From Anaerofustis stercorihominis (GTDB lineage Bacteria > Bacillota > Clostridia > Eubacteriales > Anaerofustaceae): a stretch of DNA of 37,515 bases. The DNA lies in NCBI GenBank assembly GCA_015058295.1, contig SVCP01000012.1, positions 1 to 37,515 of the forward strand, given 5' to 3'. Shown piece after piece: positions 1-37,515 of the stretch. Below the pieces are notes generated by a model that was given only the letters and a program-made list of their open reading frames with translations, was not told the origin of the DNA and searched no databases. How positions within the stretch are numbered: the stretch's first letter is position 1; every line of letters begins with the position of its first letter. A program made the translations under genes and the position numbers.

Positions 1-66
1 ATTCGTCTTTTTCAACTTTTCTTCTTCATTTTTCAATCAGCCGCTTGCCTTGCAGCAAGCTTGTTT

Positions 67-95
67 ATACTACCAAACCCGGACCGTTTTGTCAA
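67..95 (-). promoter_or_regulatory. Strong promoter, rRNA-type, proximal copy (fires off the left edge)
   Basis: On the minus strand TTGACA (90-95) is followed after 17 nt by TAGTAT (67-72). Directly upstream of the -35 box is a run of A and T tracts (about 96-125) that looks like an UP element. Nothing coding lies between it and the window edge. The hairpin GCTTGC/GCAAGC (43-60) lies in its leader. The tandem arrangement and UP element are typical of rRNA or other stable-RNA operons; the transcribed gene is outside the window, so the identity is inferred. Confidence 0.6.
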
Positions 96-159
96 GCACT
101 TTTTTAAAGTTTTTTAAAAAAGTTTTCTGCGACCGTGTCCGTGGCCGGACAGCTCGCTT

Positions 160-188
160 AATATACCCCCTTTCCGACCTTTTGTCAA
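160..188 (-). promoter_or_regulatory. Strong promoter, rRNA-type, distal copy
   Basis: On the minus strand a perfect TTGACA (183-188) and TATATT (160-165) are separated by exactly 17 nt. It lies about 90 bp upstream of a second TTGACA promoter in the same direction and just downstream of the flavoprotein gene end. Tandem strong promoters of this kind usually drive rRNA operons in Bacillota. Confidence 0.6.
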
Positions 189-214
189 GAGGGTTTTATT
201 TTTTTTACCTGCTG

Positions 215-757
215 TTACAGCGAAAGGCCCAGCTCGTATGCGTCTGCGAGTGCCTGCTTGTTTTCCGTCACAATATGTGTTTCATCATATGCTGAAACAC
301 AAAATGCTTTCAGGTCCACCTTAAGCCATTCGCACATTCCCGCAAATGCATTTTTGATTACATAATATCCTACGTTCGATGTCTCCGTCTGCCCGGTTAT
401 TACAAGATGGAATGTTTTTCCCGGCCATTCAGAATTATCTATGCAGTAAAGTCTGTCAATCACCAGTTTGAGCTGTGCACACACATCCCACCAGTATATT
501 GGTGTAGCCATAAATATATAATCAGCTTTACGGAATTCTTCGGCAACTTTTATCATATCATCTTTTATTACACATTCGCTTCCGGCCTTGCCTCTGCAGG
601 CTTCACATGCGCGGCATGGTGCAATATTCATTTTCGCCACATCAAGGCTGACAAGATTGTGCTCTCCCTTGTCTTTGATTCCGCGTTCTATTTCCCTGAG
701 AAGTGTGCGGGAATTGCTGTATGGCCGCGGTGATGAAGTTATTGCTAAAATATTCAT
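215..757 (-). CDS. NAD(P)H-dependent FMN reductase / iron-sulfur flavoprotein family
   Basis: This 180-residue protein belongs to the flavodoxin-fold NADPH-dependent FMN reductase superfamily. The N-terminus MNILAITSSPRPYSNS is the typical phosphate-binding loop for FMN. The compact cysteine set C48-x2-C51-x2-C54-x7-C62 matches the 4Fe-4S motif of archaeal and clostridial iron-sulfur flavoproteins, so it probably carries FMN plus a cluster and moves electrons in the cytoplasm. ATPIYWWDVCAQLK is the usual second flavin-contacting segment. The ATG is preceded by AGGGAGA at good distance. The gene is monocistronic, with its own promoter. The physiological substrate cannot be read from the sequence; similar genes are often simply called flavodoxin family protein. 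Confidence 0.85.
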   Translation of the reverse strand: MNILAITSSPRPYSNSRTLLREIERGIKDKGEHNLVSLDVAKMNIAPCRACEACRGKAGSECVIKDDMIKVAEEFRKADYIFMATPIYWWDVCAQLKLVIDRLYCIDNSEWPGKTFHLVITGQTETSNVGYYVIKNAFAGMCEWLKVDLKAFCVSAYDETHIVTENKQALADAYELGLSL

Positions 758-796
758 ATTTTAAATTCTCCCTAAATTTATATTATTTACGCTTCT

Positions 797-825
797 ATTG
801 TATCATTTATTCCCTTGCAGTGCAA
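797..825 (-). promoter_or_regulatory. Promoter of the iron-sulfur flavoprotein gene
   Basis: On the minus strand TTGCAC (820-825) and TACAAT (797-802) are spaced by 17 nt, about 40 bp upstream of the start codon. Confidence 0.5.
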
Positions 826-922
826 TGCATTTCGCCATATGCTTTATATTCAGTTTCAGTATATGCAAAACGTCACAGATGCATCATCTTCTCTCAGGTT
901 TCAGATCCTCCATAAAAATAAT

Positions 923-940
923 CCCTTTGCCTACAAAGGG
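923..940 (-). terminator. Terminator of the tRNA-Arg unit
   Basis: A 7-bp stem CCCTTTG/CAAAGGG with a 4-nt loop is followed on the minus strand by ATTATTTTT. It lies just 3' of the tRNA. Confidence 0.7.
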
Positions 941-952
941 AAAAAACACTTC

Positions 953-1028
953 TGGCGCACCTGAGAGGATTCGAACCTCCGACACACGGTTTAGGAAACC
1001 GCTGCTCTATCCCCTGAGCTACAGGCGC
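953..1028 (-). tRNA. tRNA-Arg (anticodon CCT)
   Basis: The minus strand folds as a complete 76-nt cloverleaf. The acceptor stem pairs GCGCCTG with CAGGTGC (one G-U), the D arm starts TAGCTCAG, the anticodon loop is TTCCTAA with anticodon CCT, the T loop is TTCGAAT, and CCA is encoded at the 3' end. It decodes AGG. It is a single-gene transcription unit with its own promoter and terminator. Confidence 0.95.
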
Positions 1029-1040
1029 ACCGTACAAAGT

Positions 1041-1069
1041 ATATTACCACAAATAACAATTGTTTTCAA
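1041..1069 (-). promoter_or_regulatory. Promoter of tRNA-Arg
   Basis: On the minus strand TTGAAA (1064-1069) and TAATAT (1041-1046) are separated by 17 nt, ending 12 nt before the mature tRNA. Confidence 0.65.
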
Positions 1070-1152
1070 GGGGATTTTTGTTTGCTGTAAATTTACGCAT
1101 CACTTTTGTCTTTTATATGTAACTTATAGTGTCATATAATTCAAAAACAAAT

Positions 1153-1173
1153 ACCCCACATAATATGTGAGGT
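1153..1173 (-). terminator. Terminator after coaW
   Basis: As minus-strand RNA a 9-bp stem (ACCTCACAT with ATGTGGGGT, one G-U) closes a 3-nt loop and is followed by ATTTGTTTTTG. It ends the obgE-to-coaW operon. Confidence 0.7.
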
Positions 1174-1208
1174 CATGTATTATCTCTACAGTAAATCAGA
1201 CTGCATTT

Positions 1209-2036
1209 TTACATATTTTCAGCCAGAAGCGCCGCACCCATGCTTACCGCATATGTGCAGTGTGTAAGTATATGGAATCTGAGATCAAACATTGAATGGA
1301 AAAGTTCGAATAATTCTTCCGCTCTCGGGAAGCTGACCGTCTGTCCCGCAACGATTACGTCTTTTATATCGCTGTCACGGAGTGCAAACACTGCAAGCAT
1401 ACCGATAGTCTGGCATACCATATTGTAAAGCCCCAGTGCAAAGTCTTCAGCTTTTGCGTCGGGAGTAACCTTTCCGAAGTTCGCGGATGTTACTTTTGCG
1501 GAAAGCATAGAGAGACTGCTGCCTTGATTTATGTCCCCGATAGTAAGGTCAACCTTTGAAAGATCTCCTTTTTCGAGAAGGGACGCAAATTCTTCCGGAG
1601 TGTTTACATTGAGAAATGCCTTTGCAAGTCCCATAAGTGTCCCGCCACCGACACCGCTGCCGCCGATATGTCTGAAATCTTCCTTGGAATTTGCAAGCAC
1701 AAACGCACTTCCCGTACCAACGCTTGCAATAAGACCTCTTTCAAGACCCGAAAGCATGATCGAACCTTCCGCAAGAGCCGCAAATTCATTTATTTTTACG
1801 GTCCTTATGCCCATAAGCTCATCGCCTATTACAGTTGACCCTACACCTGTAAGTGCAAACAGGTTTACATCTTCCAATCCGATTTCGCATTCGTCGAGGA
1901 ATTCATTTATAAGCGCAGGTGTGTTTTCTGAAGTAAATGTTTCTCTGGGAAGGGATTTTGCCCCTGTGAGAACCTTGCTTTTAAGATATGTCATTTTCAC
2001 CTGTGATGAGCCGTAATCCAGACCTATAATATTCAT
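1209..2036 (-). CDS. coaW: Type II pantothenate kinase
   Basis: The 275-residue protein phosphorylates pantothenate, the first step of CoA synthesis. It has the ASKHA-fold ATP-binding start (IIGLDYGSSQVK), the second phosphate loop ASVGTGSAF, and the glycine-rich GGSGVGGGTLMGL typical of bacterial PanK-II (Fumble family). Its length fits the staphylococcal and Bacillus enzymes. Type II kinases resist CoA feedback inhibition, which is family knowledge rather than something seen here. The start codon overlaps the yqeK stop by 4 bp, so translation is probably coupled. It occupies the place after yqeK where rsfS normally sits in Bacillota. Confidence 0.9.
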   Translation of the reverse strand: MNIIGLDYGSSQVKMTYLKSKVLTGAKSLPRETFTSENTPALINEFLDECEIGLEDVNLFALTGVGSTVIGDELMGIRTVKINEFAALAEGSIMLSGLERGLIASVGTGSAFVLANSKEDFRHIGGSGVGGGTLMGLAKAFLNVNTPEEFASLLEKGDLSKVDLTIGDINQGSSLSMLSAKVTSANFGKVTPDAKAEDFALGLYNMVCQTIGMLAVFALRDSDIKDVIVAGQTVSFPRAEELFELFHSMFDLRFHILTHCTYAVSMGAALLAENM

Positions 2037-2635
2037 TTGATTTCTCCATGTTTCTGTTTATATTCTTCTATAAATGAGTTTCTTGTGAGTATACTCAGCG
2101 GATGTATATATGCATTCGTCGTGAGCAGATGTTTTATTCCTTCATCGGAACATCTTATGAGCGCAAGATCAAAGTCTTTTCTCGAGAGGTCCCTTATCTG
2201 TGCGCTGGCACCGTACCGTCTGCCCTTTTCCGTAAAGTCTGCAAGAAACACTATCTTTTCTTCCACAGTCATATTTTCGGCACCGAGAGTGTGTCTTTCT
2301 ATTATTGAAAATACCCTCTCATCCTGCACGCCGAACACCTCCCTTGCCATGACCGCTCCCACAGGGCCGTGAAGAAGGTGAGGAGCCTTCATATAATCTT
2401 CCGTCACAGTTATTCCGTGCTCATTTGCATAAGAAATAAGCTCTTCGCTTTTCATATGCTTTGCGCAGTCATGAAGCAGGGCTGCAGTCCTCACGGTCTG
2501 TATGTCTTCAACTCCAAGCATACGCGCATATTCCTCCGCCATCTCAACTACACCCATGGTGTGTTTAAAACGCCTGGGAGGAAGATTTTTCCTGAGTATT
2601 TCGACAGCTTTTTCTTCATTGTATTTCCCGTTCAT
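2033..2635 (-). CDS. yqeK: YqeK-type HD domain phosphohydrolase (Ap4A hydrolase)
   Basis: The 200-residue HD-domain protein carries RFKHTMGVVEMA, ALLHDCAKHM (the HD motif) and LLHGPVGAVMAR, matching YqeK. Family members hydrolyse diadenosine tetraphosphate symmetrically to two ADP using bound metal. It lies between nadD and coaW on the same strand, the normal partner arrangement for nadD-yqeK. A gap of about 130 bp to nadD with no clear promoter suggests cotranscription. The ATG is preceded by AAAGGTAAG. It ends by overlapping the coaW start. Confidence 0.9.
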   Translation of the reverse strand: MNGKYNEEKAVEILRKNLPPRRFKHTMGVVEMAEEYARMLGVEDIQTVRTAALLHDCAKHMKSEELISYANEHGITVTEDYMKAPHLLHGPVGAVMAREVFGVQDERVFSIIERHTLGAENMTVEEKIVFLADFTEKGRRYGASAQIRDLSRKDFDLALIRCSDEGIKHLLTTNAYIHPLSILTRNSFIEEYKQKHGEIK

Positions 2636-2768
2636 TGATTCTTACCTTTATATATAGCCGTACAGCGATGTCTACCGCAAACACTTTTTTATACCTGTCC
2701 TGTTTTTGTCACATATGCTCAGAATATGTCTTTATTCCGGTCTGAAGCCTTATCCGTAACAATACGTA

Positions 2769-3365
2769 TCATTTCATCTCACGGTACAGTCCGTGTTTTA
2801 CTATGTAATCATAAACTTCTTCTTCAAGAAATTTTTTGTTACCGTGAACATCTTTTCTTATTTGCGTTGATGATATGCCCATGGGGGAATACTCTTCCAG
2901 GAGGATTATCTTCGTTCCGAATGCACGGTTTAATTTCTCAGCTTCCATGAGTATTTCTTCGTTGTCTACGCCATCACGCATTACGCTGACAAAAGTGACA
3001 AGCTCCGACAGCTCCCTGAGGCTTTTCCACCAGCTCAGTTCAAACAGTATATCAGAGCCGCTGATAAAATAATATTCATCGTCACTTTGTGCTTTGAGGG
3101 CTTTCATAGTCTCTATGGTATAGGAAGGAGCATCCTTTAAAACCTCGATGTCGTTCACTCCGAAATCTTCAATGCCTTCTACCGCAAGGCGGCACATTTC
3201 AAGTCTGTCATATTTGCTCACACCGACCTTGCCCTTGAAAGGATGCTCTCCCGTGGGAATAAGCATTATCCTGTCAAGGTTCATTTCTTCCTTTACGAAT
3301 CTGCATAAGTCAATGTGTGATTTGTGCGGCGGATTGAAGCTTCCGCCAAGGATGCCGATCTTCAT
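2769..3365 (-). CDS. nadD: Nicotinate-nucleotide adenylyltransferase
   Basis: NadD (198 residues) joins ATP and nicotinate mononucleotide to give deamido-NAD in NAD synthesis. The nucleotidyltransferase signature GGSFNPPHKSH is at residues 7-17, and ISSTQIRKD near the C-terminus supplies the second ATP-binding motif. ISGSDILFELSWWK is the usual substrate-pocket segment. Length and motif spacing are normal. It starts 3 bp after the yhbY stop codon, so the two are translated from one message. Confidence 0.95.
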   Translation of the reverse strand: MKIGILGGSFNPPHKSHIDLCRFVKEEMNLDRIMLIPTGEHPFKGKVGVSKYDRLEMCRLAVEGIEDFGVNDIEVLKDAPSYTIETMKALKAQSDDEYYFISGSDILFELSWWKSLRELSELVTFVSVMRDGVDNEEILMEAEKLNRAFGTKIILLEEYSPMGISSTQIRKDVHGNKKFLEEEVYDYIVKHGLYREMK

Positions 3366-3368
3366 AAC

Positions 3369-3662
3369 TTACCTCGGAAGGACAATTTTTCCGTCCTTTA
3401 CGTTTCTTCTGTACAAAATAAATTTTCTGCCGATAGTGCAGACAACTTCCGCACCTGTCTCTTCTGCGATCTGTGTCGCAATATCCCTTACTTCCTCAAA
3501 GCAGTTGTTGAGAACTTTGCCTTTTATAAGCTCGTGCGCTTCAAGGGCATCGTCTGCCTGCTTTATTACATTATCGTAAACTCCTTCTTTCCCTACCAGA
3601 ATTATATCATTCAGATCATGGGAAAGACCTCTTAAATAACTTCTCTGTTTGCTTGTAAGCAT
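3369..3662 (-). CDS. yhbY: CRM-domain RNA-binding protein, ribosome assembly
   Basis: This 97-residue protein is a single CRM domain of the YhbY/YqeI family. It begins LTSKQRSYLRGL, has the IILVGKEGV turn and the strand GRKFILYRR. Members bind pre-50S ribosomal particles. Placement between obgE (a 50S assembly GTPase) and nadD is the standard Bacillota order. The start is set by a CAGGAG sequence just upstream. Confidence 0.92.
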   Translation of the reverse strand: MLTSKQRSYLRGLSHDLNDIILVGKEGVYDNVIKQADDALEAHELIKGKVLNNCFEEVRDIATQIAEETGAEVVCTIGRKFILYRRNVKDGKIVLPR

Positions 3663-3686
3663 ATATTTCTCCTGAATTTTTTATGT

Positions 3687-3714
3687 CACCGTATGTCCCA
3701 TAAAGGGGACATAC
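3687..3714. other. Strong hairpin in the obgE-yhbY gap
   Basis: A perfect 11-bp stem (CCGTATGTCCC with GGGACATACGG) has a 6-nt loop. On the minus strand, the transcribed one, no T-run follows, so it is not a standard terminator. It lies 25 bp before yhbY. A second, imperfect hairpin (about 3782-3807) follows the obgE stop and ends in TTTGTGTG. Attenuation or RNA processing is possible. Confidence 0.45.
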
Positions 3715-3812
3715 GGAATATTTTGCATTATTACGGCAAAATCTGCCATATCCGCAGCTCTCGCGTACCGCACACACAAACACCGGCGGTATCTTATGCC
3801 GCGGTGACAGCA

Positions 3813-5096
3813 TTATTTGTAATATTCAAATTCGTATCCGCAGATATCAAGCGTATCTCCGTCCTGAATACCCGCTTTTTCCAGTGCTGCGAACACACCC
3901 TTGTTTTTGAGTGTTCTCTGGAAATAGTTTGATGATTCGTAATCTTCCAGATTGACAGTCCTGAGAAGACGTCTGGGCATTTCTCCCGTAACATAATATA
4001 CTCCGTCGATGACTTCGATCTCGTACTGATTTCCCGCATCCGGTGTCAGAAGTTCAATTTCTTCTTCTGTGAAGAATGACGGTGTTGCAGGTATCTCCGG
4101 AAGGATTGTTACGATGTGGTCAAAGAGTTCTTCGATTCCTCTTCCGATTGCCGCACTGATCTCGAATACGTCATATCCTCTGTCTGTGAGTTCGTTTTTA
4201 AGTTCAGCAAGTCTTTCTCTTCCCGCATCATCGAAGATAAGGTCTGTCTTGTTCAGGGCTACGACCTGTCTTCTTTCTCCGAGAACAGGGGAGTATGCTG
4301 TGAGTTCTTCGTTGATCTTTTCAAAATCATCAAGAGGATCTCTTCCTTCGCTTCCGGAAGCATCGAGAACGTGAATGAGCATTCTCGTTCTTTCAACATG
4401 TCTTAAAAATTCATGTCCGAGTCCGCTTCCTTCGCTTGCACCTTCAATGAGCCCCGGTATATCCGCAAGGACGAATTCCGGAGCGTTTTTGTGACGTACC
4501 ATACCAAGATTCGGTGTGAGTGTTGTAAAGTGATAGTTTGCGATCTTAGGACGGGCATTTGACACCATGGAAAGAAGAGTGGATTTGCCTACATTCGGAA
4601 ATCCCACAAGTCCTACGTCAGCGATAGTTTTAAGCTCGATAGTAAGATTCAGTGTTTTTGACTCATCTCCCGGCTTTGCAAAACGTGGAGCCTGTCTTGT
4701 GGAGTTTGCGAAGTGCTGGTTGCCCTTTCCGCCTCTTCCGCCTTCGAGCGCCACGAATTCCTGTTTGTCTTCGATCATATCGCAGAGAAGTCTGCCGTTG
4801 TCATTATCGAAAATAACGGCTCCCACAGGTACTTTGATATAGAGATCTTCCGCATTCTTTCCCGATTTATTTGATTTTCCTCCCGGTTCCCCGTTTTCCG
4901 CAACGAATTTTCTCTTGTAGCGGAAAGCTCCCAGGTTATTCATTGATTCGTCAGCAACAAAGATAATGCTGCCACCGTCGCCACCGTCGCCGCCATTGGG
5001 GCCGCCATCCGGCTCATATTTTTCACGACGGAAGGAGATCGCTCCGTCGCCGCCTTTACCGGATGTAACGGTAATGGTTATTTTATCTATAAACAT
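3813..5096 (-). CDS. obgE: Obg GTPase, 50S ribosome assembly
   Basis: A 427-residue protein with all three Obg parts. The glycine-rich Obg fold occupies residues 1-158 (GGPNGGDGGDGG at 31-42). The G domain has P-loop GFPNVGKS (165-172), ADIPGLIEGA and NKTD. The C-terminal OCT domain ends with DGDTLDICGYEFEYYK. Obg binds 50S precursors and links growth, replication and sporulation to GTP. The in-frame stretch 14 codons further upstream lacks a ribosome site, whereas GGAGGAAATT directly precedes the ATG chosen here. First gene of the obgE-yhbY-nadD-yqeK-coaW run; the usual rplU-rpmA partners are absent. Confidence 0.96.
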   Translation of the reverse strand: MFIDKITITVTSGKGGDGAISFRREKYEPDGGPNGGDGGDGGSIIFVADESMNNLGAFRYKRKFVAENGEPGGKSNKSGKNAEDLYIKVPVGAVIFDNDNGRLLCDMIEDKQEFVALEGGRGGKGNQHFANSTRQAPRFAKPGDESKTLNLTIELKTIADVGLVGFPNVGKSTLLSMVSNARPKIANYHFTTLTPNLGMVRHKNAPEFVLADIPGLIEGASEGSGLGHEFLRHVERTRMLIHVLDASGSEGRDPLDDFEKINEELTAYSPVLGERRQVVALNKTDLIFDDAGRERLAELKNELTDRGYDVFEISAAIGRGIEELFDHIVTILPEIPATPSFFTEEEIELLTPDAGNQYEIEVIDGVYYVTGEMPRRLLRTVNLEDYESSNYFQRTLKNKGVFAALEKAGIQDGDTLDICGYEFEYYK

Positions 5097-5113
5097 AATT
5101 TCCTCCGTATACT

Positions 5114-5140
5114 GATTGGATATTTTGGGTATATCCAATC
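5114..5140. promoter_or_regulatory. Inverted repeat in the obgE promoter/leader, possible operator
   Basis: Two perfect 10-bp arms (GATTGGATAT and ATATCCAATC) flank a 7-bp spacer. The repeat begins 1 bp after the likely obgE -10 box and ends 17 bp before the start codon, so it covers the transcription start. It could be a repressor site or a leader hairpin. Confidence 0.5.
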
Positions 5141-5141
5141 T

Positions 5142-5171
5142 ATCATAACATAAAACTCATGATACTTTAAA
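5142..5171 (-). promoter_or_regulatory. Putative promoter of the obgE operon
   Basis: On the minus strand TATGAT (5142-5147) is preceded by TTTAAA (5166-5171) at 18 nt. The -35 match is weak, but the spacing and the position 45 bp before obgE fit. Confidence 0.4.
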
Positions 5172-5210
5172 CGTTTTTTGTTGTTTTTTCCGTTTTTTTT
5201 GCATTATTCA

Positions 5211-5729
5211 TCAACAGATACTATCCGTAACAAGCTCACGGTACTCTTCTTCACAGATATTTATGAGTTCCTTGTCAAATATCACCGCATAAGCAAGTAT
5301 GTCCGTATTCATTATCTCTTCCGATACGGTTTGTACAAGAATCTTCATGGCTTCTCTTTTCGGATATCCGTAAGCTCCTGCGGATATGACAGGGAATGCT
5401 ATACTCCTTATATCGTGGCTCTTTGCAAGCTTCAGGGAATTTATATAGCAGTTTTTAAGATCTGTCTCTTCGTTTCTTGTTCCGCCGTAACATATGGGCC
5501 CTACCGTATGGATCACATACTTCGCAGGCAGAAGATATCCTCTTGTTATCTTTGCTTCACCCACACTGCATCCACCGAGGGTTTTACATTCTTCCAGAAG
5601 TCCTTTCCCCGCCGCACTGTGTATTGCTCCGTCAACACCGCCACCGCCGAGAAGAGTGGCGTTTGCCGCATTGACGATGGCATCGACTTTCAGTTTTGTT
5701 ATATCTGCGTAAATTATCTTCATACTCAT
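5211..5729 (-). CDS. Macrodomain protein (O-acetyl-ADP-ribose deacetylase-like)
   Basis: A single macrodomain of 172 residues. [18 protein letters not shown] carries the ADP-ribose contacts and catalytic Asn/Asp of the YmdB/MacroD class, and [12 protein letters not shown] the second binding loop. Such enzymes remove acetyl or ADP-ribosyl groups from ADP-ribose adducts. A GTG three codons upstream is in frame, but AGGTGA, which overlaps that GTG, sits 6 nt before the ATG chosen, so that ATG is preferred. It stands upstream of obgE on the same strand, with its own promoter. Confidence 0.88.
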
Positions 5730-5757
5730 TTTCTTCACCTGTTTTTCTTACGATAAG

Positions 5758-5785
5758 CATATAAAAATATAGTTGGTTCTGTCAA
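5758..5785 (-). promoter_or_regulatory. Promoter of the macrodomain gene
   Basis: On the minus strand a perfect TTGACA (5780-5785) and TATATG (5758-5763) are 16 nt apart, about 30 bp before the start codon. Confidence 0.5.
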
Positions 5786-5964
5786 TAGTTTAAACAAAAG
5801 TTGTCACGTTCACTCACATACATTCTTTCATTAACAGCAATAATTAAAAATGATCCTGAAAGGATACGATGAGCGGAAAATATACAAAGCGCATGCGCGC
5901 GTTTTTTATTTTTATATCTTTCTCTTTTTCTGTATATATCTCTTTATCTGTGTCTTTCTCTGTA

Positions 5965-6022
5965 TTTCATTTGTAATTTCATTTGTAACCATTTTTGTAA
6001 CTATTTATGGTTTCATTTGTAA
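5965..6022. repeat. Short 12-bp repeats TTTCATTTGTAA in a pyrimidine-rich intergenic stretch
   Basis: TTTCATTTGTAA occurs at 5965-5976, 5977-5988 and 6011-6022, with a degenerate copy (CCATTTTTGTAA) at 5989-6000. They end a T/C-rich stretch from about 5903. The gap 5786-6122 between the macrodomain and csoR genes holds no convincing gene; a 60-codon frame across it encodes only low-complexity Phe/Ile/Cys sequence. Confidence 0.6.
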
Positions 6023-6122
6023 CGATGCCTGATAAGATTTGTTGCCCTGCACGCCATAACAACGTTACTGCTCTTATGATTGATAATTTCGCGATAAAAT
6101 TGAATAAGTTTATCAGCCTGTA

Positions 6123-6151
6123 TTGACAAATACCCCTGCAGGGTATATAAT
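6123..6151 (+). promoter_or_regulatory. Consensus promoter of csoR-copA
   Basis: TTGACA (6123-6128), a 17-nt spacer and TATAAT (6146-6151) form a perfect sigma-A promoter. The spacer is almost entirely filled by a CsoR-type operator, so repressor binding would block RNA polymerase. Confidence 0.9.
6130..6146. promoter_or_regulatory. CsoR operator 1 (between -35 and -10)
   Basis: ATACCCCTGCAGGGTAT is a G/C-tract palindrome of the type bound by CsoR repressors upstream of copper export genes. Confidence 0.75.
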
Positions 6152-6161
6152 TAACTCAAAG

Positions 6162-6178
6162 ATACCCCCACGGGGTAT
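6162..6178. promoter_or_regulatory. CsoR operator 2 (just downstream of the start of transcription)
   Basis: ATACCCCCACGGGGTAT repeats the operator 1 pattern 32 bp further on (centre to centre), about three helical turns, so both sites face the same side of the DNA. Confidence 0.75.
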
Positions 6179-6194
6179 GTGGAGGTTAAATATT

Positions 6195-6494
6195 ATGGAA
6201 AAAAAATGCGATTGCCACAAAATAAAGCACCGCTCCGAAGAAGAGTACCGATCTCTTATCAATCGCCTCAACCGTATAGAAGGGCAGGTGAGGGGAATAC
6301 GCAAAATGGTGGAGTCGGACACATACTGTACCGACATACTCACCCAGGTCAGCGCAATACATGCCGCACTGAATGCGTTCAACCGTGAGCTTCTTGCCAA
6401 TCATATCCGTACATGTGTTGCGGAAGATATAAGAAACGGAAACGACGAAACCATAGAAGAACTTGTGAGCACTCTTCAGAAACTTATGAAATAA
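6195..6494 (+). CDS. csoR: CsoR-family copper-sensing repressor
   Basis: A 99-residue all-helical DUF156/CsoR protein. The Cu(I)-binding triad is C45, H70 and C74; the spacing (25 and 4) equals that of M. tuberculosis CsoR C36-H61-C65. RLNRIEGQVRGIRKM is the conserved DNA-binding helix. Without Cu(I) it should repress its own promoter and release it on copper binding. The N-terminus CDCHKIKH adds further possible metal ligands. GGAGG 9 nt upstream supports this ATG; an in-frame extension upstream would run through operator 2. copA follows after 55 bp. Confidence 0.93.
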   Translation: MEKKCDCHKIKHRSEEEYRSLINRLNRIEGQVRGIRKMVESDTYCTDILTQVSAIHAALNAFNRELLANHIRTCVAEDIRNGNDETIEELVSTLQKLMK

Positions 6495-6549
6495 CAAGAG
6501 AAGTAAACATAAAAGAACATAATTAATAATACGAAAGGAAATAAATCTT

Positions 6550-9162
6550 ATGAAAAAGACGTTCAATGTTACAGGTATGACCTGCTCCGCATGCGTATCT
6601 CACGTTGAAAAGGCTGTAAAAAAAGTAGAAGGTGTGCAGAATGTATCCGTAAGTCTTCTCACAAACAGCATGAGCGTTGAGTATGATGAGTCTGTCGCAC
6701 AGGACAATATCATAATTTCTGCCGTAAACGAAGCTGGATATCACGCATCATCACAGGACAAAAACTCATCACAGCCTGCAAAAAGCGCAAATGACGAAGC
6801 CCTCGAGGAAATGAAGGGAATGAAAAAGAGACTGTGGATCTCATTCCCGACGCTTTTCGTTCTTATGTATATCGCCATGGGACACATGATGGGTCTTCCG
6901 GTACCGCATTTCTTCCACGGAAACGAAAATGCACTCACATTCGCCTTCACGCAGTTCCTTCTGGCGCTTGTTGTCGTATATGTGAACAGAAAATACTACG
7001 AAGTGGGATTCAAGACGCTATTCAAAGGCTCACCGAATATGGATACGCTTATTGCCATAGGCTCATCTTCTGCCATGATATACGGTATTTTCGCAATTTA
7101 CCGCATCGGCTACGGCCTCGGACACGGAGATATGCAGATCGTATCACACTATGCAATGAACCTGTATTACGAATCTGCGGCAATGATACTTGCCCTCATA
7201 ACATTCGGTAAATATCTCGAAGCAAAATCAAAATACCGCACATCCGAAGCCATCACTTCCCTCATGGAGCTTGCTCCCGCAAATGCTACCGTTGAAAGAG
7301 CAGGAAATGAAATAGTAATTCCCACAGCGGATATTGTGAAGGGCGATATAGTAATCATCCGCCCCGGTGAAAGACTTCCCGTAGACGGAGTTATCATCGA
7401 AGGATCTTCTTCCATCGACGCATCTGCTCTCAGCGGAGAAAGTATCCCTGTTGAAGTGGGGGTAGGGGACAATGTAAGTGCCGCAACAATCAACAAAAAC
7501 GGTACATTCAAGTTCCGTGCGGAAAAAGTCGGAGAAGACACCACCCTCGCTCAGATCATCAACCTCATGCAGGAAGCTGCAAGTTCAAAAGCACCTATAG
7601 CAAAGCTTGCGGATAAAATAAGTTCAATATTTGTTCCTGCGGTAATTGCAGTTGCGGCAGTGACATTCATCGTATGGACTTTCGCAGGCGAAGGATTTGA
7701 GTTTGCTCTCTCTGCGGCAATCTCCGTTCTCGTAATCTCATGCCCATGCGCACTTGGTCTTGCGACTCCCGTAGCGATCATGGTAGGTACAGGAGTCGGG
7801 GCACAGCACGGCATCCTCATCAAATCCGCAGAATCTCTCGAAAACGCACATCTCTCAACGGCAGTTGTTCTCGATAAAACAGGAACGATCACAAACGCAA
7901 AGCCGTCAGTTACGGATATTATCAGCGTGGGAATCAGCGAAAAGGAACTTCTCAGCCTTGCATATGCGGCGGAAGTATACTCTGAGCATCCTCTCGCAGA
8001 AGCTATCCTCACAAAAGCAAAAGAAGAAGGCTGTGACACTCTCTCAAGCGAAAGTTTCGAAGCAGTATCGGGCAGAGGCATCATTGCAATGGTCGGAGGC
8101 AAGGAAATTATCGCCGGCAACAGAAAGATGATGGATGAGCACAATATTTCTACAGACGAATATGTCTCATATGCGGAAAAGTTTGCTCAGGAAGGAAAAA
8201 CTCCTCTCTACTTCGCATACAACAACTCTCTCATCGGAATCATCGCCGCAAGAGACAACGCAAAAGACTCGAGCAAAGCGGCAATCGCAAGGCTTAAAGA
8301 GCTTGGCCTTCAGGTATACATGCTCACAGGAGACAATCTCCTTACGGCTAAAGCCATCGCAGACGAAGTGGGCATCACAAATGTAATCGCAGATGTCCTT
8401 CCGCAGGACAAAACGTCCGAAGTCAAAAAACTTCAGGCGCAGGGACACAAAGTCATCATGGTCGGAGACGGCATCAACGACGCACCTGCTCTTGCGCAGG
8501 CTGATACAGGTGTGGCTATCGGAGCAGGTACGGATATCGCAATCGAATCTGCAGACATCGTTCTCGTAAAGAGCGATCTCAGCGATGTCGTAACGGCAAT
8601 CGAACTGAGCAGGCAAGTAATCAAAAATATCAAGCAGAATCTCTTCTGGGCATTCTTCTACAACACCATCGGAATTCCCCTTGCGGCAGGAGTATTCTAT
8701 CCGTTCTTCGGAATCATGCTCAACCCGATGATTGGTTCTGCGGCAATGTCCATGAGCAGTGTGACGGTAGTTACAAACGCCCTCAGGCTCAAGAGATTTA
8801 AAGTAAGGGATTCTCACGGAAATGTCATCGACACAAAAGTTTCCGATGAACCGCTGAAAAAAGAAGAAGAGATCTTACAGATCGGACAGTGCATGGTAAA
8901 TTGTCCGACAGAAGATACAACAAATAATGAAGAAGGAGCAAATACAATGAAAAAAGTAATCACAGTTAACGGTATGAGCTGCAACCACTGCAAAATGGCA
9001 GTAGAAAAAGCCCTCAAAGCTATTGAAGGCGTTGAAGATGCAGTAGTAGATCTCGAAGCAAAAACAGCAACAGCTACACTTACAGCTGACGTAGCAGACG
9101 AAGTTCTCATGGACGCTATCAAAGCAAAAGACTTCGAACCGGTTAATGTAGTAACACTTTAA
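6550..9162 (+). CDS. copA: Cu(I)-exporting P1B-type ATPase with a C-terminal CopZ-like domain
   Basis: The 870-residue pump has an N-terminal heavy-metal domain (GMTCSAC, C12 and C15), then transmembrane helices, the actuator loop with SGES, the membrane metal site CPC (398-400), the phosphorylated D442 in DKTGT, TGDN, and the hinge GDGINDAPALAQAD. It exports Cu(I) at ATP cost. Unusually, the frame runs past the last membrane helices through an acidic linker into a second heavy-metal domain (GMSCNHC, C811 and C814) that looks like a whole CopZ chaperone. Most CopA proteins carry such domains only at the N-terminus. It is second in the csoR operon. Confidence 0.95.
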   Translation: MKKTFNVTGMTCSACVSHVEKAVKKVEGVQNVSVSLLTNSMSVEYDESVAQDNIIISAVNEAGYHASSQDKNSSQPAKSANDEALEEMKGMKKRLWISFPTLFVLMYIAMGHMMGLPVPHFFHGNENALTFAFTQFLLALVVVYVNRKYYEVGFKTLFKGSPNMDTLIAIGSSSAMIYGIFAIYRIGYGLGHGDMQIVSHYAMNLYYESAAMILALITFGKYLEAKSKYRTSEAITSLMELAPANATVERAGNEIVIPTADIVKGDIVIIRPGERLPVDGVIIEGSSSIDASALSGESIPVEVGVGDNVSAATINKNGTFKFRAEKVGEDTTLAQIINLMQEAASSKAPIAKLADKISSIFVPAVIAVAAVTFIVWTFAGEGFEFALSAAISVLVISCPCALGLATPVAIMVGTGVGAQHGILIKSAESLENAHLSTAVVLDKTGTITNAKPSVTDIISVGISEKELLSLAYAAEVYSEHPLAEAILTKAKEEGCDTLSSESFEAVSGRGIIAMVGGKEIIAGNRKMMDEHNISTDEYVSYAEKFAQEGKTPLYFAYNNSLIGIIAARDNAKDSSKAAIARLKELGLQVYMLTGDNLLTAKAIADEVGITNVIADVLPQDKTSEVKKLQAQGHKVIMVGDGINDAPALAQADTGVAIGAGTDIAIESADIVLVKSDLSDVVTAIELSRQVIKNIKQNLFWAFFYNTIGIPLAAGVFYPFFGIMLNPMIGSAAMSMSSVTVVTNALRLKRFKVRDSHGNVIDTKVSDEPLKKEEEILQIGQCMVNCPTEDTTNNEEGANTMKKVITVNGMSCNHCKMAVEKALKAIEGVEDAVVDLEAKTATATLTADVADEVLMDAIKAKDFEPVNVVTL
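8947..9162 (+). CDS. copZ: Possible separately translated CopZ chaperone (internal start in copA)
   Basis: Inside the copA frame AAGGAG (8933-8938) lies 8 nt before an ATG, giving a 71-residue product with the typical CopZ start MKKVITVNGMSCNHC and one beta-alpha-beta heavy-metal domain. It is in frame with copA (residue 800), so the message could yield both the fused pump and a free Cu(I) chaperone. The site is seen directly; its use is inferred. The linker before it may simply be a fused former copA-copZ junction. Confidence 0.55.
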   Translation: MKKVITVNGMSCNHCKMAVEKALKAIEGVEDAVVDLEAKTATATLTADVADEVLMDAIKAKDFEPVNVVTL

Positions 9163-9187
9163 TACTAATACGTGCATAAGCAAAAAA

Positions 9188-9207
9188 AACCGCAGACACC
9201 TGCGGTT
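9188..9207 (+). terminator. Terminator of csoR-copA
   Basis: An 8-bp stem (AACCGCAG with CTGCGGTT), a 4-nt loop and a long T-run follow the copA stop. A matching A-run upstream lets it work in both directions. Confidence 0.9.
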
Positions 9208-9345
9208 TTTTTTGTTTCGGGGAGAGTTTTGAGCCTGCATTTCGTTGCTATTGTTTTTTACTGTTCATACTTTCTTGTATTTAAGAAAGCACTTTCCCAC
9301 CGCCCCACCATTTAAATCAGGCTTGCGTATGCTTTTCCGGCAAAC

Positions 9346-9365
9346 TGTAATGCCTGCGCATTACA
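9346..9365. other. Intergenic hairpin in a gene-free stretch
   Basis: TGTAATGC and GCATTACA pair over a CTGC loop. It is in the gap 9214-9427 between the copA and tlpA terminators, where I see no gene. No T-run follows it. Confidence 0.3.
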
Positions 9366-9427
9366 CAAGCTGCCTGCGGCGGGTCAGACATCTGCGGTGA
9401 GAAATAACAGATCTCAAATCCACACAA

Positions 9428-9453
9428 AAGCACATACCCGCAGGTATGTGCTT
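9428..9453 (-). terminator. Terminator of ccdA-tlpA
   Basis: A perfect 10-bp stem (AAGCACATAC with GTATGTGCTT) with a 6-nt loop, then TTGTGTG on the minus strand, right after the tlpA stop codon. Confidence 0.75.
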
Positions 9454-9457
9454 CGTT

Positions 9458-10012
9458 TTACTCAAGTATCGTTCCTATAGCCTCATGAAGCGTGTCGAGA
9501 CTTAAAAGTCCGGAGCCTCTTCCGAGAAGCTGACCTTTGCCGTTGATAAAGTATGTCAGCGGAAGTGCATTCGCCCCGTATTTCATCGCCGCATCAAGAT
9601 CAGTGTCGTAATACACAGGGAAATCAAAGTTATTATCCGAAAGATAATTCTGTGCGCTTTCCTTCGTTTCCTGAGTGCCGTCTGTGACATTTATCATCAT
9701 AAAAACAACGTCGTCCTTATATTCGTTGTACGCAGTATTAAAATCCGGCATTTCCATTTTGCATATTCCGCACCAGCTTGCCCAGAAGTTTATTACCACA
9801 GGCTTTCCGGAAAAACCAGAAAGGGAAACTTTATTTCCGTCTGCATCATATACAGTAAAATCAAGCGCATATACATACTCATCCGGCGTATCATTTGTTG
9901 AAATATTGTCCGGCGGTGCATCTGATGAGAGTTTGTCGTATGCAAAGTATGCTCCTCCGAGCAGGAGAATAAATGCAAGAAGTATTATTACAAATGATCT
10001 TTTGTTTTTCAT
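9458..10012 (-). CDS. Membrane-anchored thioredoxin-like protein (TlpA/ResA type)
   Basis: About 184 residues: a short basic N-terminus, one membrane helix (FVIILLAFILLLGGAYFAY), a linker, and a thioredoxin fold of the TlpA/ResA class with the redox pair WCGIC and the cis-proline segment ALPLTYFI. It faces outside the membrane and would reduce disulfides with electrons relayed by CcdA. There is no lipobox cysteine, so it is held by the helix. AGGGAGGAATTT precedes the ATG used, nine codons inside a longer frame that would overlap ccdA. It begins 10 bp after the ccdA stop. Confidence 0.88.
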   Translation of the reverse strand: MKNKRSFVIILLAFILLLGGAYFAYDKLSSDAPPDNISTNDTPDEYVYALDFTVYDADGNKVSLSGFSGKPVVINFWASWCGICKMEMPDFNTAYNEYKDDVVFMMINVTDGTQETKESAQNYLSDNNFDFPVYYDTDLDAAMKYGANALPLTYFINGKGQLLGRGSGLLSLDTLHEAIGTILE

Positions 10013-10022
10013 AAATTCCTCC

Positions 10023-10685
10023 CTAACTGAGAATATCAAGTAGTTTTCCCATTGTTCCGCTCACCATCATTATGCCGATGAGTATGAGAATACCTCCGCT
10101 GATGATGTTTATTGTCTTATAGTTTTTCTTTATGAAATCAAATGCACCCTTCATTCTTTCTATGAGCACAGCGCTGAGAACAAATGGAACACCAAGTCCG
10201 AGAGAATAACAAAGAAGCATAAGTACGCCTTTGAGAACCTGTCCCTGCGTTGATGCCATCAGAAGCGCAGAACCGAGAAACGCTCCCACACACGGTGTCC
10301 AGCCGATTGAAAATACAGTCCCGAGCACGAAAGAGGACAGAAAACCGTTGCTTTCTCCTTTTTTCATACGTGAAGCGCCTCTGAAAATATTAAGGTTAAA
10401 AATCCCCAGATAATTCAGTCCGAAAAATATTACGACAAGCCCCGAAACAATATTTACCGCACTGCGGTATTTTATGAGAAAGCTCCCGAACGAGCCTGCA
10501 AGGGCACCCATCGCCATAAATACCACGGAAAATCCGAGGACAAACCCGAGAGCACCTTTCAGCGTATTTTTCGTATTGCGTTCACCACCACCTGCAAAGT
10601 ACGATATATATATGGGAAGCATCGGAAGCAGGCAAGGGGATATGAATGTGATTATTCCCTCAAGAAAAGATACTGTATACTGCAT
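10023..10685 (-). CDS. ccdA: CcdA, transmembrane thiol-electron carrier
   Basis: The 220-residue protein has six predicted membrane helices. Its two conserved cysteines sit in ISPCLLPMLP and IGWTPCVGAFLG, the CcdA/DsbD-beta pattern. It passes reducing equivalents from cytoplasmic thioredoxin across the membrane, here presumably to the adjacent TlpA-like protein. Such pairs serve cytochrome c maturation, sporulation or oxidative defence; no cytochrome gene is nearby, so the client is unknown. GAGGTG precedes the ATG. Confidence 0.93.
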   Translation of the reverse strand: MQYTVSFLEGIITFISPCLLPMLPIYISYFAGGGERNTKNTLKGALGFVLGFSVVFMAMGALAGSFGSFLIKYRSAVNIVSGLVVIFFGLNYLGIFNLNIFRGASRMKKGESNGFLSSFVLGTVFSIGWTPCVGAFLGSALLMASTQGQVLKGVLMLLCYSLGLGVPFVLSAVLIERMKGAFDFIKKNYKTINIISGGILILIGIMMVSGTMGKLLDILS

Positions 10686-10783
10686 CTGTCACCTCATTTC
10701 TTCATATACGCAAATGATCATATCAACCATCGGAAAAATTCCCTGTGCTGTTTCTGCGGGATAATAAATTTCATGTATGAAAG

Positions 10784-10813
10784 CTTATATGCCCGGGCAG
10801 ACAGCTTTGTCAA
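10784..10813 (-). promoter_or_regulatory. Promoter of ccdA-tlpA
   Basis: On the minus strand TTGACA (10808-10813) begins 3 bp after the reverse transcriptase stop codon and is followed after 18 nt by TATAAG (10784-10789). This makes ccdA-tlpA independent of the upstream RT gene. Confidence 0.55.
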
Positions 10814-10816
10814 GAA

Positions 10817-12028
10817 TCACGGCTTCTGTTTCTCTGCCGAGGCTCTGTAATATTCATTGACAAGGCTCCTGTAACCGAGATTTTTTATATCACCGTATTT
10901 AAAATCGTACCTCGATTTTGTTCGCTTCCCCGTTGCCAGATACCGTATACATTCCTGCATATATTCGTCCGTTTTTCTGAGTGTCGTATCTGTGTTTATA
11001 ATGGGGAAAAACCACCTCGCCCATGTAAGTTCGCCGTATACCGGGTTGTCATAAAGCTTCGTGTTAAATCTTCTGACGAATGCCCTTGCGGCATATTCTC
11101 CCGGCAGATTTTTCCTTGCAGCCCAACGCGAGAGGGACCTTGTCTTTCTTCTCATCTTTGCCTTGAGCTTGCCGAAAGACACTTCGCTGATGTCTATTGT
11201 TCCTTCATGGTATGAAAATCCGAGGAATATCCACTTTTCGTGAGGACCGCTTACACAGCGCTTGTCACCATTTATTTTCAGACGGCGTCCGTAAAGAAAA
11301 TTATCTATTGTTTTTATGCTTTCCGAAAGCTCCGCTTCATCTTTTGCAAAAACAAGAATATCATCCGAATATCGCATATACGGGATTTTTCTGTCGGAAA
11401 ATATTTTATCAAGATCTCTCAGATATACATTTGCAAGAAAAGCTGATACAGGAACTCCGGCCATGATGCCTTTTTTGTCACAGACAATTTCTCCGTCATA
11501 CTCCACATACGGATTTGTAAGCAGGGAGCTGATAAATCCGAAAAATTCTCTGTCATCGGAGAAAATCATCTCAAGCTCAGGCAATAAGATATCAATGTCA
11601 ACCGAATTGAAGTAATCACTGATATCCGCTCTGTACACATATCTTTCATCAAGATCCTTTATGCGCAGAATATCTTCTACTGCTTTTTTCACACAGGAAC
11701 CTTTTCTGAAAGAATAAAGGTTCCTCTCAAACAGATAATCATAATCCCTCAGCAGAAACGACATCAACTTCAGCGCATGATTTTCCTCACTGTTGAATGT
11801 ATACACAGCTCTTTTTTTTCCTGCTGCCGACTTGTTTATAAGTTTTTTTCGGGGAAATGAAAAGCTCTGCCCGTTTTTTATCTTTTCCGCAACGGAAATA
11901 TATTTTTCCCTGTCGATAAATTCTCTCAGCCCGTCCAGATCCTTCTGGCTGATATTACCCGATTCCTTTTTGTGAAGAAAATATAATTCCCACACTTCTT
12001 TTTCGAACAACATGTCGATAATACTCAT
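10817..12028 (-). CDS. Stand-alone reverse transcriptase (not intron-encoded, not a canonical retron RT)
   Basis: A 403-residue RNA-directed DNA polymerase. Palm motifs are present: D135 in YRADISDYF and the YSDD box (220-223, RYSDDILVF). FRKG (107-110), GIMAGVPVSAFLAN (187-200, the place of the QGxxxSP motif) and FLGF (268-271) follow. The C-terminus is a basic thumb (KMRRKTRSLSRW). There is no maturase/HNH part and no group II intron nearby, and the retron NAxxH and VTG hallmarks are missing. The palm resembles group II-like and unknown-group RTs, some of which are phage-defence proteins; the role here is unknown. The ATG at 12028 is preferred because the 43-codon upstream extension would translate the structured region before it. 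Confidence 0.85.
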   Translation of the reverse strand: MSIIDMLFEKEVWELYFLHKKESGNISQKDLDGLREFIDREKYISVAEKIKNGQSFSFPRKKLINKSAAGKKRAVYTFNSEENHALKLMSFLLRDYDYLFERNLYSFRKGSCVKKAVEDILRIKDLDERYVYRADISDYFNSVDIDILLPELEMIFSDDREFFGFISSLLTNPYVEYDGEIVCDKKGIMAGVPVSAFLANVYLRDLDKIFSDRKIPYMRYSDDILVFAKDEAELSESIKTIDNFLYGRRLKINGDKRCVSGPHEKWIFLGFSYHEGTIDISEVSFGKLKAKMRRKTRSLSRWAARKNLPGEYAARAFVRRFNTKLYDNPVYGELTWARWFFPIINTDTTLRKTDEYMQECIRYLATGKRTKSRYDFKYGDIKNLGYRSLVNEYYRASAEKQKP

Positions 12029-12045
12029 AAATACACCAAATAAAA

Positions 12046-12175
12046 AAACAGAGAGAAATAATTTTAACATCGCAAATTTGCGATACAAAACCGTACACGG
12101 GCAGACTGCCTGCAAAGTCTGAATATCGTCCGTGCTGGGTTCTCCGCAGGCGCACAATGCGTTTCTCTCTGTTTT
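12046..12175 (-). ncRNA. Candidate structured RNA leading into the reverse transcriptase
   Basis: A perfect 14-bp inverted repeat closes this 130-nt segment: AAAACAGAGAGAAA at the 5' side of the minus-strand RNA and TTTCTCTCTGTTTT at the 3' side, then more T. Inside are a CGCA-TTG-TGCG hairpin abutting the outer stem, a two-part hairpin (CAGACT/AGTCTG with 8-nt loop, inside CACGG/CCGTG), and the palindrome ATCGCAAATTTGCGAT. It lies between a small unknown gene and the RT start 17 bp on. An outer stem around hairpins upstream of an RT recalls retron or DRT ncRNAs, but it could be a terminator-like leader. Confidence 0.5.
12069..12084. promoter_or_regulatory. Perfect 16-bp palindrome before the RT gene
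   Basis: ATCGCAAATTTGCGAT is fully symmetric, as for a dimeric regulator site. It lies 40 bp before the RT start and within the structured segment, so it may be an operator or an RNA stem. Confidence 0.4.
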
Positions 12176-12187
12176 AAAACATATATA

Positions 12188-12679
12188 TTATTTCAGATTA
12201 TCCCTGATGCGATCAAGAACATAGCTCTCTTCGTTTTTCATACCCTTATAAAAGCGTATGTACGGGATAGCTTTGTCGTCAAGCACTTTGTATGTGCCTC
12301 TGGCAATCATAGAGCGGTACTGATTCGTATTCATTACAAGAACAGCAAGCACCGGTCCGCTTCCATCCGAAAACAGATAGGATACCGGATAGCAACTCGG
12401 ATGAGCAGACGAATCAAATGTCTGCGCATGGACATTCGTCGCGATGGAATAACCAGGGAAGTTCGCTTCGGTTATAAGCGCTGCGAAATAGCGGTCCGAT
12501 GTATTGTATTCACCCACATAAACGGTCTGTGTGCCCTTTACCGGGAAAACATTCTCCGACGGACGGCAGACATCCTTGCCGGCATCATCTTTCTGCACAT
12601 TTTCCGCTACCTTCTCGATTAATTCCTTTACATCATCGAGTTTATCTATAGCACCTGCAAGTTTCTTAAAAAACCCCAT
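12188..12679 (-). CDS. Unknown 163-residue protein upstream of the RT
   Basis: Not recognised. The N-terminal 40 residues form an amphipathic, probably coiled helix (FFKKLAGAIDKLDDVKELIE). The rest looks like a small alpha/beta domain (TVYVGEYNTSDRYFAALI, then PVLAVLVMN, then IPYIRFYKG and a final helix). There is no signal peptide or membrane helix. GGAGG 7 nt before this ATG sets the start; an in-frame TTG two codons earlier is less likely. It is codirectional with the RT and separated from it only by the structured segment, so they may be cotranscribed. No function is assigned. Confidence 0.75.
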   Translation of the reverse strand: MGFFKKLAGAIDKLDDVKELIEKVAENVQKDDAGKDVCRPSENVFPVKGTQTVYVGEYNTSDRYFAALITEANFPGYSIATNVHAQTFDSSAHPSCYPVSYLFSDGSGPVLAVLVMNTNQYRSMIARGTYKVLDDKAIPYIRFYKGMKNEESYVLDRIRDNLK

Positions 12680-12793
12680 AGACAAGCCTCCTTATCCTCA
12701 ATCGGCCCCATATGCGTGCGGTTGTCCCCGCAATACATCCCACAGACCATATTTTTAACAAGTCTACATCTGTTTTCCTTTATACTTTGGTTC

Positions 12794-12822
12794 ATTATAT
12801 AACAGATTCCGGGAAAAGTCCA
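12794..12822 (-). promoter_or_regulatory. Promoter of the unknown gene and perhaps the RT
   Basis: On the minus strand TATAAT (12794-12799) is preceded at 17 nt by TGGACT (12817-12822, 4 of 6 to consensus). The leader to the start codon is about 110 nt. Confidence 0.5.
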
Positions 12823-12922
12823 CTATTTTCTCGGCAAAACATCAGATCTTCGGTTTACTTTGACAGAGACCCGGAATAACCCTGTCTTTCTGTTAATTTT
12901 TTAACAAAAATGTTATCATCGT

Positions 12923-13048
12923 TGTGGATAACTTGTTGAAAAGTTGATAACCATGAAACTGTTATCCACCTGCGATTTACACAAACCCTTATATTAAGGG
13001 AAAAATAATCCACACAAAATGTGGATAACTTATGATAAATGTGAATAA
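12923..13048. other. Cluster of DnaA boxes, candidate origin or DnaA-binding locus
   Basis: Three perfect DnaA boxes (TTATNCACA) lie on the minus strand at 12923-12931, 13020-13028 and 13040-13048. Two single-mismatch boxes lie on the plus strand at 12962-12970 (TTATCCACC) and 13006-13014 (TAATCCACA). An AT-rich stretch (about 12890-12920, with TTAATTTTTTAACAAAAA) flanks them, like a duplex-unwinding element. dnaA or dnaN are not in the window. It sits in the gene-free gap 12680-13086. Genes to the left run mostly leftward, as expected beside an origin. It could also be a DnaA titration site. Confidence 0.6.
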
Positions 13049-13086
13049 AAGATCTGAACTTAATAATCCGCATGGCCCGGCAGGCG

Positions 13087-13668
13087 CTAAAACCACGAAT
13101 CAATCAGCTCCGCAAGCCACCATCTTACCTCAACTTCATCATTGTCGGTTTTAATTTCAGCGGCATCTTCATCTTCGTGGATATTTACAAAACACAACGG
13201 CGGATACATGACACACCACCAGTTTTCTCCGTCTCCTCCGCCGAGGTCTATCTTCAGGGCAGTATATTCTCCCGCAGGAAAATATATATCATCATATGTC
13301 CTGTCCGGAAATCCGCTGATACCCACATCTGCCTTTGCCGTATATGAGATGCCATTGTCCGCAAGATATGAATTTACAAATGATTCTATTCCGGGAATCA
13401 TATCTTTTGTGTTTTTTACGGCGCTGTCAAAACTTTTATATCTTTCCATCACCGGTCCAAATTCATCGAGAAGCGCATCCCTGACGGAAAGTTTTACTGC
13501 CTGATCGTATTCGCTGTTGCTTGCGGCACGTATATGAAGGCGCAGTACATTTTGCGAAAGACTTTCATAATCTCCGCTGCTAAGTACAATATTCTGCGGA
13601 CGAAAACCCGCAAGGCATATAAGTGAAACGATAATAATAACCGTAAAGATTTTCTTTGTTTTTTCCAT
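13087..13668 (-). CDS. spoIIR: Stage II sporulation protein R
   Basis: A 193-residue secreted signalling protein. It has one N-terminal membrane or signal helix (FTVIIIVSLICLAGF), then the SpoIIR landmarks VLRLHIRAASNSEYDQAVK and GENWWCVMYPPLCFV. In Bacillus it is made in the forespore and triggers SpoIIGA to process pro-sigma-E in the mother cell. A perfect AGGAGG 6 nt before this ATG fixes the start; the frame stays open far upstream into the divergent surface-protein gene but without a ribosome site. It suggests a sporulating organism or recent descent from one. Confidence 0.92.
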   Translation of the reverse strand: MEKTKKIFTVIIIVSLICLAGFRPQNIVLSSGDYESLSQNVLRLHIRAASNSEYDQAVKLSVRDALLDEFGPVMERYKSFDSAVKNTKDMIPGIESFVNSYLADNGISYTAKADVGISGFPDRTYDDIYFPAGEYTALKIDLGGGDGENWWCVMYPPLCFVNIHEDEDAAEIKTDNDEVEVRWWLAELIDSWF

Positions 13669-13778
13669 AATTTTCCTCCTGTGTAAAATGTTGACAATAT
13701 TCTTGTTTTCTATTCCGGAGTTGCGTATTTTCATAAGAATTTCTTTGCAAAAAAATCCCATCACAAGGGAAAATCTAT

Positions 13779-13807
13779 TGAAAGAACAACCTTTTTTTGT
13801 TATACTT
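13779..13807 (+). promoter_or_regulatory. Promoter of the repeat surface protein
   Basis: TTGAAA (13779-13784), 17 nt, TATACT (13802-13807). The leader of about 120 nt ends in a hairpin. Confidence 0.55.
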
Positions 13808-13887
13808 TCTTGTACGACACATTTTTGAAAATAAAGAAAAATATCAGTTGCACTCTGAAATATAAGAGCAAAAACACCACTGTATAT

Positions 13888-13923
13888 CCGGAATAACCGA
13901 TTGCATATCCGTTCATATTCCGG
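13888..13923 (+). promoter_or_regulatory. Leader hairpin before the surface-protein start
   Basis: CCGGAATA (13888-13895) can pair with TATTCCGG (13916-13923), whose end touches the GGGAGGAG ribosome site. Folding could limit translation; this is inferred. Confidence 0.35.
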
Positions 13924-13936
13924 AAGGGAGGAGTAT

Positions 13937-16900
13937 ATGAAAAAAATCAGATTAAACAAGATAACAGCATTGTTGCTGGCGGTAATGCTGTTATGTGCGG
14001 TAATACCATCATTCTCTTTTGCGGATGCTATTCCCACAATGAGCATTAAGTCTCCGTCGGACTATTACAAAGCAGGAGACACATTTACTGCAACGATCCG
14101 TGTATCAAATGCAGATTTCCGTTCCGTAGGCTTTTGCCTCACATTTGATGAAACGGTGGTAAATCTTGCCAACGGAGACACAAGTTTCTATAAATCCGCG
14201 ACAGCACCCCACGAAATCGCATCAGGAGTAGGTATACTTACACCTCTTGACAGCGGTGCAAGCAACAAAGACGGATACATAAAAGGCGTATGGGTTGTCA
14301 ATGCTGCAAACTCAACTTTTGAACCTTCCGAAGATGAAGAAGCAACCATTGACGGTGCAAAGCGCTCTGTTGAAGATTCCTCGAATACACTTGTAAAAAC
14401 AGGGGAAAAAGGCCTCATTATTGCTAAGATAGAATTCAAAGTGCTTAAAGACGGTGCTCCGGATCTTAAATTCAGCGCAATGGAAGATGATAACGAATTC
14501 TCTGAATACGGCTCATTCGTATATAATGCAACGGAAGGCAGCGATGCAACTCTTCCGCAGAACTACGAAACAAACGAAACGCCGGATAAAACACCATACC
14601 TTGATGCAAAAGCACTGAAAGAGGCTCTTGATAAGATCAATGATGACGGTGTTATAAACAACGACGATACAGAAACTGTTGCGGCACTCAGAGTTATACT
14701 CCCTCTCGTAAACGAAAGTGGCATTGCGAAGGAACTTGCTGCAGAATACCTGACAGAAGCCGAAAATATCGATAAAAACTTCGAACGTATGGCGGCAGAA
14801 ACTGTAATTGAACTTATTAACTCTATCGGTGATGTTGATCTTAATGATAAAAAGACCATTGATGATGCATATATGGCATATGATGATCTCAGCGATGCAC
14901 AGCAGGATGCGATTGCTGCAGAGTATGAGGTTCTTAAAAAAGCAAAGGCAACATACGATGATCTTGTAAAAGCCGTAAAAAATGCAGAAGATGCCATTGA
15001 TGACATCAAAGATATAGACACGGCAGAAGATGTTCATACCACAGGTTACGACAATGCAAAACAGCTTACGCAGAAAGCACAGGATGCTTATGACCTTCTT
15101 GAAACATCTGCACAGAAAGCGGAGGTTGAGTATGCTGAACTTGAAGATGCGAAGAATGCCGTAAAGGATTATGAAGATGCCCTTTCGAAATCTGAAGAAA
15201 CAGATAAACTTATCGAAGAGATCGGTATAGTAACACTTGACAGCGAAAATGCAATAAAAAAAGCTGAAGATGCTTATAATTCTCTCAACGACTTTGAGAA
15301 AAAACTTGTCACGAACTATGCAGCTCTCACAGAGGCAAGAGAATCATACAATACACTTGCTGCTCATAAAGCAAGTGCAGATGAAGTCACAAAGCAGGTC
15401 CTTGCTCTTGAAGAAGTAATCATCATCGACAGCGATGAAGCCGCAGATGCATATGCAGAACAGATCGAGAATGCAAAAGCGGTAATAGCAAGACTTCAGA
15501 ATGAAAACGAAGAAGCATATGCTATGCTTGACCTCGAAAAGCTTAACACTGTCATCGAAAACGCAGAGGACAAACTGTACTACTGGCAGACACAGTCAGA
15601 TGCTGACAAAGTTGAGGCTTCCATAAATGCTCTTCCCGATGTTGATGAACTTACTCTCGAAGATGAAGGTACTGTAAATGCTGTAAAGAATGCATATGCA
15701 CTGCTCGACGAAGAATCAAAAGCACAGATAGACAAAGATGCTGTGAAAAAACTCGAATCTGCTGCAGAAAAAATCGCAAAACTCGCGGCAGACAAGAAAA
15801 AATCTGATAAATTTGTTTCTGCAGTGGAAGAGCTGGGAGATGTTGAGTTCACAAATACATACCTCGGAAAACTGAACGCAGCAAAAGATGCGTATGATGC
15901 TATCGGTGACGATAAACTGTACAAAGACAATACAATAAAAGAATACAAGACCGTTCTTGATGAAAAATCAGACGCATATGAGGCCCTCCGTAATGAAGTC
16001 GATGATGTAATTGCAGATATTGATGCGCTGGCAGAGGTAAACACACCGGAGGATATTGTTGACGGTTCAAAAACTCTGATCGAAAAGGCAAGGGCAGCTT
16101 ATAACGGACTCGATGAAAACCAGAAGAATGCTGTCACCAATTATAATCAGCTTCAGGAAGCTGAAACCGCTCTGGCAGAATATGAGAAAGCTGTAAAAGA
16201 TGCGGCTGATATAAGCAAGGTAATCAAAGCCATATCAGACACAGAAAAATATTCTGCAGAATGGGTAAGTGCGGTGGAAACTGCATGGAATGCTTACAAT
16301 AATGCAGGTGCATTTACAAAATCACTTGTTTCAGATGCAGATAAAGACATACTCACGGCACAAAAGGCAGAATATGACGGTTATTCTGTGAATATTGCGG
16401 CAGCAAAAACAGTGATCGATGCAATCGACGGTATCGGAAATATCGAATACATCACAAGCAGTGAATCACTGACAGCTGTAAGAAGTGCATATGATGCATT
16501 GAAGCCTGAACAGAAGGCTCTCGTAACAAACTACTCTGTACTCACTGCGGCAGAAGATACATACAAGGCTCTTGCAGACAAAGTGCAGACGGCAATCACA
16601 GCTATCGATGCAATAAAAGATATTGACAAGCCGGAAGATACCATCGGAAAGAAAGATCTTATCGTACAGGCAAACGTAGCATATGATGCTCTCACACAGA
16701 AGACACAGCAGGATGCGGTTGAGTACACTGAACTTGAAATTGCAAACAAAGCCCTCTCCGATTATGAATCAGCAGCTGCAAAAGCGGCAAATATCGATTC
16801 ACTTATTACAGCAATCGCGTCTTATACAACAAGAACAGCAGAATGGGCCGCAGCCATCGAAAAGGCAAATGCAGAACTCAAAGCTGTTGAAGGAACATAT

Positions 16901-18784
16901 GCGGAAACTCTCGTAACGAAAAAAGAAGAACTTAAAGCATATGATGACGATTTCGCAGCTTATATCGCAGATAAAGCAGCGGCGGAAAATGCGCAGGCAA
17001 AAATCGACGCGATCGGAACAGTAAAATACACAAAAGAATGTAAACAGCTCATTGATGAAGCGAGAATGGCATATGATGCCCTTTCAGACACACAAAAATC
17101 AATGCTCACAAATGCAGACGCACTTACAAACGCAGAAGATGCGTATGCAGGCCTTCATGCACAGCTTGCGGACGTTGCGGCGAAGCTCGAAGAAGTGAAA
17201 GGTATAGAAGATGCTGCGGACATCACTACAGAAAATATAATTCTCATCAATGATGCATCTGCTGCTTATGGCAATCTCTCAGATGAACTGAAAGAATCGA
17301 TTGACCCGTCTCTGGCAGAAGCGCTGACAAAAGCAAAAGCCGCACTTGACAACTACAACACATCTCTCGCAAACGTACAGGCGGCAAAAGATGCAATTGA
17401 TGCTATCACAGAAATAACCCTCTCATCCGAAGAAGCTATTCTCGATGCAGAAAGTAAAGTGCTTGCTCTTAATGAGTTCGAACAGACACTTCTCAATCCG
17501 GAATACAAAGAAAAGCTCGATTCACTCAGAGCTCAGTTTGACAAACTTACAAGAGACAATGCAGCGGCAGTTTCCGTTATCGATAAAGTCAACGGACTTG
17601 GTTCTGTAGTATACACGGAAGAATATCTTGAAAAGCTCACATTGGCGCAGACTGCATACGATGCACTTACAAACGAACAGAAAGCTCTCGTCGATGAGAC
17701 AAATGCCGACGAAACACTCGCTTCAGCAAAAGAAGAATATGACCTTCTCGAAAAGCAGGTAGAAGCTGCTCACGCACTTATTGAAGAGCTTCCTGAAGTC
17801 AAAAATATTACTCTTGATGACGAAGATGCAATCAAAGCTGTAAGAAAAGAAGTAAACAAGCTCACAAAAGAACAGCAGGTTGCTCTCAGCAATCTCGGAA
17901 AGCTCGTAGTTGCGGAAAACAGGATCACAAACCTCAAAGCGGCTGCTGAAGTTGAAAAAGAGATAGATGAACTTCCCGATGTGGCACTTTTCTCGAATGA
18001 AGAAGCTATCACAGCGGTAAAAGAGAAATTCGATGCTCTCACAGATGAACAGAAGGCTCTCGTCGCAAATGCAGACAAACTTCAAGCTCTTACAGATGCG
18101 CTTGAAGTAAACAAGGAAACTGTAAAAGCGTACATCGAAAACAACGAAAATGCTCTTCAGACAAAAGACGAGACAAATTATCTTAATGTAAACGGCACTC
18201 TCGAAGATTTCCTTACCGTACAGGATAAAGACGACATCGTAAACGGCAAAGCCGTAATCTACACTGTTATCGGAAAAGTAAAAGACGAAAAATCATACAC
18301 ACAGAAAGAATATGATGCTATCGTCAAAAAGCTTGCCCTTAATTTCGGCGAACAACCGGCAGATGAAATATTCGAAGTTATCATCACAAAGACAGTATCC
18401 GACATGGTGGCACCTGCCAGTGAATCGGCGGCACCGAAATCTGTTGTTGTTGACATGATTCCGGGAACGATAGAAGTTGAATTCATCATTCCCGAGCGTA
18501 TGTATACCAAAGATAAAGACATCACAAGGGAATTCTCAGGATTTGTTTCCGGAAAACGACTTACGGAAGGACAGCTCAGAGAATACACAGACCGAGTCGA
18601 AGATACGGACGAAAATGCAAACACAATCACATTCACTGCAGATGGTTCCGTAACTCTCATTCCGACATATACAGACACGATCAACCCCGTAACGGGAGAC
18701 ACTCTCGCAATCTACGGCGGAGCATTTGCGGTACTGGTCCTCGCAGTACTTCTCATCAACTTCAGAAGAAGAGCTGCTCAGTAA
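13937..18784 (+). CDS. Giant secreted repeat protein with cell-wall sorting signal
   Basis: A 1615-residue surface protein. It starts with a signal peptide (KITALLLAVMLLCAVIPSFSFADA). Residues about 30-220 resemble a cohesin-type beta fold (YYKAGDTFTATIRVSN, later GFCLTFDETVVNLANG). Residues about 287-1393 are some 17 helical modules of 60-70 residues, each with a core like AYDALTxEQKALVTNY. A 190-residue C-terminal region follows, then NPVTGD (from 1583), a membrane helix and RRR, a non-LPXTG sortase signal. It is highly acidic and Ala-rich. Likely role: a long stalk holding the N-terminal domain away from the wall, perhaps for adhesion or complex assembly. GGGAGGAG sets the ATG; a frame 12 codons longer lacks a ribosome site. 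No sortase is in the window. Confidence 0.88.
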   Translation: MKKIRLNKITALLLAVMLLCAVIPSFSFADAIPTMSIKSPSDYYKAGDTFTATIRVSNADFRSVGFCLTFDETVVNLANGDTSFYKSATAPHEIASGVGILTPLDSGASNKDGYIKGVWVVNAANSTFEPSEDEEATIDGAKRSVEDSSNTLVKTGEKGLIIAKIEFKVLKDGAPDLKFSAMEDDNEFSEYGSFVYNATEGSDATLPQNYETNETPDKTPYLDAKALKEALDKINDDGVINNDDTETVAALRVILPLVNESGIAKELAAEYLTEAENIDKNFERMAAETVIELINSIGDVDLNDKKTIDDAYMAYDDLSDAQQDAIAAEYEVLKKAKATYDDLVKAVKNAEDAIDDIKDIDTAEDVHTTGYDNAKQLTQKAQDAYDLLETSAQKAEVEYAELEDAKNAVKDYEDALSKSEETDKLIEEIGIVTLDSENAIKKAEDAYNSLNDFEKKLVTNYAALTEARESYNTLAAHKASADEVTKQVLALEEVIIIDSDEAADAYAEQIENAKAVIARLQNENEEAYAMLDLEKLNTVIENAEDKLYYWQTQSDADKVEASINALPDVDELTLEDEGTVNAVKNAYALLDEESKAQIDKDAVKKLESAAEKIAKLAADKKKSDKFVSAVEELGDVEFTNTYLGKLNAAKDAYDAIGDDKLYKDNTIKEYKTVLDEKSDAYEALRNEVDDVIADIDALAEVNTPEDIVDGSKTLIEKARAAYNGLDENQKNAVTNYNQLQEAETALAEYEKAVKDAADISKVIKAISDTEKYSAEWVSAVETAWNAYNNAGAFTKSLVSDADKDILTAQKAEYDGYSVNIAAAKTVIDAIDGIGNIEYITSSESLTAVRSAYDALKPEQKALVTNYSVLTAAEDTYKALADKVQTAITAIDAIKDIDKPEDTIGKKDLIVQANVAYDALTQKTQQDAVEYTELEIANKALSDYESAAAKAANIDSLITAIASYTTRTAEWAAAIEKANAELKAVEGTYAETLVTKKEELKAYDDDFAAYIADKAAAENAQAKIDAIGTVKYTKECKQLIDEARMAYDALSDTQKSMLTNADALTNAEDAYAGLHAQLADVAAKLEEVKGIEDAADITTENIILINDASAAYGNLSDELKESIDPSLAEALTKAKAALDNYNTSLANVQAAKDAIDAITEITLSSEEAILDAESKVLALNEFEQTLLNPEYKEKLDSLRAQFDKLTRDNAAAVSVIDKVNGLGSVVYTEEYLEKLTLAQTAYDALTNEQKALVDETNADETLASAKEEYDLLEKQVEAAHALIEELPEVKNITLDDEDAIKAVRKEVNKLTKEQQVALSNLGKLVVAENRITNLKAAAEVEKEIDELPDVALFSNEEAITAVKEKFDALTDEQKALVANADKLQALTDALEVNKETVKAYIENNENALQTKDETNYLNVNGTLEDFLTVQDKDDIVNGKAVIYTVIGKVKDEKSYTQKEYDAIVKKLALNFGEQPADEIFEVIITKTVSDMVAPASESAAPKSVVVDMIPGTIEVEFIIPERMYTKDKDITREFSGFVSGKRLTEGQLREYTDRVEDTDENANTITFTADGSVTLIPTYTDTINPVTGDTLAIYGGAFAVLVLAVLLINFRRRAAQ
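16010..17176 (+). repeat. Duplicated three-module block inside the surface protein
   Basis: Two consecutive blocks of 195 and 194 codons (16010-16594 and 16595-17176) share module order and landmarks. Each begins with an xIDAIxxID-PED type module, continues with a module containing AEWxxAxE, and ends with a module containing AYDAL. They read as a tandem duplication of three modules, now diverged at the DNA level. Confidence 0.6.
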
Positions 18785-18801
18785 AAATCCAACAATGTAA
18801 A

Positions 18802-18830
18802 AATACAGCTTATAACACATAAGCTGTATT
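18802..18830 (+). terminator. Terminator of the surface-protein gene
   Basis: A perfect 12-bp stem (AATACAGCTTAT with ATAAGCTGTATT) with a 5-nt loop, followed by TTTTTATTTTA. Confidence 0.92.
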
Positions 18831-18860
18831 TTTTATTTTATCCAGACCAATGCACCAAAA

Positions 18861-18884
18861 AGCACCACCGTCACAGATGATGCT
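18861..18884 (-). terminator. Terminator of the unknown membrane-protein unit
   Basis: As minus-strand RNA AGCATCATC pairs with GGTGGTGCT through two G-U pairs, with a 6-nt loop, then TTTTTGG. It lies 8 bp after the stop codon. Confidence 0.6.
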
Positions 18885-18891
18885 TATACAA

Positions 18892-19533
18892 TTATTTTAA
18901 AACCGATTTCCTTACTTTGTCTACCTGAGCCTTCGCAAAAGAACAATACGCTTTTACTGTCCGTGCAGTTATATCGTTATTTGCACGAAGAGCGTTTTTT
19001 TCGAGCAATTCATATGTATTATACATCAGATCAAGCTTTTTCACACATTTGTCAGCCACAGATCTTCTCGTAACTTCGCAATTTTTATTATGTGATTTCA
19101 GCGAGAGGTACTCCTTTGTACATAATGTTCCCACAATCAGACATACCAGACCGATGACAATTCTCGAATACGTACCGTTGTTCAGAACAAATCTGTTATC
19201 GAGTATTTTGTATATACCTTCAAACGCAGCATACCATATCACACCCGGGAATACAGCAAACGGAAGCAGAAGGACAGTTCCTGCGATATGTGTTACCACA
19301 AAGATTGTCCCAGATATCTCCGATGCAAACAATTCCGCAACAGAAGGAATTAAAAACAGCACTACAGAGAGAACAAGGAACAATGCGCCCGGAATACCGG
19401 ATTTTGCAAGCTTCACGGGGGAAGCCTTCTTCGGTACAGCCTCATAAGACTTCTTAAATGTTGTCAAGCTCGGAAGAATGAGCTTCCAGTAATTTTTCAG
19501 AAATGAACGCCCCATCGGCTGTCTGTCTGACAT
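18892..19533 (-). CDS. Unknown membrane protein (three helices, C-terminal helical tail)
   Basis: Not recognised. The 213 residues contain membrane helices at about 47-66, 75-97 and 123-140 (GALFLVLSVVLFLIPSV and IVIGLVCLIVGTLC among them). A basic N-terminus precedes them, and the 70-residue C-terminal tail is predicted helical and cytoplasmic or external. The start overlaps the end of the preceding gene by 80 bp in another frame and no clear ribosome site precedes it, so it may be translated by coupling. An in-frame TTG near the end of that overlap is an alternative start. Terminator follows. Probably one transcription unit with the 268-residue gene upstream. Confidence 0.65.
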   Translation of the reverse strand: MSDRQPMGRSFLKNYWKLILPSLTTFKKSYEAVPKKASPVKLAKSGIPGALFLVLSVVLFLIPSVAELFASEISGTIFVVTHIAGTVLLLPFAVFPGVIWYAAFEGIYKILDNRFVLNNGTYSRIVIGLVCLIVGTLCTKEYLSLKSHNKNCEVTRRSVADKCVKKLDLMYNTYELLEKNALRANNDITARTVKAYCSFAKAQVDKVRKSVLK

Positions 19534-20260
19534 TTTCTGATTCCATGAGGTTATTCATAAAACCGAGTGCAGCGAAATCATCTGTCCGGTAACCATACTC
19601 ACCGAACAACATTACCTTCTGAAATGCATCTGTAAGGTAGGCTGCTGAACTTCTGAATTCCGTCAGGGCAGCAACCTCTGTTATAATATAAAGCTTGTTG
19701 AGATATATTGCAGACATTGAGTCAAGATACGCAAGCTTTATATAATCATACGCTTCATCTTTTTTAATTTCTTTGTTCGCCAGCTTTTCAGCCAACGTAA
19801 ATATATTCATGCGTGTGATCTTCTCTGTATTTTCATTACAGAATTCTATTCGCTTTTCGTATATAACTTCATCTCCGCAGGACAGATAAAACCCCGGAGA
19901 TATAGTGCTGATAAAATCTGATTCAAGAGCAGATTCGTATTTGCTCTTTGTATAATCATATATCTTCACAACAACTTCATCGTACACAGCACTGTAAACT
20001 GCATCATCCAGATAACCTGTATCCGGCAACTCCTCAAGTTTATCACCGGCATACCTGTAAAACTTATCCACATACAAAGACGCATCGATCTTTATATTAT
20101 ATTTATTGTTTACCGTATATGTACGATACGGATAGCAACGACGGCTTGCAACTTCACATACTGCGTATATGCCGTCTTTCTCTGCTCTTACTTCACGCAC
20201 ATTCAGAAGTTGTACAGCCTGCACAGCTTCTGTTATCTCACTGAAATAATCACTGTTCAT
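19454..20260 (-). CDS. Unknown 268-residue soluble protein
   Basis: Not recognised. There is no signal peptide or membrane helix. An N-terminal beta-rich part (VREVRAEKDGIYAVCEVASR, then YRTYTVNNKYNIKIDASLY) is followed by a mostly helical half (MNIFTLAEKLANKEIKKDEAYDYIK onward). The ATG chosen has GGAGGG 5 nt upstream; another ATG 10 codons earlier (20290) with AGGAG is also possible. It lies between a Sel1-like membrane protein gene and a small membrane protein gene on the same strand and overlaps the latter, suggesting joint function. No known domain is claimed. Confidence 0.7.
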   Translation of the reverse strand: MNSDYFSEITEAVQAVQLLNVREVRAEKDGIYAVCEVASRRCYPYRTYTVNNKYNIKIDASLYVDKFYRYAGDKLEELPDTGYLDDAVYSAVYDEVVVKIYDYTKSKYESALESDFISTISPGFYLSCGDEVIYEKRIEFCNENTEKITRMNIFTLAEKLANKEIKKDEAYDYIKLAYLDSMSAIYLNKLYIITEVAALTEFRSSAAYLTDAFQKVMLFGEYGYRTDDFAALGFMNNLMESENVRQTADGAFISEKLLEAHSSELDNI

Positions 20261-20383
20261 ATTTCCCTCCGGAAGATTATCTGAAAACATAATACTCCTG
20301 TTTTTGTAAGTTTTCAAGAAAAATATTAAGATACCTTACCACCGGGAGTATCATCTGACGGTCTTGTTTTAAGCGCAAAGCAG

Positions 20384-20409
20384 ACATCCCGATGCATGCA
20401 TCGGGATGT
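20384..20409. other. Perfect 26-bp palindrome after the Sel1-like gene
   Basis: ACATCCCGATGC is followed directly by GC-AT centred symmetry to GCATCGGGATGT, giving a perfect 26-bp inverted repeat without a spacer. On the plus strand TTTATA follows; on the transcribed minus strand no T-run follows. It may end or process the upstream transcript or bind a regulator. The gap 20261-20455 holds no gene. Confidence 0.5.
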
Positions 20410-20455
20410 TTTATATACGGATTATATGTACAGATGCAACCGCCGGCTGTCCATA

Positions 20456-22726
20456 CTATTTGATTTTTTCCTTAAACACATCGCGCATAGCCTGATTGCG
20501 CAGATGATCCATTACAGATGCGCTTCCTGAAGCGGCTTTTTCTTCCAGAGTATAGCCACTTCCCCCATTCATTCTGTCAATATCACGTTCCAGCATGTCA
20601 AGTCTTGCATCGAAGGCCGCACGTTTTGCGTCCTGTCTTCTTTTTTCTTCCTGTTCTCTTCTGTCGATCTCACGCTGTTCTTCACGTCGTACAGAACGCT
20701 GATCTTCTCTGATATTTTCCAGCTCCGAGGTTATATCATAGCCATTCTTTCTTGCAATCTCCAGATACATGTCTATTTCAGACTTGCCCAGATCCAGTTC
20801 TTCGCGCAACCAGTAGGCCTTCACACAGAAACGTGTAATATGATGTTTAAGTCCCAATTTGAAAATATCATATGACAGTTCTTTTCTTTCGCGGATGGCA
20901 TTTTCAAGGTGATACCAGTCGATAATGTCCTGATCATCCCAATAGCCGCTGTTATAGCGTTCTTCATAAGCATCGGAAACATAACCAAGCATAGCATCGC
21001 CCAGGGCATTGTACATCCACGGCTCTTTGCGGTTGAGATAAATCTTGCCCAGATCGGTAATGGCATTCAGATTTCCTTTATACGCTTGTTTCAGCAGATT
21101 CCCGTTTGTGGCTTCATTAAATTTGTATGTAGCATTTTTATCAAGGTCAACATCAGCAAAGGCAAGCATATTTTTTATATTTTTCTGACTGAGAGCCTTT
21201 GCAAGATAAGCCATACGACGGTACATGCGAGCCTGTGGACTGTCTTCCGTTGAGTTCATCAGATCTTCCACAGTGGATTGGAACTCCGGCGCATCCAGAT
21301 GTATCAGCCATGCAAAAACAGCTTCTTCAGTGCCAAACTCTTTAATGTCATCATACAGAGATTTTATTATCTCATCTCCGTTTTCAAGATACTGTCTGCG
21401 GATAAGTTCTGCAAGGTCGACAATGGCATCTACAGATTTATCTTTCAGTGCACTGTCAGCATAACCCCACTCTTTAGGCCAACGATCATATTCATATACG
21501 TATCGGTTCACATATTTCGAATCTCTTGCATACCTGGAAAACCAGAAAAGCGCCTCGGGGTTATCAGATTCAGCCGCCATTTCCATATATGAACGTGCGC
21601 TGTCTTCATCTCCCAATGCATAACACCTCATGCCTTTCCAATACTGATATCGTGCGCGAGCCCTGTTCTTCATTGATTTGTACTCACGACAGCGGATCTG
21701 CGATGATTCTACAGTCTTTTCAAACCAATTCTCTTTCATAGAAAGTAATTCCTCACAAATTGAATATCTGTGAGAAGAGATATTGTGTTTTATCATTCTT
21801 TCTATAAAGCCATAATCATCAGAAGTGGAAGTTTGCCAATGCTTTATAAATTCATGCCTTGTAATACCAAACATCTTGGCTATATAGCTGCCTGCTCTGG
21901 CGGCGTCCACCAGAGCATTTGTTATGCCTATGGTATCCTGTTTATTATATTCCCGGCACATCTCTACACAGGCATAGTTCACCCGCAATTCGGGCATTTT
22001 GTATTTATCGGAAATGCGATATGAAAAATCCCTTATGCTTTCATCTTCGTAGCGTTCAGGCAAGAACTCCTTTAATACCAGAAAATGTTCTGTCAGAGAG
22101 TACCCGTCAGCACCTTCCGCTTTTACGATTTCATGTTCTGTCCTGCTTCTGCACCACTTTATAATCTGATCGATATCATTGAATTCATAATATTGGATCA
22201 GCTTCATAAACTCAACAACTGTAGCCTTTCTTGAAACCGTATCCATATGACTGTACAGATGTACGGTGACATCATTTTTCATATTTTTGTATTCTCTGAG
22301 CTCTCTGTTTGAGGCAATGAGTAAATAACTATCCGGAGTCAGGTATTTATTCAGAGACCCCATATCGTAGAGTCTTTCAATAAAATAAAATACCGCATCA
22401 AAATTTGACTTTTCTCTGTAATACAACAAAGAGTTGTTTATTATTTGCGCATCATCGGCAACGACGCCTTCTTTAAGAGGCCATTTATAACATTTTTCTT
22501 CGCTGTCCGGATCAATGAACGGACTTGTTTCTCTCCTCTTATATCCTTCCTCTTCCCTCTTTTTTTGCTCTCTCAGCTGTTTCTCCTCCTTGATATTCTG
22601 GATACAACCACCCAATACCATCAAGGCCATAACCATACCAAGCAAGTTACCGCTTCCCTCGAGAACACCCCTTATTATCGCCACAACCATAACTATAGCA
22701 AGCAAGTGGTATAACAAATAGTCCAA
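20456..22726 (-). CDS. Unknown membrane-anchored Sel1-like repeat protein
   Basis: A 756-residue protein of unknown role. The N-terminus has two hydrophobic segments (about 5-19 and 27-42). The middle (about 90-640) is helical with Sel1/TPR-like stretches such as YWKGMRCYALGDEDSARSYM and KQAYKGNLNAITDLGKIYL. Residues about 660-720 form a highly charged Arg/Glu coiled coil (REEQREIDRREQEEKRRQ). Repeats of this kind mediate protein contacts. The start is TTG, chosen because GAGGTGA sits 7 nt upstream; the first in-frame ATG lies inside the membrane segment. It has its own promoter, and two unknown genes follow downstream. Confidence 0.7.
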   Translation of the reverse strand: MDYLLYHLLAIVMVVAIIRGVLEGSGNLLGMVMALMVLGGCIQNIKEEKQLREQKKREEEGYKRRETSPFIDPDSEEKCYKWPLKEGVVADDAQIINNSLLYYREKSNFDAVFYFIERLYDMGSLNKYLTPDSYLLIASNRELREYKNMKNDVTVHLYSHMDTVSRKATVVEFMKLIQYYEFNDIDQIIKWCRSRTEHEIVKAEGADGYSLTEHFLVLKEFLPERYEDESIRDFSYRISDKYKMPELRVNYACVEMCREYNKQDTIGITNALVDAARAGSYIAKMFGITRHEFIKHWQTSTSDDYGFIERMIKHNISSHRYSICEELLSMKENWFEKTVESSQIRCREYKSMKNRARARYQYWKGMRCYALGDEDSARSYMEMAAESDNPEALFWFSRYARDSKYVNRYVYEYDRWPKEWGYADSALKDKSVDAIVDLAELIRRQYLENGDEIIKSLYDDIKEFGTEEAVFAWLIHLDAPEFQSTVEDLMNSTEDSPQARMYRRMAYLAKALSQKNIKNMLAFADVDLDKNATYKFNEATNGNLLKQAYKGNLNAITDLGKIYLNRKEPWMYNALGDAMLGYVSDAYEERYNSGYWDDQDIIDWYHLENAIRERKELSYDIFKLGLKHHITRFCVKAYWLREELDLGKSEIDMYLEIARKNGYDITSELENIREDQRSVRREEQREIDRREQEEKRRQDAKRAAFDARLDMLERDIDRMNGGSGYTLEEKAASGSASVMDHLRNQAMRDVFKEKIK

Positions 22727-22753
22727 ATCGCTTCACCTCATATGTTTTTTTTA

Positions 22754-22783
22754 ATTATACTGCAAAAACCTGACTTTTTTCAA
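22754..22783 (-). promoter_or_regulatory. Promoter of the Sel1-like gene
   Basis: On the minus strand TTGAAA (22778-22783) and a perfect TATAAT (22754-22759) are 18 nt apart, about 28 bp before the TTG start. Confidence 0.6.
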
Positions 22784-22803
22784 CAATTTCTCAAAAATAC
22801 AGT

Positions 22804-22836
22804 ATCTCATACAGATATTGCTATTGTGTATGAGAT
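22804..22836. promoter_or_regulatory. Inverted repeat upstream of the Sel1-like promoter
   Basis: ATCTCATAC (22804-22812) and GTATGAGAT (22828-22836) form perfect 9-bp arms around 15 bp. It starts about 20 bp upstream of the -35 box, a place for an activator, or it could be a leftover terminator. Confidence 0.35.
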
Positions 22837-22897
22837 CTGAAAATACTTTCCGTTCATCCGATAAAAGTACAACCGGCCCGCTGATCCGCACCATCAA

Positions 22898-22921
22898 AAA
22901 AGTCCACATAAGTGGACTTTT
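22898..22921 (-). terminator. Terminator of the marR-ABC exporter operon
   Basis: A 10-bp stem (AAAAGTCCAC with GTGGACTTTT) with a 4-nt loop; on the minus strand the T-run continues. Confidence 0.85.
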
Positions 22922-22990
22922 CTGAATTTTTTAATTGTCGTCTACAGGCATACCGTACCTGTATTTTTAATTACGGTAAGTGCTTTTGTA

Positions 22991-25081
22991 TCAGCCTACA
23001 TCTTCAAACTGAGAGTTGTAAAGCTGTGCATAGAATCCATCAAGAGCAAGGAGCTCTTCGTGGTTACCCTGTTCAACGATATCACCATTGTTGATTACAA
23101 GGATAAGGTCTGCATTCTTGATGGTTGAAAGTCTGTGAGCGATTACGAAGGACGTTCTGCCTTCCATAAGTGCGTCCATAGCTTCCTGAATGAGAATTTC
23201 GGTTCTTGTATCTACTGATGATGTAGCTTCGTCGAGGATAAGGATCTTCGGATCTGCGAGGATCGCTCTTGCGATTGTGAGAAGCTGCTTCTGACCTGCG
23301 GAAACGTTGGAAGCTTCTTCGTTAAGTTCCATATTATATCCGCCGGGGAGAGTTGATACGAAGTGATGTACTCTGGCTGTCTTTGCGGCCTGGATAACTT
23401 CTTCGTCTGTTGCGTCCATCTTACCGTAACGGATATTTTCCATAATGCTTCCGTTAAAGAGCCATGTATCCTGCAATACCATACCGAAAGCTCTTCTGAG
23501 TTCATCACGGTCATAATCGAGAATGTTTTGTCCGTCAACATAGATCGCACCACCGTTGAGGTCATAGAATCTCATAAGCAGTTTGACCATTGTGGTCTTA
23601 CCTGCGCCTGTAGGTCCTACAAGAGCTACGGTCTGACCCGGTTTTACATCTGCATTGAAGTCCTTGATAACGATTTTGTCTTCTGTATAGCCGAATTTAA
23701 CGTTTTCGAACTTAACAGATCCTTTGATGTTTTCTGTTGAAGCGATCTTCTTGGAAGGTTCTTCTTCTTCAGCTTCAAAGAACTCAAATACACGTTCTGC
23801 AGCTGCGATAGTGGTCTGGAGCATATTTACAACCTGGCTCATCTGGTTAAGCGGCTGGTTCAGGTTTCTTACATACTGTGTGAAAGCCTGAATGTCACCT
23901 ACACGGATCATACCTTTGATTGCAAAGTATGCGCCGAGAATTGACTGAAGTACAAAGTTGAAGTTACCTACAAATCCCATAAGGGGACCCATCATACCTG
24001 AAAGGAACTGTCCGCGCCACTGCACATTGTAAAGCTCATTTACAGTTTCGTTGAACTCAACAGTGATATCTTCTTCTCTGTTGAATGCTTTTGCGATAAT
24101 GTGTCCTCCGTAGTTTTCTTCGATAAGACTGTTTACTTCCCCTGTGAGGGCCATCTGTCTGACGAAGAATTTCTGCGAACGGGAAACGATCATCTTCATA
24201 ATGAGCATCGAAAGCGGCAGAATCATAAGAGCCGTGATCGTCATCACCCAGTTGATCGTGAGCATCATAGCTATTACACCGACGATAGTGATCGCAGAAG
24301 AAATGATCTGGTTAAGAACCATACCGAGACTCTGTGATACGCTGTCTACATCGTTTGTAATTCTTGAAAGAATCTCTCCGTTTGTCATGCTGTCGAAGAA
24401 TTTCATCGGCAGCTTTTCGATCTTGGCACAGAACTGTTCACGGAGGTTATAAGAGATTCTCGTTGTAACCCCTGCCATAAGGAACTGCTGTGAATATCTG
24501 AACAAAGCACTTGTTACATAAAGGGCAAGGAGTGTAAGAAGAATCTTTCCGAGTGCAGTGAAGTCAATACCGATACCGCCTGCAACTTTATCCACAAGAC
24601 CTTCATAAATAAGAGTGGTTGCACTTCCGAGAATCTTCGGTCCTACGATATTGAATACCGTTGAAGCAATGGTAATGAGGATCGCCACAAAAATATGCGG
24701 ATAGAAAGGCTTCATGTACTTGATGAGCTTGATAAGGGAGCCTTTGAAGTCTTTTGCTTTTTCTCCGGGCATACCGCCGCCTCTGGGGCCTCTGCCTCTG
24801 GGGCCGCCTCTTCTGATACGGACGCCGTTTTTATCTCTCGTCCAGTCTCTTTCTTCATCTACACGATATTCACCGTGCAGTCTGCCACCGGGAAGGTTTC
24901 CTCTTTTTACCGGTTCAGCAGGCTTTGGCGGGAATTTACCGGCCTTGATGTCTTTTTCCATCTGCTTTCTCTGCTTTTTGGGCATATTTGCGAGCATTTT
25001 ATCAATTTCTTCTTTACTCGGTGCCGCATTCGGTGTGAAAGGAGGCATTTTATCTTTATTAAACTTGTTGTTATCAGTCAT
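22991..25081 (-). CDS. Heterodimeric ABC exporter subunit with the catalytic Walker B glutamate
   Basis: A 696-residue fusion of membrane domain and ATPase. A long polar, Pro/Gly/Arg-rich cytoplasmic N-terminus (about 110 residues) precedes six helices. The ATPase has Walker A VGPTGAGKTT, signature NVSAGQKQ and Walker B ILILDEATSSVD (D617, E618). The intact E618 with the partner's canonical SGGQ signature would form the one working ATP site. Its own SAGQ belongs to the degenerate site. The start overlaps the partner gene's stop by 8 bp (ATGACTGA). The family exports drugs, peptides or lipids; the substrate is unknown. Confidence 0.92.
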   Translation of the reverse strand: MTDNNKFNKDKMPPFTPNAAPSKEEIDKMLANMPKKQRKQMEKDIKAGKFPPKPAEPVKRGNLPGGRLHGEYRVDEERDWTRDKNGVRIRRGGPRGRGPRGGGMPGEKAKDFKGSLIKLIKYMKPFYPHIFVAILITIASTVFNIVGPKILGSATTLIYEGLVDKVAGGIGIDFTALGKILLTLLALYVTSALFRYSQQFLMAGVTTRISYNLREQFCAKIEKLPMKFFDSMTNGEILSRITNDVDSVSQSLGMVLNQIISSAITIVGVIAMMLTINWVMTITALMILPLSMLIMKMIVSRSQKFFVRQMALTGEVNSLIEENYGGHIIAKAFNREEDITVEFNETVNELYNVQWRGQFLSGMMGPLMGFVGNFNFVLQSILGAYFAIKGMIRVGDIQAFTQYVRNLNQPLNQMSQVVNMLQTTIAAAERVFEFFEAEEEEPSKKIASTENIKGSVKFENVKFGYTEDKIVIKDFNADVKPGQTVALVGPTGAGKTTMVKLLMRFYDLNGGAIYVDGQNILDYDRDELRRAFGMVLQDTWLFNGSIMENIRYGKMDATDEEVIQAAKTARVHHFVSTLPGGYNMELNEEASNVSAGQKQLLTIARAILADPKILILDEATSSVDTRTEILIQEAMDALMEGRTSFVIAHRLSTIKNADLILVINNGDIVEQGNHEELLALDGFYAQLYNSQFEDVG

Positions 25082-27314
25082 TGTTCAATTCCTCCTCTGA
25101 AAGCTGTGAATATGCGATTTCCTTATAAACTTCGCAGTTTTTAAGGAGATCTTCGTGTGTTCCCTGTCCTACAATCTTACCTTCATCAAGAACAAGGATG
25201 TTTTCAGCATGCATGATAGTGCTGATACGCTGTGCAACGATGATCTTTGTTGCACCTTTGAGTTTTTCGTTGAGTGCCTTTCTCAGAGCAGCATCAGTCT
25301 TGAAGTCAAGTGCTGAGAAGCTGTCGTCAAAGAGGTAAATGTTCGGTTTCGGCGCAATAGCTCTTGCGATTGAGAGTCGCTGTTTCTGTCCGCCGGATAC
25401 GTTTGTTCCGCCCTGTGCTATAGGTTCATAATAACCATAAGGCATATTTTCAATAAAGTTAGCAGCCTGCGCTATATCCGCTGCATACAATACGTCTTCA
25501 TCGCTCATATTGATATCGCCGAAACGGATATTTGATTCGATCGTTCCGCTGAAGAGGAGACCTTTCTGCGGCACATAACCGAGCTGTGCACGAAGATCGT
25601 GCTGAGTCATATCCTTGATGTTTACACCGTTTACAAGAATCTCACCGCCTGTAACATCATAGAATCTCGGAACAAGGTTTATAAGCGTTGATTTACCGCA
25701 ACCTGTACCACCGATGATGGCAGTTGTTTCACCGGCTTTTGCTGTGAACGTAATGTCTGTAAGGACTTCACCGTCAGCATCCGGATACGCAAATGATACG
25801 TTTCTGAATTCAACTTCACCCATTTTGTCTTCGACGAAAGGTGTCGGATTAACAGGATCCTTGATGATGTTTTCACTGTCGAGGATTTCGTTGATACGTC
25901 CTGCGGATACCATGGCTCTCGGAATATGTGTTGACATATTCGCAAGCATCTGGAATGACATGATTGCATGCATAGCATAGTTTACATATGCCGTGATATC
26001 ACCAACCTGCATTCCGCCGAGATTTACTGCTTTGGCTCCGAACCATACGATGGCTACGGAAGAAATATTCATTGTAAGCATCATAGCCGGCATCATAAGA
26101 CCCATTCTTCTCTGTGTCCAGACACCGAGTTTTCTTACTCTTTCATTTGCATCTGCAAAACGGCTTTCTTCGTAATCAAATGTAGAGAACGCCCTGATAA
26201 CCGGAAGACCATTGAGTACTTCACGCACAACAAGGTTGATGCGGTCAGTGTTTTTCTGCATAATCTTGAATTTCGGTGTAACGAATTTGAGAAGGAATGT
26301 TACGCCTGTTGTTACGAAAGCAACAGCGACAAACATGATCCACGAAAGTGATGCATTAAGCTTGATCGCCTTAATAATACCGCCTATACCCATAAGAGGG
26401 GAGAATATAAGGTGGCGAAGTCCCATATTCATAAGACGCGCGATCTGCATTACGTCGTTGTTTGTTCTTGTAATAAGGGATGCTGTTGAAAAGTTTTCCA
26501 TCTCCTGGTTGGAAAGTGTGATAACTTTTCCGAAAACAAGTTTTCTGAGAGTCGTACCGATCCTTGAACCGAGTCTTGACTGCACGAAGCTCATAACTAT
26601 TGAGATCAATGTTGCAAATCCTGCTACAAGAAGCATGATTCCGCCTTCAGAGAAAAGGTATCCCATCTGCAGACCCACAATATCGAATCCGAGTACTTCA
26701 TATGAAGTCTTGATATGATCGATGGCCGCCTGATTTACAAGGCTTGTGGAAATATTCGTGAATAATGACTGTGCAGTAGCGATAAATTCATCTGCTTTCT
26801 CAGGTTCCATTGCACTGAGCATACCTTCGAGATCTTTTTCTGTTCTGTACGGCTCCTGCATAAGGGAGTGCAGCTGTTCTTCGTACTGCTTGTAGTTTTC
26901 GTTCGTTCCCGCTACCACTGTTTTCATAAGAATGGCGTTGGAAAATGCAGTATCAAGAGAAATCATGGTCCCTTCCGTTACGGTTTCATTGAGAACATAA
27001 ACCGATGAAGGAATGTTGGGGTATTCTTCTTTTACTGCCGTGTAAAGCGGATCTGAAGAGTCAATAAGGGAATAATTAATCTCAACGATATCTTCATCTG
27101 TTGAACTCATAAGAGCTGTCAGTGAATCATACTCGTCCGGCGTCATTACTTCCGGTACTGCCTGTTCAATTCCGCCTTGCTGAATTCCGACGTTGATTAT
27201 GTTTGCTGTGTGCACCGGAAGCTCGAGTTCAGTCCATACCTGACCGCTCAATAACAAAACACAAATCAGCAACGGAACAACAAGATTGTCAATTCTTTTG
27301 AACAATTTGAACAT
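25074..27314 (-). CDS. Heterodimeric ABC exporter subunit with degenerate Walker B and large outer loop
   Basis: A 746-residue membrane-ATPase fusion. After the first helix (LVVPLLICVLLLSGQVW) come about 170 polar residues before the second helix, an unusually long extracytoplasmic insertion. The ATPase has Walker A GGTGCGKST, signature NVSGGQKQR and Walker B YLFDDSFSALD, where D664 replaces the catalytic Glu. This is the asymmetric pattern of BmrC/D- and TM287/288-type pairs. It is read right after marR (2-bp gap) and overlaps the second subunit, so all three form one operon. Confidence 0.92.
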   Translation of the reverse strand: MFKLFKRIDNLVVPLLICVLLLSGQVWTELELPVHTANIINVGIQQGGIEQAVPEVMTPDEYDSLTALMSSTDEDIVEINYSLIDSSDPLYTAVKEEYPNIPSSVYVLNETVTEGTMISLDTAFSNAILMKTVVAGTNENYKQYEEQLHSLMQEPYRTEKDLEGMLSAMEPEKADEFIATAQSLFTNISTSLVNQAAIDHIKTSYEVLGFDIVGLQMGYLFSEGGIMLLVAGFATLISIVMSFVQSRLGSRIGTTLRKLVFGKVITLSNQEMENFSTASLITRTNNDVMQIARLMNMGLRHLIFSPLMGIGGIIKAIKLNASLSWIMFVAVAFVTTGVTFLLKFVTPKFKIMQKNTDRINLVVREVLNGLPVIRAFSTFDYEESRFADANERVRKLGVWTQRRMGLMMPAMMLTMNISSVAIVWFGAKAVNLGGMQVGDITAYVNYAMHAIMSFQMLANMSTHIPRAMVSAGRINEILDSENIIKDPVNPTPFVEDKMGEVEFRNVSFAYPDADGEVLTDITFTAKAGETTAIIGGTGCGKSTLINLVPRFYDVTGGEILVNGVNIKDMTQHDLRAQLGYVPQKGLLFSGTIESNIRFGDINMSDEDVLYAADIAQAANFIENMPYGYYEPIAQGGTNVSGGQKQRLSIARAIAPKPNIYLFDDSFSALDFKTDAALRKALNEKLKGATKIIVAQRISTIMHAENILVLDEGKIVGQGTHEDLLKNCEVYKEIAYSQLSEEELNND

Positions 27315-27316
27315 TG

Positions 27317-27799
27317 TCAGTCGTTTCTCCTTCCTTTACAATGTTTCATTGGCGGCAAATCAACCTCACCACCGTCCTGCATAAACAGATTGTCTCTGAT
27401 CTGCATGAGCAGCCTCCTGAAAAGCATCTTTTCTTCCGGAGTGAAACCTTCAAACATTTCATCTTCAAGTTTCTGATTGGACATGTCGAGTTTATTTGCC
27501 GTGTCTTTTCCCATTTCAGTAATGTAGATACGGATCATTCTCGCATCATTTTCATCAGCTCTCTTTTCAATAAGCCCCGCTTTTTCCAGCCTCTTTACAG
27601 AAACATTGATAGTGGGGGCCGATACGAACAAATGATTCGCAATTTCAGCCTGAGTCATTCCGTCACTGCTGTTAAGAAACATAAGCAACGGAACCTGCCC
27701 GGGGTGAATATCGATCTGTTCGAGGAGAGAAAAATGTCGTGAAAATGCCATGCGGGAAACCCTATCCATCAGTTGATGAGTGTACTTTGGTTGTTTCAT
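27317..27799 (-). CDS. MarR-family repressor of the ABC exporter
   Basis: A 160-residue winged-helix regulator. MTQAEIANHLFVSAPTINV is the recognition-helix region and KRLEKAGLIEKRADENDAR the wing (DxR motif). Helices at both ends supply the dimer interface. It is first in the operon with the two exporter genes, the common layout where ligand binding releases repression of the pump. A palindrome TTAGTCGATTAA overlaps the transcription start of this operon and is the likely autorepression site. Confidence 0.9.
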   Translation of the reverse strand: MKQPKYTHQLMDRVSRMAFSRHFSLLEQIDIHPGQVPLLMFLNSSDGMTQAEIANHLFVSAPTINVSVKRLEKAGLIEKRADENDARMIRIYITEMGKDTANKLDMSNQKLEDEMFEGFTPEEKMLFRRLLMQIRDNLFMQDGGEVDLPPMKHCKGRRND

Positions 27800-27820
27800 T
27801 TTCGCCTCTGAATATTTTAT

Positions 27821-27832
27821 TTAATCGACTAA
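27821..27832. promoter_or_regulatory. Likely MarR operator
   Basis: Read on the minus strand TTAGTCGATTAA is a near-perfect palindrome (one mismatch) of the type bound by MarR repressors. It sits at about +1 to +12 of the marR transcript. Confidence 0.55.
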
Positions 27833-27837
27833 GCATT

Positions 27838-27865
27838 ATTATAGCATATGACAGAATAAATGCAA
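27838..27865 (-). promoter_or_regulatory. Promoter of marR-ABC operon
   Basis: On the minus strand TTGCAT (27860-27865), 16 nt, TATAAT (27838-27843). Confidence 0.65.
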
Positions 27866-28177
27866 CAAATTTTTTTTATGTATTTCAAAATTCAAAGGAT
27901 TTTGCCGTGAAATTCATACGTTTTTACCGTCCGCAATCATTCAAAAATCATTAATCACCTAATTTGTTTTCAGTATTTATCCTGTCGGGTCCGGTTCAGG
28001 GTTTTTCAGTTATTCTTACCCGGCAAGATTTCACTAATGAGAAATTTTTTTGTGGTTTATGTACTGTTTTTGTTGTATATAGATGTATTTTGTTATACAA
28101 TAAAGGGTATCAAAGATATACCCTCGATTTACCGAACAGGATTGTTGATAAACCGAAAACGACTTAATTTATGGCAT

Positions 28178-28183
28178 TATAAT
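28178..28183 (+). promoter_or_regulatory. -10 box of the purC transcript
   Basis: TATAAT lies 35 bp before purC, but no good -35 box stands 16-18 nt upstream. The gap 27866-28177 holds no gene. I looked for a purine riboswitch (conserved core and loop-loop pairing) and saw none; only a weak 6-bp hairpin (GGGTAT/ATACCC, 28105-28123) is present. Confidence 0.4.
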
Positions 28184-28217
28184 ATCTTTGAGATTATACT
28201 ATTCGGGAGGAATTACC

Positions 28218-28898
28218 ATGAATCTTGTTTATTCCGGAAAGACAAAAGATGTCTTTGCACTTGAAAACGGAAATTATCTTTTAAAATTTAAAGACGACTG
28301 CACCGGTAAGGACGGTGTATTTGACCCGGGTGAAAACTCTGTAGGTCTCACAATCGAAGGTGTAGGCGATGTCAACCTGAGAATGTCTATCTATTTCTTT
28401 GAAAAGATCAATGCTGCAGGTATCAAAACTCACTATGTAAGCGCAAACCTCGCTGATACAACAATGGAAGTTCTCCCTGCAAAAGTATTCGGTGAAGGCC
28501 TTGAAGTTATCTGCCGTCACAAAGCAGTTGGAAGCTTCTTCCGCCGCTACGGTCAGTACATTCAGGAAGGCGCAGACCTTCCCGCTTATGTTGAAACAAC
28601 ATTCAAAAACGATGAACTCGGCGATCCCCTCGTAACAAAGGACGGCCTTATCGCTCTCGGAGTAATGAATGACAAACAGTACGAAGACCTTAAAGAAATG
28701 ACACAGAAGATCACTCAGATCGTAGCTGACGATCTTAAAGAAAAAGGTCTCATTCTTTACGATATCAAATTCGAATTCGGCTATGATGCTGACGGCAATG
28801 TAATGCTCATTGACGAAATCGCATCAGGAAATATGAGAGTTTACAAGGACGGAAAATATATCGATCCTATGACACTTTCCGAACTCTTTTTCGCATAA
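28218..28898 (+). CDS. purC: SAICAR synthetase
   Basis: A 226-residue enzyme that joins CAIR and aspartate with ATP in purine synthesis. It begins [14 protein letters not shown] and has the bacterial PurC blocks [25 protein letters not shown] and [15 protein letters not shown] with [11 protein letters not shown]. Length is normal. GGGAGG 7 nt upstream fixes the ATG; the 10 codons before it in the same frame are not used. A PurF-like gene follows after 43 bp, so both are likely one operon. Confidence 0.93.
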
Positions 28899-28941
28899 TA
28901 TGCACATAACCTTCAAATTAAGAAAGGCAGGAAAATAGATT

Positions 28942-30363
28942 ATGGGCGGTTTTTTCGGTGTTGCCTCAAAAAGAGACTGCGCTCTTGACATTTACTTTGG
29001 TGTGGACTATCACTCACATCTGGGTACATACAGAGGCGGAATGGCCATATACGATGAAGTCGACGGCTTCCAGAGAGAGATCCATAATATAGAAAACACA
29101 CCTTTCAGAACGAAGTTCGAAAGAGACCTTGATCATTTTCACGGAAATATGGGTATGGGCTGCATCAGTGATTCCGATCCGCAGCCGCTTATCGTCCGCT
29201 CGCACCATGGTTTGTTTGCAATTACTACCGTAAGTGCCATAAACAATGCTGACGAGCTCATAAAAGAATATTTCTCCGACCACGGTCACCAGTTTATGGC
29301 TATGAGTTCGGGAAAAGTAAACTCCGCAGAACTTATTGCCGCACTTATAAACCAGAAAGACGATCTTGTTTCGGGAATCCTTCATGCACAGGAAATGATC
29401 GACGGTTCCGCAACGATTCTTATACTCAAGGAAGATTGTATTATTGCCGCAAGAGACAAGCTGGGCAGGCTTCCTATCTGGCTTGGCAAAAACAGCGACG
29501 GACACTGCGTATCATTCGAATCTTTTGCATATACAAAGTTAGGGTACGAAACTGTATATGAGCTTGGTCCGCAGGAGATCGTAAAACTCACTCCGGAAAG
29601 CTTTGAAGTACTCTCTCCCGCAAGAGACGAAATGAAGATCTGTGCATTTTTATGGACATATTACGGCTATCCGAACTCCGATTATGAGGGCACAAACGTA
29701 GAGATGATGCGCTACAAAAGCGGAGAGATTATGGCAAGGGACGAAATAAAAAACGGCACACTTCCTGATGTTGATTATGTAGGAGGCATGCCGGATTCGG
29801 GAATTCCGTATGCTATGGGATATGCAGGAAAGAGTAAACAGGCTTTTGCCCGTCCGTTCATAAAATATACTCCCACATGGGCTCGTTCGTTTATGCCTTC
29901 TAACCAGGCTGTGCGCAACCATGTAGCAAAGATGAAGCAGATTCCTATTCCCGGGCTCATTGAAGGACACAAACTCCTTCTTGTAGATGACTCTATTGTA
30001 AGAGGAACACAGCTCCGTGAAACAGTAGATTTCCTCAAAGCATCGGGAGCAAAGGAAGTCCATATGCGTTCAGGTTGTCCGCCGATTATGTACAGCTGCC
30101 CGTATCTGAACTTCTCAAGAGGAAAAACAGATATGGAACTTCTCGCAAGGAGAATAATCCAGGAACTCGAAGGCGACGAAGGACAAAAACATATAGACGA
30201 ATATTCCGATGCATCCACAGAAAGAGGCAAGCGTATGCTCGAAGCTATCTGTGAGAAATTCGGATTCGACTCTCTCGGGTATCAGACTCTTGACGGTCTT
30301 ATTGAAGCTATCAATATCGACCCGTCCAGAATCTGCACATACTGCTGGAGCGGAAAAAAATAA
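28942..30363 (+). CDS. purF: PurF-like amidophosphoribosyltransferase without the catalytic N-terminal Cys
   Basis: The 473 residues align with glutamine PRPP amidotransferase, first step of purine synthesis. The PRPP loop LLLVDDSIVRGT (346-357) is intact. The four cysteines C234, C386, C465 and C468 match the 4Fe-4S ligands of Bacillus PurF. But the mature glutaminase normally starts with Cys (MCGVFG); here it starts MGGFFGV, and HRGQES-type contacts read HLGTYRGG. The glutaminase may be dead, leaving an ammonia-dependent or regulatory protein. Similar Cys-less PurF proteins occur in Clostridia as far as I recall. The start is well placed (AGGCAGG upstream) and no other Met gives a Cys. Confidence 0.85.
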   Translation: MGGFFGVASKRDCALDIYFGVDYHSHLGTYRGGMAIYDEVDGFQREIHNIENTPFRTKFERDLDHFHGNMGMGCISDSDPQPLIVRSHHGLFAITTVSAINNADELIKEYFSDHGHQFMAMSSGKVNSAELIAALINQKDDLVSGILHAQEMIDGSATILILKEDCIIAARDKLGRLPIWLGKNSDGHCVSFESFAYTKLGYETVYELGPQEIVKLTPESFEVLSPARDEMKICAFLWTYYGYPNSDYEGTNVEMMRYKSGEIMARDEIKNGTLPDVDYVGGMPDSGIPYAMGYAGKSKQAFARPFIKYTPTWARSFMPSNQAVRNHVAKMKQIPIPGLIEGHKLLLVDDSIVRGTQLRETVDFLKASGAKEVHMRSGCPPIMYSCPYLNFSRGKTDMELLARRIIQELEGDEGQKHIDEYSDASTERGKRMLEAICEKFGFDSLGYQTLDGLIEAINIDPSRICTYCWSGKK

Positions 30364-30381
30364 ATCAAGCCAATACACACA

Positions 30382-30414
30382 AAAACTGCCGATGATAACA
30401 GCATCGGCAGTTTT
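30382..30414 (+). terminator. Terminator of purC-purF
   Basis: A 13-bp stem (AAAACTGCCGATG with CATCGGCAGTTTT), 7-nt loop, then TAATTT. The following 150 bp to the next terminator hold no gene. Confidence 0.92.
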
Positions 30415-30568
30415 TAATTTGAAGGTTAAGTTGTAAAAGCAAGTCTGAGTGACTGTATATCCATTAATTCACAGTTTTACAGCTTACCCCTTCGTTTGCA
30501 CAGAAAAGTCCCCACCATCCCACCCTCTTTTACAGGCTCGGGCAGACAGCAATGATTCAAACAAACAA

Positions 30569-30591
30569 AAACTGCCCTTTACAGGCAGTTT
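30569..30591 (-). terminator. Terminator of the 162-residue membrane-anchored protein gene
   Basis: An 8-bp stem (AAACTGCC with GGCAGTTT) followed by TTGTTTG on the minus strand, 15 bp after the stop codon. Confidence 0.75.
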
Positions 30592-30605
30592 CGGGTATTA
30601 TTTAA

Positions 30606-31094
30606 TTATTCAATCACTTCCGTATTCCCCACAATATATGTGAATGTCATATCTTCCATATATTTATGGCTGACGATAACTTTAAGCTCATCACCGGCTT
30701 TTGCAGTTTCGAGGATCTTCACCGTATTGCCTTCTGCTTTACCGATTGTTGACGGTGTTTCTTCCGTTTCACCTTCGATAGACACACTCACACCATCTGT
30801 CACTTCGTATGCCTTCACAGCCTTGTCTTCTCTCTGGTAGCAGTATAAAAGCTTGAATGTAATTACATCGCCAAGTTCTGCCACTGAACCATCGGCAAGC
30901 GTGGTGGAAAATCTTCTGTCCGTTACAACAATATCTCTGCCTTCGAGCTCTTTTATCTCTTCTTCGATCTTGTCCTTTGACAATGCACCGGAAATAAGTG
31001 AAATGAGAAGAATAAGTATTGCCAGTGCAACTGCCGCCGCAACAATAAATCTTTTCGGATCCGCAATTCGTATTTTTGTTCTGGAGCGTGCCAT
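30606..31094 (-). CDS. Unknown small protein with one membrane anchor
   Basis: Not recognised. The 162 residues have a basic cytoplasmic N-terminus (MARSRTKIRIADPKR), one membrane helix (IVAAAVALAILILLISLI) and about 120 residues outside the membrane. The outer part has beta-strand character (VITFKLLYCYQRE, VSVSIEGETEETPST, LKVIVSHKYMED), possibly an Ig-like or SH3-like fold. GGAGGAG before the ATG is clear. The gene stands alone with promoter and terminator. The positive-inside anchor suggests an envelope protein. Confidence 0.75.
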   Translation of the reverse strand: MARSRTKIRIADPKRFIVAAAVALAILILLISLISGALSKDKIEEEIKELEGRDIVVTDRRFSTTLADGSVAELGDVITFKLLYCYQREDKAVKAYEVTDGVSVSIEGETEETPSTIGKAEGNTVKILETAKAGDELKVIVSHKYMEDMTFTYIVGNTEVIE

Positions 31095-31127
31095 AAACTA
31101 ACTCCTCCTTAATGAATCTATGCTATA

Positions 31128-31155
31128 ATTATACATATTCAGACAAAAATTTCAA
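31128..31155 (-). promoter_or_regulatory. Promoter of the single-anchor protein gene
   Basis: On the minus strand TTGAAA (31150-31155), 16 nt, TATAAT (31128-31133). Confidence 0.55.
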
Positions 31156-31224
31156 TGTTTTGCATAAATAATTATACTTTAATCACGGTAATTATTTTAT
31201 CCACAGCAGAAAACATTAATTAAT

Positions 31225-31253
31225 TTGACTTTTGTTTATACATATGTTAAGAT
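31225..31253 (+). promoter_or_regulatory. Promoter of the DUF805 gene
   Basis: TTGACT (31225-31230), 17 nt, TAAGAT (31248-31253). A single DnaA box TTATCCACA lies 20 bp upstream (31197-31205). Confidence 0.5.
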
Positions 31254-31292
31254 AAGAAATACTTATAAATCAATGCAGGAGTGTCATTATTT

Positions 31293-31655
31293 ATGGATTT
31301 TAACGAAATTTTCTACTCTTATAAGATATTCTGGCACGATGCTCTTTTCTTCTCAGGAAGAACAAGACGCACGGACTTTTTCATTCCCGTAATCATCAAT
31401 TCGGCAATTACATTTGTGCTGTCATTTTTAGGACCTATTGGAGGTACTTTCAATATGGCATTCGCCGCAGTTGCATTTTTACCGAGCCTTGCAAATGATA
31501 TCCGCAGACTTCACGATACAGGAAAATCGGCATGGTATCTCTTGGCTCTTGCGGTCCCAGTTGTCGGCTGGATACTTCTTATCATCTGGCTTTGCAGTGA
31601 CAGCAAGGGGGACAATCAGTACGGTGTGTCTCCGAAATATCCGGGAACAAAATAA
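31293..31655 (+). CDS. DUF805 inner-membrane protein
   Basis: A 120-residue protein of the DUF805 family. The family blocks are clear: SGRTRRTDFF near the start, DIRRLHDTGKSAWYLL in the middle and DNQYGVSPKYPG at the end, with three or four membrane helices between them. The biochemical role of DUF805 is unknown. AGGAG stands 11 nt before the ATG; a GTG four codons earlier overlaps the ribosome site and is less likely. It has its own promoter and terminator. Confidence 0.85.
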   Translation: MDFNEIFYSYKIFWHDALFFSGRTRRTDFFIPVIINSAITFVLSFLGPIGGTFNMAFAAVAFLPSLANDIRRLHDTGKSAWYLLALAVPVVGWILLIIWLCSDSKGDNQYGVSPKYPGTK

Positions 31656-31668
31656 AATACAAATATCG

Positions 31669-31688
31669 CGGCAGTATACACACTGCCG
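31669..31688 (+). terminator. Terminator of the DUF805 gene
   Basis: A 7-bp stem (CGGCAGT with ACTGCCG), 6-nt loop, then TTTTTGTTT. Confidence 0.85.
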
Positions 31689-31694
31689 TTTTTG

Positions 31695-31723
31695 TTTACA
31701 AAATACATCATTTGCTGTATAAT
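31695..31723 (+). promoter_or_regulatory. Promoter of lepB-yibE/F-zinc ribbon operon
   Basis: TTTACA (31695-31700), 17 nt, TATAAT (31718-31723). Confidence 0.65.
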
Positions 31724-31760
31724 ATATTAGTTAATAAACTTTAAATGAAGAGAGAAACAT

Positions 31761-32288
31761 ATGTCATCAACGGAAAATAGAAAAAAACAAAAATCAGAAG
31801 CAGCCGAATGGATCAAATCCATATTGCTGGCGGTTGTCATCGCGGTTATAATAAGGGCTTTTGTATTTGAGCTTGTGGTTGTTGATCAGTCAAGCATGTA
31901 TCCTACACTTGAATCCGGTGATAAATTAGGCGTAATGAAGGTTACTTATCTGTTTGACTCTCCTGAAAGAGGAGACATCGTAATCGCAAAAGTTGCATCA
32001 GGCAAAAATTATGTAAAACGAGTTATTGCCCTTGGCGGCGAAACACTTGAGATCATCGACAGTGTGGTCTATATCAACGGAGAGCCTCTTGAAGAAGAAT
32101 ATCTTCCGGACGGGCTTGAATATGAAAATTACGAACTCGTCACAGTCCCGGAAGGAACGTTATTCTTAATGGGGGATAACCGCCCAACGTCAATTGACAG
32201 CAGAAGCCGTTCTGTGGGTTTTGTGGATGAAGACAACATTCTCGGAAAGGTATTCGTAAGATTATCACCGCTTACATGGTACAACTGA
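31761..32288 (+). CDS. lepB: Signal peptidase I
   Basis: A 175-residue type I signal peptidase with one N-terminal membrane helix (SILLAVVIAVIIRAFVF). The catalytic Ser45 is in QSSMYPTL and the general base Lys86 in YVKRVIALGGE, the Ser-Lys dyad of the Bacillus SipS class. GDNRPTSIDSRS is box E. It cleaves signal peptides of Sec-exported proteins, which would include the repeat surface protein of this window. It is first in an operon with a YibE/F protein 1 bp downstream. Confidence 0.95.
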   Translation: MSSTENRKKQKSEAAEWIKSILLAVVIAVIIRAFVFELVVVDQSSMYPTLESGDKLGVMKVTYLFDSPERGDIVIAKVASGKNYVKRVIALGGETLEIIDSVVYINGEPLEEEYLPDGLEYENYELVTVPEGTLFLMGDNRPTSIDSRSRSVGFVDEDNILGKVFVRLSPLTWYN

Positions 32289-32289
32289 T

Positions 32290-33393
32290 ATGAATACAAA
32301 AAAAAATATAATTATATATATCCTGACCATTGTATTTTCCGTTGTATTCATTGTTGGCGCAAACAAGGTGGTAACAGATGGGGAAAGCGTTCTTTCAACC
32401 TCGTCCGGGCAGGAATATATCAGGGCTGAAGTCGTAGAGATAGTAAGCAAAGAAGAAAGTATCTACGGCGGCGGAGATATATATGTGAATTTTCTTGCCA
32501 ATACATCTAAAGGAAGAGTTGAAGCAATGCAGATATCCGGTGACTCAACCGCAGAAAGTATGAAGCAGGTGCAGGAAGGTGACAAGATCCTCCTGATGAG
32601 AAACAACGGAAGTGATGTGTATTATTTCGCAGAATATGTAAGATCCGATGTTATGATTATATTTATCATTATCTTTGCCCTGTGTCTTATTATTATGGGC
32701 AGAAGCAAAGGCGTAAACACCATTCTTTCACTTGCATTTACCTGCGTAAGTATATTTTATGTAATGATTCCTGCTATCCTCATGGGAAAAAACATATATC
32801 TGTGGACAAGCATAACCTGTATTTACATAACCGTATCCACGCTTTTACTCGTCAACGGAGCCAACAGAAAGAGCCTTGCGGCAGGTATCGGCTGCATCGG
32901 CGGAGTTTTGGTAGCGTTTGTGCTTACATGGGTTATTGACAGCTTTATAAATATGAGCGGGCACATAGATGAAGGATCCATTTATCTCGCTTCTCTCAAA
33001 TATCCCATCGATCTGAAGGCTATAATATACGCATCTGTACTTATAGGCGCTATCGGTGCCATAATGGACGTTTCCGTGGAACTTTCCGCATCACTCGCAG
33101 AGATAGAAAAGAAAGTGTCTCATATCACATTCCGTGAACTGTTTACATCCGGCATGACCATCGGAAGAGAAACTATGGGAACGATGAGCAACACCCTCGT
33201 TCTCGCATACATCGGAGGAAGCCTGTCGTGTGTTCTTCTTATGGTCGCAAACAGCTCGTCTCTTTTATATCTTTTCAATATGGAAACCGTAATATTTGAA
33301 ATATTACAGGCAGTTGTAGGCAGTATCGGCATACTATTCTGTATTCCTCTCACATCTGCTGTCTGCGGACTTCTTTTCAGAAGCAAAAATTAA
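32290..33393 (+). CDS. YibE/F family membrane protein
   Basis: A 367-residue protein of the YibE/F family. It has an N-terminal membrane helix, an external beta-rich domain of about 85 residues (YIRAEVVEIVSKEES, then GDKILLMRN), then seven or so membrane helices. The family blocks GAIGAIMDVSVELSASLAEI and GRETMGTMSNTLVLAYIGG are present. Transport is suspected for the family but no substrate is known. The start comes 1 bp after the lepB stop, and the next small gene begins 9 bp after its own stop, so it is in the middle of an operon. Confidence 0.85.
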   Translation: MNTKKNIIIYILTIVFSVVFIVGANKVVTDGESVLSTSSGQEYIRAEVVEIVSKEESIYGGGDIYVNFLANTSKGRVEAMQISGDSTAESMKQVQEGDKILLMRNNGSDVYYFAEYVRSDVMIIFIIIFALCLIIMGRSKGVNTILSLAFTCVSIFYVMIPAILMGKNIYLWTSITCIYITVSTLLLVNGANRKSLAAGIGCIGGVLVAFVLTWVIDSFINMSGHIDEGSIYLASLKYPIDLKAIIYASVLIGAIGAIMDVSVELSASLAEIEKKVSHITFRELFTSGMTIGRETMGTMSNTLVLAYIGGSLSCVLLMVANSSSLLYLFNMETVIFEILQAVVGSIGILFCIPLTSAVCGLLFRSKN

Positions 33394-33402
33394 GGAGGCA
33401 AA

Positions 33403-33618
33403 ATGAAAAATACAAATGAATGCCCCAAATGCAAAAGCAGCAGAATTATCAGCATCAAAGGAAAAGCAGGTGCATACGGCTCTGGAAATGTCATTCATAC
33501 GGGTATGACGGTTTTTTCCGCAGTAAGTGTAATCCGTTATGTTTGCAGCAACTGCGGTTACTCAGAGGAATGGATAAATAAAGAGGATATTCCGAAGCTT
33601 ATTGATAAATTCAGATAG
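33403..33618 (+). CDS. Small zinc-ribbon protein
   Basis: A 71-residue protein with CPKCKSS near the N-terminus and CSNCGYS about 40 residues later, two CxxC knuckles that should hold one zinc ion. Between them is a Gly/Val-rich stretch, and a helix ends the protein. AGGAGG precedes the ATG. Cotranscribed with lepB and the YibE/F gene. Function unknown; it may bind nucleic acid or protein. Confidence 0.8.
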   Translation: MKNTNECPKCKSSRIISIKGKAGAYGSGNVIHTGMTVFSAVSVIRYVCSNCGYSEEWINKEDIPKLIDKFR

Positions 33619-33644
33619 AAACATATAAGAAAATAGTATATAAT
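33616..33644 (+). promoter_or_regulatory. Putative promoter of pepV
   Basis: TATAAT (33639-33644) with TAGAAA (33616-33621) at 17 nt; the -35 match is weak. Confidence 0.4.
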
Positions 33645-33683
33645 AGACCCAATAAATCATTAATAACAAATAAGGAGATATTT

Positions 33684-35063
33684 ATGAACGCAAGAGAGTA
33701 TGTAAACAAATATCAGGATGACATCATCAATGATATTAAAGAGCTCGTAGCTATCAAGAGTGTTGAAGAAGAACCTAAAGAAGGAATGCCTTTCGGTGAA
33801 GGTCCTGCAAAGGCACTTTGCAAAGCACTTGAAATTGCAGAAAAATACGGATTCAAGACAGCAAACCTTGACAACTACGCAGGTTATGCAGAAATGGGCG
33901 AAGGCGAAGATGTTATCGGTATCCTCGCACACGTTGACGTTGTTCCAGAAGGCGAAGGCTGGGAACACGAACCGTACAATGTACACATTGTTGACGGAAT
34001 GATGTACGGCAGAGGCGTTGCAGATGACAAAGGCCCCGCAATCGTTGCTCTTCACGCAATGAGAGTTGTAAGAGAAATGGGTATCCCCATGAACAAGAGA
34101 GTACGCCTTGTTTTCGGTGCAAACGAAGAAACAGGTATGAAATGCGTTGCTCACTACAAAGAAATCGAAGGCGGCTTCACAATGGGATTCTCTCCGGACG
34201 GCTCATTCCCGCTTATTTTCGGTGAAAAAGGAAGTTTCGGTGCTGACTTCACAGCACAGCTCAACGCAGAAGGCGCAAAGACCGTTATCGAAGATTTCTT
34301 CGGCGGCGAAGCAAGAAACGTTGTATGCCCGAAAGTTACAGTTGTTCTTTCAGGTGAAAAACTCGATGAGATCAAAGTTGCTTTCGAAGCATACGGAAAA
34401 GCAAACGATCTTCCCACAGATGCCACGGAAGCTGACGGAAAACTTACTCTCGTTCTTACAGGTAAACCGGCACACGCAAGTACACCGCACCTCGGCAGAA
34501 ACTCTATCTCTTACATGGTAGATTTCCTTAACACTGTTCTTCCGGAAAGCCCGTTTGTAAAAGGATACGTTCAGTGCGTAGGTCTTGGCTATGACGGAGA
34601 AAAAATGGGGGCAAAATGCGAAGACGAATATGGTGTTCTCACAATGAACATCGGCATCATTTCTGTAAAAGACGGAAAAGCAACAGCAACAATCGACATC
34701 CGTTATCCGATCACTGTTGACTTCGCACCGTATGTTGAAAACATCAGAAAATCATTCGAAGATGCAGGATGTGAAATCGACATCAAGAGAGTCGGTGCAT
34801 CACTCTTCGTAGATCCCAACTCAGAATTCATCAAAGTACTTCACAAATCATATGTTGAAGTAACAGGAGATACAGTAAATCAGCCGTATACTATCGGTGG
34901 CGGCACATATTCAAAAGCATTTGAAAATGTCGTTGCTTTCGGAAACGAATATCCGGGAGAAGAAAACTGCATCCACATGGCAGACGAAAGAATCCTCGTA
35001 AGCAGACTCTTCGACAGCTGTGAAATCTATGCAAAAGCTATCGAAAATCTTCTCGCTCTGTAA
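33684..35063 (+). CDS. pepV: Dipeptidase PepV (M20 family)
   Basis: A 459-residue zinc dipeptidase that cleaves dipeptides in the cytoplasm. M20 metal and catalytic residues are in GILAHVDVVP (H83, D85), GVADDKGP (D114 or D115), GANEETG (E148, E149), SPDGSFP (D172) and the C-terminal ENCIHMADE. A PepV-type lid domain lies between residues about 185 and 380. Length fits the Lactobacillus enzyme. AAGGAGA before the ATG. It forms its own unit between a weak promoter and a strong terminator. Confidence 0.93.
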   Translation: MNAREYVNKYQDDIINDIKELVAIKSVEEEPKEGMPFGEGPAKALCKALEIAEKYGFKTANLDNYAGYAEMGEGEDVIGILAHVDVVPEGEGWEHEPYNVHIVDGMMYGRGVADDKGPAIVALHAMRVVREMGIPMNKRVRLVFGANEETGMKCVAHYKEIEGGFTMGFSPDGSFPLIFGEKGSFGADFTAQLNAEGAKTVIEDFFGGEARNVVCPKVTVVLSGEKLDEIKVAFEAYGKANDLPTDATEADGKLTLVLTGKPAHASTPHLGRNSISYMVDFLNTVLPESPFVKGYVQCVGLGYDGEKMGAKCEDEYGVLTMNIGIISVKDGKATATIDIRYPITVDFAPYVENIRKSFEDAGCEIDIKRVGASLFVDPNSEFIKVLHKSYVEVTGDTVNQPYTIGGGTYSKAFENVVAFGNEYPGEENCIHMADERILVSRLFDSCEIYAKAIENLLAL

Positions 35064-35122
35064 TATCACGCAAATATCGGCAATACAGACTATACAGAAC
35101 TAAAAACGGCTTAAACAAAGCA

Positions 35123-35160
35123 AAAAACAGCCTGTCCCATTTACGGGACAGGCTGTTTTT
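35123..35160 (+). terminator. Terminator of pepV
   Basis: A perfect 16-bp stem (AAAAACAGCCTGTCCC and its complement) with a 6-nt loop, the longest terminator in the window. Confidence 0.95.
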
Positions 35161-35301
35161 ACGATTGAAATACGTGTTTTTTCTCTCCGGACATCTATAT
35201 TCTCCCGTTTATGATGCGATATACCACAGAGACCAACGCAGTAACATGGATACTGACGTACAAGTACTGTCACACTTATTTTTCAAATACATCTTACTTA
35301 C

Positions 35302-35330
35302 TTGACGAATATTGTCATTTTTGATACAAT
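35302..35330 (+). promoter_or_regulatory. Promoter of uraA
   Basis: TTGACG (35302-35307), 17 nt, TACAAT (35325-35330), 30 bp before the start codon. The short leader leaves no room for a PyrR attenuator. Confidence 0.65.
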
Positions 35331-35359
35331 AACGAAAATAATTATGGAGGTAAACATCT

Positions 35360-36631
35360 ATGAAAAAAATCACAGCACAGGAACTGCTTCTTGCAATCCA
35401 GCATTTGTTCGCAATGTTCGGTGCAACAGTTCTCGTTCCTCTTCTTACAGGACTCAGTCCTTCAGTAGCATTAGTCGCAGCAGGCGCAGGTACTTTGTTA
35501 TTCCATCTTATTACAAATGGCAAAGTACCTGTTTTTTTAGGCTCAAGTTTTGCGTTCATCGGGGCTCTCGCAACAGTTGTTTCAACTAAAGGGATCTCTT
35601 ATGCACAGGGGGGAGTTATCGTTGCGGGTCTTGTATATGCAATTCTTGCAATGCTCGTCAAAGTAGTCGGTGCGGAACAGATCAAAAAATTCTTCCCGCC
35701 GGTAGTAACAGGTCCGGTCATTATGGTAATCGGTGTCAGCCTTTCATACTGCGCAATCAATGACTCCTCAGGAGTTTCAAGTGGCCTCCCTGCCGGTATT
35801 TCATGGCTGGTAGCTTTCTTCGTACTCGTCATTGTTGTTATCTGCAACTTCTCCAAAAACAAAATGATCAACCTCGTACCTATCCTTATCGGTATGGCAA
35901 GCGGATATGCTCTGTGTGTGGTACTCAAGATGTTCGGCATTAATATCATAGATTTTACACCTATAGCTAACGCAGAGTGGATCAATATTCCCTATATTAC
36001 GGAAGGATTCTTCAGTTTACCGAAGTTTGACCTTGCATCAATCCTTACTATCGCCCCCGTGGCCCTCGTTACATTCATGGAACATATCGGTGATATCACA
36101 ACAAACGGCGCTGTTGTAGGCAAGGACTTTTTCAAGGATCCCGGCCTTCACAGAACACTTCTCGGCGACGGTCTTGCAACAGCTCTCGCAGGTTTCATCG
36201 GAGGTCCGCCGAATACTACATACTCTGAAAACACAGGTGTTCTTGCAACAACAAAGAACTATGATCCGAGACTTCTCAGAATCACTGCAATTATCGCAAT
36301 CATCCTCGGTTTCTTCGGAAAATTCGGTGCTGTACTTCAGACGATCCCCGGACCGGTAAAAGGCGGGGTTGAAATCATCCTTTTCGGTATGATCTCTTCA
36401 GTTGGTATCAGAACTATGATCGATGCAAAACTTGACTTCACAAAGACAAGAAACCTCATCATCGTTGCTCTTATCCTCGTATTCGGTATCGGTATCACTA
36501 TCTCCACATACTCAGGTGGTTCTGTAGCAGGTATCAGTGTAAACATCTTCGGACATACAATGAACTTCTCCGCACTGTTCGTCGCAACAGTAGTAGGCGT
36601 TCTCGCAAACATCATCATTCCGGAAGAATAA
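35360..36631 (+). CDS. uraA: Uracil permease (NCS2 family)
   Basis: A 423-residue nucleobase-proton symporter with 12-14 membrane helices. Near the start IQHLFAMFGATVLVPLLTG is the first family block. VTFMEHIGDITTNGAV and GGPPNTTYSENTGVLATTK are the substrate-site signatures of the uracil branch of NCS2 rather than xanthine permeases. It imports uracil for salvage. TGGAGG precedes the ATG. It is monocistronic between its own promoter and terminator. Confidence 0.92.
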   Translation: MKKITAQELLLAIQHLFAMFGATVLVPLLTGLSPSVALVAAGAGTLLFHLITNGKVPVFLGSSFAFIGALATVVSTKGISYAQGGVIVAGLVYAILAMLVKVVGAEQIKKFFPPVVTGPVIMVIGVSLSYCAINDSSGVSSGLPAGISWLVAFFVLVIVVICNFSKNKMINLVPILIGMASGYALCVVLKMFGINIIDFTPIANAEWINIPYITEGFFSLPKFDLASILTIAPVALVTFMEHIGDITTNGAVVGKDFFKDPGLHRTLLGDGLATALAGFIGGPPNTTYSENTGVLATTKNYDPRLLRITAIIAIILGFFGKFGAVLQTIPGPVKGGVEIILFGMISSVGIRTMIDAKLDFTKTRNLIIVALILVFGIGITISTYSGGSVAGISVNIFGHTMNFSALFVATVVGVLANIIIPEE

Positions 36632-36645
36632 TTCTCTTTACAGAC

Positions 36646-36668
36646 AAAGCCCGCATTGTGCGGGCTTT
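36646..36668 (+). terminator. Terminator of uraA
   Basis: A 10-bp stem (AAAGCCCGCA with TGCGGGCTTT), 3-nt loop, then TTAT. Confidence 0.9.
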
Positions 36669-36708
36669 TTATAATTGCCGGTCATTATATATGTAATATG
36701 TAAAGCAA

Positions 36709-36733
36709 GCGACTGATAAATTCTTTCTGGCAA
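36709..36733. repeat. Intergenic repeat, truncated third copy (left end only)
   Basis: This 25-bp stretch matches the left end of the full copy at 36964-36988 in 22 of 25 positions (core GATAAATTCTTT), then diverges. Confidence 0.55.
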
Positions 36734-36760
36734 ATCCACAATAATATAATAATATGAAAT

Positions 36761-36791
36761 AAGGTAGCATATGTACATCATATGCTACCTT
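36761..36791. terminator. Terminator-like hairpin between repeat copies
   Basis: A perfect 13-bp stem (AAGGTAGCATATG with CATATGCTACCTT) and 5-nt loop, then TAATTTG on the plus strand. Only a short T-run follows, so terminator function is uncertain. Confidence 0.45.
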
Positions 36792-36820
36792 TAATTTGAA
36801 TGTAATTTATAAGCGAAGTA

Positions 36821-36916
36821 TAAATTTTCGAAGGCTAGGCGACTTGCCAGACGGACGTGCGTGGTTTACTTGCAGTAAATGAGCACGGGCGCTGACGCAA
36901 ACAACGCAGTAAAAAA
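36821..36916. repeat. Intergenic repeat, copy A
   Basis: Shares with copy B the start TAAATT, the block AGGC-AGGCG-CTT and the end AACGCAG-TAAAA over about 96 bp. A central hairpin TTTACT/AGTAAA replaces the different central stem of copy B. Its right end runs into the terminator of the opposite strand. Confidence 0.6.
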
Positions 36917-36937
36917 GCACCATCACAGATGGTGCTT
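36915..36937 (-). terminator. Terminator facing purH
   Basis: A perfect 10-bp stem (AAGCACCATC with GATGGTGCTT) with a 3-nt loop; a T-run follows on the minus strand. It is the first terminator after the purH stop, about 150 bp away, beyond repeat copy B. Confidence 0.7.
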
Positions 36938-36971
36938 GATTTGTTTTCTCAAACCGTCTGTATGCGACGGA

Positions 36972-37073
36972 TAAATTCTTTTAGGCAAGGCGGCTTTCGA
37001 GTTGACGACGGGCGCGTACCCGAGCGTACGTAACCGGCGACAACGAGAAAATAACGCAGCATAAAAGGATTTA
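36972..37073. repeat. Intergenic repeat, copy B, with terminal inverted repeats
   Basis: The 102-bp unit begins TAAATTCTTTTAGGC and ends GCATAAAAGGATTTA, inverted repeats matching at 13 of 15 positions. A central stem CGTAC/GTACG sits in a G/C-rich core unlike the surrounding AT-rich DNA. The gap 36669-37086 holds no gene. Confidence 0.65.
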
Positions 37074-37086
37074 GACAAGCATACCC

Positions 37087-37515
37087 TTAGGAGTGTTTGA
37101 AGTGTCTTGTTCCTGTGAAAATCATAGCAATGCCATATTCATTGCATTTGTCGATTGATGCCTGGTCATTTGTTGATCCGCCCGGCTGAATGATTGCTGT
37201 GATGCCTGCCTGGTGTGCAGCTTCTACACAGTCATCAAACGGGAAGAATGCATCTGATGCAAGAACAGCGCCCTGTGTCGGCATGTTAGCCTGCTTGATA
37301 GCATTTTCGAGAGCCCAGATTCTTGATGTCTGGCCGGGGCCGTTTGCGATGAGGATCTTGTCTTTTGCAAGGGAAATAGCGTTTGATTTTGTGTTCTTAA
37401 CCGCTTTCCAGCCGAAGATAAGGTCTTCCATTTCTTTTTCAGACGGAGCACGGTCTGTAACAACTTCGAGTTTTTCGTAAAGCTTTCTGTCTCTTTCCTG
37501 AAGAAGAACACCGCC
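37087..37515 (-). CDS. purH: PurH, C-terminal part (AICAR transformylase/IMP cyclohydrolase), cut by the window edge
   Basis: The last 142 residues of the bifunctional enzyme that makes the final two steps to IMP. The frame stays open to the edge, beginning [24 protein letters not shown] transformylase landmarks are present: [40 protein letters not shown] and the last residues TGTRHFKH. A Met visible at 37431 is internal, not a start. It is the third purine gene in the window but on the opposite strand from purC-purF. Confidence 0.95.

What the first reader, a model, noticed from the sequence alone, without database searches (positions are those of the whole stretch)
12046..12175. Nested-hairpin RNA closed by a perfect 14-bp stem directly before the RT
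The outer arms, the abutting CGCA/TGCG hairpin, the two-part central hairpin and the 16-bp palindrome give a compact fold in 130 nt, just 17 bp from the RT start. RT defence systems and retrons use an upstream ncRNA as template or primer, so this may be the RNA partner of an undescribed RT system.
Basis: partly seen in the sequence, partly recalled or inferred. Interest (0 to 1): 0.8.

Follow-up and report, generated by a model that had tools for sequence, protein, structure and literature searches.

The report
RT-5 RNA beside UG26 reverse transcriptase
The folded RNA just upstream of this bacterial reverse transcriptase is real and already listed in Rfam as 'RT-5'; comparing 92 relatives shows a pseudoknotted RNA inherited together with this one enzyme type even where the two genes lie kilobases apart, so it is very probably the enzyme's RNA partner, of unknown function.

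Summary
It lies on the minus strand, 12045-12175, upstream of the RT (ATG at 12028). The core is Rfam RF03026 'RT-5' (90 bits); the RT is PADLOC type UG26. So neither part is new, but I found no described function or RNA-enzyme link in the papers I could search. New evidence here: (1) in one family of 115 species, 79 have both RNA and RT, 1 has RNA only, 0 RT only, 35 neither; (2) in 28 species the RNA lies 1.2-9.5 kb from the RT or on another contig, often with its own promoter-like site, so it is a separate gene and not a leader; (3) comparative evidence for an outer stem and a 7-bp pseudoknot absent from the Rfam model as printed; (4) a conserved small protein (PADLOC RTasCOG2852) directly upstream in 32 of 92 loci, including this one; (5) all 23 species found of one genus carry the pair, 22 at the same locus, unusual for a defence gene. 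Best reading: an RNA partner acting in trans, probably the template for repeat cDNA in the manner of DRT9/DRT10/DRT3a. The partner role is well supported; the template role is inferred. A telomerase-like A-B-A' repeat is only suggestive, and not above chance in this window.

The parts
12045..12175 (-). Complete RNA element (RT-5 core plus outer stem P1), about 130 nt, probably a free-standing ncRNA
   Evidence: RF03026 12055-12155; outer stem swap test
12162..12175 (-). P1 5' arm of the outer stem (AAAACAGAGAGAAA)
12045..12058 (-). P1 3' arm of the outer stem (TTTCTCTCTGTTTT), followed by more T; probable 3' end of the RNA
12151..12161 (-). P2, small 5' hairpin CGCA/TGCG; a counterpart folds in 44 of 44 representatives
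12145..12151 (-). Pseudoknot 5' strand GCCUGCG
   Evidence: 97.9% paired, all 7 pairs with changes on both sides
12108..12114 (-). Pseudoknot 3' strand UGCAGGC, in the loop of the central hairpin
12089..12141 (-). P3, two-part central hairpin that presents the pseudoknot loop
   Evidence: 85.5% paired, 201 double-change cells against 53 in shuffles
12069..12084 (-). P4, 3' hairpin (the 16-nt palindrome ATCGCAAATTTGCGAT)
   Evidence: arms change together in relatives, seen by eye
12059..12068 (-). Linker GUUAAAAUUA between P4 and the outer stem; conserved UUYAA-like motif; candidate cDNA template by position
   Evidence: template role inferred from DRT9/DRT10/DRT3a (PMC12632851, PMC13174585)
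10817..12028 (-). UG26 reverse transcriptase, 403 aa, YSDD active site, GIMAGxP motif
12188..12685 (-). Neighbour protein (165 aa, or 163 aa from the ATG at 12679), PADLOC RTasCOG2852 family; C-terminal domain with a weak nuclease-like fold match, no conserved catalytic residues recognised
12187..12216 (-). Promoter-like site TTGATC-18-AATAAT just before the outer stem (not above chance on its own; position matches a conserved TATAAT in relatives)

Best explanation
The element is a discrete ncRNA of about 130 nt (family RT-5) that acts in trans as the dedicated partner of the UG26 reverse transcriptase. It is closed by an 11-14 bp outer stem and held by a pseudoknot between the segment after the first small hairpin and the loop of the central hairpin. 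The most likely mechanism is that the RT binds this RNA and repeatedly copies a short stretch in the linker between the 3' hairpin and the outer stem into repeat cDNA, as class 2 defence RTs (DRT9, DRT10, DRT3a) copy the equivalently placed loop of their RNAs; the neighbour protein would be an accessory effector or regulator. Shown by sequence comparison: obligate partnership, separate gene, fold. Inferred: binding, template use, repeat product, the role of the neighbour, and defence as the purpose. Rough odds: partner RNA 0.9; template 0.55; this linker as the template 0.4. The confidence below is for partner plus template.
For: Co-occurrence in family f46: RNA in 80 of 115 species, RT in 79; both 79, RNA only 1 (its contig ends 7.2 kb past the RNA), RT only 0. 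Of 14 strong UG26 RTs in a 391-genome class sample, 13 have an RT-5 hit over cut-off (11 within 150 nt of the RT, the others at 1.2 and 7.3 kb) and the 14th a 36-bit one 45 nt upstream, with a wholly different but complementary outer stem and pseudoknot. Same strand, RNA first, in every locus where both are seen on one contig. In 28 species the two genes are apart, 1.2-9.5 kb or on another contig, often with an opposite-strand gene after the RNA (22 loci), so a shared transcript is unlikely; exact TATAAT upstream in 44 of 60 loci without the neighbour gene. Covariation: pseudoknot, central hairpin, outer stem -20.2 own against -11.3 kcal/mol swapped, 5' hairpin. YxDD present in 26 of 26 RTs; nearest PADLOC types after UG26 are UG27, UG17 (=DRT10) and UG4; DRT9 and DRT2 among the fold matches. 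Class 2 DRTs use ncRNA templates placed in such a loop (PMC12632851, PMC13174585).
Against: No expression, binding or cDNA data. The A-B-A' repeat that marks DRT10 templates is only modestly enriched in the linker (repeat >=5 nt in 31% of distinct linkers against 10% of all 19-mers) and in this window is 3 nt, p about 0.9. Near-universal presence in one genus at a fixed locus is unlike a typical defence system. UG26's place in class 2 was not tested by a tree.
Confidence: 0.55

Rival explanations
1. The RNA is a partner of the RT but not a template: it is a structural cofactor, activator or inhibitor of the enzyme, which makes untemplated or otherwise templated DNA.
For: The most conserved nucleotides are the pseudoknot and central hairpin, not the linker; A-B-A' weak.
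Against: Characterised class 2 ncRNAs with similar placement are templates (PMC12632851, PMC13174585); the linker keeps a UUYAA-like motif in the lineages seen.
Confidence: 0.3
2. A cis-acting leader or attenuator that controls RT expression.
For: In the window it lies 16 nt before the RT start and ends in a stem plus T run.
Against: In 28 species it is 1.2-9.5 kb from the RT or on another contig and still conserved, often with an opposite-strand gene next to it.
Confidence: 0.05
3. A retron: the RNA is an msr-msd and the outer stem its a1/a2 pair.
For: RNA upstream of the RT with pairing ends.
Against: Retron model NF038233 scores 50 bits against a cut-off of 235; VTG in only 1 of 26 RTs and NAxxH in none; best profile is UG26 at E 2.7e-164.
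Confidence: 0.03
4. A stably domesticated RT-RNA pair with a non-defence function (housekeeping, stress or genome maintenance), at least in family f46. This concerns purpose and can be true together with the template mechanism.
For: All 23 species found of genus g493 carry it, 22 beside the same flanking gene (near trkA/trkH and DnaI/DnaD-like genes by my reading of the sequences), single copy; no other PADLOC defence hit among the eight flanking ORFs scanned in the window.
Against: Every characterised UG RT so far is implicated in phage defence (stated in PMC12632851); patchy outside that family (2 of 67 in the order); RT absent or truncated in some.
Confidence: 0.25

Closest known systems
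Rfam RF03026, RT-5 RNA
   Same: Window RNA is a full-length match, 90.3 bits against a gathering score of 45.7.
   Different: The Rfam model covers 104 nt and, as printed, lacks the outer stem, the 5' hairpin and the pseudoknot; no function is given in the output.
UG26 reverse transcriptase (PADLOC RT_UG26) with RTasCOG2852
   Same: RT E 2.7e-164; neighbour E 9.7e-7, its relatives to 4e-59.
   Different: PADLOC lists them as DRT parts; no paper found here describes a function or an RNA.
DRT10 (UG17; RT, ncRNA and SLATT protein; tandem-repeat cDNA)
   Same: Second-ranked UG type after UG26 itself; ncRNA upstream; multi-hairpin RNA with a linker after a stable hairpin and a closing stem (PMC12632851).
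   Different: No SLATT gene seen; A-B-A' not established; pseudoknot; RNA sometimes unlinked from the RT.
DRT9 (UG28)
   Same: Dedicated ncRNA; RT sequence and fold match to solved DRT9.
   Different: No conserved U-rich template; RT shorter (403 against about 499 aa).
DRT2 (UG2)
   Same: Pseudoknotted ncRNA next to the RT (PMC12039810 abstract); fold match 9c0i.
   Different: Different RT type, no sign of the DRT2 gene-building template.

Membership tests
Rfam RT-5 (RF03026) | Score above the curated gathering threshold | tested here: met
   90.3 against 45.7 bits, full length
UG26 RT | Best and near full-length match to the UG26 profile | tested here: met
   E 2.7e-164, residues 1-397 on profile positions 1-396 of 398; next best 1.3e-36
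Class 2 DRT with ncRNA template | Dedicated, co-occurring structured ncRNA | tested here: met
Class 2 DRT with ncRNA template | RT falls in the class 2 clade | tested here: inconclusive
   Profile and fold neighbours include UG17/DRT10, DRT9 and DRT2 but also group II RTs; no tree with reference RTs
Class 2 DRT with ncRNA template | cDNA copied from the ncRNA; phage defence | not testable with these tools
   needs experiments
DRT10 | A-B-A' template repeat after a stable stem-loop | tested here: inconclusive
   31% against 10% with repeat >=5 nt; window 3 nt, not significant
DRT10 | SLATT partner gene | tested here: not met
   No Pfam match for the upstream neighbour, whose family is RTasCOG2852 instead; the other flanking window ORFs scanned show DsbD, thioredoxin, SpoIIR and macro families or nothing
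Retron | Retron RT motifs NAxxH and VTG, retron model above cut-off | tested here: not met
Group II intron | Intron RNA (domain V) around the RT | tested here: not met
   No Rfam group II hit in the window

The most novel reading that the evidence does not exclude
UG26 with RT-5 is a telomerase-like or DRT-like machine whose RNA, like telomerase RNA, is a separate pseudoknotted gene, fixed as a core chromosomal gene in a bacterial genus and therefore possibly serving a function other than phage defence.
Probability: 0.2. Interest if true: 0.85.

Novelty: new variant of a known kind. Interest (0 to 1): 0.55.

Why it matters
It ties an orphan Rfam family to one RT type, supplies a more complete fold with a testable pseudoknot, and points to species where RNA and RT are unlinked, so partnership can be tested in trans. 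A UG-type RT that behaves like a core gene in one genus raises the question whether all such enzymes are defence systems.

Tried and rejected
+ strand reading of the RNA: Rfam matches only the minus strand. Leader or attenuator: rejected because the RNA persists when unlinked from the RT. Retron: motifs and model score fail. A-B-A' template: modest enrichment only; a first version with automatic segmentation was unusable and was replaced by the anchored one. Pseudoknot by duplex swapping was weak because the strands are nearly invariant across most lineages; column-wise counting settled it. L021/L081 (G292) was dropped as not UG26: weaker RT score, no RT-5, a weak group II signal. Viral contigs gave no relative; phage and plasmid records gave only matches under 60% identity (listed ones 23-28%). 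The main papers on RT-5 (Weinberg 2017) and UG types (Mestre 2022) are not held, so prior mention of the link cannot be excluded.

Full report
What is there. The 130-nt structure lies on the minus strand between a small ORF (12188-12685) and the RT (10817-12028), all three on the same strand. Its 14-bp outer arms are the only such pair in the window and do not arise in 40 shuffles; the fold is far more stable than shuffles. Rfam identifies the core as RT-5, RF03026. The RT is PADLOC type UG26 with an intact YSDD; AlphaFold gives a confident group II-like RT fold, with DRT9 and DRT2 among the solved matches.

Relatives. RT-5 was found in 2 of 67 genomes of the order and 2 of 399 drawn from the phylum, but in 80 of 115 species of another family of the class, f46. 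The UG26 profile on the same 115 genomes hits 79, all among the 80. The exception, G845, has a contig that ends 7.2 kb after the RNA, and relatives have the RT up to 9.5 kb away, so it may be an assembly gap. In a 391-genome class sample, 14 RTs match UG26 strongly; 13 have RT-5 over threshold, 11 of them within 150 nt of the RT, G259 at 1.2 kb and G149 at 7.3 kb. The 14th (G352) has a 36-bit hit whose outer stem UGCAAGGAAGA/UCUUCCUUGCA and pseudoknot CACUUGC/GCAAGUG are complementary though changed throughout (pseudoknot read by eye).

A separate gene. In 92 loci the RNA and RT are on the same strand, RNA first, wherever both lie on one contig. In 63 they are within 150 nt. In 17 they are 1.2-7.3 kb apart, and adds 7 at 7.7-9.5 kb and 4 on different contigs. 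In 22 loci a conserved opposite-strand gene lies after the RNA. Exact TATAAT 24-48 nt before the model start occurs in 44 of 60 loci without the upstream neighbour gene and 2 of 32 with it, as if the RNA has its own promoter when it has no operon. In the RT tree the separated loci fall in one clade of 17 with full support, three of whose members are adjacent.

Fold. On 87 distinct sequences, aligned without reference to the pseudoknot, its 7 pairs form in 97.9% of cells, all 7 show changes on both sides, and double-change cells number 34 against 5.0 in shuffles; sliding by 1-3 columns drops pairing to 29-47%. Related sequences inflate such counts, but independent types occur: GUCUGC/GCAGAC, ACCUGC/GCAGGU, GCUCGCA/UGCGAGC, CCUGA/UCAGG, UUCCUUC/GAAGGAA. 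The central hairpin is likewise supported, the outer stem by swapping arms between lineages, and the 5' hairpin folds in 44 of 44. Rfam's consensus line shows neither the outer stem nor the pseudoknot.

The neighbour. The upstream ORF has homologues directly upstream of the RNA in 32 of 92 loci, divergent to about 20% identity. PADLOC's RTasCOG2852 model matches 14 of 20; Pfam none. Its C-terminal domain is predicted well and its best, weak structural matches are McrC and TnsA (E 0.075), both nuclease-fold proteins by my knowledge, but only N149, Y153 and R157 besides M1 are invariant, so a catalytic role is doubtful. It is absent wherever RNA and RT are separated: RNA and RT are the core, the neighbour is accessory.

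Distribution. All 23 species listed for genus g493 carry the pair, and 22 share the same downstream neighbour, the exception being a short contig. That is stable vertical inheritance rather than the scatter expected of a defence island. Elsewhere it is patchy, and in one related genome (G017) neighbour and RNA remain while the RT is only the first ~145 residues.

Mechanism. Class 2 defence RTs examined so far copy a short loop of their ncRNA into repeat cDNA (PMC12632851, PMC13174585). The equivalent place here is the linker after the last hairpin and before the closing stem. It keeps a UUYAA-like motif, and some lineages have clear direct repeats (UGUUUC-AAAGC-UGUUUC; GAUUU-AAU-GAUUU; CUGUU-AAAUU-CUGUU), but overall enrichment is modest and in this window it is not above chance. 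I hold the template model as likely, not shown.

Known or new. The RNA and RT families are catalogued. I found no paper among those held describing UG26 function or linking it to RT-5, with the caveat that the two most relevant original papers are not held.

Noticed in passing
L082 (G017) 1-2417: Neighbour gene and RT-5 RNA intact, but the RT is only its first ~145 residues: apparent decay, or an assembly break.
   Followed up: partly
L069, L071, L083-L109: RNA and RT kilobases apart with unrelated, often opposite-strand genes between them, in one RT clade of family f46.
   Followed up: yes
L125-L151 (genus g493): RT-RNA pair at one fixed chromosomal site in 22 of 23 species; by my reading of the sequences near trkA/trkH upstream and AcpS and DnaI/DnaD-like genes downstream.
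   Followed up: partly
upstream of RNA in loci without the neighbour gene: Exact TATAAT in 44 of 60 loci lacking the neighbour but only 2 of 32 having it, suggesting a switch between operon and own promoter.
   Followed up: partly
window 12188-12685: RTasCOG2852-like protein: short N-terminal MGxFxKL motif, low-confidence linker, nuclease-like fold without recognised catalytic residues.
   Followed up: partly
window 13901-18784: 1627-aa protein made of many divergent repeats with an apparent secretion signal and C-terminal membrane anchor; not studied.
   Followed up: no
G831 and G832 RT genes: UG26 RT reading frames with one in-frame stop each (TAA, TAG); possible recent pseudogenes or sequence errors.
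   Followed up: no
L081 (G292) 8168-9430: RT matching the UG26 profile more weakly, without RT-5 and with a weak group II intron signal upstream; probably a group II-like RT.
   Followed up: partly
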